Shown here piece after piece: positions 1 through 45,846 of a stretch of 45,846 bases of DNA. Source of the stretch: an uncultured Microbacterium sp. (GTDB taxonomy: Bacteria > Actinomycetota > Actinomycetes > Actinomycetales > Microbacteriaceae). The position numbers and the translations under genes were made by a program. The stretch's first letter is position 1. Every line of letters begins with the position of its first letter. The stretch is from assembly GCA_913774845.1 (NCBI GenBank), contig CAJYJO010000036.1:1-45846 (forward strand), written 5' to 3'. The notes beneath the pieces are model-generated. The model did not search any database and was not told the origin of the DNA. It saw nothing but the letters and a program-made list of their open reading frames with translations.

Positions 1-526
1 CGGGGTCGGTGGACACGACGAGGACCTTGCCGCCGCCCGGGTTGGCCTTCTGGATCGCCTCGAACGCCGCCGCTCCGCCGCCTTCGTTGTCGCTGGAGAT
101 CTGCGACACCGCACCGGAGGGGTCCTCGAGCGTGGTGTCGACGAGGACGACCTTGATGCCCGCCGCCTCGGCCGCGGCGATCGGCGCCTGCATGGCGGAC
201 ACGTCGGTGGGGGCGATGAGCAGCGCGTCGGGCTTGGACGCGACGACGGCGTCGACGATCGGCTTCTGCAGGGTGGGGTCGAACTTCTCCGGACCCTGCG
301 TGGTGACGGTCGCGCCTTCCTTCTCGGCCTCGGCCTGGATACCGCACTGCATGGAGATGTAGAACTCATCTCCGGCGACGCCCTGCACGAACGCGATCTT
401 GTATCCGCCGTCGGAGCCGCCCGACGCGCCGCCGGACGAGGCCGAGCCGCCGGAGCAGCCCGCGAGGGTCAGCGTCGCCGCCATGCCGAAGACCGTCAGC
501 GCGGTCGCCTTCTTGTTCCACTTCAT
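1..526 (-). CDS. Sugar ABC transporter substrate-binding lipoprotein (partial, C-terminus off the left edge)
   Basis: Captures a sugar outside the membrane and delivers it to the permease encoded next to it. The visible 175 residues begin with a short basic N-terminus, a hydrophobic stretch and a lipobox LAGC whose Cys is residue 24, so the mature protein is lipid-anchored. A Ser/Gly linker follows, then the start of a periplasmic-binding-protein type 1 (RbsB-like) fold with the segments YKIAFVQGV, DALLIAPTDVSAM and GIKVVLVDTTL. The start codon at 526 lies 62 bp after the permease stop. It is the last gene of the minus-strand operon. The sugar cannot be read from the fragment; the neighbours favour a pentose, fructose or a pentitol. 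Confidence 0.9.
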   Translation of the reverse strand, partial: MKWNKKATALTVFGMAATLTLAGCSGGSASSGGASGGSDGGYKIAFVQGVAGDEFYISMQCGIQAEAEKEGATVTTQGPEKFDPTLQKPIVDAVVASKPDALLIAPTDVSAMQAPIAAAEAAGIKVVLVDTTLEDPSGAVSQISSDNEGGGAAAFEAIQKANPGGGKVLVVSTDP

Positions 527-588
527 CGTGATCACCGTTCTTGGTTGTCGGGTTGGTAAGGGGTGGGAGGGAGGGATGCCGCCGCGGC

Positions 589-1674
589 TCAGCCGCGCCG
601 ACCTCCGCTGAGGAACTTTCGCCAGAGGCCCTGCGAGTTGCCGCGGGTGGCGGCCGTGCGGCGCACCTGGTCGACGTACACCGCCGCGATCAGCACGGCG
701 CCCACGGCGACCTGCTGCCAGAAGGGCTGCACGCCGGTGATGACGAAGCCGTTCTGCAGCACCGCGGGGATGAACAGGCCGACGACCGTGCCCATGATCG
801 TGCCGACGCCGCCGAAGAGCGACGTTCCGCCGATGACGACGGCGGCGATGACGTTGAGGTTGGTCTGCGACTGCCCCGCGATCGCGGTGGTCGAGAACTG
901 CGAGAGCGACAGGATGCCGCCGAGCCCGGCCAGGGCGCCGGAGATCGTGTAGATCTTGATCAGCTGCGCGTCGACCTTCACGCCGACCCGGCGGGCGGCG
1001 ATCTCGCTCGAGCCCACGGCCAGCGTGTAGAGGCCGAAGCGGGTGAAGTGCAGCACGATCGCGCCGATCACGACGACGACCAGGGCGATGACGCTGATGA
1101 TCGGGACGGATCCGAAGACGTTGCCGTAGCCGATCGAGACGGTGAGGACCGTGGGCACGTCGCGGATGTCGACGCCGCCGGTGAGGATCTGCGCGAGACC
1201 CAGCGCCATGCCGAGCGAGCCGAGGGTCACGATGAGCGGCGGGATCTTGGCCTTCGCGATGAGGAAGCCGTTCAGCAGGCCCCAGCAGACGCCGCTGAGC
1301 ACCGCGACGACGATGCCGACGATCGCAACCCCCCAGCCCTCGCCCCCCAGAGCCCGCATGACGAGGGCGGAGACGACCCCGGAGAACACCAGCACCGAGC
1401 CGACCGACAGGTCGATACCGGCGGTGATGATGACGTAGGTCATACCCACCGCCAGGACGGCGAGGATCGAGGCGTTCTGGATGATGAGGCGGAAGTTCGT
1501 CCACTGGGCGAACGACTCGGGGGCGATGATGCTGAAGACGATGATGATCGCCAGCAGCACCAGGAGGATCTGGAACGCCTGGGTGCGCAGGACCGCGGCG
1601 ACGGGGTTGGACTTCTTGTTGTCGTCGAACGTGCCGATCGCGACGGTCTCGGTCGGGGGAGTCTTGAGGCTCAC
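589..1674 (-). CDS. RbsC/FrcC-type sugar ABC transporter permease
   Basis: Membrane channel subunit of the sugar importer, 361 residues, the usual size for the RbsC family. A cytoplasmic N-terminus of about 30 residues is followed by eight or more hydrophobic segments. The family hallmark around residues 75-95 (MTYVIITAGIDLSVGSVL) is intact, and the C-terminal part carries the conserved VVIGGTSLFGGVGTIMGT region. Its start overlaps the stop of the upstream ATPase gene by 4 bp (ATGA arrangement), indicating translational coupling. The permease probably works as a homodimer with the ATPase of 1671-2447 and the lipoprotein of 1-526. Confidence 0.93.
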   Translation of the reverse strand: MSLKTPPTETVAIGTFDDNKKSNPVAAVLRTQAFQILLVLLAIIIVFSIIAPESFAQWTNFRLIIQNASILAVLAVGMTYVIITAGIDLSVGSVLVFSGVVSALVMRALGGEGWGVAIVGIVVAVLSGVCWGLLNGFLIAKAKIPPLIVTLGSLGMALGLAQILTGGVDIRDVPTVLTVSIGYGNVFGSVPIISVIALVVVVIGAIVLHFTRFGLYTLAVGSSEIAARRVGVKVDAQLIKIYTISGALAGLGGILSLSQFSTTAIAGQSQTNLNVIAAVVIGGTSLFGGVGTIMGTVVGLFIPAVLQNGFVITGVQPFWQQVAVGAVLIAAVYVDQVRRTAATRGNSQGLWRKFLSGGRRG

Positions 1675-2447
1675 TTCTGGTCGTCCTTCGTGACGGCGCC
1701 GGTCATGAGCCCGACGAGTTCTTCCATGGAGGTGTCCTTCGCGTCGATGTTCGCGACGCGGGTACCCAGGCGCAGCACCTGGATGCGGTCCGACACGTCG
1801 ATGACGTGCGGCATCGAGTGCGAGATGAAGACGACGGCGATGCCCTTGTCGCGCACGCGCCGGATGGTCTCGAGCACGTTCTTCGTCTGACGCACGCCGA
1901 GAGCGGCCGTCGGCTCGTCGAGGAACACCACGCGCGAGGCCCAGTGCACCGCGCGGGCGATCGCGATGGCCTGGCGCTGACCGCCCGACATCTCGCCGAC
2001 CGGGGAGGTGAGCGAGCGCACCGTCGCGCCGAGCTCGTCGAACGCGGCACGGGAGGCCTTCGCCATGTCCTTGGTCTTCATGAACCCGAGCGCGCCCGCG
2101 AGGCCGGGGCGGCGGATCTCGCGTCCGAGGTACATGTTCTGCACCGGGTCGAGGTGCGGAGCGAGCGCGAGGTCCTGATACACCGTCTCGATGCCGAGGC
2201 TCGAGGCGACCTGGGGGTTCGACATGTCGATCGGCTTGCCCTCGAAGAGGATCTCGCCCTCGTCGACGGCGAGGTTGCCCGACAGGGCTTTCACGAGCGT
2301 CGACTTGCCGGCGCCGTTGTCGCCGATGAGGGCGGTGACCTCACCGGGGTAGACCTCGAAGTCCACATTGTTGAGGGCGCGGACGGAACCGAACTGACGC
2401 GACAGGCCGCGCGCCTGCAGCACGGGCATGGTCGTGGTGGTGCTCAT
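1671..2447 (-). CDS. Single-domain sugar ABC transporter ATPase (FrcA-like)
   Basis: Energises the importer. The 258-residue protein has one nucleotide-binding domain: Walker A GDNGAGKST (about residues 42-50), Q-loop VYQDLALAP, signature MSGGQRQAIAIARAV, Walker B VVFLDEPTAALG and H-loop VVFISHSM. RbsA and XylG proteins of this transporter class normally carry two fused domains of about 500 residues; the single domain resembles FrcA of the rhizobial frcBCAK system. The start at 2447 was chosen over a longer open frame because AAGGAG lies 8 bp upstream and family similarity begins at MPVLQARGLSRQFG. It overlaps the upstream kinase gene by 4 bp and the permease by 4 bp. Confidence 0.92.
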   Translation of the reverse strand: MSTTTTMPVLQARGLSRQFGSVRALNNVDFEVYPGEVTALIGDNGAGKSTLVKALSGNLAVDEGEILFEGKPIDMSNPQVASSLGIETVYQDLALAPHLDPVQNMYLGREIRRPGLAGALGFMKTKDMAKASRAAFDELGATVRSLTSPVGEMSGGQRQAIAIARAVHWASRVVFLDEPTAALGVRQTKNVLETIRRVRDKGIAVVFISHSMPHVIDVSDRIQVLRLGTRVANIDAKDTSMEELVGLMTGAVTKDDQK

Positions 2448-3133
2448 GAGGAAGCTCCTTCGTGAGGGCCGACGGGGGCATTGGAGACGGTGACGATCAG
2501 ATCGGCGCGGTGGCGTCCGCGTTCGACGACGAGCGCATTGCGCTCGTCGACCTCGCGGACCCAGGCGACGGCCTCGTCGTGGGGGTGGTTGTGGGACAGG
2601 CGGCGGGCGATGAGTCGCTCGCGGCGGGCGTGCGCCTCGATGTCGAGGAACCACACCTCGTCGAGGCGGGAGGCCACGGCATCCCACCCGAACTCGTCGT
2701 GCAACAGGTAGTTGCCCTCGGTGACGACGAGCGGGACGTCGGCGGGGACGAGCACGGCCGAGCCGATCGACTCCTCGAGGCTGCGGTCGAAGCGCGGGGC
2801 GTAGACGGTGTGTCCGGCCCGGATGCGATCGAGCAGGGCGACGTAGCCGTCGACGTCGAAGGTGTCGGGGGCGCCCTTGCGGTCACGCCGGCCGAGGCGC
2901 ACGAGCTCCTCGTTGGCGAGGTGGAAGCCGTCCATGCCGACCAGGACGGCGTCGGCGCCCAGAGCGGCCAGGAGGGCGTCGCTCACGGTGGACTTGCCCG
3001 CACCCGGGGTTCCGCACAGCCCCAGGATGCGGCGTTCGCCGGCCGCGACCAGGCTCCGCGCACGGTCGACGAGGTCGTCGAGGTGCACGGTCGCGGCGGT
3101 GGTCGGCGCGGCGTTCTCCGAGGTGTGGGTCAC
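2444..3133 (-). CDS. P-loop kinase of the uridine kinase/phosphoribulokinase-like family (FrcK-like)
   Basis: First gene of the sugar-transport operon. It carries Walker A GTPGAGKST at about residues 41-49, the segment GMDGFHLANEEL typical of bacterial uridine kinase/pantothenate kinase relatives, and TEGNYLL near a Walker B strand. A GTG start at 3133 gives 229 residues and has GGAAGGA 10 bp upstream; an ATG at 3163 would add ten residues without a comparable ribosome site. Members of this family next to single-ATPase sugar transporters (rhizobial FrcK) are thought to phosphorylate or sense the incoming sugar. The substrate is not known. The gene end overlaps the ATPase start, so all four genes form one transcript. 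Confidence 0.8.
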   Translation of the reverse strand: MTHTSENAAPTTAATVHLDDLVDRARSLVAAGERRILGLCGTPGAGKSTVSDALLAALGADAVLVGMDGFHLANEELVRLGRRDRKGAPDTFDVDGYVALLDRIRAGHTVYAPRFDRSLEESIGSAVLVPADVPLVVTEGNYLLHDEFGWDAVASRLDEVWFLDIEAHARRERLIARRLSHNHPHDEAVAWVREVDERNALVVERGRHRADLIVTVSNAPVGPHEGASS

Positions 3134-3239
3134 GGCGGTGTGGTCCTTCCGGGGACGCCGCACGTCGGAGTGCTGCGTCGATGAAGCGGTACCGACGAGG
3201 GGTCTCGCCGGTCGAACTCCGGTTACGGTAAGCCCACCG

Positions 3240-3253
3240 TGACACCGGTGTCA
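3240..3253. promoter_or_regulatory. LacI-family operator 1
   Basis: TGACACCGGTGTCA is a perfect 14-bp palindrome with the central CG step typical of LacI/GalR operators. It lies in the 236-bp divergent region between the transport operon start (3133) and the dehydrogenase start (3370), where a repressor could control both directions. Confidence 0.6.
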
Positions 3254-3274
3254 ACACTCCGGAGCAATTCGTCA

Positions 3275-3288
3275 TGACACCGAAGTCA
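3275..3288. promoter_or_regulatory. LacI-family operator 2
   Basis: TGACACCGAAGTCA matches the palindrome at 3240 at 12 of 14 positions and sits 35 bp away, between three and three and a half helical turns. Paired sites of this kind often allow cooperative binding or looping. The cognate repressor is not identified; the LacI protein at 12152 is one candidate. Confidence 0.5.
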
Positions 3289-3369
3289 TCCGCGTGATTC
3301 TGTGGTTATCATGGGCCGCGACGACACTGCCGTCGTCCTCGACTCCCGGACCCGCGAAAGAGCCCACCC

Positions 3370-4098
3370 ATGACCGAATTCACCGACCGCACCATCCTCG
3401 TCACCGGAGCCGGTGGCGGCATCGGCGGGGCGACCGTGCGCCACCTCGTCGCCGCCGGGGCGACCGTCCTCGCCGCCGGACGCACCGCCGACAGCGTCGC
3501 CGCGATCGCCGAGGAGACGGGCGCGGAGCCCGTCGTCTTCGATCTCGAGTCCGAGGACGAGATCCGCAGCGCGATCGAAGGCCGCGACCTCTACGGCGTC
3601 GTCAACTGCGGAGGCTGGGGCGGTGAGATCGCGACCCCCATGGAGACCGACATCGACGTCTTCGACAAGGTCATGAGTATCAACGCCCGCGGCTCCCTGC
3701 TGGTGACCAAGTACGCCTCGCGCGAGATGATCCGCGTCGGCAAGGGTGGTGCGATCGTCAACGTCTCGAGCCAGGCCAGCCTCGTCGCCCTCACCGGCCA
3801 CATCTCGTACGGCTCGTCGAAGGCGGCGCTCGACAACATCACGCGCGTCTCGGCCCTCGAGCTCGGCGGCTACGGCATCCGCGTGAACAGCGTGAACCCC
3901 ACGGTCGTCATGACGCCCATGTCGGCCTGGTACTGGGGGCGCCCCGACATCGAGGGCCCCTTCCTCGAGGCGATGCCGCTGCACAAGTGGGCCACCGAAG
4001 ACGACATCGCGGCCCCGATCGTGTTCCTGCTCAGCGACGGCGCCGGCATGATCTCCGGTGTCTCGCTCCCGATCGACGGCGGCTACTCCAGCCGCTGA
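3370..4098 (+). CDS. Short-chain dehydrogenase/reductase, L-xylulose reductase-like
   Basis: NAD(P)-dependent oxidoreductase of 242 residues with the classical SDR layout. The cofactor motif TGAGGGIG is at residues 12-19, the catalytic Ser134 lies in NVSSQAS, and Tyr147 and Lys151 form the YxxxK pair. The segment RVNSVNPTVVMTPMS and the C-terminal GVSLPIDGGY closely follow animal and bacterial L-xylulose/dicarbonyl reductases (DCXR), which interconvert L-xylulose and xylitol. That fits the alditol oxidase just downstream and the xylose genes further right. It is divergent from the sugar importer, with two LacI-type operators between. The exact polyol is inferred, not shown. Confidence 0.85.
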   Translation: MTEFTDRTILVTGAGGGIGGATVRHLVAAGATVLAAGRTADSVAAIAEETGAEPVVFDLESEDEIRSAIEGRDLYGVVNCGGWGGEIATPMETDIDVFDKVMSINARGSLLVTKYASREMIRVGKGGAIVNVSSQASLVALTGHISYGSSKAALDNITRVSALELGGYGIRVNSVNPTVVMTPMSAWYWGRPDIEGPFLEAMPLHKWATEDDIAAPIVFLLSDGAGMISGVSLPIDGGYSSR

Positions 4099-4355
4099 TC
4101 CCGGATGCCGCGGCGGCGGCGCGGCCACTCGGGCGTGCTCCGCGGTGGGGCCTGGCGGGGCGCCCTGCGGGGTGCCGTGCGGGCGGGGTCGGGCTCGGCC
4201 GGGTGTCCCCACAACCTCGGCGATCTAGGCCGGGTCTGTGGCACCCGGGGGTGTGCGGCTGAGGTCGTGCGGATCGCGGAGTTCGTGTCGCGGTTCGGGA
4301 TGCCGAGGGCGGGGCCGGCCGTGGCGGCAGGGACGACCGAGTCGCGGCGAGCGGG

Positions 4356-5603
4356 CTACAGGCCCAGCGTGCGCTCCAGGAAGGCGTTGCGGAAGACGCC
4401 CCGCGGGTCGGCCTCGCGGGCGGCGGCGAGGAAGTCCTCGGCCCGAGGGAGAGTGGCGCGGACGGCCTCGCCGGGCATGGTGAACGCCTTGCCCCAGTGC
4501 GGGCGCACGTCGAACGGTGCGAGAGCGGCCTCGATGTGCGGCAGCACCGCGAGCACGCCCTCGGTGTCGTTGCGCCAGGTGAAATGGATCGCGAGGACGT
4601 CGCGCTGGTACGCGGGGCTCATCCAGAGGCCGTCGGCGGCGACGGTGCGCAGCTCGGTCACCAGCAGCTGCGCGTCGAACGCGGGGGCGATCGCACGGAC
4701 CGCGGCGAGGGCGTCGCGCGCGGCGGTGAAGGGCACGAAGTACTCGGACTGGATCTCGTCGCCGTCGCTCGGGAGCGCGTCGGCGCGGAAGTGCGGGAGC
4801 CGCGTGTGCCACGGTCCGACGGTGCCGCGCGGGGTCGTGTTGTCGACCGTGCGGATGCGCCCGAGGTGGATGTCGTCCCCGACCGGTCGGCCGCCGAGAT
4901 CCTCGACCCACTCGGGTGCTCCGGCGTCGCTCTTGGCCCAGACCAGATCGTGCGCCGGGTCGCCCCACGTCGTGAAGACGCTGACGCTGCGCGACCCGCC
5001 GAACACCCGCTCGGGGTCGCCCGCGATGTCGCCCCAGGCCACGCCGGTATAGGCCTGCTGCGTGACCTCGTAGGTCGGCTCGGTCTGCAGCTCGACGGCG
5101 GTGACGACCCCGAGAGCGCCGAGGCTGAGGGCGGCCGCGCCGAACCACTCGTGCGTCTCGTCGATGCGGTGCGCGCGGCCGTCGGCATCCATGATCTCGA
5201 CGGCCCGCACCGCGCTCGAGAGGTTCCCGTTGCGCACGCCCGATCCGTGCGTTCCGGTGGCGGTGGCGCCCGCGGCCGAGATGTGCGGGAGCGAGCCGAG
5301 GTTGTGCAGCGCCCGGCCCCGCGCCTCGATCACCGGAGCGAGCTGCGCGAAGGTCACGAGCCCCTCGACCCGCACGCGGTCACCGACGAGGTCGACGCGC
5401 GTCGGCATCCGCTCGAGCGACACGAGAGCCGCCGCGGAGTCGGCGATGTCGTTGAACGTGTGGCGGGTCGCCTGCACGCGCAGGGAGTCGGCGGATGCCA
5501 CGACCTCGGCGAGTTCGTCGAGGTCGGCGGGCAGCAGCACCTCGGTGGCGCGATAGCGATGGTTGCCCGACCAGGTGGCTCCGGCGGCACGTGTCTCGGT
5601 CAT
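4356..5603 (-). CDS. Alditol oxidase (xylitol/sorbitol oxidase, VAO-type flavoprotein)
   Basis: Oxidises the terminal CH2OH of sugar alcohols such as xylitol to the aldose, using O2 and releasing H2O2. The 415-residue protein matches the length and order of Streptomyces AldO. His48 in ATRHTFND is the expected site of covalent FAD attachment. SLPHISAAGATATGTHGSG is the FAD-binding core, and TELRTVAADGLWMSPAY and PHWGKAFTMP hold the Glu, Arg and Lys that line the alditol site in AldO. The start at 5603 has AGGAG 8 bp upstream; the longer open frame runs through low-complexity DNA and is rejected. It is convergent with the L-xylulose-reductase-like gene. Its product from xylitol, D-xylose, is the substrate of XylA at 9025. 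Confidence 0.9.
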   Translation of the reverse strand: MTETRAAGATWSGNHRYRATEVLLPADLDELAEVVASADSLRVQATRHTFNDIADSAAALVSLERMPTRVDLVGDRVRVEGLVTFAQLAPVIEARGRALHNLGSLPHISAAGATATGTHGSGVRNGNLSSAVRAVEIMDADGRAHRIDETHEWFGAAALSLGALGVVTAVELQTEPTYEVTQQAYTGVAWGDIAGDPERVFGGSRSVSVFTTWGDPAHDLVWAKSDAGAPEWVEDLGGRPVGDDIHLGRIRTVDNTTPRGTVGPWHTRLPHFRADALPSDGDEIQSEYFVPFTAARDALAAVRAIAPAFDAQLLVTELRTVAADGLWMSPAYQRDVLAIHFTWRNDTEGVLAVLPHIEAALAPFDVRPHWGKAFTMPGEAVRATLPRAEDFLAAAREADPRGVFRNAFLERTLGL

Positions 5604-5751
5604 CGGTTCTCCTCGCATCGACGGGTCCATCCTGCCCTGCCCCACCGACATCGGGGTCGAGTCGGGCCGGGAAGAGACGGTGACGGGAGGGGAATACGCG
5701 GAGGGAGGATGCCGGAGCGCGGAGCGCCCTCCGCCGCCCGATTCTCCTCCG

Positions 5752-5860
5752 CTCCCGGCCCGGCCCGGCCCGGCCCCGCCCGGCCCGGCCCCAGCCCCAG
5801 CCCCAGCCCGGCCTCGACCCGAGCCCCGGCCCTGGCCCCAGCCCGGCCCCACCCCCGCCC
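5752..5860. repeat. Low-complexity CCCGG/CAGCCC tract
   Basis: About 110 bp made of short imperfect repeats of CGGCC and CAGCCC. It fills most of the 258-bp spacer between the alditol oxidase start and the ROK regulator stop. Strand-slippage expansion is the simplest explanation. No gene or clear terminator is seen here. Confidence 0.7.
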
Positions 5861-5861
5861 C

Positions 5862-7022
5862 TCAGCGCGCCGAGAACAGCGCGGCCTCGAAGACGGCCTC
5901 GGCGGCCCCGACCAGCAGGCGGTTCTCGCCGAGTTCGGCGACGGCCAGCCGGAGCCCCTCGGCGCACGCGGGGACCGTCTGCGCGCGGACGGCCCGGTCG
6001 AGGCCGTCGAGGTCGAGCTCGGCGAGGGCGGCGAGGAAACCGCCCAGGACGATCACCGCGGGGTTCATGACGTTCGCCGCGTTGGCGAGAGCGGTCGCGA
6101 GGATGCGCCGCTGCCTGTCGGTCTCGGCCCGCACCGCGGCGTCGGTGCTGCGGGCGAGGGCCGCTCCGAGAGCGGAGTCGTCGCGCGGCGGCCCGCCGAC
6201 GACGTCGAGGAGCAGCGCTCTGCTCACTTCGTCCTCCAAGACGCCGTCCGCGGCGCGTCGATCGCCCGGTTCGGCGATGCCGGGGCGGTTCTGACCGAAC
6301 TCCCCGGCGTATCCACCCGCGCCCCCCAGCGGAGTTCCGCCGACGATCACGGCACCGCCGATACCGCTGGCTCCGCCGTTGAGATAGACGACGTCGTGCG
6401 CCCCGCGCGCGGCGCCGAACAGGTGCTCGGCGACCGCCCCGAGCGTCGCGTCGTTGGCGACGTGGGCGGTGAGGCCAGTGGCATCCGTCACGAGATCCGC
6501 CAGGGCGGCGTCCTGCCATCCGAGGTGGGGTGCCTCGCGGACGAGGCCGTCGGACGCCCGCACGGGGCCCGGCACCGCGACGCCCACACCGATCAGACGC
6601 GTCTCCGCGAGAACACCGCTGCGCCATCGATCCAGATGGATGCCGACCAGCTCGGCCGTGCGCTCGGGGGTGAGCAGCGTCGACTGCTCGAGGCGTTCGC
6701 GCGCCACGATCGACCCGTCGAGGGCGACCGCCCCGATGTCGAGAGCGTCGACCTCGGGGTTCACGGCGACGGCGATGACGCGCGGGTCGGGTTCGACGAT
6801 GGGGGAGGGGCGCCCGACGCGCCCCTGCGCTTCGGAGGCGCGCTCGACCACGAGCCCCGCGCGCTGCAGCTCGCCTACGAGGTCGGCGATCGTCGACCGG
6901 TTCAGCCCCGTCGTCTCGGTGAGCGCGGCGCGTGTGCGCGGACCCTCACGGTGCACGGTGCGCAGCACGAGCGACAGGTTGGCGCGGCGCATGCCGTCGC
7001 CTCGAGTGCCCGCGGTGACCAT
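5862..7022 (-). CDS. ROK-family transcriptional regulator (XylR/NagC-like)
   Basis: Likely sugar-responsive repressor, 386 residues. Residues about 15-70 form a winged helix-turn-helix (TRAALTETTGLNRSTIADLVGELQ). The rest is a sugar-kinase-like ROK domain with GVGVAVPGPV, VANDATLGAVAEHLFG and YLNGGASGIGG. The usual zinc motif of ROK proteins (H followed by a CxCGxxGC cluster) is absent: the corresponding stretch after GGYAGEFGQNRPG has no cysteine. The start at 7022 fits the N-terminal MRRANLSLVLR of the family; longer starts add unrelated sequence. Its position among alditol oxidase, xylA and xylB makes it a candidate regulator of xylose or xylitol genes. Confidence 0.88.
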   Translation of the reverse strand: MVTAGTRGDGMRRANLSLVLRTVHREGPRTRAALTETTGLNRSTIADLVGELQRAGLVVERASEAQGRVGRPSPIVEPDPRVIAVAVNPEVDALDIGAVALDGSIVARERLEQSTLLTPERTAELVGIHLDRWRSGVLAETRLIGVGVAVPGPVRASDGLVREAPHLGWQDAALADLVTDATGLTAHVANDATLGAVAEHLFGAARGAHDVVYLNGGASGIGGAVIVGGTPLGGAGGYAGEFGQNRPGIAEPGDRRAADGVLEDEVSRALLLDVVGGPPRDDSALGAALARSTDAAVRAETDRQRRILATALANAANVMNPAVIVLGGFLAALAELDLDGLDRAVRAQTVPACAEGLRLAVAELGENRLLVGAAEAVFEAALFSAR

Positions 7023-7089
7023 CCGACCACTGTGCCACGGCTGAGTCGATTCCCACCCCGGGCAGATGCGACGGTGCCAGGATCGACGT

Positions 7090-7575
7090 ATGGACCTCTC
7101 CGGCATCCCGATCACAACCATCCGCGGCGAAGAGACGACCTTCGGTGCCTTGACCGACGGCAAGGCGGCCCTCGTCGTTAACGTCGCCTCGCGCTGCGGC
7201 CTCGCCGGCCAGTACGAGACCCTCGAGGCGCTGCACAAGACCTACGGGGACCGCGGATTCACCGTGATCGGCTTCCCCAGCAACCAGTTCCTGCAGGAGC
7301 TCAGCGACGAGGACAAGATCGCCGAGTACTGCTCCGCGACGTGGGGCGTGACCTTCCCGATGTCCGAGAAGGTGAAGATCAACGGGCGCAACGCGCATCC
7401 GCTGTACAAGGAGCTCACGACGACCCCGGATGCCGAGGGCAAGACGGGCCGTATCTCGTGGAACTTCGAGAAGTTCGTCGTCGCCCCCGACGGCCGGGTG
7501 ACCCGCTTCAGCCCGCGGACGCTGCCCGACGCCCCCGAGGTCATCGCCGCGATCGAGGACGCGCTCCCGCGCTGA
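7090..7575 (+). CDS. Glutathione peroxidase family protein (Cys-type thiol peroxidase)
   Basis: Reduces H2O2 and organic hydroperoxides with thiols, probably thioredoxin or mycothiol-linked in an actinobacterium. It is 161 residues, the standard bacterial length. Peroxidatic Cys36 is in ASRCGLAGQY, Gln66 in PSNQF, and Trp124/Asn125 in SWNFEKF complete the catalytic set. Cys81 in EYCSATWGVTFP is at the usual resolving position of CysGPx enzymes. The start at 7090 follows AGGA; an upstream in-frame ATG at 7066 lies before family similarity. The neighbouring H2O2-forming alditol oxidase gives it a plausible local job, though co-regulation is not shown. Confidence 0.93.
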   Translation: MDLSGIPITTIRGEETTFGALTDGKAALVVNVASRCGLAGQYETLEALHKTYGDRGFTVIGFPSNQFLQELSDEDKIAEYCSATWGVTFPMSEKVKINGRNAHPLYKELTTTPDAEGKTGRISWNFEKFVVAPDGRVTRFSPRTLPDAPEVIAAIEDALPR

Positions 7576-7690
7576 CCGCGGGCGCGGTCCGGCTTCGGCT
7601 GGACCTGCCGTCGCGACACTCGACCGGCTCTGCGGCGGTGTCGGAGGTGTGTTCTAACCTGAGCGGCATCCGATCAGTGAAGGAGTCACC

Positions 7691-8587
7691 GTGACCGATG
7701 CCGTCGTCCTCGTCTCCGGGGGAGCCGCGGTGACCCCGTACACCGACCCGGAGCACGCCGCCGGGTCGGGCCTCGCCGCGGGCAACACGATGACCGCTCT
7801 GCGCGCCCATCTGCTCGACCGCGGCATCCGGGTCTTCACCGCCCCCGCCCGCATCGGTCCGGGAGAGGTGCGGGCGGATGCCGGATGGCAGGGCTTCACC
7901 GACGTCCCCGTCGTGCTGCCGGCCGAGGTGACGATCAACGCCGTCGGCCGTGTCGACGACGCCGGGGTCGCGCTCGCCGGATTCCTCCGGCGGCTCGCCG
8001 CGGAGGAAGGCGTCGCGAGCGTCGCCCTCGTGGGCCATTCGATGGGCGGCTTGTTCTCTCGCGCCGCGATCCGCGAGCTCGGCGGCGACGGTCCCCGGGT
8101 GGAGCACCTCGTGACGCTCGGCACCCCGTGGGACGGCTCGGTGCTCGGCGACCTGCTCGACGACGAGATCACGGAGGACGACGCACACGGCGACCCCGCC
8201 ACGCTGCAGATCTTCGCCGAGGCGCGTCCCTACGCCGACGCGAACTCGCAAGGGGCGGCGGCTGAGGTGTCGCGGCGGTTCCTGCGCGGCTGGAACGACC
8301 GTCAGGCGGGAGCGCTCGACGGCATCCCGGTGACCGCGATCGGCGCCGGGTACTTCGCCGCAGCGACCGCGCCAGTGCAGCTGTGGCCGCACGACGGTCT
8401 CGTGTCGATGACCAGCGGTCGCGCCGACGAGGTGCCCGCTGCGGTGCTGCCCGACGTCGAGCGCCACTCGTTCCCCGACCACGTGCACAGCATCTTCTTC
8501 GCCGAGGCGTTCGGGCTGCCGTGGGAGCGCGCGCTCACCTGGGACCCCGAGGTGTTCGCGGTGGTGGACGCAGCGCTCGGGCGCTGA
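7691..8587 (+). CDS. Alpha/beta-hydrolase (lipase/esterase-like)
   Basis: A 298-residue cytoplasmic hydrolase; no signal peptide or membrane segment is seen. The nucleophile elbow GHSMGG places Ser117. The following SRAAIRELGG and HLVTLGTPWDGS resemble PGAP1/lipase-type serine esterases, and candidate Asp and His lie in LWPHDGLVSM and FPDHVHSIFF near the C-terminus. A GTG start at 7691 is preceded by AAGGAG 7 bp upstream. The substrate is unknown. It stands alone, with the degraded toxin gene convergent 10 bp downstream. Confidence 0.82.
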   Translation: MTDAVVLVSGGAAVTPYTDPEHAAGSGLAAGNTMTALRAHLLDRGIRVFTAPARIGPGEVRADAGWQGFTDVPVVLPAEVTINAVGRVDDAGVALAGFLRRLAAEEGVASVALVGHSMGGLFSRAAIRELGGDGPRVEHLVTLGTPWDGSVLGDLLDDEITEDDAHGDPATLQIFAEARPYADANSQGAAAEVSRRFLRGWNDRQAGALDGIPVTAIGAGYFAAATAPVQLWPHDGLVSMTSGRADEVPAAVLPDVERHSFPDHVHSIFFAEAFGLPWERALTWDPEVFAVVDAALGR

Positions 8588-8597
8588 CGCGAACGGG

Positions 8598-8811
8598 TCA
8601 AGGCGCGGGCGCGACGTACTCGTGAGCGAGGTCCGTCACCGCGGCGATGTGGTCGACGTCGCGGTCTGCGCTCAGGATCGTCGCGTCGTTCGCGATCGCG
8701 TAGGCCGCGATCAGGATGTCGACCGCGCACGAAACCGGCGTTCCACAGGGTCGCGGCGTCTCCCGAGGCGAGTCGTGCCCAGACCGAGTTGTCGACCAGG
8801 TAGTCCGTCAC
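8598..8811 (-). pseudogene. Degraded VapC-type PIN-domain toxin
   Basis: The GTG start at 8811 begins [19 protein letters not shown], a typical VapC N-terminus with the first acidic residue Asp7. After about 26 codons the frame is lost. In another frame the C-terminal end is still readable ([19 protein letters not shown], then LSADRDVDHIAAV) up to a TGA at 8598. That end holds the remaining PIN-domain acidic residues. Only 214 bp separate start and stop, against about 390 for a complete gene, so an internal deletion of roughly 180 bp with a frame change is the best reading. The start overlaps the antitoxin remnant stop (GTGA), as in intact vapBC pairs. Confidence 0.75.
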
Positions 8812-8969
8812 GGTTCGGGTGTGACGGCGGGAGCGTCGAGGCCCGCTGCGAGATCGGTGAGGCCGGCGATCCCCGCGATCATGGCGTCCTTCTGCTTCGA
8901 GGCGATGAGTCGGCGAAGGGCCCACGAAAGGCTGGACGTTGCGGCATCCGGGGTATATGTTGTGAGCAC
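8808..8969 (-). pseudogene. VapB-like antitoxin remnant
   Basis: An open frame from a possible GTG at 8969 to TGA at 8808 encodes about 53 residues, including [19 protein letters not shown]. This resembles the C-terminal toxin-binding helices of VapB antitoxins. No ribbon-helix-helix DNA-binding N-terminus can be found upstream, where the sequence becomes the xylA promoter region. The stop overlaps the toxin start by 4 bp. It may still be expressed, but without toxin or DNA-binding domain it is probably a relic. Confidence 0.45.
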
Positions 8970-8974
8970 CAACA
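8958..8974. promoter_or_regulatory. Inverted repeat upstream of xylA
   Basis: TGTTG-N7-CAACA lies 51 bp before the xylA start in a locally AT-richer stretch (gggtatatg precedes it). It could be an operator for the nearby ROK or LacI regulator. The arms are short and the assignment is tentative. Confidence 0.3.
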
Positions 8975-9024
8975 AACTCGATGTGCGCTCCGGTGCACGC
9001 GTGCGTCCATGCGAAGGAGCAGGA

Positions 9025-10212
9025 ATGCCCACCCCCACCCGCGATGACAAGTTCTCGTTCGGACTCTGGACCGTCGGCTACAACGGCACCGATCCCTTCG
9101 GTGGCCCCACCCGGGGGCCCCTGGATGTCGTGCACGTCGTCGAGAAGCTCGCCGAGCTCGGCGCCTACGGCCTGACCTTCCACGACGACGACCTGTTCGC
9201 CTTCGGCTCCACCGACGCCGAGCGTCAGACCCAGATCGACCACCTCAAGGGCGCGATGGAGGCCACCGGCATCGTGACGCCGATGGTCACGACCAACCTC
9301 TTCTCGGCCCCGGTCTTCAAGGACGGCGGCTTCACCTCGAACGACCGCCAGGTGCGCCGCTTCGCCCTGCGCAAGGTGCTGCGCAACCTCGACCTCGCCG
9401 CCGAGCTCGGCGCGAAGACGTTCGTCATGTGGGGCGGCCGCGAGGGCGCCGAGTACGACTCCGCGAAGGACATCCGCCAGGCGCTCGAGCGCTACCGCGA
9501 GGCCGTCAACCTCCTCGGCGACTACGTCACCGACAAGGGCTACGACATCCGCTTCGCGATCGAGCCCAAGCCCAACGAGCCGCGCGGCGACATCCTGCTG
9601 CCCACTCTGGGCCACGCGATCGCGTTCATCGACTCGCTCGAGCGTCCCGAACTCGTGGGCTTGAACCCCGAGGTCGGGCACGAGCAGATGGCGGGCCTGA
9701 ACTTCGCCGCCGGCATCGCCCAGGCGCTGTACCACGGCAAGCTCTTCCACATCGACCTCAACGGTCAGCGCGGGATCAAGTACGACCAAGACCTGGTGTT
9801 CGGCCACGGCGACCTGCACAACGCCTTCGCCCTCGTCGACCTGCTCGAGAACGGCGGCCCCGGCGGTGTGCCCGCGTACGACGGCCCGCGCCACTTCGAC
9901 TACAAGCCCTCGCGCACCGAGGACGAGACCGGCGTCTGGGACTCCGTGTCGGCCAACATGAACACCTACCTGCTGCTCAAGGAGCGCGCGGCGGCCTTCC
10001 GCGCCGACCCCGAGGTGCAGGAGGCCCTGGAGGCCGCGAAGGTCCTCGAGCTCGCGCAGCCGACGCTGAACGAGGGCGAGTCGTACGACGATCTGCTCGC
10101 CGACCGCTCGGCCTACGAGGACTTCGACACCGACGTGTACCTCGGCGGCAAGGGCTTCGGATTCGTCCGCCTGCAGCAGCTCGCCACCGAACACCTGCTG
10201 GGCGCGCGCTGA
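9025..10212 (+). CDS. xylA: Xylose isomerase
   Basis: Converts D-xylose to D-xylulose in the cytoplasm; a tetrameric two-metal enzyme. At 395 residues it matches the actinobacterial class I enzyme. Active-site blocks are all present: [11 protein letters not shown] (His and Asp), [18 protein letters not shown] (metal Glu and catalytic Lys), NPEVGHEQM (Glu, His), HIDLNGQ and [11 protein letters not shown] (metal Asp residues). AAGGAG lies 6 bp upstream of the ATG at 9025. xylB follows on the same strand after 334 bp filled by palindromic repeats, so the two may be separately or jointly transcribed. It would also receive D-xylose made from xylitol by the alditol oxidase. Confidence 0.97.
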
Positions 10213-10337
10213 ATCTCGCGGGCCCGGCTGCCATGGCATCCGGACCCTGGCCGGTCGCCGTCGGTGCGGGCATCTCCCGCCCGTCGGCGCCCGGTCCGTC
10301 CCGGCGTCGCACATCGCGTCGAGTGTCCATCTCCGCC

Positions 10338-10392
10338 GAGCGTCCACGACACCCGGTCGTTTGCGGAAGATCCCCGGGTGTTCTGGACACTC
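10338..10392. repeat. Palindromic element family 1, copy a
   Basis: A 55-bp near-palindrome in the xylA-xylB spacer. Left arm GAGCGTCCACGACACCCGG pairs with right arm CCGGGTGTTCTGGACACTC with a few mismatches. It shares the outer GAG(T/C)GTCC...GGAC(A/G)CTC arms and length with the copies at 10434 and 26755. Confidence 0.65.
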
Positions 10393-10433
10393 ACCCGGCG
10401 TCGCCACCCCGCACGGGCGGCATCCCACCGGTC

Positions 10434-10489
10434 GAGTGTCCGCGACACGCCGCACCGGGTGCCGGGGCCACGGCGTTTCCGGGACACTC
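10434..10489. repeat. Palindromic element family 1, copy b
   Basis: A 56-bp element whose arms GAGTGTCC-GC-GACACGCCG and CGGCGTTTCC-GGGACACTC form a long hairpin with few mismatches, extended by GTC/GAC outside. It is 41 bp from copy a in the same spacer. Together they fill most of the 10213-10546 gap; the rest holds only the xylB ribosome site. Confidence 0.7.
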
Positions 10490-10546
10490 GACGCCAAGAG
10501 GGGCACGCGCCCCCGACCCGCAGCACCAAGATCAGAAGGGCAGAGC

Positions 10547-11938
10547 ATGGCGCTCGTCATGGGAGTCGACTCGTCGACGCAGTCGTGCAAGGTCGTCGTC
10601 GTCGACGCCGAGACCGGGCGCGTGGTGCGCGAGGGGCGCGCGTCGCACCCCGCCGGCACCTCCGTCGACCCCGAGGCGTGGTGGGTCGCGCTTCAAGATG
10701 CCATCGGGCAGGCGGGCGGCCTCGACGACATCGCCGCGGTCTCCATCGCGGGTCAGCAGCACGGCATGGTCGTGCTCGACGCGGACGGCGCGGTGATCCG
10801 CGACGCGCTGCTGTGGAACGACACGCGTTCGGCCCCGGCCGCGCGCGACCTCATCGAGGAGGTCGGCGCCGCCGAGTACGCGGAGCGGACCGGGGCTGTC
10901 CCGGTCGCGTCCTTCACCGGCACGAAGCTGCGGTGGCTGCGCGACGCCGAGCCCGACAACGCCGCCCGGGTCGCCGCCGTCGCGCTCCCGCACGACTGGC
11001 TCACCTGGCGCCTGCGCGGCTTCGGACCCGGCAACGCCGTGCTCGAGGAGCTCGTCACCGATCGCTCCGACGCCTCGGGGACCGCCTACTGGGGCGCCGA
11101 CGGCTACGACCTCGACCTGTTCCGCCGCGCCCTCGGGCACGACGCGGTGCTGCCGCGCGTGCTCGGCCCGTGGGAGAGCGCCGGCGCGCTGCCGGGCGGT
11201 GCGCTGGTGGGCCCGGGCGCGGGTGACAACGCCGGCGCGGCTCTCGGACTCGGCGCGGGCGTGGGAGACGTCGTCGTCTCGCTGGGTACCTCGGGCACCG
11301 TCTTCGCGGTGGCCGACGCGCCTACCCGTGACACCACGGGTACCGTCGCCGGGTTCGCGGATGCCACGGGCCGGTTCCTCCCGCTCGTGGCGACGCTCAA
11401 CGCGGCCCGGGTCCTCGACGCCCTGGCCGACCTGCTCGGAGTAACGCACGACGACCTCGGCGCGCTGGCGTTGGAGGCGGCGCCGGGGGCGGGCGGCGTC
11501 GTCCTCGTGCCGTGGTTCGAGGGGGAGCGCACACCGAACCTGCCCGACGCCACGGCCTCGCTGAGCGGCCTGACGCTGGCATCCACGAACCGGCCCAACC
11601 TCGCGCGCGCGGCGATCGAGGGGATGCTGAGCGGTCTCGCGGTAGGACTCGAGGCCATCCAGGCGCAGGGTGTGGAGGTGCACCGGATCTTGCTCATCGG
11701 CGGTGCGGCGGCGAACGAGGGCGTGGCGCGCATCGCCGCGCAGGTGTTCGACGCCGAGATCGTCGTGCCGGCGGCGGGGGAGTACGTGGCGCTCGGGGCC
11801 GCGCGCCAGGCGGCGGGTGTGCTCGCCGGCGGGCCGGTGGAGTGGACCGTCGCCACCGCGCGCGCCGTCGAATCCGACCACCGTCCGCACATCCGGAGAA
11901 ATTACGATGTCGTCGCCGCGCGGCGTGCGTCAGAGTAG
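10547..11938 (+). CDS. xylB: Xylulokinase
   Basis: ATP-dependent phosphorylation of D-xylulose to D-xylulose 5-phosphate, feeding the pentose phosphate pathway. A FGGY-family kinase of 463 residues: N-terminal phosphate-binding segment [22 protein letters not shown] and LWNDTRS sugar-site blocks, then the C-terminal ATPase lobe with [12 protein letters not shown] and [18 protein letters not shown]. The ATG at 10547 is preceded by AGAAGGG; the open frame extends further upstream through repeat DNA and is rejected. It lies downstream of xylA and upstream of a LacI regulator on the same strand. Confidence 0.95.
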
Positions 11939-12151
11939 GACCGGGCCCGTCGGCGCTTTGTAAGGGGGGCGTCGGCGGGTTCTTCGCGGGAGCGATTCCA
12001 CGTCCCGGATGTCAACGGCCTGGCCGTTCCGGCTGCCCGAGGTCATGCCCATCTGGCGCCCCGGGTGGGTCTCGATCGCCGAGGGGGGGGCGGCCGTCCA
12101 TGCATGGCGACCCGACGTCGCCCACCGCGGGCGGCGCTACTGTGAGGGACC

Positions 12152-13117
12152 ATGAGCGAGGTGGCGGGCAAACGCATCGGCGTGCGCGAGGTCGCGGCCG
12201 CCGCAGGTGTGTCCACGCAGACCGTCTCGCGCGTGCTGAACGGGTACGCGGGCATCCGCGAGAGCACGCGCGAACGCGTCCTCGCCGCGGTCACCGACCT
12301 CGACTACCGCGTGAACAACGCCGCGCGAGCGCTCGGCACGAGCTTGACGCGCACGGTGGGGGTCGTGGCATCCGATGCCGTGCTGCACGGGCCCTCCGCG
12401 GGGATCGCCGCTCTCGAGCGGGCCGCGCGGACGCGCGGGCGGTGGATCTCGACCGCCTACACGGATTCGGACGACCCGGCCGACATCGACGCCGCCGTGC
12501 GGCACCTGCTCGATCAGGGGGTCGACGGGATCGTGCTGGTCGCGGCGCACGGGGCTGCTCCTCTCGAGGGGTACGACGTGCCGATCGTGCCGCTGTACGG
12601 CGAATCCGGGATCCGCCAGCGTGATGCGGCCGCCCTCGTCGTGGATCATCTCGCAGACCTCGGACATCTTTCGATCGTCGAACTCGCCGGGCCCTCCGAC
12701 TGGCGCGAGGCCCTTGCCCGCACCGCCGGCGTGGCCGACGCCGTGGCCCGCCGGGGGCTCGACCTCGTCGATCGCGTCGAGGGGGACTGGAGCGCCGCCT
12801 CGGGATCCGCGGTCGCCGACGCGGTCGCCGCGCGCATCGCCGCGGGGGCCACGGCCGTCGCGGTCGCCAACGATCAGATGGCCCTCGGGCTCATCGCCGG
12901 CCTCGCCGTCCGGGGCATGGGGGTGCCCGCCGATGCATCGGTCACGGGGTTCGACGACAACCCGGATGCCGCGTTCTACACGCCCGCGCTGACGACGGTG
13001 CGCCTGGACGTCGAGGGCGAGGCGGAGTACGCGGTGGCCGCGGTGCTCGGCGACGCCGCCGACGTGCCCGCGGCGCCGGTGCTGGTCGTCCGCGAATCGA
13101 CGGCCGGGCCGGCCTGA
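12152..13117 (+). CDS. LacI-family transcriptional regulator
   Basis: Sugar-responsive repressor, 321 residues. The N-terminal helix-turn-helix at about residues 9-32 reads IGVREVAAAAGVSTQTVSRV, followed by the hinge NAARALGTSLTRTVGVVAS and a periplasmic-binding-protein-like effector domain ending TGFDDNPDAAFYTPALTTVR, which resembles the usual FDD-P-LTT pattern. Start ATG 12152 has GAGGGA upstream. Its place between xylB and the arabinose operon, which has a perfect LacI-type operator at 14100, makes it the obvious candidate repressor for arabinose and perhaps xylose genes. The ligand is not known. Confidence 0.93.
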   Translation: MSEVAGKRIGVREVAAAAGVSTQTVSRVLNGYAGIRESTRERVLAAVTDLDYRVNNAARALGTSLTRTVGVVASDAVLHGPSAGIAALERAARTRGRWISTAYTDSDDPADIDAAVRHLLDQGVDGIVLVAAHGAAPLEGYDVPIVPLYGESGIRQRDAAALVVDHLADLGHLSIVELAGPSDWREALARTAGVADAVARRGLDLVDRVEGDWSAASGSAVADAVAARIAAGATAVAVANDQMALGLIAGLAVRGMGVPADASVTGFDDNPDAAFYTPALTTVRLDVEGEAEYAVAAVLGDAADVPAAPVLVVRESTAGPA

Positions 13118-13192
13118 CGTCGCCCCCGGTGCCCTCTGCGGGTCGGCGCGGGCCAGCTGAGCCCCGCCCGGCGCGGGATGGCAGGCGGTCAC

Positions 13193-13280
13193 CGTGCCGA
13201 ACTCCGGAGAAACCGCCCCGAAGTGCCCTGCACGCCTGCCGCGACCGTGTTCGGGGTCGGAAACTCCGGAGTTTCGCACG
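13193..13280. repeat. Palindromic element family 2, copy a
   Basis: An 88-bp element with arms CGTGCCGAACTCCGGAG and CTCCGGAGTTTCGCACG (two mismatches) separated by 54 bp. It has the same length and arm design as the copy at 21216 and is related to that at 28040. It lies between the convergent LacI and P-loop kinase genes, where it could act as a bidirectional terminator or be a mobile palindrome. Confidence 0.75.
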
Positions 13281-13326
13281 GCCGTCGCCGCACGGCCGTC
13301 GCTGCACGGCCGTCGCCGCGCCCGAG

Positions 13327-13881
13327 TCAGCCCGCAGCTCGGAGCGGACCGGCGAGCCACCCTCGCGCCTCGCGAGCGGTGCGCAGGCGGACGATCGGCA
13401 GGACGGCATCCAGCGCCGGGATGCGCTCGCGGTACGTATGCCGTGTGGAGATCGACCACCGCACGATGTGCTCCGGGTCGGTGAAGAAGGTGTGCAGGGG
13501 TGGCTCGACGTTGCCGTTCCACAGTGGTTGTCGGTGGAGGCGGCGGCGGATCGTTCGCGCCGCCACGCGGGGCAGCGTCACTGTCGCGAACGGCAGATCG
13601 AGCCACACGAGCAGGTCGGCCCGGGCGGTCAGCAGAGGGCGCGCGTCGGAGTACTGCCACTCGGTCACCCAGGCGTCGCCGGCGACGAGGCGGTGCACGT
13701 CGTCGAGGAACTGCGGCCGTGGCGTCCAGTCCGGCCCGTGATAGAGCGCGTCGATCTCGGTGTGGGGGATGCCGAGCACCTGGGAGATCTGCGCCGCCAG
13801 GGTCGTCTTGCCCACGCCGGAGACCCCGGCGACGACGACTCGCCGCGGCTGTCCGGGGAGCGGGTCGGTGGCACGCAGCAT
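13327..13881 (-). CDS. Small P-loop kinase, adenylate kinase/FlaR-like
   Basis: A 184-residue cytoplasmic nucleotide-binding protein. Walker A AGVSGVGKTT is near residue 20. The segments HTEIDALYHGPDW and VTEWQYSDARPLLTARADLLVWLDLP are typical of the FlaR/topology-modulation group of adenylate-kinase-like proteins, whose substrate is generally unknown. The ATG at 13881 has no ribosome site but a TACGAT box exactly 6 bp upstream, so a leaderless mRNA is likely. It is divergent from the arabinose operon, with no evident link to sugar metabolism. Confidence 0.8.
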   Translation of the reverse strand: MLRATDPLPGQPRRVVVAGVSGVGKTTLAAQISQVLGIPHTEIDALYHGPDWTPRPQFLDDVHRLVAGDAWVTEWQYSDARPLLTARADLLVWLDLPFATVTLPRVAARTIRRRLHRQPLWNGNVEPPLHTFFTDPEHIVRWSISTRHTYRERIPALDAVLPIVRLRTAREARGWLAGPLRAAG

Positions 13882-14099
13882 TCGCCGATCGTACGACGCG
13901 GCGTTTGCGTCGCCGAGATCACCGCCCTGTGCCGAGGTGACCTGCGACCGCAGCGAACCGTGGGTCGTGTCGGGAAGGACCGACGACCCCGGAGACCTGC
14001 GCGCCGGCCGTGAGAGGTCGCACCGCAGCGCCGGCGCCGCCGCGCCGCGGCGCCCAGCGCCCGCGCCACCCGCTGCGAACCGCCCCTCGCGAAACCGCG

Positions 14100-14115
14100 A
14101 TGTTACCGGTAACAT
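14100..14115. promoter_or_regulatory. LacI-type operator of the arabinose operon
   Basis: ATGTTACCGGTAACAT is a perfect 16-bp palindrome with a central CG, 55 bp upstream of the araD start. It resembles operators of LacI-family arabinose repressors in actinobacteria. The nearby LacI protein (12152-13117) is the likely ligand. Confidence 0.65.
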
Positions 14116-14170
14116 TGCGACGCGAGGGCGCCGCGCCCCACCACCCGAACCACCGTCGAAGGAGACACGC

Positions 14171-14887
14171 GTGTCCGATGCCGCCCCGTTCACGCCCGAG
14201 GTGCAGGAGGCGATCGACGCCGTCCGCGCCGACGTCGCGAAGCTGCACGACGAGCTCGTGCGCTACAACCTCATCGTCTGGACCGGCGGCAACGTCTCGG
14301 GCCGCGTTCCCGGGGCCGACCTGTTCGTCATCAAGCCCTCGGGCGTCTCGTACGACGACCTCGCCCCCGAGAACATGATCCTCTGCGACCTCGACGGCAA
14401 CGCCATCCCCGGCACCCCCGGGTCCGAGCGCAGCCCCTCGAGCGACACCGCGGCGCACGCCTACGTGTACCGCAACATGCCCGAGGTCGGCGGCGTCGTG
14501 CACACGCACTCCACCTACGGCGTCGCGTGGGCGGCCCGCGGCGAGGAGATCCCGTGCGTCATCACGGCGATGGCCGACGAGTTCGGCGGTCCGATCCCCG
14601 TCGGCCCCTTCGCGATCATCGGCGACGACTCGATCGGTCGCGGCATCGTCGAGACGCTGCGCGGACACCGCTCGCGCGGCGTGATCATGCAGAACCACGG
14701 TCCCTTCACGATCGGCGCGAGCGCGAAGGACGCCGTGAAGGCCGCCGTCATGCTCGAGGACGTCGCCCGGACCGTTCACATCGCGCGCGAGGCGGGCCCT
14801 CTCATCCCGATCCCGCAGGACAAGATCGACGCCCTCTACAACCGCTACCAGAACGTCTACGGACAGAGCACGGACGACCGCCGATGA
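14171..14887 (+). CDS. araD: L-ribulose-5-phosphate 4-epimerase
   Basis: Converts L-ribulose 5-phosphate to D-xylulose 5-phosphate; a class II aldolase-fold, zinc-dependent enzyme. It has 238 residues. The N-terminal TGGNVSGR substrate loop, IKPSGVSYDDL, the zinc-binding VVHTHSTYG histidines and NHGPFTIG are conserved. A GTG start at 14171 follows AAGGAG at 6-7 bp and is preferred to upstream in-frame starts lying before the operator. It is the first gene of araD-araB-araA; its stop overlaps the araB start (ATGA). Expression is probably controlled by the palindrome at 14100. Confidence 0.95.
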   Translation: MSDAAPFTPEVQEAIDAVRADVAKLHDELVRYNLIVWTGGNVSGRVPGADLFVIKPSGVSYDDLAPENMILCDLDGNAIPGTPGSERSPSSDTAAHAYVYRNMPEVGGVVHTHSTYGVAWAARGEEIPCVITAMADEFGGPIPVGPFAIIGDDSIGRGIVETLRGHRSRGVIMQNHGPFTIGASAKDAVKAAVMLEDVARTVHIAREAGPLIPIPQDKIDALYNRYQNVYGQSTDDRR

Positions 14888-16455
14888 ACGCCCACATCAC
14901 CGAAGGCCGCGCGAGCCTCGGCATCGAGCTCGGCTCGACCCGCATCAAGGCCTGCCTCATCGGCCCCGACGCCGAGGTCCTCGCGGTCGGCTCCCACGAG
15001 TGGGAGAACGTCTACGCCGACAAGCTCTGGACCTATTCGCTGGATGCCGTGTGGTCGGGCCTCCAGGCCGCCTATGCCGAGCTGGTCCAGAACGTCCAGC
15101 AGCAGCACGGCGTCACCCCCGAGCGGTACGCCGCGATGGGCGTGTCGGCGATGATGCACGGCTACCTCGCCTTCGACGCCGATGGGGAGCTGCTCGCTCC
15201 CTTCCGCACCTGGCGCAACACCAACACCGGCGTCGCCGCGGCCGAGCTCACCGAGCTGCTGGGCGTGAACATCCCGCTGCGCTGGTCGATCGCGCACCTG
15301 CACCAGGCCGTCGTCGACGCCGAGCCGCACGTGCCCGAGATCCGCTTCCTCACCACCCTCGCCGGGTACGTCCACTGGAAGCTCACCGGCGAGAAGGTGC
15401 TCGGCGTCGGCGATGCGTCGGGCATGTTCCCGATCGACTCCGCCACCCGCGACTACGACGCCGAGCTCGTCGCCCGCTACGACGAGCTCGCCGACGGTCG
15501 CCTCCCCGCGCTGAAAGACCTGCTGCCGCAGTCGCTCGTCGCGGGCACCTCGGCCGGCAACCTCACCGCCGAGGGCGCGGCCCTGCTCGACCCGAGCGGA
15601 ACCCTGCGTCCCGGCATCCCCTTCGCTCCTCCCGAGGGCGACGCGGGCACCGGCATGGTCGCGACCTGCGCCGTCGCGCCCCGCACGGGCAACGTCAGCG
15701 CCGGCACGAGCATCTTCGCGATGGTCGTGCTCGAGCGTCCGCTCAGCCAGGTGCATCACGAGCTCGACCTCGTCACGACGCCCTCGGGAGACGCCGTCGC
15801 GATGGTGCACTGCAACAACGGCGCGAGCGAGCTGGCCGCCTGGGCGAACATGTTCACCGCGTTCGCCGCCGCCGCCGGGTCGCCGGTGACCCCGGATGCC
15901 ACCTACGCGGCGCTCTTCGACGCCGCCCTGTCCGGAGAGGCCGACGCCGGCGGTCTGCTGGCCTACAACCACCTCGCCGGGGAGCCCATCGCGGGTCTCG
16001 ACGAGGGCCGGCCGCTCGTCGTGCGCACGCCGGACAGTCGCCTGACGCTGCCGAACTTCATGCGCGCGCAGCTCTACGGCGTCTTCGGCACGCTCGCTCT
16101 CGGCATGGACGTGCTCCACGGCGAGGGCGTGCAGCTCGACAAGATGTACGCGCACGGCGGCATGTTCCGCACGGCCGGGGTCGCCCAGCGCTTCCTCGCG
16201 GCGGCGCTCGACGCTCCCGTCGCGGTCGCCGAGACGGCGTCCGAGGGTGGCGCGTGGGGTATCGCGGTGCTCGCGGCGTACGTCGTCGACGGCCAGGGAC
16301 GTGACCTCGACACGTACCTGCGCGAGGCGGTCTTCGCCGATGCGCCGATCGTGACCGCCGACCCCGACCCGGCCGACGTCGCCGGATTCTCGGCCTACCT
16401 CGACCGTTACCGCGCCGGACTCGCCGTCGAGGCCGCCGCCGTGGCATCCCTCTGA
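14884..16455 (+). CDS. araB: L-ribulokinase (FGGY family)
   Basis: Phosphorylates L-ribulose to L-ribulose 5-phosphate. It is 523 residues. The N-terminal lobe holds [16 protein letters not shown], the sugar-site region [12 protein letters not shown] and FRTWRNTNT. The ATPase lobe has [13 protein letters not shown] and ends with [19 protein letters not shown]. It belongs to the FGGY branch commonly paired with AraA and AraD in actinobacteria, distinct from the longer E. coli type. Translation is coupled to araD by a 4-bp overlap, and araA starts 17 bp after its stop. Assignment as ribulokinase rests on operon position as well as family. Confidence 0.92.
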
Positions 16456-16472
16456 GAACGACAGGAAAGAAC

Positions 16473-17984
16473 ATGACTCGCACTCCCCTCAAGAACGACC
16501 TCGACGGCTACGAGGTCTGGTTCGTCACCGGCAGCCAGAACCTCTACGGCGAAGAGACGCTGAAGCAGGTCGCCGAGCAGTCGCAGGCCGTCGTCGAGGG
16601 CCTGAACGGCCTGCCGGTGAAGGTCGTCTGGAAGCCCGTGCTGAAGGACTCCGACAGCATCCGGCGCATGGCGCTCGAGATCAACGGCCGCGACGACGTC
16701 ATCGGCGTCATCGCGTGGATGCACACCTTCAGCCCCGCGAAGATGTGGATCTCCGGCCTCGACGCTCTGCAGAAGCCGCTGCTGCACCTGCACACGCAGG
16801 CCAACGTCGAGCTGCCGTGGAACGACATCGACTTCGACTTCATGAACCTCAACCAGGCCGCCCACGGCGACCGCGAGTTCGGGTACATCCAGACGCGTCT
16901 CGGTGTCTCGCGCAAGACGGTCGTCGGCCACGTGTCGAACCCCGCCGTGCGTCAGCAGATCGAGGACTGGGAGCGCGCCGCCGCCGGCTGGACCGCCGCC
17001 CGCACCCTCAAGCTCGCGCGTTTCGGTGACAACATGCGTTTCGTCGCGGTCACCGAGGGCGACAAGACCGAGGCCGAGCTGCGCTTCGGCGTGCAGGTCA
17101 ACACGTGGGGCGTCAACGAGCTCGTCGCGGCCGTCGAGCAGGCATCGGATGCCGACATCGACGCGCTCGTGCAGGAGTACATCGACAGCTACGACGTCGT
17201 GGAGGAGCTCCTCCCCGGCGGCGCGCGTCACCAGTCGCTGCGCGACGGCGCCGCGATCGAGCTCGGCCTGCGCTCGTTCCTCGAGGAGGGCGGCTTCGGC
17301 GCCTTCACCACCTCGTTCGAAGACCTCGGTGCGCTCAAGCAGCTCCCCGGTCTCGCGGTGCAGCGCCTCATGGCCGAGGGCTACGGCTTCGGCGCCGAGG
17401 GCGACTGGAAGACGGCGATCCTCGTGCGCGTCGCGAACGTCATGGGCGCGGGCCTGCCCGGTGGTGCCTCGCTCATGGAGGACTACACCTACGACCTCGT
17501 CCCCGGCTCGGAGCGGATCCTCGGCGCGCACATGCTCGAGGTCTCGCCCTCGCTCACCACGAAGAAGCCGCGCCTCGAGATCCACGAGCTCGGCATCGGC
17601 GGCAAGGACGACCCGGTGCGCCTGGTCTTCACCGCCGACGCGGGTCCGGCGCTCGTCGTCGCGATGAGCGACATGCGCGACCGCTTCCGTCTGGTGGCCA
17701 ACGTCGTCGAGAACGTCGACGCGCCCGACCTGCCGAAGCTCCCCGTCGGCCGCGCCGTGTGGAAGCCCGCCCCCGACTTCGCGACCTCCGCCGGCTGCTG
17801 GCTCGCCGCCGGTGCCGCCCACCACACCGTCATGACGACGGCCGTGGGCATCGAGGTGTTCCGCGACTTCGCCGAAATCGCCAAGACCGAGCTCGTCGTC
17901 ATCGACGACGAGACCACGGTCCGCGGTTTCCAGAGTGAGCTGCGCTGGAACCAGGCGTACTACCGCCTGGCCCAGGGCCTGTAA
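16473..17984 (+). CDS. araA: L-arabinose isomerase
   Basis: Isomerises L-arabinose to L-ribulose in the cytoplasm; a manganese enzyme. At 503 residues it has the standard length. The N-terminus [18 protein letters not shown] is diagnostic. Conserved blocks [18 protein letters not shown] and MEDYTYDL are present, and metal ligands fall in [15 protein letters not shown] (Glu), HMLEVSP (Glu, His) and AAHHTVM (His). AGGAAAG precedes the ATG. It ends the arabinose operon, followed directly by a strong GC-rich hairpin. Confidence 0.97.
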
Positions 17985-17988
17985 GACC

Positions 17989-18023
17989 CGTCGCCCCGGG
18001 TGCCGCACTGCCCCGGGGCGACG
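17989..18023 (+). terminator. Hairpin after araA
   Basis: Perfect 12-bp stem CGTCGCCCCGGG / CCCGGGGCGACG with an 11-nt loop, starting 5 bp after the araA stop. There is no T-tract, as is common for hairpin terminators in very GC-rich actinobacteria. Confidence 0.65.
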
Positions 18024-18211
18024 CGGCGCGGGCGCCTCCCGTTCGCTCGGGACGCGCCCCGCTCGCCGAGGTGCCCCTTACCGCCTCGGTGAGCGGACCG
18101 TGCCCCGGATCCGTGGTGGCGGTGGGCTGCCCTGGATCCGGGGCACTTCCGCGTTGCGGGCTGTGACGAAGACTCGCGCGCGGGGTCCATGGCATCCGGC
18201 GTTCGCGACCC

Positions 18212-18297
18212 GTGTCCCACTTCTGGCGGTGCGTGTCCCAATCGTGGTGGGTCGGCAGGCTCTGGACTGACCATTTTCGGGACATGGATGCCGCTGC
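18212..18297. repeat. 86-bp repeat family 3, copy a
   Basis: Direct repeat with 78 of 86 positions identical to copy b at 18396. It begins GTGTCCCACTT, contains a second GTGTCCCA, and ends TTTTCGGGACATGG then atgccgctgc, so the ends also form the inverted pair TGTCCC/GGGACA. Confidence 0.75.
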
Positions 18298-18300
18298 ACC

Positions 18301-18380
18301 GGGGCTGCGCCTGGGCTGCGCCCGGGGCTGCGCCGGGGCTGCGCCCGGGGCTGCGCCCGGGGCTGCGCCTGGGCTGCGCG
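18301..18380. repeat. Tandem GGGCTGCGCCC repeats
   Basis: Seven imperfect copies of an 11-12-bp unit (G)GGGCTGCGCC(C) lie between the two 86-bp repeats. The tract probably expanded by slippage. No gene is seen in 18024-18211 or 18482-18718, which hold only GC-rich noncoding sequence. Confidence 0.75.
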
Positions 18381-18395
18381 ACCGTAAGCGTGGCT

Positions 18396-18481
18396 GTGTC
18401 CCACTTGTGGCGGTGCGTGTCCCATTTGTGGTGGGTTAGCGGGCTCTCGACTGACCATTTTTGGGACATGGATGCCGCTGC
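18396..18481. repeat. 86-bp repeat family 3, copy b
   Basis: Second copy, same length and orientation as 18212-18297, differing at 8 positions. Several differences fall inside the loop region while the TGTCCC/GGGACA ends are kept. Confidence 0.75.
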
Positions 18482-18718
18482 TTCGGCCCGCTCAGCGTGG
18501 GGAGAACGACGACAAGGCGTGGCGCTACGCCGCGTCATCGCTGCGGCTGCCGGCGGTCACGAGCGACGCCCTCGGCACCCGACGGTCGCAGAATGAAGAG
18601 GATGTCCCCCGCCCCGCGGAGCTCCGGCATCAGACGGTGTCGTCTCGGGGCGGGTTGGCCCGCCCCGGGCGCGATATCTCCTCCCCGAGCCACAGAACGC
18701 GCCCCTACCCGGCCGTGC

Positions 18719-20254
18719 CTACAGCCGCTGACCCAGCGCCCACAGGCGGTCGGCGCGACCCGAGATCGCCTCCGACAGCGCGAACGCCTGCGAGTCGGTG
18801 AGGGATGCCACGTAGTCCACGATCCCGCGGGATCGCGCGAGCGTCTCGGCCTCGGCATCCGAGGGCCGGCGCTCGGCGGGGAGGGCCGCGTACTGCTCGT
18901 GGGCCAGGGCGATCAGCTCGCGTAGGCGCCGCGGGGTGCGGGCGCGGTCGAGGTCGTCGTCGAGCCACTCGCCGAGGGCGCGCACCGAGCGGGCGAGGAT
19001 GCGGCTCATGCCGCGCTGCTGGATCGCCAGGTCGGGGCGGCTCAGCACGAAGCGCTTGTGCACGAACTTCAGCACCTCGACGTGGTGCCACGCCCACGGG
19101 GAGAGCACCACGGGTCCCGCCCGGGGCGTGTCGAGGGGGCGCAGGCGCGCGGACTCCTGGAACCGCCGGATCCAGCGATCGGTGAAGGCCGCGAGCCGGC
19201 GCTCGGCCGTCAACGAGCCGTCGAACGGGCGGGCGAGCAGGTCGGTGACCATGTCGGCATCCACGTCGCTGACGGCGGCGAGGAACGCCTCGTCGTCGGC
19301 GATCCACGGGTCGTCGCGGCGCATCTTGCGGCGCAGGCGTTCGAGTCCCGCCCCGGGCTGGAGCTCGGCGCGCACCTCGGCGTCGTCGCGCTCGCGCCAT
19401 TCGAGCACGTCGTCGAGCCAGCCGCGGAACTCCGCCGCGATGGGCGCGTGGTCGAGGATCCCCGCGCGGTAGAAGTCGTCGACGTCGTGCACCGAATAGG
19501 CGATGTCGTCGGCGAGGTCCATCACGGCGCCCTCGATGCTCTGGCGCAGGGGCTCGGCATCCACCCCCTGTCGGGCCTCATCCAGGTCGGCGAGATCGAG
19601 GTCGTACGCGGAGTACTTGTGCACCCGGTACGCGCCGTCGGGGGAGCGACGGATGCCGCGCGGCGGGCCGCTCCGCTCCACGTCGGCCGCCTCGACCGAC
19701 GGTGCCCACGGGTACTTCGCCGAGGCCGCGCGCACGGCGGCGGTGAGGTTGAGTCCGCGGGGGGCGTTCTCGATCACATCGAGCGCGGTGAGGATGCGGT
19801 ACGTCTGCGCGTTGCCCTCGAACCCGTCGGGCAGGCCCAGCTCGGTGCGCGCCAGGCGATCGAGGGTCGCTTCGCCGAGGTGCCCGAAGGGCGGGTGGCC
19901 CAGGTCGTGGGCGTAGGCCGCGGCCTCGACGACCGTGGCGTTGCAGACGTCGCCCTCGCCGGCCTGGCGCGAGCGGGTATTGAGCTGCAGGGCGACGACC
20001 CGGGCGATCGCGCTGACCTTGAGCGTGTGGGTGAGGCGGTTGTGCACCGGCGCCCCGCCGATCGACGGCGACACCACCTGCGTCACGGCCGATAACCGCG
20101 AGAAGTACGGCGAGAACTGGATGCGCTCGAGATCGATCGACCACGGGTCGGCGCGGGCGTCGTCGTGGTCGGGGTGGATCCGGGATGCCGCGTTGCCGAC
20201 GACTCCGTCGCGCTCGGGGCTCGACCCGGTGGTGGGGGCATCGTCGTGCGGCAT
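18719..20254 (-). CDS. Deoxyguanosinetriphosphate triphosphohydrolase-like HD protein
   Basis: Cleaves dNTPs to deoxynucleosides and triphosphate, influencing dNTP pools. It is 511 residues. The N-terminal FSPYFSRLSAVTQVV motif, HNRLTHTLKV (71-80), the metal-binding HD pair in AAYAHDLGHPPFGHLGE (His116-Asp117) and EGNAQTYRIL are characteristic of the dGTPase family. The later segment DLADDIAYSVHDVDDFY carries further HD-domain ligands. Start 20254 has GAGAGGA upstream. It is longer than many bacterial homologues (about 420-500), the extra length being an Asp-rich N-terminus and a C-terminal helical region. Confidence 0.9.
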   Translation of the reverse strand: MPHDDAPTTGSSPERDGVVGNAASRIHPDHDDARADPWSIDLERIQFSPYFSRLSAVTQVVSPSIGGAPVHNRLTHTLKVSAIARVVALQLNTRSRQAGEGDVCNATVVEAAAYAHDLGHPPFGHLGEATLDRLARTELGLPDGFEGNAQTYRILTALDVIENAPRGLNLTAAVRAASAKYPWAPSVEAADVERSGPPRGIRRSPDGAYRVHKYSAYDLDLADLDEARQGVDAEPLRQSIEGAVMDLADDIAYSVHDVDDFYRAGILDHAPIAAEFRGWLDDVLEWRERDDAEVRAELQPGAGLERLRRKMRRDDPWIADDEAFLAAVSDVDADMVTDLLARPFDGSLTAERRLAAFTDRWIRRFQESARLRPLDTPRAGPVVLSPWAWHHVEVLKFVHKRFVLSRPDLAIQQRGMSRILARSVRALGEWLDDDLDRARTPRRLRELIALAHEQYAALPAERRPSDAEAETLARSRGIVDYVASLTDSQAFALSEAISGRADRLWALGQRL

Positions 20255-20409
20255 ATCCGATCCTCTCGCGGCGTCGACGCCGTGGCTCCACGCTAACGGG
20301 CCGTTTCGGCTGGTTCGTTCCCCGTTGACGGCCCGCCTGCTCCCGCGGATGGGCAATGGAGCCCAGCGTTGAGCAAAAGGAGTAGTCGCCCTGACGACAG
20401 CCGTCTGAA

Positions 20410-21054
20410 TCAGCTGCGCGAAACAGGCCCGGAATCGACAACTCGTCCCCGCCCCGATCGGGCGAGCAATGCCTGGTCGTCACGAAGGGGAAGCAACGGA
20501 TAGTCGGCACCGTACGTCTTGAGGGTCCGGTCGATGAGTTCCGGAGGGTATGGCGGCAACAGCCCGTCAGCGTGGGGGACGACAACCTGGTTGACCAGAG
20601 CGAGTCCGCGGAGGTCTGTCAGTGCCGGGCCATCGGCGGGGTCATCCATCAGCGACGCCGGCGTGACGTCAGGGCCGGCCACGATAGACCCCGCGCTGGC
20701 CCCGATGTACGGCAGCCCAGCTCGGACGCGATCACTCAGCACCTTCCCGCCTCCCGTCGCCTGCAAGGCTTCGAGCAGCGCGAACGTGCTCCCGCTCGCG
20801 ACGTACACGGCATCGAGGCCAGCCGACACTCGATCGAGTTCACTCGCTGGCATGTCGCGAACCGTGATTCGGACCAGCTCGTGCCCCAGGCCTTCCCACG
20901 CCTCATACTCCTCCTCGACAAAGGGCGCGTCGGGGAAAGCCGCCTGAGCGTCATCGACGTACCCCACACGAAGTGGGCGACGCGAGGGGGCAATCAGCCC
21001 CTCGAGGAAAGGCGCGACGGCCCCCATGTGACGAGAAAGCAGAAGGATGTTCAC
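20410..21054 (-). CDS. Peptidase S51 family protein (peptidase E-like)
   Basis: Cytoplasmic serine peptidase-like protein of 214 residues. The nucleophile motif is GASAGSIVAG (Ser120), and VYVASGSTFALLEAL and VNQVVVPHAD match other conserved blocks; peptidase E cleaves Asp-X dipeptides. The GTG start at 21054 has no ribosome site but a TAGCCT box exactly 6 bp upstream, suggesting a leaderless transcript. The coding sequence has somewhat more mixed third positions than its neighbours, a mild sign of different origin. The 155-bp gap to the dGTPase start holds nothing recognisable. Confidence 0.82.
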   Translation of the reverse strand: MNILLLSRHMGAVAPFLEGLIAPSRRPLRVGYVDDAQAAFPDAPFVEEEYEAWEGLGHELVRITVRDMPASELDRVSAGLDAVYVASGSTFALLEALQATGGGKVLSDRVRAGLPYIGASAGSIVAGPDVTPASLMDDPADGPALTDLRGLALVNQVVVPHADGLLPPYPPELIDRTLKTYGADYPLLPLRDDQALLARSGRGRVVDSGPVSRS

Positions 21055-21215
21055 ACCGCCAGGCTAGGCGCGACCTCCGACATGATCCGACGATCGAGAG
21101 CGCGAGCCGAGCGAACCGCCACAAGCATGCACCGAGCACCGCCACACCGGACGCAAGCTCACACTCCGCGGGGCCAGCCCGGTGCGGGGCCGCGGTCGGC
21201 GGAGCGCGCCGTGGT

Positions 21216-21303
21216 CGTGCGAAACTCCTGAGTTCTCGGGGCGGCGGCGCCATTTTGGGGCGGGGGAGGGGCTCGGCGGGCGCTTTCTCAGGAGTTTCGC
21301 ACG
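21216..21303. repeat. Palindromic element family 2, copy b
   Basis: An 88-bp element with perfect 17-bp arms CGTGCGAAACTCCTGAG and CTCAGGAGTTTCGCACG separated by 54 bp. It has the same arms and exact length as the copy at 13193. It lies in the 318-bp spacer 21055-21372; nothing else is recognised there. Confidence 0.85.
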
Positions 21304-21372
21304 GCCCAGCGGCCTCAGCCGCGCCCCGGGCCACACCCGGCGGCGCGGCGGACAGTCCCGGGCCGCGCCGGA

Positions 21373-22086
21373 TCAGCGCGCGGCCAGGCGGTACAGCACC
21401 TCGGGGCGGCCGCGGGCGCCGAAGCGGTGCGAGACGTCGATCTCGCCGCGGGCCACGAGCACGTCGAGATACCGCCGCACCGTCGCGCGAGAGGCACCCG
21501 ACGCGGCCGCGATGTCTCGCGCGCTCGCCGGGGTCACGGGGTGAAGAGCTGCCCGGACGGTGTGCATGGTCGACTCCGCGAGCCCCTTGGGGAGGAGGGC
21601 TTCGGATGCCGCGACCGTGCGCACCGGAGACGTCACCGGTGAGACCAGCCCGTCGATGTCGCCCTGGCCCATGCTGACCGGCACCTCGGCGGGCCGTTCC
21701 GCGCGGCCGCGGCGGTACTCCTCGAGACGACGCACGAACGCTTCGCGCGTGAAGGGCTTGGCGAGGTACCCGACGACGTGCGCCGCCGCGGCCTGACGGA
21801 TCGTGAGGGTGTCGCGGGCGGAGCTGATGACGAGCACGTCGACGTCCCACTCGCGCACGAGCCGCAATCGGTGCAGCACCTCGACGCCGCTGAAGTCGGG
21901 GAGATTCATGTCGAGCAGCACGAGGTCGACGTCGCTTCCCGCCGCGAGCGCCGCCCCCGCGGAGCCGGTGCGGGCTGTCCCCACGAGGCGAAACCCGGGC
22001 AGCGCGTCGAGATACGCGGTGTGCAACCGCACCACCGCGGGGTCGTCGTCGACGATGATCGTGCGGATCACGGCATCCGGACTCAT
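21373..22086 (-). CDS. CitB/DcuR-type response regulator (tricarboxylate module)
   Basis: DNA-binding partner of the sensor kinase just upstream. The receiver domain (about 8-125) has acidic residues in IIVDDDPAV, phosphoacceptor Asp59 in VLLDMNLPDFSG and the conserved Lys in GYLAKPFT. The C-terminal 80 residues contain a winged helix (SARDIAAASGASRATVRRYLDVL) typical of the CitB group. It is transcribed after the kinase (43-bp gap) and divergently from tctCBA, so these transport genes are the likely target. Confidence 0.92.
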   Translation of the reverse strand: MSPDAVIRTIIVDDDPAVVRLHTAYLDALPGFRLVGTARTGSAGAALAAGSDVDLVLLDMNLPDFSGVEVLHRLRLVREWDVDVLVISSARDTLTIRQAAAAHVVGYLAKPFTREAFVRRLEEYRRGRAERPAEVPVSMGQGDIDGLVSPVTSPVRTVAASEALLPKGLAESTMHTVRAALHPVTPASARDIAAASGASRATVRRYLDVLVARGEIDVSHRFGARGRPEVLYRLAAR

Positions 22087-22129
22087 CCGCGCCCCCTCCC
22101 CGGCGATCCGTGCGCGCGGGAATCCCGGA

Positions 22130-23359
22130 TCACGGCCGCGCCCCCACGCGCGGCAACTCCACGGTGAAGCGCGCCCCGCCCGAGGCGGACCGCCCGACCG
22201 TCACCGAGCCTCCGCGCGCTCCCGCGATCCGGCGCACGAGGTCGAGCCCCACGCCCCGCTCCGCGCCGGCCTTCGAGCTGACCCCGCGGTCGAAGATGCG
22301 GGCCCTGTCCGCGGGGGCGACGCCGGGGCCGTCGTCGGCGACGTCGATCGTCAGCCGCTCGTCGCCCGCGAGCAGGAGCACGTCGATGCGTCCGCCCGTG
22401 CCCGCGGCCTCGGCCGCGTTGCGGACGAGGTTCCCCACGACCGTCAGCACCTCGTCGTCGACGCTCCCGCGCGGCACGAGGCTCGCGGGGTCCACCCGCA
22501 GCCCCGGGACCTCGGCGGCCAGCCCGTCCAGCAGCGCGCGCAGCGCCCGATCGTCGATCGACAGGCCGGATGCCACGGGCGCCAGCCCGCCGATGTAGGT
22601 CAGCGCCTCTCCGGTCTCGCCCTCGGCCACGAGCCCGCGGATCACGTGCAGGCGCGTGTGGAACTCGTGCGTCTGGTCGCGGAGCGCCCGGGAGATCCGC
22701 CGCTGTGTCTCGAGCTCGCGCGCGTCCGCCTCGAGGCGCCGCACGCGTCGGCGAAGCGCCGCGGTCAGCAGCCCGCTGAGCACCACGCCCAGCACGATGG
22801 AGCCCGCCACCCAGGGGAGCATCCCTCCGACCGCCTCGTCGAAGCTGCGCGAGATCTCCGACTCCAGCACCCCCACCGACGCCGACCCCACCACGGTGGC
22901 ACCCGCGCGCACCGGCACCTTCGCCCGCAGGCTCGGTCCGATGGTCCCGGTCTCCGTGCCGAGGAAGGTCTCTCCGGCCAGCACCGCCGTGGCATCCGTC
23001 GACACCGTGCGTCCCCGCTCGACGGGATTCGGGTGGGTGAGCCGGATGCCACGGGCGTCGGTGACCACGACATAGTCGACGCCGGATGCCGCGGCGACGA
23101 CGTCGGCGAGTGGTTGCAGGTCGGCGGTGGCGGCGTCCGTGTCGAGCAGCACCGCGCGCTGCACCTGGTCGAGTTCGACGAGGCTCGTGGCGACGTCGAG
23201 CACGCGTTCCTCGGTCGCGGCGCGGATGCTGCGTTCCTGCACCGACATCGCGACGAGCGTGGTGGCGAGGACGCACACGAGCACGACCGTGCACTGCAGA
23301 GCGAGCAGGACGGCGAGGCGCACGCGCACGGGCGCGCGGTCGGGGCGGGTGATCGACAT
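22130..23359 (-). CDS. CitA/DcuS-type sensor histidine kinase (tricarboxylate module)
   Basis: Membrane sensor, 409 residues. One transmembrane helix at about 15-38, an extracytoplasmic sensory domain (about 40-165, with DYVVVTDARGIRLTHPNP as in carboxylate-sensing PAS/Cache domains), and a second helix at about 172-195. A SpoOB-type phosphoacceptor region ALRDQTHEFHTRLHVIRGL and a HATPase_c domain (NLVRNAAEAA, VADDGPGVAP, GVGLDLVRRI) follow. The ATG at 23359 has an ideal AGGAGG 5 bp upstream; the longer frame is rejected. There is no cytoplasmic PAS, unlike the kinase at 33101. It probably senses a di- or tricarboxylate. Confidence 0.92.
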   Translation of the reverse strand: MSITRPDRAPVRVRLAVLLALQCTVVLVCVLATTLVAMSVQERSIRAATEERVLDVATSLVELDQVQRAVLLDTDAATADLQPLADVVAAASGVDYVVVTDARGIRLTHPNPVERGRTVSTDATAVLAGETFLGTETGTIGPSLRAKVPVRAGATVVGSASVGVLESEISRSFDEAVGGMLPWVAGSIVLGVVLSGLLTAALRRRVRRLEADARELETQRRISRALRDQTHEFHTRLHVIRGLVAEGETGEALTYIGGLAPVASGLSIDDRALRALLDGLAAEVPGLRVDPASLVPRGSVDDEVLTVVGNLVRNAAEAAGTGGRIDVLLLAGDERLTIDVADDGPGVAPADRARIFDRGVSSKAGAERGVGLDLVRRIAGARGGSVTVGRSASGGARFTVELPRVGARP

Positions 23360-23501
23360 GGGCACCTCCTCGTGCACGGCGCTCGGGGAGCGGATCGTCG
23401 TGAGCATCAAAGAGCGCAAAGGCTCTCGAGCGCGCCGCCGGGGGAGAGGCGCTGACAACCTAGCTTCTCATCCGGCAACGATGATGTCCCGGGAGGGCTT
23501 G

Positions 23502-24530
23502 ATGCAGCATCCGACGCCAGCAGAGGCGCAGCGCCCCGCGCGCTCCCCTCGACGCCGCCGCGTGACGGGAGCCGTGGTGGGCGTGGTCGCCGCGGGTCTG
23601 TTCGTCACCGCGAGCCTCAGTGCCGCCGCGACCGGCGGGGTGGCCAACCCGCGCACCAAGCTCACCATCGTGGCCCCGGCCGCCCCGGGCGGCGGCTGGG
23701 ACACCTTCGGGCGCGAGGCCCAGCAGGTGATGCGCGAAGAGGGGATCGCCGGTGCCGTGCAGGTGATGAACATCCCCGGTGCCGCCGGAACGATCGGCCT
23801 CGGGGCCGTCGCCGAGATGGGCGACCGGCACGACATCATGCTCGTCACCGGAGGCGTGATGGTGGGTGGGGTCATCGTCAACCGCTCGCCCGTGAGCCTC
23901 GAGGACGTGCGGCCCATCGTGCGCCTCGCCGACGATTTCAACGTGCTGGTCGTGCCGGGCGACTCTCCGTTCCAGACGCTCGACGACTTCATGCAGGCGT
24001 TCCTCGCGAACCCGGAGGGAACGGCGATCGCGGGCGGATCGCTCGGCGGCATCGACCACCTGCTCGCCGGCATGCTCGCCCAGCAGGGCGGCATCGACGC
24101 GCAGCGCGTCAATTACCTCGACTACGCCGGCGGTGGCGAGGTCGTCACCTCGCTCCTGTCGCACACGACCCAGGCAGGGCTCTCGGGCTACAACGACTTC
24201 CGCGACCAGATCGAGTCGGGCAACCTCCGCGCCCTCGCGCTGTCGGCCGAGGAGCCCCTCGACGACGTCGACGTGCCGACCTTCCGCGAGCAGGGCGTCG
24301 ACGTCGCGATGTCCAACTGGCGCGGGCTCGTGGCGCCGCCGGGCATCGACGACGAGGTGCACGCCGAGCTGGTGGCCATGGCATCCGAGATGCGCGAGAC
24401 CGAGGCCTGGCAGGAGGTGCTCACCCGCAACAGCTGGGTCGACAGCTTCCTCGCCGGTGACGAGTTCGCCGCCTACCTGTCGGCGGAGACCGAACGCACG
24501 ACCGCGATCATGAAGGAGCTGGGTCTGTGA
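23502..24530 (+). CDS. tctC: Tripartite tricarboxylate transporter substrate-binding protein
   Basis: Extracytoplasmic binding protein of a TTT/TctCBA importer. A basic RRRR stretch and a hydrophobic helix around residues 25-50 form the export signal; no lipobox Cys is seen, so the protein may remain N-terminally anchored or be cleaved after an Ala-rich site. The mature part begins LTIVAPAAPGGGWDTFGR, the TctC signature, and includes NIPGAAGTIGLG. The ATG at 23502 was chosen because GGGAGGG precedes it; ATGs at 23481 and 23484 are alternatives. Its stop overlaps the tctB start by 4 bp. The likely ligand is a tri- or dicarboxylate. Confidence 0.9.
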   Translation: MQHPTPAEAQRPARSPRRRRVTGAVVGVVAAGLFVTASLSAAATGGVANPRTKLTIVAPAAPGGGWDTFGREAQQVMREEGIAGAVQVMNIPGAAGTIGLGAVAEMGDRHDIMLVTGGVMVGGVIVNRSPVSLEDVRPIVRLADDFNVLVVPGDSPFQTLDDFMQAFLANPEGTAIAGGSLGGIDHLLAGMLAQQGGIDAQRVNYLDYAGGGEVVTSLLSHTTQAGLSGYNDFRDQIESGNLRALALSAEEPLDDVDVPTFREQGVDVAMSNWRGLVAPPGIDDEVHAELVAMASEMRETEAWQEVLTRNSWVDSFLAGDEFAAYLSAETERTTAIMKELGL

Positions 24531-25168
24531 CCGAACCGTCCACCCTCACCACGGGGTCGCTGCGTGTGCAGCGGACACCCCGCTGGTACACCGGCCGCAG
24601 CGAGCTGGTGGTCGTCGCGGGGGTTTTCGTCCTCGCCGCGTTCCTGACGTTCGGTACCGCCACCATGCGGGTGCCCGCCGACGTCGCCTTCCCCGGCCCC
24701 CGGTTCTTCCCGATGCTCGTCAGCGGCTTCCTCTGGCTCGCCGGCATCGGGCTTCTCGTCGAGGTGCTGCGCACGAGCCGCCGCGCGCACGTCGCCGGTG
24801 ACCCCGTCGAGATCTCGAACGAGATGCTCGAGGACCTCGGCGCGATCGACGAGACGGGCGAGCTGCGGGTCGTTTCTCCCGAGGACGTGGCGTCGCCGTC
24901 GAAGCCGGCGTCGGTGGATTGGCGCACGCTCGGCATCACCGTGGCGGGTCTCGCCGGCTTCATCGTCGTGCTCCCCGTGCTCGGCTGGATCTTCTCGGCT
25001 GCCGCGCTCTTCTGGGTCATCTCATGGGCGTTCGGCAGTCGCCGGCCCCTGCTCGACATCGGTGTGAGCGTCATCGTGTCGTCGCTCGTGCAGCTCGCGT
25101 TCGGGGCGGGCCTAGGTCTGTCGCTTCCCGCCGGCATCCTGGAAGGACTCTCGCCGTGGATCAGCTGA
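24527..25168 (+). CDS. tctB: Tripartite tricarboxylate transporter small membrane subunit
   Basis: Small membrane subunit of the TctCBA importer, 213 residues with about four hydrophobic segments (near 25-45, 60-82, 145-180 and 185-205). An N-terminal GTG overlaps the tctC stop. The loop between the second and third helices is long and acidic. DVAFPGPRFFPMLVSG after the first helix matches the conserved TctB pattern. Its end overlaps the tctA start by 13 bp, so the three subunits are translationally coupled. Confidence 0.88.
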   Translation: MTEPSTLTTGSLRVQRTPRWYTGRSELVVVAGVFVLAAFLTFGTATMRVPADVAFPGPRFFPMLVSGFLWLAGIGLLVEVLRTSRRAHVAGDPVEISNEMLEDLGAIDETGELRVVSPEDVASPSKPASVDWRTLGITVAGLAGFIVVLPVLGWIFSAAALFWVISWAFGSRRPLLDIGVSVIVSSLVQLAFGAGLGLSLPAGILEGLSPWIS

Positions 25169-26712
25169 TCAACCTCGCCGACGGGTTCGCGGTCGCGTTC
25201 ACGCCGCAGAACCTCCTCTTCCTCGTCATCGGCGCCGTGCTCGGCACCGCCGTGGGCGTGCTCCCGGGCCTCGGCTCGGCGATGGCGGTCGCCCTGCTGC
25301 TGCCGGTCACCTTCAGCCTCGACCCCACCGGCGCGTTCATCATGTTCGCCTCGATCTACTTCGGGGGTCTGTTCGGGGACTCCACCGCCGGCATCCTGCT
25401 CAACACCCCCGGCAACTCCTCCGCGATCGCGACGACGTTCGAGGGCCATCGCATGGCGAAGGACGGCAGGGCGGCCAAGGCGCTCGGCACCTCGGCGATC
25501 GGCGCCTTCCTCGGCGGCACGATCGCGTGCGTGCTGGTGGTGTTCTTCGCCCCGTACATCGTCGAGCTCGCAAAGGTGTTCGGGCCCGCGGAGTACTTCG
25601 CGCTCGCCGTGTTCGCGTTCGTGGCGATCTCGGCCGTCGTCGCCGACTCGATCGTGCGCGGCCTCGTCGCCCTCGGTCTCGGCTTCGCCCTCGCCCTGGT
25701 CGGGATCGACGGGATGACGGGAGCCGAGCGTTTCACCGGCGGCAGCCCCGTGTTCTTCGACGGCATCTCGATCATCGTCATCACCGTGGGCCTGCTCGCG
25801 ATCGGCGAGGTGCTGCATGTCGCGGGCCACATCCGCCGCGCGGGCGGACCCGGCGAGCTCGTCGCGCCAAGCGGTTCACCGCTTCTCACGCGGCGCGAGT
25901 GGCGGCAGGCGCTGCCCGCGTTCTTGCGCGGCACGGCGTTCGGCGTGCCCTTCGGGGCGATTCCGGTCGGCGGGTCCGAGGTGCCCACGTTCCTCGCGTA
26001 CGGCACCGAGAAGCGCCTCGCCCGCCGCCGCGTCGACACCGACTTCGGCTCGCGTGGAGCGATCCAGGGCGTCGCCGCCCCCGAGGCCGCGGGCAACGCC
26101 ACCGCGGGCTCGGCGATGGGCGCGCTGCTGGGCCTCGGGCTTCCGACCTCGGCGACGGCCGCGATGATGATCGCCGCGTTCCAGCAGTACGGGATGCAGC
26201 CGGGCCCGCTGCTGTTCGAGCGCTCCGGCGAGCTCGTGTGGCCGCTGCTCGCGAGCCTGTTCCTCGGCCTGATCATCCTGCTGATCATCAACCTGCCCTT
26301 CGCGGCGGTGTGGGCGAAGCTGCTGCTGATCCCTCGTCACTACCTCTACGCGGGCATCACGGTCGTCGCGATGCTCGGCGTCTACGCGATCGCCTCGCGC
26401 GTGGTCGACCTGTGGCTGGCGCTCGCGATCGGCGTCGTCGGCTTCGTCATGCGGCGCTTCTCGATCCCGCTCGCGCCCGTGCTGATCGCCGCGATCCTCG
26501 GACCCATGGCCGAGACGCAGATGCGTCGAGCGCTCGCGGTGTCGGAGGGAGACCCGTCGATCTTCGTCTCGTCCCCGCTCACGATCGTGCTGTACGCGCT
26601 GCTGGCGATCATCGTCACGGTCAGCGTCCTGCAGCACGCCCGTCACGCACGGAGCCAGCGTCTCGAGGCCGCCGCCCGCCGCGATGCCCCCATCCCCGCC
26701 GGCCGCCGCTGA
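25156..26712 (+). CDS. tctA: Tripartite tricarboxylate transporter large membrane subunit
   Basis: The sodium- or proton-coupled channel subunit, 518 residues with about 12 hydrophobic segments. The first conserved block is GVLPGLGSAMAVALLLP, then YFGGLFGDSTAGILLNTPG, and the repeated half has GAIPVGGSEVPTFLAYGTE and APEAAGNATAGSAMGALLG, all TctA hallmarks. The GTG start at 25156 is preceded by GGAAGGA. A basic C-terminal tail follows the last helix. The operon is divergent from the CitAB-like pair that probably controls it; a glycerate kinase follows after a 208-bp spacer with a palindromic element. Confidence 0.93.
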   Translation: MDQLINLADGFAVAFTPQNLLFLVIGAVLGTAVGVLPGLGSAMAVALLLPVTFSLDPTGAFIMFASIYFGGLFGDSTAGILLNTPGNSSAIATTFEGHRMAKDGRAAKALGTSAIGAFLGGTIACVLVVFFAPYIVELAKVFGPAEYFALAVFAFVAISAVVADSIVRGLVALGLGFALALVGIDGMTGAERFTGGSPVFFDGISIIVITVGLLAIGEVLHVAGHIRRAGGPGELVAPSGSPLLTRREWRQALPAFLRGTAFGVPFGAIPVGGSEVPTFLAYGTEKRLARRRVDTDFGSRGAIQGVAAPEAAGNATAGSAMGALLGLGLPTSATAAMMIAAFQQYGMQPGPLLFERSGELVWPLLASLFLGLIILLIINLPFAAVWAKLLLIPRHYLYAGITVVAMLGVYAIASRVVDLWLALAIGVVGFVMRRFSIPLAPVLIAAILGPMAETQMRRALAVSEGDPSIFVSSPLTIVLYALLAIIVTVSVLQHARHARSQRLEAAARRDAPIPAGRR

Positions 26713-26754
26713 CCCGCCGGGTCCGCCCCCGCCCGCGCCGGGGCGCGAGTGGGT

Positions 26755-26810
26755 GAGTGTCCAAGACACGCCGTGACGCCCGCGCGCGATACGGCGTTTC
26801 CTGGACGCTC
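26755..26810. repeat. Palindromic element family 1, copy c
   Basis: A 56-bp element with arms GAGTGTCCAAGACACGCCG and CGGCGTTTCCTGGACGCTC, the same length and near-identical arms as the copy at 10434, 16 kb away. It lies between tctA and the glycerate kinase gene. Confidence 0.7.
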
Positions 26811-26920
26811 AACGGCGGGTGCGCGGGCGCGACACGGCGCGCTCGCGCCGCCCGACGCACGCGAACCACCGCCACCCGGGTGCCGACCGACGGGGGATGC
26901 CGACCGGCTAAGGTCGGCGC

Positions 26921-28054
26921 GTGACCACCGTGCTGCTCGCGCCCGACGGTTTCAAGGGCTCGATCACCGCCGTCGCCGCCACCGCCGCGCTCGCCGCCGG
27001 GTGGCACGACGCGCGCCCCGGCGACCTCGCCCTCGCGCGTCCCATGGCCGACGGCGGCGAGGGCACGCTCGAGGCCTTCCTCGCCGCCGTCCCCGGCGCA
27101 CGCCGGATGCCCGTGCGCGTGACCGGCCCGCACGGCCGCGAGGTCGCGGCATCCTGGGCCCTTCTTCCGCCGACGGCCGCGGCGCCGCGCGGTACGGGTG
27201 TGGTCGACCTGGCATCCACGTCGGGCATCGAACTCCTCGAGGGCCGCCTCCGCCCTCTCGACGCCGACACCCGCGGCTTCGGCCAGGCGATCGCCGCGGC
27301 CCTCGATCACGGGGTCTCGCGACTGATCCTCGGCATCGGTTCGAGCGCCTCGACCGATGGCGGATTCGGCGTCCTCGCGGCGCTCGGCGCACGGATCACG
27401 GATGCCGCCGGCGCCGACACCGCACCCGGGTTGCGGGGCCTTCGCACCGCCGTCCGCCTCGACCGTTCCGGTCTGCGCCCGCCCCCGGCCGGCGGGGCCG
27501 TGGTGCTGACCGACGTCCGGAGCCCCCTCATCGGGCCCGCGGGCGCGGCCGCGGTGTTCGGTCCGCAGAAGGGGCTGCTCGACCTCTCCGCGGCGGACGC
27601 TGCCCTCGCCCATGCCGCAGTGCTGCTCGACACCGACCCTTTTGCGCCGGGAGCCGGGGCCGCCGGGGGAACCGGCGCAGCTCTCCGGGCCTGGGGTGCC
27701 GAACTCGTTCCGGGAGCCGAGGTCGTGGCCGATCTCATCGGCCTGGCCGACGCGGTGGCGCGCGCCGACGTCGTCATCACCGGCGAGGGGGCGTTCGACG
27801 CGAGTTCGGGGGCGGGCAAGGTTCCCGGACGCATCGCGTCGCTCGCCGGTCCTCGCCCGGTCGCGCTCGTCGCCGGTCGCATCGCGCCGGATGCCGACAC
27901 CTCGGCGTTCACCACCACGATCTCGCTCGCCGATCTCGCCGGGTCCTCCGCCGCCGCGATTGCCGACCCCGCGCGATGGCTGCGCGCCGCCGGTCGCGCG
28001 CTCGCCGAGCGGATCGGGTCGTTGCCGCCGGCGACGGGTGGGCGAAACTCCTGA
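26921..28054 (+). CDS. Glycerate kinase (GlxK family)
   Basis: Phosphorylates D-glycerate (2- or 3-position) with ATP, linking glycerate from glyoxylate, tartrate or serine breakdown to glycolysis. It is 377 residues, full family length. Conserved blocks are APDGFKGSITAVAA, PMADGGEGTLEAF, LASTSGIELLEGRLRPLDAD, GIGSSASTDGGFGVLAALGA, FGPQKGL and ITGEGAFDASSGAGKVPG. The GTG start at 26921 has no ribosome site but a TAAGGT box exactly 6 bp upstream, suggesting leaderless translation. The last codons and the stop lie inside a family 2 palindromic element (28040-28125), so the C-terminus may have been remodelled by that insertion. Confidence 0.93.
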   Translation: MTTVLLAPDGFKGSITAVAATAALAAGWHDARPGDLALARPMADGGEGTLEAFLAAVPGARRMPVRVTGPHGREVAASWALLPPTAAAPRGTGVVDLASTSGIELLEGRLRPLDADTRGFGQAIAAALDHGVSRLILGIGSSASTDGGFGVLAALGARITDAAGADTAPGLRGLRTAVRLDRSGLRPPPAGGAVVLTDVRSPLIGPAGAAAVFGPQKGLLDLSAADAALAHAAVLLDTDPFAPGAGAAGGTGAALRAWGAELVPGAEVVADLIGLADAVARADVVITGEGAFDASSGAGKVPGRIASLAGPRPVALVAGRIAPDADTSAFTTTISLADLAGSSAAAIADPARWLRAAGRALAERIGSLPPATGGRNS

Positions 28055-28125
28055 GTTTCCGCCGTGGCGGGTGTCTGTTGCCGCGTGTCGGGACCGAGCG
28101 ACGCTGAGTTTCAGGAGTTTCGCCC
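28040..28125. repeat. Palindromic element family 2, copy c
   Basis: An 86-bp element with arms GGGCGAAACTCCTG and CAGGAGTTTCGCCC. It overlaps the 3' end of the glycerate kinase gene and supplies its TGA stop. A C/G-rich low-complexity tract (CGCCCCGGCT repeats, to about 28200) follows before the MarR gene. Confidence 0.8.
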
Positions 28126-28245
28126 CCCCCGGCTCGCCCCCGCGCCGCCCCGCCCCGGCTCGCCCCGCCCCGGCTCGTCCCGGCTCGCGCCGCCCCGCCC
28201 CGTGCAAACGCGGCCATCCCCCCGTGGCTCCGGTACCGTCGTCAT

Positions 28246-28752
28246 GTGGCTACCGCAAGCAGTAAAGACGACGAGGTGGATCTCCTCATCGACGCGTGGT
28301 CGCGGCTGCTGCCCGACATCGACCTCACGCCCCTCGACGTCATGTCGCGCCTGCGTCGCGCGGCCTTCCACCTCTCCAAGCTCCGCACGCGTGCCTTCGC
28401 GAGCGCCGGGATCGCGCTCTGGGAGTTCGACGTTCTGGCCGTGCTCCGCCGGGCGGGCACCGAGTTGAGCGCGACGCGTCTGATCGCGGCGACCATGATC
28501 GGCAGCGCGGCGATGACGAACCGCCTCGACAAACTCGCCGAGCGTGGTCTGGTGCATCGCCGTCCGAATCCGTCCGACGGCCGTGCGATCCTCGTCGCGA
28601 TCACCCCCGAGGGCATCGAGCGCGTCGACGCCGCGATGACCGAGCTCGTCCGCCTCGAGGCCGAGGCGCTGCGCGGAGTCAGCCGCGCCGACCAGGCCCT
28701 GCTCGCCGACGCCCTCCGGGTGCTCGCGGCGGGCGAGACGCACGAGGCGTGA
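28246..28752 (+). CDS. MarR-family transcriptional regulator
   Basis: Homodimeric winged-helix regulator of 168 residues. The central part (ALWEFDVLAVLRRAG, then LSATRLIAATMIGSAAMTNR and LDKLAERGLVHRRPNPSDGR) is the MarR DNA-binding core with its beta-wing. The N-terminal helix region is longer than average. The GTG start at 28246 lacks a ribosome site and has TACCGT exactly 6 bp upstream, so it is probably leaderless. Its stop overlaps the GTG of the downstream homocysteine methyltransferase, so the two proteins are made together. Ligand and targets are unknown. Confidence 0.88.
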   Translation: MATASSKDDEVDLLIDAWSRLLPDIDLTPLDVMSRLRRAAFHLSKLRTRAFASAGIALWEFDVLAVLRRAGTELSATRLIAATMIGSAAMTNRLDKLAERGLVHRRPNPSDGRAILVAITPEGIERVDAAMTELVRLEAEALRGVSRADQALLADALRVLAAGETHEA

Positions 28753-29600
28753 TTGACCTTGCCGCGACGGTGGCGCAGCGCCCCGTCGTCCTCGACGGCG
28801 GACTCGGCACCCTCCTCGAGGCCCGCGGTAACGACGTCACCTCGGCGCTGTGGTCCGCTCGCGTCCTGCGCGATGATCCCGACGAGGTCCGCGCCGCCCA
28901 CGCCGAGTTCGTCGCTGCGGGAGCCGAGGTGGTCATCACCGCCTCGTACCAGCTGAACCTCTGCGGATCGATCCCGGATGCCGAGGTCGAGACGCTGCTG
29001 CGCCGTTCGGTGTCGCTCGCGCGCGAGGCGGGCGACGTCGTCGTCGCGGCATCCGTGGGACCGATCGGCGCCCTGCGCGCCGACGGGAGCGAGTACACCG
29101 GGGACTACGGATTGAGCGTCGCCGAGCTGCGGGCACTGCACCGGCGCCGCCTGCACCTCCTTGCCGACGCGGGCGCCGACGTGCTCGCGATCGAGACCAT
29201 CCCGTCTCCCCTCGAGGTGGAGGCCCTGGCGCTCGAGCTCGCCGAGCTGGGGGTGCCGGCGTTCGTGAGCGTCTCGGCCGACAGCACCGGTTTCGCGGCG
29301 GCCGGTTCCCGGGCCGAGGCGCTGCGCACGGCGGCATCCGTCCCGAACGTGCTGGCCGTCGGCGTCAACTGCTGCGCCCCGGCGACGGTCACCGCCGCGC
29401 TCGCCGAGGCTCCCGACGTGCCGCTCGTGGCGTATCCGAACACGGGGGAGCGGTGGGATGCCGTGACCCGCACCTGGCGCGGCAGTGCCGATCCGTTGGC
29501 CGATGCGGTGCCCTCGTGGGTCGCCGCTGGGGCGCGCCTGGTCGGCGGCTGCTGCCGTTCGACCCCGGCCGACATCGCCGCGATCGCCGCTGCGGTCTAG
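28749..29600 (+). CDS. Homocysteine S-methyltransferase family protein (MmuM-like)
   Basis: Zinc-dependent transfer of a methyl group, probably from S-methylmethionine or SAM, to homocysteine to give methionine. It is 283 residues. N-terminal VVLDGGLGTLLEARG, then AGAEVVITASYQLNL, and the zinc cysteines in AVGVNCCAP and VGGCCRSTP are all present. The GTG start at 28749 overlaps the MarR stop (GTGA) and fits the family N-terminus. Such direct coupling to a MarR regulator suggests induction by a thiol or sulfur compound. Its stop overlaps the convergent small membrane protein gene by a few bases. Confidence 0.9.
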   Translation: MIDLAATVAQRPVVLDGGLGTLLEARGNDVTSALWSARVLRDDPDEVRAAHAEFVAAGAEVVITASYQLNLCGSIPDAEVETLLRRSVSLAREAGDVVVAASVGPIGALRADGSEYTGDYGLSVAELRALHRRRLHLLADAGADVLAIETIPSPLEVEALALELAELGVPAFVSVSADSTGFAAAGSRAEALRTAASVPNVLAVGVNCCAPATVTAALAEAPDVPLVAYPNTGERWDAVTRTWRGSADPLADAVPSWVAAGARLVGGCCRSTPADIAAIAAAV

Positions 29601-29716
29601 CGCCGTCGGCGCTGCACCCACACGAGCACGCCGATCACGACGATCGCCAGAACGATCACGACCGCTCCGGCCCAGAGGACGTCCGCGATGGAGGGCAGCA
29701 GGGGGTTCCGGGTCAT
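29597..29716 (-). CDS. Small single-pass membrane protein (39 residues)
   Basis: An ATG at 29716 opens a 39-codon frame: a short N-terminus MTRNPLLPSIADVL, one hydrophobic helix (AGAVVIVLAIVVIGVLVWV) and a basic tail QRRRR, the layout of a real inner-membrane microprotein with the basic end inside. A TAGCCT box stands exactly 6 bp upstream of the ATG, the same leaderless arrangement seen for several other genes here. Function unknown. It is convergent with the methyltransferase gene and directly follows the Lrp gene on the same strand. Confidence 0.65.
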   Translation of the reverse strand: MTRNPLLPSIADVLWAGAVVIVLAIVVIGVLVWVQRRRR

Positions 29717-29740
29717 GCGCCCAGGCTATCGAGCGCGGCC

Positions 29741-30214
29741 TCAGTCGAAGTCGGCCGCGACCGCGTTGCGGTGGTACTCGAAGATGATGCTGGTGCGAGT
29801 GGATGCCACGCTGTGCCGCGCCGAGAGGTGGTCGACGACGAAGCGGCGGACCGCCGAGGAATCGTCGACGGCGATGTGCACGAGGAAGTCGTCGGCCCCG
29901 CCGAGGAAGAAGAGCTGGATGACGTCCGGATGCCGGCGCACGTCGTGCGCGAACGCGCGGATGCTCTCCTGTCGCTGACCGGGACGCAGGGTCACTCCCA
30001 CGATGGCCTGCAGTCCGCGACCGAGGCGGCTCTGATCCACTGCCGCGTGGAAGCCGGTGATGAGACCCCGATCGACGAGCGAGCGTAGGCGGGCGTGCGC
30101 GGTCGAGGCGGCGACGCCCAGGTCGTCGGCGATCGCGGCGTTCGTGATGCGCGCGTCCGCGGAGAGAAGTTCGATGATGCGGGCGTCATGCGGGTGAAGC
30201 TCGTCGTCGGGCAT
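29741..30214 (-). CDS. Lrp/AsnC-family regulator (AldR-like)
   Basis: Amino-acid-responsive regulator of 157 residues. The N-terminal helix-turn-helix (DARIIELLSADARITNAA, then IADDLGVAASTAHARLRSL) is followed by the RAM ligand domain (VGVTLRPGQRQESIRAF, then FFLGGADDFLVHIAVDD). AAGGATC precedes the start. It is divergent from alanine dehydrogenase across a 155-bp, locally AT-rich spacer, the arrangement of mycobacterial AldR and ald, so control of ald by alanine is the natural inference. Confidence 0.92.
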   Translation of the reverse strand: MPDDELHPHDARIIELLSADARITNAAIADDLGVAASTAHARLRSLVDRGLITGFHAAVDQSRLGRGLQAIVGVTLRPGQRQESIRAFAHDVRRHPDVIQLFFLGGADDFLVHIAVDDSSAVRRFVVDHLSARHSVASTRTSIIFEYHRNAVAADFD

Positions 30215-30369
30215 CGCAGATCCTTCGGTCGATGGGGCTTTCCGGCGCGTTCGTTTTTGATAATACGGCGACTTTTTGGCATCCCGTCGAAAGATCGGCG
30301 GTTTAACGCCACCGAAACACTCGTTTCTGCGATTCTCTCCGCAATGCTCATCCGCTCGAGGAGGAACCC

Positions 30370-31455
30370 GTGCGCGTTTCCGTGCCGACCGAGATCAAGA
30401 ACAACGAGAACCGCGTCGCGATGACGCCCGCGGGTGTCGACGCCCTCGTGCATCGAGGTCACGAGGTGGTCGTCCAGGCCGGGGCGGGGGAGGGGAGCGG
30501 CTTCTCCGACGAGCAGTACCGTGCGGCCGGGGCCGAGGTCGTCGCCACCGCCGATGAGACGTGGGCGCGGGCCGAGCTCCTGGTCAAGGTCAAGGAGCCG
30601 ATCGCCCCCGAGTACGGCTACCTGCGCCCCGATCTGACGCTCTTCACGTACCTGCACCTCGCCGCCGACCGGCCGCTGACCGACGCGCTCGTGTCCTCGG
30701 GGACCACCGCGGTCGCGTACGAGACCGTGCAGACCGCCGATCGGGCCCTCCCGCTTCTCGCCCCGATGAGCGAGGTCGCCGGACGCCTGTCGATCATCGA
30801 GGGAGCGCACCACCTGCTGCGCGCCTCGGGAGGACGCGGGCTCCTCCCCGGCGGCGTCCCCGGCACGCCGCGCGCGAAGGTCGTGGTGATCGGCGGCGGC
30901 GTCGCGGGCGAGCACGCGGCGGCGAACGCCCTCGGGCTCGGCGCTCGTGTGACGGTCGTCGACATCTCGCTCCCCAAGCTCCGCCAGCTCGAGGAGCGAT
31001 TCGGCGGCGCGATCGAGACCCGCGCCTCGACCCGTCTCGAGATCGCGGAGCAGCTCGCCGACGCCGACCTCGTGATCGGCTCGGTGCTGATCCCGGGAGC
31101 GGCGGCGCCCAAGCTCGTCACCGACGAGATGGTCGCCGCGATGAAGCCGGGCGCCGTGCTCGTCGACATCGCCATCGATCAGGGCGGCTGCTTCGAGGGT
31201 TCGCGCCCCACCACGCACGACGCGCCGACGTTCCGCGTGCACGAGGCGCTGTACTACTGCGTCGCGAACATGCCCGGCGCCGTGCCCCACACGTCGACGC
31301 GCGCGTTGTCGAACGCCACCCTGCCGTACATCCTGCGCATCGCCGATCAGGGCTGGGAGGCCGCGGCATCCGCCGACCCCGCCCTCGCGAAGGGCCTGAA
31401 CGTGCGCGCCGGCGAGGTCGTCAACGAGGGCGTCCGCGCCGCCTTCGGCCTCTGA
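30370..31455 (+). CDS. ald: Alanine dehydrogenase
   Basis: NAD-dependent interconversion of L-alanine with pyruvate and ammonia. It is 361 residues. Substrate residues Arg15 (NENRVAMTP), Lys75 (VKVKEPI) and His96 (TYLHLAAD) are in place, as are the nucleotide-binding VVVIGGGVAGEHAA and the C-terminal ANMPGAVPHTSTRALSNAT. GTG start with AGGAGG 5 bp upstream. The promoter region contains the AT-rich stretch tttttgataatac and several A/T runs suited to Lrp-type binding, and it is divergent from the Lrp-family gene. Confidence 0.97.
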   Translation: MRVSVPTEIKNNENRVAMTPAGVDALVHRGHEVVVQAGAGEGSGFSDEQYRAAGAEVVATADETWARAELLVKVKEPIAPEYGYLRPDLTLFTYLHLAADRPLTDALVSSGTTAVAYETVQTADRALPLLAPMSEVAGRLSIIEGAHHLLRASGGRGLLPGGVPGTPRAKVVVIGGGVAGEHAAANALGLGARVTVVDISLPKLRQLEERFGGAIETRASTRLEIAEQLADADLVIGSVLIPGAAAPKLVTDEMVAAMKPGAVLVDIAIDQGGCFEGSRPTTHDAPTFRVHEALYYCVANMPGAVPHTSTRALSNATLPYILRIADQGWEAAASADPALAKGLNVRAGEVVNEGVRAAFGL

Positions 31456-31478
31456 ACGACCGGACCTCCCACGGCAGA

Positions 31479-31763
31479 GGTGGCTGAGCCTGTCGAAGTC
31501 ACCGGCCGGGTGCTCAGGTGGTGTCTGTCGGTGCTTCGGCAGAGGTGGCTGAGCCTGCCGAAGTCACCGGTCGGTTCCCGATCCGGTGCCTATCGGTGCT
31601 TCAGCGGAGGTGGCTGAGCCTGTCGAAGTCACCGGCCGGGTGCTCAGGTGGTGCCTATCGGTGCTTCGGCAGAGGTGGCTGAGCCTGTCGAAGTCATCGG
31701 TCGGTTCCCGATCCGGTGTCTGTCGGTGCTTCGGCAGAGGTGGCTGAGCTTGTCGAAGTCACC
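31479..31763. repeat. Five 25-nt hairpin repeats at an exact 65-bp period (left array)
   Basis: The 25-mer GGTGGCTGAGCCTGTCGAAG plus TCACC recurs at 31479, 31544, 31609, 31674 and 31739 with at most one or two changes. Each unit folds as a 7-bp stem around the 11-nt core GAGCCTGTCGA. Spacers alternate between two types, giving a 130-bp higher-order unit. The array runs into the 3' end of the GIY-YIG gene, whose stop lies in the fourth unit. Confidence 0.9.
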
Positions 31764-32053
31764 GGTCCCGGGTCGGGTCGCGCAAGTCTTGGCAGGTCTG
31801 CTCCGCGGGACGCGATGAGCGCGAGCTTCTTCTCGCGCCGCCAGCCCTGAAGCTGCTTCTCGCGGAGGAAGGCCAGCTCGACCGCGTCGAACCACTCCGC
31901 ATACACGAGCCGCACGGGCCTCCGTCTGCGGGTGAAGGATGCCGCCATCTCGTCGTCGTTGTTGTGCTCCCAGACGCGGCTCTCGAGCTCTCGGCCGGTG
32001 CTGCCGACGTAGAGGGAACCGCCGCGGCACTCGAGGATGTAGGTCCAGGGCAT
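31694..32053 (-). CDS. GIY-YIG nuclease domain protein (UPF0213/YhbQ-like)
   Basis: Putative structure-directed endonuclease of 119 residues. The N-terminus WTYILECRGGSLYVGSTGRE is the GIY-YIG core (here YIL and YVG); Arg in LESRVWEH and the region VRLVYAEWFDAVELAFLREK, which contains the catalytic Glu, follow. The domain ends near residue 85. The last 30 residues (PVTSTSSATSAEAPTDTGSG region) are translated from the hairpin repeat array, which also supplies the stop codon. A CACGAT box sits exactly 6 bp before the ATG. Arrays of the same hairpin core in opposite orientation lie on both sides of the gene. Confidence 0.88.
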   Translation of the reverse strand: MPWTYILECRGGSLYVGSTGRELESRVWEHNNDDEMAASFTRRRRPVRLVYAEWFDAVELAFLREKQLQGWRREKKLALIASRGADLPRLARPDPGPVTSTSSATSAEAPTDTGSGTDR

Positions 32054-32120
32054 TCGCCGATCGTGCCACCGCGACGATCCTGCGCGGGAGCTCCTGTGGA
32101 CAACGTCGCGCGCGGGTCCC

Positions 32121-32389
32121 GGTCCCTTCGACGGGCTCAGGGACCTTCGTGCGGCGTGGTCGGGGGGTGCCGCTCCCTTCGATGGGCTCTGGGACCTTGT
32201 GTGGCGCGTCGCGCGGGTCCCGGTCCCTTCGACGGGCTCAGGGACCTCGTGTGGCGTCGCGGGTGCCGGTCCCTTCGATGGGCTCAGGGACCTCGTCTGG
32301 CGTCGCGCGGGTCCCGGTCCCTTCGACGGGCTCAGGGACCTTCGTGTGGCGTCGCGCGGGTTGCGGTCCCTTCGGCCGGCTCAGGGACC
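32121..32389. repeat. Six 25-nt hairpin repeats (right array, inverted core)
   Basis: The 25-mer GGTCCCTTCGACGGGCTCAG plus GGACC occurs at 32121, 32172, 32222, 32268, 32316 and 32365, spaced 46-51 bp. Each has 7-bp arms (GGTCCCT/AGGGACC) and an 11-nt core TCGACGGGCTC, which is the reverse complement of the left-array core with one change. The spacers are near-copies of one another (gtgtggcgtcgcgcgggt). The array fills the 367-bp gap between the GIY-YIG start and the next gene. Confidence 0.9.
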
Positions 32390-32420
32390 TCGCGGACGGG
32401 AGACGAAGGGTGTCGACGCG

Positions 32421-33104
32421 CTACCTGCGCACCCAGGCGTAGGTGATCTCGGGGCGGCCCTGGCCGCCGTAGCGGGGAACACGGCGCACCCGCCCGACGT
32501 CGGCGAGGTGCTCGAGATAGCGCCGCGCGGTGACCCGCGACATCCCCTCGCGCTCGCCCACCTCGGTCGACGACACCGCCCCCTCCGCCGTGCGGACGCG
32601 TTCCGCGACGGCCTGCAGCGTCTCGTCGCTCAGCCCCTTCGGCAGGACGGGGGCCGCCACGGTGCGCAGCGAGCCGAACAACGCGTCCACCTCGGACTGC
32701 GTCGCCTCCCCGGCGGCACGATCGAGCCCCTCGACGTAGGTGCGGTAGGCGTCGAGCCGTTCGCGGAAGGCGGTGAATGCGAACGGCTTGATGAGGTACT
32801 GCACGACCCCGATCGACACCGCGGCGCGGACGGTCCCGGCATCCCGGACCGCGGTCACGGCGATGATGTCGACGCCGGAGCCCATCGCCCGCAGCCGTCG
32901 GGCGACGTCGAGGCCGTTGCCGTCGGGCATGGTCATGTCGAGCAGCACCAGGTCGATCCGGCGCTCGGGGTCGGCGACGGCGGTGATCGCGGCGCGCGCC
33001 CCCGATGCCTGCCCGGCGACTTCGAACCCGGGCACGCGCTCGACGTATGCGCTGTGCAGTTCGAGGGCGAGGGCGTCGTCGTCGACGACGAGCACGCGGA
33101 TCAC
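32421..33104 (-). CDS. CitB/DcuR-type response regulator (dicarboxylate module)
   Basis: Receiver domain with VLVVDDDALA, phosphoacceptor Asp56 in VLLDMTMPDGNG and Lys in YLIKPFAF, followed by a C-terminal helix-turn-helix (SSTEVGEREGMSRVTARRYL). It is 227 residues. Its start overlaps the kinase stop by 4 bp. Plan and sequence resemble the regulator at 21373; both modules face a carboxylate transporter. Likely target: the divergent symporter operon at 34840. Confidence 0.92.
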   Translation of the reverse strand: MIRVLVVDDDALALELHSAYVERVPGFEVAGQASGARAAITAVADPERRIDLVLLDMTMPDGNGLDVARRLRAMGSGVDIIAVTAVRDAGTVRAAVSIGVVQYLIKPFAFTAFRERLDAYRTYVEGLDRAAGEATQSEVDALFGSLRTVAAPVLPKGLSDETLQAVAERVRTAEGAVSSTEVGEREGMSRVTARRYLEHLADVGRVRRVPRYGGQGRPEITYAWVRR

Positions 33105-34705
33105 GAGGTCACCGCTTCCGCGACGACCGGCAGGAACACGCGCACCGCCGTCGGGTCGGCGGTGAGCTGCAGGGTCCCGCCGCGGGCGGCGACGATGTCC
33201 CGCACGAGCGCGAGGCCCACGCCGCGTCCCCCGGGATTGTGCGCCGTCTTCGTCGATGCGCCGTAGACGAACGGATCGCCCAGTGCGGGGTCGAAGCCCG
33301 CCCCGCTGTCGGCGACCTCGAGCACGGCGTCGCCCCCGGATTCGCGCAGGCTCACGCGCACCCAGCGGGTCTCCGCGCCGGCGGAGGCGGCATCCAGGGC
33401 GTTGTCGACGAGGTTGCCGACCACGGTCACCGCCTCGGGAGCGGTGAGGGGGAGGGCCGGGGCGGGTTCGACGATGTCGAGGTCGAGGCGCACGCCCCGT
33501 TCGGCGGCCTCATCGAGCTTGCCGAGCAGCAGCGCCACGACGACGGCGTCGTCCTCGTCCGAGACGAGGCGGTCGGCGAGCTCTTGGCGTTCCCCCGTGG
33601 ATGCCACGATCAACCGCCGTGCGTCGTCGATGCGCCCGAGCTCCAGCAGGGCCAGCAGCGCGTGGAGGCGGTTGCCGTGCTCGTGGGTCTGCGACCGCAG
33701 GGTGTCGCTGAGGGTGCGCACGCCCTCGAGCTCGCCCAGCAGCGCCTGCAGCTCGGAGCGGTCGCGCAGCGTCATGACGCGGCCGCGTTCGGGTGCGCGT
33801 CGCCCGGCGAGGTCGCGCGACTCCTCCTGGTTGACCAGCAGGACGCGCTCGCCGTTAACGACCGTCTCCTCGACCATGCGGCGCCCGCTGGCGATCGCCT
33901 CGGCCAGCGTGGCGTCCATGTCGGTGTCGCGGGGGTCGAGCGAGGTCTGTCCGCTGGTCGCGGGCGGGAGCCCCAGGAGGTCGGCGGCCTCGTCGTTGTA
34001 GAGCACGATCTGCCCGTCACGGTCGGTCACGACGAGCCCTTCGCGCAGCGAGTGCAGCACCGTCTCGTAGCTCTCCACCAGTCGCGACAGCTCGCTCGGC
34101 GTGTACGAACCGGTCACCCGCCGCGCGCTGCGCCGGACGTAGAGGGCCCCCAGCACGCCGAACCCGACGATGGCGGCGGATGCCGCGACGATCAGCGGCA
34201 CGCGGGCGGCGAGGTCCTGCTGCACGGCGCCGAGCGTCACGCCGACGGCGACGAGTCCCACGATGGGGCCGTTCTCGTCGCCCCCGTCGCGGATGGGCAC
34301 GATCGTGCGCACGGACGGCCCGAGCGTGCCCTCGTACACCTCGGTGTAGCTCTCTCCCGCCAGGGCCTCGTCTCGAGACCCCTGGTACGGCAGGCCGATC
34401 TCGGAGCGGTTGCGGTGCGTGAGCCGGATGCCGTCGGGCGTCATGATCGTGACGAAGGAGAGCGCCGCGTCGGGCAGGATCTGCTCCACCATCGGCTGCA
34501 GGGCGTCGGAGTCGCGGGCGGCGACAAAGGCGGCCACCTCGGGTTCGTGGGCGAGGGTCTCCGCGACCGAGCGGGTCACCTGCGCGGCCTCGCGCTGACC
34601 CGAGTCGCTCAGCTGCGCCGAGAGCAGGGCGGCGAGCACGCCGGCGACCAGCACGACGACGCCGAGCGACACGAGGGCCAGGCGCCCGCCCACGCTCAGT
34701 CGCAT
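33101..34705 (-). CDS. DcuS/CitA-type sensor histidine kinase (dicarboxylate module)
   Basis: Membrane sensor of 534 residues. First helix at about 6-30, extracytoplasmic carboxylate-sensing domain (LSFVTIMTPDGIRLTHRNRS, then GESYTEVYEGTLGPSVR), second helix at about 168-190, a cytoplasmic PAS domain (about 205-300, EGLVVTDRDGQIVLYNDEAA), a SpoOB-type phosphoacceptor region SQTHEHGNRLHALLAL and a HATPase_c domain (NLVDNALDAA, VADSGAGFDP, GVGLALVRDI). I prefer the ATG at 34705 with AGAGGA upstream; an in-frame ATG at 34726 adds seven residues. It is divergent from the symporter gene. Confidence 0.92.
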   Translation of the reverse strand: MRLSVGGRLALVSLGVVVLVAGVLAALLSAQLSDSGQREAAQVTRSVAETLAHEPEVAAFVAARDSDALQPMVEQILPDAALSFVTIMTPDGIRLTHRNRSEIGLPYQGSRDEALAGESYTEVYEGTLGPSVRTIVPIRDGGDENGPIVGLVAVGVTLGAVQQDLAARVPLIVAASAAIVGFGVLGALYVRRSARRVTGSYTPSELSRLVESYETVLHSLREGLVVTDRDGQIVLYNDEAADLLGLPPATSGQTSLDPRDTDMDATLAEAIASGRRMVEETVVNGERVLLVNQEESRDLAGRRAPERGRVMTLRDRSELQALLGELEGVRTLSDTLRSQTHEHGNRLHALLALLELGRIDDARRLIVASTGERQELADRLVSDEDDAVVVALLLGKLDEAAERGVRLDLDIVEPAPALPLTAPEAVTVVGNLVDNALDAASAGAETRWVRVSLRESGGDAVLEVADSGAGFDPALGDPFVYGASTKTAHNPGGRGVGLALVRDIVAARGGTLQLTADPTAVRVFLPVVAEAVTS

Positions 34706-34839
34706 CCCCCGTCCTCTCTCCTTCATGCCGTGAACAATACGACCACAAATGGTTCCCTCGTCCCGCCTCGATCAAAGTCGTCACATCGACCGGCGCCCCC
34801 GCCGGACTCAACGAAGGCGTTAGAAAAGGGGATCCCCTG

Positions 34840-36291
34840 ATGGCTCTGTCACTCCGCACCACGCGCGACGGTCGTCCGCGTAAGAAGATCGATCGCAACC
34901 ACTGGCTCTACATCTCGGTGATCATCGCCGTGATCGGCGGTATCGTCGTCGGTCTCGTCGCCCCCGCGTTCGCGACCACGCTCGAACCGATCGGCAAGGG
35001 CTTCGTCAGCCTGATCAAGATGATGATCGCCCCGGTGATCTTCTGCACGATCGTCGTCGGCATCGGCTCGATCGCGAAGGCCTCCACGGTCGGCAAGATC
35101 GGCGGCCTGGCGATGGTCTACTTCCTGGTCATGTCGTCGTTCGCCCTGATCATCGGCCTCATCGTCGGCAACATCATCCACCCCGGTGAGGGCCTCAACA
35201 TCGCCGGCGCGACCTACGAGTCGTCGGCCGAGCCCACCACCACGCAGGAGTTCATCCTCGGCATCATCCCGACGACGTTCTTCTCCGCCTTCACCGGCGG
35301 CAGCATCCTCCAGGTGCTCTTCATCGCCCTGCTCGTCGGTTTCGCCCTGCAGCGCATGGGCGAGCGCGGTGCGCAGATGGTCGATGCGATCCGCAACTTC
35401 CAGGTGCTCGTCTTCCGCATCCTCGGCATGATCCTGTGGCTCGCCCCGATCGGTGCCTTCGGCGCGATCGCCGCCGTCGTCGGCAAGACCGGTTTCGCGG
35501 CCGTCATCAGCCTCGGCATCCTGATGGGCGCGTTCTACCTCACGTGCTTCGTGTTCATCGTCGGCGTCCTCGGCACGATCCTGTACGCCGTCACCCGCGT
35601 CAACATCTTCACGCTGATGAAGTACCTGGGCCGCGAGTACCTGCTCATCGTCGGCACCTCCTCGTCCGAGGCCGCCCTGCCCCGCCTCATCGCCAAGATG
35701 GAGCACCTGGGCGTGTCCAAGCCGGTCGTCGGCATCACGGTTCCGACGGGTTACTCCTTCAACCTCGACGGCACCGCGATCTACCTGACCATGGCGTCGC
35801 TGTTCATCGCCTCGGCCATGGGTTCGCCGATGTCGATCCCCGAGCAGATCGGCCTCATGATCTTCATGATCATCGCCTCCAAGGGTGCGGCCGGCGTGAC
35901 CGGTGCGGGTCTGGCGACGCTCGCCGGTGGCCTCTCGGCCTACCGCCCCGACCTCGTCAACGGCGTCGGTGTGATCGTCGGCATCGACCGCTTCATGTCC
36001 GAGGCCCGCGCCGTCACCAACTTCACCGGCAACGCGGTGGCGACCATGCTCATCGGCGCCTGGACCAAGGAGTACGACGGACAGCGCGTCCGTGAGGTGC
36101 TCGCCGGCAACATCCCGTTCGATGAGAGCCTGCTCACCGGTGACGACCACGGTTCGGTCAACAAGGCCGCGGATGCCAAGGAGCTCGCCTCGGCCGAGGT
36201 CGGCGCCGGCCCCACCACCGTCGACACGGACACGCTCGACGCCTTCCGTGCCAAGGCGGAGGCGGAGGCGGCGGCTCGGAGCCGCTCGTGA
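34840..36291 (+). CDS. Cation:dicarboxylate symporter (DctA-like, DAACS family)
   Basis: Secondary transporter for C4-dicarboxylates or citrate, 483 residues. Eight hydrophobic segments plus two re-entrant loops: the serine-rich motif GTSSSEAALPRL is hairpin 1, and VPTGYSFNLDGTAIYLT is the cation/substrate site of the family. VNFTGNAVAT-like NFTGNAVATMLIG marks the last helix region. RBS AAAAGGGG lies before the ATG. It is divergent from the kinase/regulator pair and overlaps the CitE-like gene by 4 bp (GTGA). The acidic and Ala-rich C-terminal tail is cytoplasmic. Confidence 0.93.
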   Translation: MALSLRTTRDGRPRKKIDRNHWLYISVIIAVIGGIVVGLVAPAFATTLEPIGKGFVSLIKMMIAPVIFCTIVVGIGSIAKASTVGKIGGLAMVYFLVMSSFALIIGLIVGNIIHPGEGLNIAGATYESSAEPTTTQEFILGIIPTTFFSAFTGGSILQVLFIALLVGFALQRMGERGAQMVDAIRNFQVLVFRILGMILWLAPIGAFGAIAAVVGKTGFAAVISLGILMGAFYLTCFVFIVGVLGTILYAVTRVNIFTLMKYLGREYLLIVGTSSSEAALPRLIAKMEHLGVSKPVVGITVPTGYSFNLDGTAIYLTMASLFIASAMGSPMSIPEQIGLMIFMIIASKGAAGVTGAGLATLAGGLSAYRPDLVNGVGVIVGIDRFMSEARAVTNFTGNAVATMLIGAWTKEYDGQRVREVLAGNIPFDESLLTGDDHGSVNKAADAKELASAEVGAGPTTVDTDTLDAFRAKAEAEAAARSRS

Positions 36292-37118
36292 CCATCGCGC
36301 ACACCCCGGCGGGGGCGGCTTCGGCCGCCCCCGCCCCCGCGCGCGTCGACCTCGCGCGCACCTGGATGCTCCGCTCGCCTCTCGCGGGCGGGCTCGAGAC
36401 CGCGGCGGACGTCCTCGTGCTCGATCTCGAGGACGGCCTGCCCGCCGGCCGCAAGGCCGAGGGGCGTGACCGGGCCCGCGCGGCCGCCGACGAGGCGCCG
36501 GTGTGGCTGCGCATCAGCGCGGCGGGGACCCGCGACGGAGAGGCCGACCTCGCCCTCGGACGCGAGCTCGACGACCGCCTCGCCGGCGTCGTCCTGGCCA
36601 TGTGCGCCGGGCCCGCCGACGTCGCTCACGTCGCGGCATCCCTCCCCCCGGGAACGCCGATCGTCGCCATGGTCGAGTCGGCCGCGGCGCTCCTGGCTGC
36701 CCCGGCGATCGCCGCCCACCCGGCGACGCGTCGCCTGGCCTTCGGCACCGGCGACTTCCGTCGCGACACGGGCATGGCGGCCGACCGCATCGCCCTGTCG
36801 TGGCCGCGCGCGCAGCTCGTGGTGGCCTCGGCGGCCGCGGGCATCGCCGGTCCCATCGACGGCCCCTGCGGTCCGGTCGATCAGGCGCGCGACGCCGCGG
36901 TGCACGCCGTCGCGATGGGCTTCACGGGCACTCTCGCGCTCCAGGATGCCGCCGTCCCCGGCGCCCACGCCGGTTTCACGCCGTCGTCGTCCGACGTGGA
37001 CGATGCGCGGTCCCTGCTCTCCTCGACGCCCGACGGCCCCGTCGACGGGTCCTACGCTCCGACGCTCGCGCGGGCTCGCGCTCTGGTGGAGCGGGCGGAG
37101 GCGTTGGCTGCGCTCTGA
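36288..37118 (+). CDS. HpcH/HpaI aldolase/citrate lyase family protein (CitE-like)
   Basis: A 276-residue TIM-barrel lyase. ADVLVLDLEDGLPAG and LAFGTGDFRRDTGM are the CitE-family motifs carrying the metal-binding acidic residues, and VAMVESAAALLAAPAIA is also typical. The family cleaves (3S)-citryl-CoA, malyl-CoA or similar beta-hydroxyacyl-CoA esters. No CitF, CitD or CoA ligase is nearby, so classical citrate lyase is unlikely. Translational coupling to the dicarboxylate symporter suggests that it acts on the imported acid or its CoA ester. An N-terminal Ala/Pro-rich extension of about 18 residues precedes the barrel. Confidence 0.82.
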   Translation: MTIAHTPAGAASAAPAPARVDLARTWMLRSPLAGGLETAADVLVLDLEDGLPAGRKAEGRDRARAAADEAPVWLRISAAGTRDGEADLALGRELDDRLAGVVLAMCAGPADVAHVAASLPPGTPIVAMVESAAALLAAPAIAAHPATRRLAFGTGDFRRDTGMAADRIALSWPRAQLVVASAAAGIAGPIDGPCGPVDQARDAAVHAVAMGFTGTLALQDAAVPGAHAGFTPSSSDVDDARSLLSSTPDGPVDGSYAPTLARARALVERAEALAAL

Positions 37119-37143
37119 CGCGCCTCGCCTCGAGGGCCGGTTC

Positions 37144-37704
37144 TCAGCTTCGTCGACCGAACCACCGGCGCCGTCGGCGCGTCGATGCGGTGACCGCCGC
37201 TGCCTCCTCGCGCACTCGCCGTCGCTCCCTCCACCCCGCCACCTCGGCGTCCACGTCCACCGTGGGCGTCACCACCGGAGGGCCGCCGAGCAGCTGGCGG
37301 CGCGCCTCGATCACGCGGCGGTTGAAGTCCTCGAGGGCTTCGCGGACGTCGGCCTCGTGGGCGATGGCATCCATCCTCTGCGCGATCTCGGCGTGCTCGA
37401 CGCGCAGCGTCAGAGCGGGCGGGCCGAGGCCGGTGAGCTGTTCGGTCTCGATCTTGCGGCGGATCCACCAGTCCGGGTCGTGCGATCCGCCGAGATCCGG
37501 GAGGGGCTTGCCGGCCCCGGGAAGGCCGTCGAACTCTCCGCGCCGGATCGCCTGCTGGATCGAGGTCTCGACGAAGGCGGCCCGTTCCGCCGCCGTCGAT
37601 CCGCGCGCCGGCCCCTCCGCCTGCGGCTCCGGCTCGAGGCCGCTGTCGCGCAGAGCGCGGTCGAGCCGGTAGCGCTCGGCGGACGGGCGGGGGTCGTCGC
37701 TCAT
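37144..37704 (-). CDS. DUF1992 (DnaJ homologue subfamily C member 28-like) protein
   Basis: A 186-residue protein of unknown function. The conserved DUF1992 core runs about 40-125: VETSIQQAIRRGEFDGLPGA, GKPLPDL, and PDWWIRRKIETEQL are diagnostic. The C-terminus is strongly basic (STRRRRRWFGRRS). No J-domain is present. The start overlaps the stop of the upstream MpaB-like gene (ATGA), so the two are co-translated. It is convergent with the CitE-like gene. Confidence 0.88.
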   Translation of the reverse strand: MSDDPRPSAERYRLDRALRDSGLEPEPQAEGPARGSTAAERAAFVETSIQQAIRRGEFDGLPGAGKPLPDLGGSHDPDWWIRRKIETEQLTGLGPPALTLRVEHAEIAQRMDAIAHEADVREALEDFNRRVIEARRQLLGGPPVVTPTVDVDAEVAGWRERRRVREEAAAVTASTRRRRRWFGRRS

Positions 37705-38624
37705 GCCGTCTCGCTCTCGAGCCTCCGCAGCCGTTGCCGGGCCATGTCCTGAGCGCGCGGACCCGAGCCGAGGGCGCGCTCGGTGATGCGCAGGATGACC
37801 CGCGTGAGGGTCAGCACCGGCAGCGGCCAGCGACGCACGCCGAGCATCACGCGGTAGCGGCGGGGGATGGTCGCGACAGCGGCGGCGAACAGCACCCGGT
37901 ACGACAAGCCCATGAGCCCGGGGAACGGCGGCTTGCGCAGGAACGCGACCACCTCGGCCACGCGCTCGTCACCGCGGAGTTCCCCGCGGTCGGCGAACCC
38001 GTCGATCTCCGCGCGCAGCGCTGAGCGCGTCAGGGGCGGGTCGACCACGCGCATGAGCCGGCCCGCGGTCGCCCAGTCGCTGACGTACGCGTCGGGACCG
38101 CCCGGGATCGGGGTGCGCGACACCTCGTGCCCGGCGAGGAACGCGTCGGTGAACGCCAGATGCACCCAGCGCACGAGGTCGGCGGCCTCGGCGGTGTACG
38201 CCCGCTCGGACCCGTCGCCGGCGCGGTACTCGCCCTTCACCCGGCGGTGGAATCGACCGACGCGCGCGGTCTCGGCATCCGCCTGGGTCTTCGAGCCGTA
38301 CGTCAGCGTGATGACCCAGCGCACGGTCCCGGTGAGGCGTCCGATGGGGTCCTCGCGGTAGCGCGACCAGTCGTGGACGCCCGCGAGAGCTCCGGGGTGC
38401 AGCGCCTGCAGGAGCAGGGCCCGGATGCCGGCCACCAGCGTCCCCATGCCGGCGTGCACCGTCCACGCCGGACCGTTCTCGGCGAAGTAGCCGGTGTCGT
38501 CGCCCTCGGCGATGGCGCGCACGTACGGGGCCATGCCGGTCGGGTCGCCCGCCAGCGCGACGAGGATCTTCCCGCGCAGCGACTGGACCCAGGCCGGTGT
38601 CGAGGAGATCGTCGCGTCGGTCAC
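37701..38624 (-). CDS. DUF2236/MpaB-family (latex-clearing-like) oxygenase
   Basis: A 307-residue, mostly helical protein of the DUF2236 family, which includes haem b oxygenases such as the rubber oxygenase Lcp and MpaB. Recognisable blocks are LLLQALHPGALAGVHDWSRY, EDPIGRLTGTVRWV and DLVRWVHLAFTDAFL, with conserved His and Arg residues suited to haem binding. Its substrate is unknown. The GTG at 38624 is preferred over the longer frame because a CACGCT box lies exactly 6 bp upstream, as at other leaderless genes here. Its stop overlaps the DUF1992 start. Confidence 0.8.
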   Translation of the reverse strand: MTDATISSTPAWVQSLRGKILVALAGDPTGMAPYVRAIAEGDDTGYFAENGPAWTVHAGMGTLVAGIRALLLQALHPGALAGVHDWSRYREDPIGRLTGTVRWVITLTYGSKTQADAETARVGRFHRRVKGEYRAGDGSERAYTAEAADLVRWVHLAFTDAFLAGHEVSRTPIPGGPDAYVSDWATAGRLMRVVDPPLTRSALRAEIDGFADRGELRGDERVAEVVAFLRKPPFPGLMGLSYRVLFAAAVATIPRRYRVMLGVRRWPLPVLTLTRVILRITERALGSGPRAQDMARQRLRRLESETA

Positions 38625-38670
38625 CTCTCCAGCGTGCCACCGTCTGAGAGGGCGGGCGCTGGGAGCGGGC

Positions 38671-39195
38671 TCAATGTCCGTCGTGGGTGACGACGGGGAC
38701 CGTACCGTCGTCGCGGAGGAGCACGGCATCCTGGGTCGCGCCGAGAGCCGGCGTCACCAGGACCGCGATGACGGCCGCAGCCACAAGCAGTCCGGTGACG
38801 CTCATCGGCTGCGCGCTGCGACGGTTCTGACGGGCGCGACGACGAAGGTGCACGGCGGTGGTGGCTCCCACCACGACGAGCAGGAGGGATGCCGCGGCCA
38901 CACCGATGATGCTCGTGTGCGCCGGAGCGACGAACATGAGCGCCGCGGTGGCGGCGAGGGCGGCGAGAGCGCCGCCGAGAGCGGCTCGGGGGACGACGAG
39001 GCGTCCCGTCGAGAGGGTGGCGGCGCCCCATGCGAGCGACGCCAGTCCGAGGATCACCATCCCGATTCCGAGGCCGCTCGCGGCGGCCCCGGAATCGGAA
39101 CGGACGATCGCACCCGCGCCGAGGGCGGCGATGATGAGGCCGGCCCCCCACGCGGATACGGAGGGCCACGACCTCGTGAAGGTCGCAGCGGTCAT
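38671..39195 (-). CDS. Four-helix membrane protein of unknown function
   Basis: A 174-residue protein with four hydrophobic segments (about 15-33, 40-60, 70-112 and 133-155) and basic cytoplasmic loops (HLRRRARQNRR). The C-terminus, after ATQDAVLLRDDGTVPV, is probably extracytoplasmic and ends in HDGH. I do not recognise a named family. It starts 2 bp after the stop of the DUF4383-like gene, forming a two-gene operon, so the two may act together in the membrane. Confidence 0.7.
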   Translation of the reverse strand: MTAATFTRSWPSVSAWGAGLIIAALGAGAIVRSDSGAAASGLGIGMVILGLASLAWGAATLSTGRLVVPRAALGGALAALAATAALMFVAPAHTSIIGVAAASLLLVVVGATTAVHLRRRARQNRRSAQPMSVTGLLVAAAVIAVLVTPALGATQDAVLLRDDGTVPVVTHDGH

Positions 39196-39197
39196 GA

Positions 39198-39608
39198 TCA
39201 GACCGCCGCGGTACGCGGGACGTTGCGCTCGGTGCCGAGGCCGACACCCAGCAGCACGACGGCGCTGGCGAGGTGCAGGAAGTGGTCGGCGGTGTTCAGC
39301 GCGAGGATGTTCGCGGCGGTTCCGACCAGGAAGAAGCCGACGATACCGAGCAGCAGGTAGACGGCACCGACCGTGGTGTTGACGCCCTTCGCGGCACGCG
39401 CGTTCGCGAGGCCCGCGACCAGCAGCGCGGCACCGATGAGCAGGTGCGCGATGTTGTGCAGCGGGTTGACGGCGAAGATGCCGAGGAGCAGTCCGCCCTC
39501 GGTGGCGATGAATCCGACGCCGCCGGTGACGGCGAAGCCGAGCAGACCGACGAGAAGGTAGACGGCACCGAAGACGGTGGCCACGATGCGGTTGGGCGAT
39601 GAGCTCAT
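39198..39608 (-). CDS. DUF4383-family membrane protein
   Basis: A 136-residue protein with four transmembrane helices. The pattern RIVATVFGAVYLLVGLLGF, then NPLHNIAHLLIGAALL and NTADHFLHLASAVVLLGVGL, with conserved His residues at helix ends, matches DUF4383 proteins common in actinobacteria. GGGAGG precedes the ATG at 39608. It leads a two-gene operon with the membrane protein at 38671. The 252-bp upstream region holds a probable promoter but no other gene. Confidence 0.82.
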   Translation of the reverse strand: MSSSPNRIVATVFGAVYLLVGLLGFAVTGGVGFIATEGGLLLGIFAVNPLHNIAHLLIGAALLVAGLANARAAKGVNTTVGAVYLLLGIVGFFLVGTAANILALNTADHFLHLASAVVLLGVGLGTERNVPRTAAV

Positions 39609-39860
39609 GATGAACCTCCCAGTGTGTTGGCAGCGACCGTCCGGCCGCCTCTCTACATCTTCGGAGGTAAGCCCTGTTTCGGATTGGCCTTTGCGTGCAT
39701 GCTCGCATTCCGGTAGAACCCCGGATACGACAGAAGGCCCCCGAGTACTCTCCGAGGCCCTCCGCAACACCCATGACGTTAGGGCAGACACGCACACGCG
39801 CGGAGGGGATTGCGCTTCTCGCACTGTTCACCTAGCGCGGCGCTCTGCCACACTCTGCTC

Positions 39861-40289
39861 ATGCGTTTCGATACGACCCTGTCGCAGATGGGGAACAACA
39901 CCGGCATCGAGGTCCCGCCCGAGGTCGTCGAGCAGCTGGGTGGCGGGAAACGCGCCGCTGTCACGGTCGACGTGAACGGCTACGTCTACGCCAGCACGAT
40001 CGGCGTCATGGGCGGGCGTTTCCTCATTCCCTTCTCTGCCGACAAGCGCGCGGCGACCGGGTTGTCCGGGGGCGACCCGATCTCGGTCCACCTCGCCCTC
40101 GACACCGCTCCGCGCACCGTCGAGGTGCCCGACGATCTCGCGAGCGCCCTCGCGGAGTCCGGCGTGCGTGAGGCCTTCGATGCGCTATCGCCCAGCGCGC
40201 GCAAGGCGCACGTCACCCAGGTCGAGTCCGCGAAGGCGGCCGAGACCCGTGCCCGTCGCGTGGCGGCCGTCGTGGCGAAGCTCGGCTGA
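39861..40289 (+). CDS. DUF1905/YdeI (OmdA)-domain protein
   Basis: A 142-residue cytoplasmic protein. Residues 1-85 form a DUF1905 beta-barrel (MRFDTTLSQMGNNTGIEVPP, FLIPFSADKRAATGL), and the C-terminal helical region FDALSPSARKAHVTQVESAK is the YdeI/OmdA bacteriocin-protection motif. Molecular function is unknown. The ATG at 39861 has no ribosome site, with CACACT exactly 6 bp upstream. It lies 42 bp from the next gene on the same strand. Confidence 0.85.
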   Translation: MRFDTTLSQMGNNTGIEVPPEVVEQLGGGKRAAVTVDVNGYVYASTIGVMGGRFLIPFSADKRAATGLSGGDPISVHLALDTAPRTVEVPDDLASALAESGVREAFDALSPSARKAHVTQVESAKAAETRARRVAAVVAKLG

Positions 40290-40331
40290 GCGCGGCGAAG
40301 CCCCGGGCGATAGCCTGGGACGGGAGGTCAC

Positions 40332-40958
40332 GTGGGGCGCACGAAAGAGGCCATCGCCGAGGGGCTGTCGATCGCGATCGCGGCAGCGCGTCTCGCGGTG
40401 CGCAACCGCATCCTCGTCGAGACCATCGCCCGCGGGGGCCAGTTCGACGGCGACGTCTTCGCCGACTTCGCGCGCACCACGCTGAGCGCGCTGGCCGATG
40501 AGCAGGACCAGGCGGCCGAGCGGGTCACCCACCAGCGCAAGCGCGCGTGGGGTCGCTTCTCGGACTCCTCGGGCACTCACGACTACCGTGATCGCGACAC
40601 GCGCAACCTGCGTCGCCGGGCAAAGCAGTCGCGCGGCGTCGCGAAAGAACTGCGCCTGCTCGCCGACGACCCCGAGCGGGTGAAAGAACTCGTCGCCGAC
40701 GCGCGCATCGCCGCATGGGGAGACGTCGAGGCCAACCTCAGCCAGCGACTCGACGTCGAAGGCATGACCGCGGATGCCGATCCGGAGTACGCGCAGATGC
40801 GTAAGGCGCGCATGGACGCCCTCCGCATGGTCGACCTCGCTCGCCTCGCCTCGCAGGCCAAGCGCCGGGCGAAAGAGAAGGCGTCGGCAGAACGCGACGA
40901 CGATGCCGACGGGCCCGCGCCGGAGGAGAAGCGCAAGAAGAAGTCCGCGTCGCGCTGA
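40332..40958 (+). CDS. Hypothetical charged helical protein
   Basis: A 208-residue protein, predicted almost wholly helical and rich in Arg, Lys and Asp. An N-terminal IAEGLSIAIAAARLAVRNRI helix, a central basic region (RNLRRRAKQSRG) and a Lys-rich tail ending RKKKSASR can be seen. The GTG at 40332 has GGGAGG 4 bp upstream. I recognise no catalytic motif. Similar proteins in Microbacteriaceae may carry unrelated automatic names, which I would not transfer. Nucleic-acid or ribosome association is possible from the charge but not shown. Confidence 0.65.
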   Translation: MGRTKEAIAEGLSIAIAAARLAVRNRILVETIARGGQFDGDVFADFARTTLSALADEQDQAAERVTHQRKRAWGRFSDSSGTHDYRDRDTRNLRRRAKQSRGVAKELRLLADDPERVKELVADARIAAWGDVEANLSQRLDVEGMTADADPEYAQMRKARMDALRMVDLARLASQAKRRAKEKASAERDDDADGPAPEEKRKKKSASR

Positions 40959-41081
40959 GGCGCGCGCCGTCGCTGCGATGGGTGCTCGCTGATGGCGGGG
41001 TGAGTCGGTTGGCGCCCGGTGGGGGCGGGGCCGGCGCGTGCGGTGCCCGGTGGGCGCCGGAAAGGCATCCGGAGACGGAAG

Positions 41082-41116
41082 AAGCCCCGGCCGGAGTTTC
41101 CTCACGGCCGGGGCTT
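41082..41116 (-). terminator. Intrinsic terminator after tRNA-Arg
   Basis: A perfect 11-bp stem AAGCCCCGGCC / GGCCGGGGCTT with a 13-nt loop, starting about 20 bp beyond the tRNA 3' end on the minus strand and followed there by a C/T-rich tail (CTTCCGTCTCC). Confidence 0.8.
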
Positions 41117-41136
41117 GTCACTGTCTCAACACAGTG

Positions 41137-41209
41137 TGCGCCCGAAGGGACTCGAACCCCTAACCTTCTGATCCGTAGTCAGATGCTCTATCCATTGAGC
41201 TACGGGCGC
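41137..41209 (-). tRNA. tRNA-Arg (anticodon ACG)
   Basis: 73 nt read on the minus strand. The acceptor stem GCGCCCG pairs with CGGGCGC, discriminator A. The D-arm is in TAGCTCAATGGATAGAGCA. The anticodon stem TCTGA/TCAGA encloses loop CTACGGA, so the anticodon is ACG (A34 normally edited to inosine, reading CGU/CGC/CGA). The T-arm is GGGGTTCGAGTCCCT-like. CCA is not encoded. Confidence 0.96.
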
Positions 41210-41246
41210 AGGGCCTCCGCGCGAAACGGCGCGCAGGCCGTGGTCT

Positions 41247-41275
41247 AGCATAGCCGGGACCGTGAGAGACGTCTA
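41247..41275 (-). promoter_or_regulatory. Promoter of tRNA-Arg
   Basis: On the minus strand a -35-like TAGACG and a -10 TATGCT are separated by 17 bp. The -10 ends 37 bp upstream of the mature tRNA 5' end, allowing a short leader removed by RNase P. Confidence 0.5.
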
Positions 41276-41355
41276 ATCGGCCCCGAACAGCGTGCATCCC
41301 GGGCGTGGCGCAGCGGTGGCCGACGGGTGTCGGGCAGGAGACGTACGCTGGCGGG

Positions 41356-42852
41356 GTGAGCGCATACACCTCCGCGTTCGAGCTGTTCTCCATCGGGATC
41401 GGACCCTCGAGCTCCCACACCGTCGGCCCCATGAAGGCCGCCCTCGACTTCGTCACCCGCCTGCGCGCCGATGGCGGCCTCGGGCGCGTGGCATCCGTCA
41501 CCTGCGCGCTGTACGGCTCGCTCGGGGCCACCGGTATCGGTCACGGCACCCCCGACGCGGTCGTCGCGGGACTGCAGGGTCTCGATCCCGAGACCGTCGA
41601 CCCGGATGCCGTCCGCCGAGCGTGGTCGGACTGGCCCGACGGCAGGGTGCTGGCGCTCGCTGGAGAGCACGAGGTCCCCTTCTCCAAGGCCGACATCGCC
41701 CTCGAGCCGCGTACCCGTCTCCCCGGCCACCCGAACGCGATGACGCTCGTCGCGCGCGGCGCCGACGGGGCCGCAGTGGCGGAGGAGACGTTCTACTCGA
41801 TCGGCGGCGGGTTCATCCGCCGCGAGGGGGAGGCGCCGCGGGTGGCGTCCGCGCCCCTTCCGCTCGCCTTCGACGACGCTGCGACACTGCTGGCCCTGTG
41901 CGACGAGCGCGGCATCACCATCGCCGAGGCTGCGCGGCTCAACGAGGCGGCGCTGCGCTCCGACGAGGAGATCGCCGCCGGCCTCGACCGCATCTGGGAT
42001 GCCATGGCCGCCTGCGTCGACGCCGGGTTGCATAACGACGGGGTCCTGCCCGGCATCCTGAAGGTCAAGCGCCGGGCCGCCGTCATCCGCGGTCAACTGG
42101 ATGCCATCGAGGCGGAGGGTCATCGAGAGCTCCCGGGGGAGTGGCTCGGCGCGTTCGCTCTCGCGGTGAACGAGGAGAACGCGGCCGGCGGTCGAGTCGT
42201 CACCGCGCCGACGAACGGGGCGGCGGGGATCCTCCCGGCGGTGGCGATGTACTGGTGGCGTTTCCTCGCCGATTCCGGGCTCGGCGTCGGCAACGCCGTC
42301 ACCCCGCACGGCGAACTCGTTGGCAGCGCGCTGCTCGGCTACGACGGTCACGCGGTCACGCGCACCGAGGTCGCGCACTGGGATGATGACCACGTCGCCG
42401 ACGCCAACCGTCGTCGGGGCATCCGCCGATTCTTGTTGACCGCGACCGCCCTGGGCTCGCTGTTCAAGGCGAACGCCTCGATCTCGGGCGCCGAGGGCGG
42501 ATGCCAGGCCGAAGTCGGTTCGGCGTGTGCGATGGCCGCGGGTGGGTTGACCGCGGTCATGGGCGGTACGAACCGGCAGATCGAGAACGCCGCCGAGATC
42601 GCCATGGAGCACCACCTCGGGCTCACCTGCGACCCGGTGGGCGGTCTCGTGCAGATCCCGTGCATCGAACGGAACGCCATCGCGGCGTCGACGGCCGTCA
42701 CCGCGGCGCGGTTGGCGCTGCGCGGCGACGGTTCGCACTACGTCTCGCTCGACGCCGTGGTCGAGACGATGCGGCAGACCGGTATCGACATGTCGACGAA
42801 GTACAAGGAGACGAGCGAGGGCGGACTCGCCGTCAACGTCATCGAGTGCTGA
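41356..42852 (+). CDS. sdaA: L-serine ammonia-lyase (iron-sulfur, single chain)
   Basis: Deaminates L-serine to pyruvate and ammonia; an oxygen-sensitive [4Fe-4S] enzyme. It is 498 residues. N-terminal [19 protein letters not shown] is the beta-domain signature; [34 protein letters not shown] and [17 protein letters not shown] supply the cluster cysteines. Between residue about 305 and [11 protein letters not shown] there is an insertion of roughly 40 residues (containing [15 protein letters not shown] and [15 protein letters not shown]) not present in typical enzymes. The GTG at 41356 has TACGCT exactly 6 bp upstream and no ribosome site, suggesting a leaderless mRNA. Confidence 0.94.
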
Positions 42853-42864
42853 CGTCCAAGACGG

Positions 42865-43296
42865 TCAGCCGTTGTCGCGCAGCTTCGCGGTGAGTTCGTG
42901 CAGCTGCGCCAGCTCGTCGTCGTCGAGGCGCGCCATGCGTTCGGCGATCGATCGTCCGTGCGCGGCGGCGATGCGCCGGAAGACCACGGCGCCGTTCTCG
43001 GTGGCCGTGACGAGGGAACCCCGGCCGTCCTCCGGATCGGCGCATTTGGTCAGCAGCCCCCGGTGCACCATGCGCTCGACGAGACGCGACACGCTCGGTT
43101 GGCTGATGAGCATGTTGCCCGTCACGTCGCGCAGACGCGCGGTCATCCGCGGTGCTCGCGTGACGGTGAGGAGGACGTCGTACTCGGCCTGCGTCAGTTC
43201 TTTGCGGTCGAAATCGGAGCGGATGTCCTCGAACACCTCGTGCTGCGCGCGGAAGAGGCTCTCCCAGGCCTGCACGGCGAGGCGTCGATCGGTCAT
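42865..43296 (-). CDS. MarR-family transcriptional regulator
   Basis: A 143-residue winged-helix regulator: LTQAEYDVLLTVTRAP, MTARLRDVTGNMLISQPSVS and RLVERMVHRGLLTKCADPED form the DNA-binding core, with the wing at DGRGSLVTATENG. A Cys in TKCADPEDGR could give redox sensitivity. The ATG at 43296 has TACGCT exactly 6 bp upstream. It is convergent with sdaA, 12 bp apart. Targets unknown. Confidence 0.88.
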   Translation of the reverse strand: MTDRRLAVQAWESLFRAQHEVFEDIRSDFDRKELTQAEYDVLLTVTRAPRMTARLRDVTGNMLISQPSVSRLVERMVHRGLLTKCADPEDGRGSLVTATENGAVVFRRIAAAHGRSIAERMARLDDDELAQLHELTAKLRDNG

Positions 43297-43500
43297 CCCC
43301 TCAGCGTAGAGCCGAGCGGGGGATTTCCGCCCGAGGCGGGGGCGATCCGGGGTGGGGGTTGCGCGCGCGATGTATTCCGATGCATGAGACTTGGGGTGAC
43401 GACGGGTGACACCCGTTTCGCTGCCCGTGGCCGTCGGGGCGATGTTCGTCGCGGCGCTCGGCGGTACGTGGACCGGGGCGGCGGCCCGTCGGCATCCGGA

Positions 43501-43607
43501 GAGAGAAAGGGCCGGTCGGAGAGGCTTCCGACCGGCCCTTGTCCCTGCACCAAGAGTGTCCTGCAATCACATGTCGGTAGCTGCCACAGCAAAACAACTA
43601 CCGTGCG
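43501..43607 (-). ncRNA. Candidate small RNA, copy A
   Basis: A minus-strand block nearly identical to copy B at 44725. It has a TATAGA -10 box (43618-43613) with a TTCCCC-like -35 seventeen bp upstream, then about 100 nt with a strong hairpin (GGTAGTTG/CAGCTACC, 8-bp stem, 43576-43602), and a Rho-independent terminator. Conservation covers promoter, hairpin and terminator at the nucleotide level, and reading frames diverge downstream, so a noncoding RNA is favoured over a peptide. No named Rfam family was recognised by eye. The rest of 43297-43697 holds the MarR promoter and no gene. Confidence 0.5.
43509..43538 (-). terminator. Terminator of small RNA copy A
   Basis: An 11-bp stem GGGCCGGTCGG / CCGACCGGCCC with an 8-nt loop; the minus strand continues TTTCTCTC. 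Confidence 0.75.
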
Positions 43608-43697
43608 AGCACTCTATAACGGTGAGGTAACGGAGGGGAAGAGGTCGTCGTTATATTTTCGTGACCGATTTCTCATCGGCATCCGACCCATTCGGGG

Positions 43698-44318
43698 TCA
43701 CCGGCCGCGGACGTGATTCCACTGCGTGATGACCTCGTTGCCGTGCTCGAGGCCCAGCTCGCTCACCGCCGAGGTCCCCAGGACGAAGTAGCGGCCGCCG
43801 GCGGCGGTCAGGCCGAGCCAGGTCCCGGCCAATGCCCGCAGGAAATGGGAGTGCGAGAACAGCAGGATCTGCTCTCCGGCCCGCACGCGCGGTCGCAGCT
43901 CCGCGAGGAGCGACTCCGCGCGCGCGGTCACCTGCTCGACGTTCTCGCCCCGGGTGGCGCCGGCAGGGGCGCCCGCCTGCCAGATCGTCCAGGGGCGACC
44001 CAGCTGCGCGACGATCTCCGGTGTGGTGAGTCCTTCGTAGGCGCCGTAATCCCACTCGACGAGTCGCGGATCGGGTTTCGCCCCCGGATAGCCGGCGCGG
44101 TTCGCGGTCTCCACGGCCCGCTGGAGAGGGCTCGTCAGCACGAGGTCGTAGCGGCGCGTGGCGAGGAGGGTGCCCGCGAGTTCGGCCTTATAAGCGCCCG
44201 TCTCGGTCAGCGGGATGTCGGTGAGGCCGGTGTGGCGGCCGGTGCGGCTCCACTCCGTCTCGCCGTGGCGGACGAGCACGATGCGCCCGTCGGGCTCGGT
44301 CAGATCTGCATCCTTCAC
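43698..44318 (-). CDS. Histidine phosphatase family protein (phosphoglycerate mutase-like)
   Basis: A 206-residue phosphatase. The nucleophile His18 is in IVLVRHGETEW, the acid residue in VEWDYGAYEGLTTPE, the second His in LLFSHSHFLRALAG, and Arg in LTSPLQRAVET, so the catalytic set is complete. Short proteins of this type in actinobacteria are usually acid or sugar phosphatases rather than glycolytic mutases. GTG start at 44318 with GAGGAGG upstream. It lies between the two small-RNA copies. Confidence 0.9.
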   Translation of the reverse strand: MKDADLTEPDGRIVLVRHGETEWSRTGRHTGLTDIPLTETGAYKAELAGTLLATRRYDLVLTSPLQRAVETANRAGYPGAKPDPRLVEWDYGAYEGLTTPEIVAQLGRPWTIWQAGAPAGATRGENVEQVTARAESLLAELRPRVRAGEQILLFSHSHFLRALAGTWLGLTAAGGRYFVLGTSAVSELGLEHGNEVITQWNHVRGR

Positions 44319-44724
44319 TCCGCCATCCTCCTCGGTTGGAGTGGGGGTCGGGGCGTCGTGTTGCCGGGTGTTGGTTCTGGTGCGGGGTGGGTGGCGTGGT
44401 TTCGCCGCGGGGGTGTCTTCAGTGGGTTGGGTCGGGGGTCGGGAGTTCAGACGGGGGCGGCTTGGCGTCGGAATTGGCCGAGCGTGCGGGCCCGGTATTC
44501 AGGGCAAGGTGTGGTGCGACGGCGTCGGCTGGGCGCTCGCAGGCAGTGCGTGAGCCCGGCTCTGCGCGGCGTCCGTGCTCGGGCGGGGCTTTGGTCTGGT
44601 GACTTCGTCTGTGGGCTACGGGCTGCTCTGTCCGACGCAATGTCGGGGTGCTTTGACTCCGCTGCTGTCTCGGCGATCGTCGTCGAGCCGAAGGCCGGAT
44701 GCCGAGGCCCGGCGTGCGGCCCAG
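44319..44724. other. Noncoding spacer, no gene recognised
   Basis: About 400 bp with a G/T-rich plus strand (runs such as gtgggggtcggggcg). No frame has codon use like the neighbouring genes and no protein family is recognisable. It may be remnant sequence linked to duplication of the small-RNA block. Confidence 0.5.
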
Positions 44725-44828
44725 GAAGACGAAGGGCCGGTCGGGGGATTCCCGACCGGCCCTTTCCTGCACCAGAGTGTCCTGCAATCACATGTCGGTA
44801 GCTGCCACAGCAAAACAACTACCCTGCA
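44725..44828 (-). ncRNA. Candidate small RNA, copy B
   Basis: Second copy of the block at 43501, same strand. -10 TATAGA at 44839-44834, TTCCAC -35 at 17 bp, identical 8-bp hairpin (44797-44823) and a 12-bp-stem terminator. The stretch from the hairpin through the promoter differs from copy A at only a few positions, whereas the terminator loop and flanks differ, pointing to selection on the RNA core. Sequence from 44840 to 45010 is the DUF222 gene promoter region. Confidence 0.5.
44734..44762 (-). terminator. Terminator of small RNA copy B
   Basis: A 12-bp stem GGGCCGGTCGGG / CCCGACCGGCCC with a 5-nt loop; the minus strand continues TTCGTCTTCC. Confidence 0.75.
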
Positions 44829-45010
44829 AGCACTCTATAACGGTGAGGTAACGGAGTGGAAGAGGGTGTCGTGATCTTTCCGTTATTCATAGGTTCGACG
44901 CCGTGGGTCCGGTCGGCGACGGCTCCTCCCCAGGGGCTGAACTGCTTGATATATCCACAGAAAGGGCTGGTCAGCGTTCTAATGTCGGGGGTGCGGGATA
45001 GCGTGCGTGC

Positions 45011-45846
45011 ATGAGCTTTCCACCCCCATCTCCAGACGGGCTCGACCCCCTCGCGGTCGTGCTCGACGAGGTCCTCGACGCGGATGCCGCCCTCGCAGCC
45101 GCCGAAGCCCGCAAGACCCGGGCGCTGGCCCGAGCGGGGCGTCTCGCGCTCGACGCCCTGGCCGAGCAGCGGGTGTCGTCGCGGGCGGCGGAGATGGCGC
45201 TTCGGGAGGTGGCGTCGGAGATCGCCGCCGCAGGGTGTTTGTCGGATCGGTCGGTGCAGGCGCAGATCATGAAGGCGCTGGCTCTTGTGGATCATTTCCC
45301 GGCGACGGTCGACGCGTGGGAGGCGGGCGCGCTGTCCCGGGCTCATGTGCAGGCGATCGTGGATGCCGGTACCCCGGTGCCGGTCGACAAGCGTGGGGAG
45401 TTCGACGTGCTCGCTGTCGCCACGGCGGAGGGGTTGAGCCCGGGGCGTTTGCGGGCACGGTTGGCGACGTTGGCGGAGCGGTTGCAGCCGACGACGATCA
45501 CGGAACGGCATCAACGCGGGCGGGAGCAGCGGTGTGTGCGGGTGGTGCGGGGTGAGAACGGGATGTCGGATCTGATCGCCACGTTGCCGACGGTGTTGGC
45601 GGTGGGGATCTACGACCGGTTGACACAGCAGTCGCGGGCGCTGATCGATGCGCGGGAGGAGCCCGGCTCGCCGGTCTCGGCGGGCGCCAATGCAGCATCG
45701 TCGTCCGGTTCGGGTCGGGCGGTCGTCAGCGGGGCCGCGTTCGGGATCGACCGCGTCGGTGACGGTTCCGAGGAGTGGCTCGAACGTGAGCTTCTCGGCG
45801 CTGTCGATGGGCAGGCGCGCGCCGCGGTCGCCGCCGCCACCCCAGG
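45011..45846 (+). CDS. DUF222 (13E12-type) HNH endonuclease protein, partial
   Basis: The gene runs off the right edge; 278 residues are visible. An N-terminal helical region (DEVLDADAALAAAEARKTRA) and the core SDRSVQAQIMKALALVDHFP, AWEAGALSRAHVQAIVDAG and GLSPGRLRARLATLAERLQP belong to DUF222, which in Microbacteriaceae and mycobacteria precedes a C-terminal HNH nuclease domain, not yet reached here. The family is multicopy and repeat-like; function is unsettled. The ATG has TAGCGT exactly 6 bp upstream (leaderless), with TTCTAA 16 bp further up as a possible -35. Confidence 0.88.
   Translation, partial: MSFPPPSPDGLDPLAVVLDEVLDADAALAAAEARKTRALARAGRLALDALAEQRVSSRAAEMALREVASEIAAAGCLSDRSVQAQIMKALALVDHFPATVDAWEAGALSRAHVQAIVDAGTPVPVDKRGEFDVLAVATAEGLSPGRLRARLATLAERLQPTTITERHQRGREQRCVRVVRGENGMSDLIATLPTVLAVGIYDRLTQQSRALIDAREEPGSPVSAGANAASSSGSGRAVVSGAAFGIDRVGDGSEEWLERELLGAVDGQARAAVAAATP

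Follow-up and report, generated by a model that had tools for sequence, protein, structure and literature searches.

Nuclease gene and hairpin arrays

The window (the whole stretch of DNA analysed, 45,846 nucleotides from a contig of an uncultured Microbacterium sp.) contains a stand-alone GIY-YIG nuclease gene with an array of short hairpins on each side (Table 1). The two genes that bracket the locus were named from their translations, and we take them to be alanine dehydrogenase-like and response-regulator-like. In the orientation of the nuclease gene, the right array is upstream and in sense, with units of the form GGTCCCTGAGC.., here called LE; the left array is downstream and antisense, with units of the form GGTGGCTGAGC.., here called RE. 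L numbers and G numbers denote loci and genomes as labelled in this analysis.

Table 1. Positions of genes and hairpin units at the nuclease locus, numbered along the window.
Feature	Position	Strand	Remarks
Alanine dehydrogenase-like gene, left bracket	30370-31455	+	Name from translation
Whole stretch between bracketing genes	31456..32420	no strand	
Downstream array, hairpin unit 1, right-end (RE) type	31479..31503	+	GGTGGCTGAGC..
Downstream array, hairpin unit 2, RE type	31544..31568	+	
Downstream array, hairpin unit 3, RE type	31609..31633	+	
Downstream array, hairpin unit 4, RE type	31674..31698	+	Contains gene stop codon 31694-31696
GIY-YIG nuclease gene, stand-alone, 119 aa	31694..32053	-	PF01541; clade A of genus tree
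Downstream array, hairpin unit 5, RE type	31739..31763	+	Minus-strand reading VTSTSSAT, protein C-terminal tail
Upstream array, hairpin unit 1, left-end (LE) type	32121..32145	-	GGTCCCTGAGC..
Upstream array, hairpin unit 2, LE type	32172..32196	-	Degenerate
Upstream array, hairpin unit 3, LE type	32222..32246	-	
Upstream array, hairpin unit 4, LE type	32268..32292	-	
Upstream array, hairpin unit 5, LE type	32316..32340	-	
Upstream array, hairpin unit 6, LE type	32365..32389	-	
Response-regulator-like gene, right bracket	32421-33104	-	Name from translation

The layout given in the original prediction was reproduced: five 25-mers with an exact 65-bp period on the left, six units on the minus strand on the right (spacing 51, 50, 46, 48 and 49 bp), opposite orientation of the two arrays around the nuclease gene, and a stop codon inside a hairpin unit, where it lies in an arm of left unit 4. 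The arms of the left units were paired at 6 of 7 positions plus one G-T, with two G-T in unit 4. Right units 1, 3 and 5 were identical, and units 2, 4 and 6 deviated from them.

The core GAGCCTGTCGA had 10 matches in the window with at most one mismatch, 8 of them within the two arrays, when 2.3 were expected; none of 100 shuffles equalled this count. In the genome to which the window belongs (own genome; 3.37 Mb, 55 contigs), CTGAGCCNGTCGAAG had 137 exact copies and its reversed control had none. Folding with DNA parameters gave a left unit a z-score of -0.63 and a right unit one of -1.80; two units from other loci scored +0.35 and -0.75. As these scores are weak evidence, folding energy was dropped as proof of a hairpin. 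No Rfam family matched the region at the gathering score; a known RNA family was rejected, the only matches being two sub-threshold ones to mir-341.

The protein encoded in the window was assigned to the GIY-YIG family (PF01541) with an E-value of 6.3e-13 and 49.3 bits, against a curated cut-off of 22.6. The own genome has two PF01541 genes, the window gene and one in an open frame of 648 amino acids, which is of the UvrC kind, judged by length. Among the clade A proteins of the genus (see below), 17 of 18 were aligned, L044 being left out for an internal stop, and Y5, Y15, G17, R26, H30 and E65 were invariant in them. From the roles of such residues in GIY-YIG active sites, we presume that the invariant tyrosines, arginine and glutamate are catalytic. 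The C-terminal tail held STSSA or STGSA in 9 of the 17 aligned rows and a near form in one more. In the window gene, this STSSA-type tail is the translated RE hairpin, so that the gene extends into its own right end. A structure model of the protein (mean pLDDT 84.5) contributes the fold alone.

Hairpin classes and nuclease clades in the genus

We searched 149 genomes of the genus with the window protein and obtained matches in 62 of them, at 75 places. One place, the tail of the window gene, was dropped, leaving 74 stand-alone genes with flanks. The class A core was defined as CTGAGC-NN-GTCGAAG and counted in the same 149 genomes. It was present within 500 bp of 17 of the 18 top-scoring genes (>100 bits, clade A) and of none of the next 12. 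Overall, the expected enrichment of the hairpin near GIY-YIG genes was found for clade A, at 17 of 18 genes versus 0 of the 56 other stand-alone genes. At the clade A exception, L045, the gene lies between CCGAGC-NN-GTCGAGG hairpins, in which the closing pair T-A is replaced by C-G.

De novo repeats around non-clade-A genes were other hairpins. Two patterns, derived from L051-L068, were counted throughout the 149-genome set: class B is CGTTGAGCGAG..CGAAACG and class C is GAGTAG..CGTATCGA. Class A was near 17 of the 74 genes, class B near 28 and class C near 16; 13 had none of the three, and no gene had two of them. Among 38 further genes outside the loci from which the patterns came, 22 had class B, 4 class C and none class A. 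The classes tracked the protein tree, needing 9 changes where shuffling gave a mean of 38.8, on a tree with few columns and many open forks.

Seven of the 13 genes without class A, B or C clustered together (support 80/92) and were flanked by a fourth class, CCTGAGCGAG..GACGAAGG, recognized by eye. This fourth GIY-YIG group consists of L202, L203, L206, L209, L226, L229 and L236, and its hairpin differs from class B chiefly in the pairs adjoining the TGAG/CGAA step. Of the remainder, L045 is the C-G variant described above, L207 resembles a degenerate class B and L204 has another hairpin; no hairpin was found near the gene at L211, L234 and L239. Several class B and C genes (many of L051-L062; L067, L211, L234) have nearby palindromes of the form GTTTCACGTGAAAC, which in our reading resemble parS sites.

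Long-ORF PF01541 genes of the UvrC type in repeat-rich genomes served as a control. The exact core was found at 0 of 23 such loci (L069-L091, some with cut flanks), and allowing one mismatch gave a non-palindromic match within 500 bp at 2 of the 23.

Inversion of the hairpins about the gene, seen in the window, held more widely. Of the 17 clade A genes with units, 14 had a sense unit nearest on the upstream side and 16 an antisense unit nearest on the downstream side. The nearest unit was a sense LE upstream in 12 of the 17 and an antisense RE downstream in 13. By similarity of their flanking DNA, the 18 clade A genes occupy 12 genomic contexts in the genus.

Relatives across phyla

For a scan across phyla, one genome per species was searched with the clade A alignment as query, and the best 80 of 565 relatives were kept. 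The best-scoring named relatives were Microbacterium. The class A core with at most one mismatch was present within about 500 bp of 42 of the best 80 relatives, and the exact core in 37. Among the best 80, exact units flanked the gene on both sides in 28, and the exact core had 121 matches in 98.5 kb near the genes versus 19 in 608.6 kb further off, a 39-fold difference. With one mismatch allowed there were 154 near matches, against a mean of 0.09 and a maximum of 4 for 300 shuffled motifs. Hosts bearing the core included Actinomycetota, Chloroflexota, Bacteroidota, Cyanobacteria and Proteobacteria.

The arms varied among these hosts yet remained paired. Pairing at the inner two positions was 96% and 86%, versus 52% and 39% when the 3′ arms were re-dealt, and the signal weakened outwards. 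This covariation of the arms is more informative about the hairpin than folding energy is. The LE/RE rule was looser at the loci of named relatives.

Where relatives' loci had no class A core, many had different hairpins that share its TGAG..CGAA step. This signature, scanned with 4 of 5 arm bases paired, was near 74 of the best 80 relatives (294 near matches versus 61 far, 30-fold). With 5 of 5, it was near 32 of the best 80, against a mean of 0.24 and a maximum of 2 for 143 permuted signatures. The signature is post hoc, having been noticed in these same loci, and the permuted ones serve as its control. At UvrC-type loci the strict signature was found in 5 of 22 (4 of 5 arm bases) and 1 of 22 (5 of 5). 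A loosened form, XGAG..CGAY, which was near 75 of the best 80 relatives and 65 of the 74 genus genes, was rejected because its background was high in G+C-rich genomes (12 of 22 UvrC-type loci; 0.56 per kb near versus 0.73 far), and for this reason our claims rest on the stricter TGAG..CGAA. Within the genus, the strict form was found at only 2 of 11 clade C loci, where the closing pair is often C-G. When the closing pair was counted freely, it was T-A in 87 of 92 units of named relatives and mixed in the genus, with 25 of 44 standard pairs.

Copy numbers with and without the gene

The original prediction held that genomes with and without the gene should differ in hairpin copy number. In raw counts that ignore kinship, the genus genomes had a median of 124 class A copies with a clade A gene versus 2 without (p = 1e-10). 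The corresponding medians, again ignoring kinship, were 51.5 versus 0 for class B (p = 7e-15) and 12 versus 0 for class C (p = 6e-18), with or without a gene of the matching clade. Cross terms, likewise computed without regard to kinship, were not significant except for the B gene with the A repeat (p = 0.02).

The expectation thus held for the medians, though not cleanly: 23 of the 131 genomes without clade A have at least 20 A copies. Two of these, G070 and G058, have 297 and 171. At least 20 repeats without a gene of the matching clade were also present in 13 genomes for class B and in 1 for class C. In 14 of the 23 genomes there was no match to the window protein, and the PF01541 genes detected there all lay in open frames of 292-1239 amino acids; in the other 9 the stand-alone gene is of a different clade. 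As both have gene-bearing genomes among their near kin, recent loss of the gene from G070 and G058 is likely.

Repeats were somewhat better preserved where the gene was present (median exact share 0.71 versus 0.55, p = 0.013). Exact share and copy number are correlated (rho 0.76), which confounds this difference; restricted to genomes with at least 50 copies, it has p = 0.069. No genome has more than one clade A gene, so movement of the gene itself is rare.

Empty and filled sites

Twenty relatives were examined for the site of the window locus, and 16 had both bracketing genes in reach. In 14 of these 16 there was neither GIY-YIG gene nor array, the gap between the bracketing genes being 27-919 bp. 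G072 had both gene and hairpins. G063 had an array of 13 units without the gene (L173 2018-2544, downstream of ald), its gene being on another contig. G016 had one unit at the site, and 13 of the 16 relatives had no unit.

A second site lies in a gene that we take, from its translation, to be kdpB. The anchor distance was 23 bp in G073, G092, G072 and G007, 26 bp in G009 and G055, and 43 bp in G070. Filled with hairpins, it was 92, 122, 170, 230 and 299 bp in G024, G006, G063, G058 and the own genome, respectively. No target duplication was seen by eye at the empty and filled sites of the window locus and kdpB.

The kdpB hairpins are in frame, at L241 3281-3579 and about 4154 (G000:C2 about 41480-41778 and 42346-42360). 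Subtracting the empty 23 bp leaves 276, 207, 147, 99 and 69 bp in the five genomes, all multiples of three, and the own-genome insert translates as PEPVEG and VASTGSATSA peptides.

A third empty and filled site (L241 site 1) is hard to read, as its relatives carry another palindrome. This different, longer palindrome, roughly GTTGAGTGTCCAAGACACG..CGTGTCTTGGACACTCAAC, occurs in those relatives and at L178, L181, L182 and L188, in the gap downstream of ald.

Pairs of hairpins were counted in the fetched loci of the own genome, centred on 30 of its 137 copies, and of relatives. LE/RE pairs in (+,-) order, the same arrangement as around the gene, lay at 41-45 bp in 15 of 19 distinct cases, about 70 bp in all. 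Pairs in (-,+) order were scattered, with none at 41-45 bp among the 15 listed of 18. The pair at L241 recurred together with its spacer, in at least 7 matches in four relatives. From the fixed distance and the recurrence, the hairpin pair looks like the element minus its gene, although two observations fit this less readily. Most adjacent pairs were tandem copies on one strand (16 of 28 in the own genome, 86 of 122 in relatives), and the smallest two of the filled kdpB sites, in G024 and G006, have LE(-) followed by RE(+), unlike the fixed-distance arrangement; the smallest filled site was accordingly rejected as a REPIN-like pair.

Proposed mechanism and alternatives

We read the locus as a REP/REPIN-like system in which the partner is a GIY-YIG nuclease. 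Since related enzymes in many bacteria have matching hairpins of their own, such pairs of enzyme and hairpin may be selfish, mobile DNA. It is probably one copy of a mobile-type unit, in the order LE hairpins, GIY-YIG gene, RE hairpins, and the hairpin would be a recognition signal for the nuclease that is nicked or cut and then copied. The sequences support this reading with the pairing of clades to classes, the inverted flanking, the dispersal of the hairpins, the several gene contexts, and sites that are empty in some genomes and filled in others.

Recognition, cleavage, a copying step and the exact unit copied are inferred. The signal would be the short stem broken by the conserved TGAG/CGAA step. 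This step consists of two facing 5′-PyGAPu-3′ steps, which would be expected to stack as tandem sheared G.A, a structure that we presume from work on DNA. The nuclease would most likely cut or nick the hairpin when it is extruded or single-stranded, and single hairpins as well as hairpin pairs might then be copied elsewhere by host repair or replication. In this way LE-spacer-RE pairs, short elements of about 70 bp, would spread without the gene, by analogy with REPINs and RAYT transposases. GIY-YIG enzymes are not known to form a covalent intermediate when they hydrolyse DNA, so they must differ from RAYTs in the joining step; no enzyme is known for this step.

A different possibility is that the nuclease is site-specific and the hairpins are its cutting marks for DNA uptake, recombination or defence, spread mainly by ordinary recombination and duplication and not by the nuclease. 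For such marks, we take as model the Ssn nucleases of Neisseria, whose target sequence is repeated. The same specificity between clade and hairpin would be expected, and a single gene of the clade per genome would fit, as would a nuclease with no joining activity that we know of. Same-strand tandem copies are the commonest neighbours, and arrays of constant period, such as the 65-bp one in the window, show that ordinary duplication adds copies. However, the genes lie in 12 contexts and the hairpins at sites that are empty in near relatives, and the left and right flank types and the fixed-distance pairs look like transposition rather than a fixed mark. We therefore regard cutting marks as unlikely. 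It is still less likely that only shared ancestry is involved, with nuclease clades and repeat classes each following a few strain lineages and co-occurring without interaction. The copy counts do ignore kinship, and repeat-rich genomes without the gene, such as G058 and G070, can be near kin of gene-bearing ones; but the same core lies by the gene in all the phyla named above, and within the genus the gene contexts differ.

Two further explanations leave the nuclease no part in the spread. In the first, a RAYT or other IS200/IS605-type transposase moves the hairpins as REPs or REPINs and the GIY-YIG gene is a passenger; the organisation is indeed that of REPINs and RAYTs as excerpts of PMC2817692 and PMC3116915 describe it. 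However, a search of 18 genomes, among them the own genome and repeat-rich ones, gave no match to Y1_Tnp (PF01797), whereas 5 of 14 control genomes were positive, so a RAYT driver was rejected. Since a passenger gene also fails to explain three exclusive pairings of clade with class, this explanation is highly improbable. Hardly credible at all is the view that the hairpins are transcription terminators or mRNA stabilisers gathered in intergenic gaps and near the nuclease by chance. The window units are indeed palindromic and all but two are intergenic; against this stand the enrichment near the gene, the controls with shuffled motifs and UvrC-type loci, the class specificity, and the Rfam result for the region.

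Beyond this locus, our reading of a nuclease-driven mobile unit may extend to stand-alone GIY-YIG nucleases across bacteria. These might drive miniature mobile hairpins of a large class whose members have not been joined until now, with one hairpin class per enzyme clade and a common TGAG/CGAA-like (tandem G.A) step, many anonymous palindromes being its non-autonomous members. This wider proposal is tentative; we find it plausible and stop short of calling it probable. Short palindromes are common unexplained repeats in bacteria, and if many of them belong to one kind of small nuclease across phyla, one enzyme and one oligonucleotide would suffice to test their origin, spread and typing value. 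Proteins linked to palindromes throughout a genome, such as RAYTs, would then include an enzyme of different chemistry, and natural hairpin-specific nucleases would be supplied.

Comparison with known systems

The nearest solved structures, by sequence and also by fold, belong to UPF0213 (PDB 1zg2 and 1ywl), which shares family and size with the window protein. The phmmer E-values were 2.7e-7 and 2.5e-5; the predicted fold gave Foldseek E-values of 1.3e-4 and 6.7e-3, with modest TM-scores of 0.45-0.56. The titles of these entries mention no hairpin partner. The next-nearest folds to the model were HIGLE and Slx1 nucleases (6seh, 6sei, 7cq3 and 7wme; Foldseek E 0.019-0.052). Slx1 and similar GIY-YIG nucleases are selective for DNA structure. 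Slx1 is longer than the window protein and acts with Slx4, whereas the window protein is a stand-alone bacterial protein of 119 amino acids that is linked to a repeat.

Ssn enzymes are reportedly GIY-YIG nucleases of Neisseria and other bacteria that cut single-stranded DNA site-specifically at a repeated target sequence. The likeness is a small GIY-YIG enzyme with a target repeated throughout the genome. If, as we assume, proximity of the gene to copies of its repeated target defines Ssn, 17 of the 18 clade A genes show this feature. By description, the Neisseria target sequence is different, and that work was reportedly not concerned with the movement of hairpin pairs.

Among the literature matches listed, none joined GIY-YIG with REP/RAYT/REPIN-like or dispersed bacterial repeats, judging by title or start of abstract, and a search with the hairpin motif strings had no match. 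The comparison with REP and RAYT in the original prediction stands as an analogy of organisation, in inverted flanking palindromes and dispersed copies; as to the enzyme it does not, this being PF01541 and not a RAYT. Our system works like REPs, REPINs and RAYTs but is not a member, no Y1 transposase, the defining enzyme, having been found in the 18 genomes searched. In the excerpted accounts (PMC2817692, PMC3116915), REP/REPIN/RAYT systems combine inverted flanking palindromes, dispersed copies, inverted doublets, tandem clusters and repeat classes specific to the enzyme, and our locus likewise has flanking palindromes in inverted order, dispersed copies, doublets, clusters and enzyme-specific classes. 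REP palindromes have a GTAG or CGTC tag at the foot, according to an excerpt of PMC3733652. The differences are that a Y1 (HUH) transposase acts there and a GIY-YIG nuclease is found here, that the hairpins here carry the TGAG/CGAA signature inside, and that tandem same-strand copies here outnumber inverted pairs.
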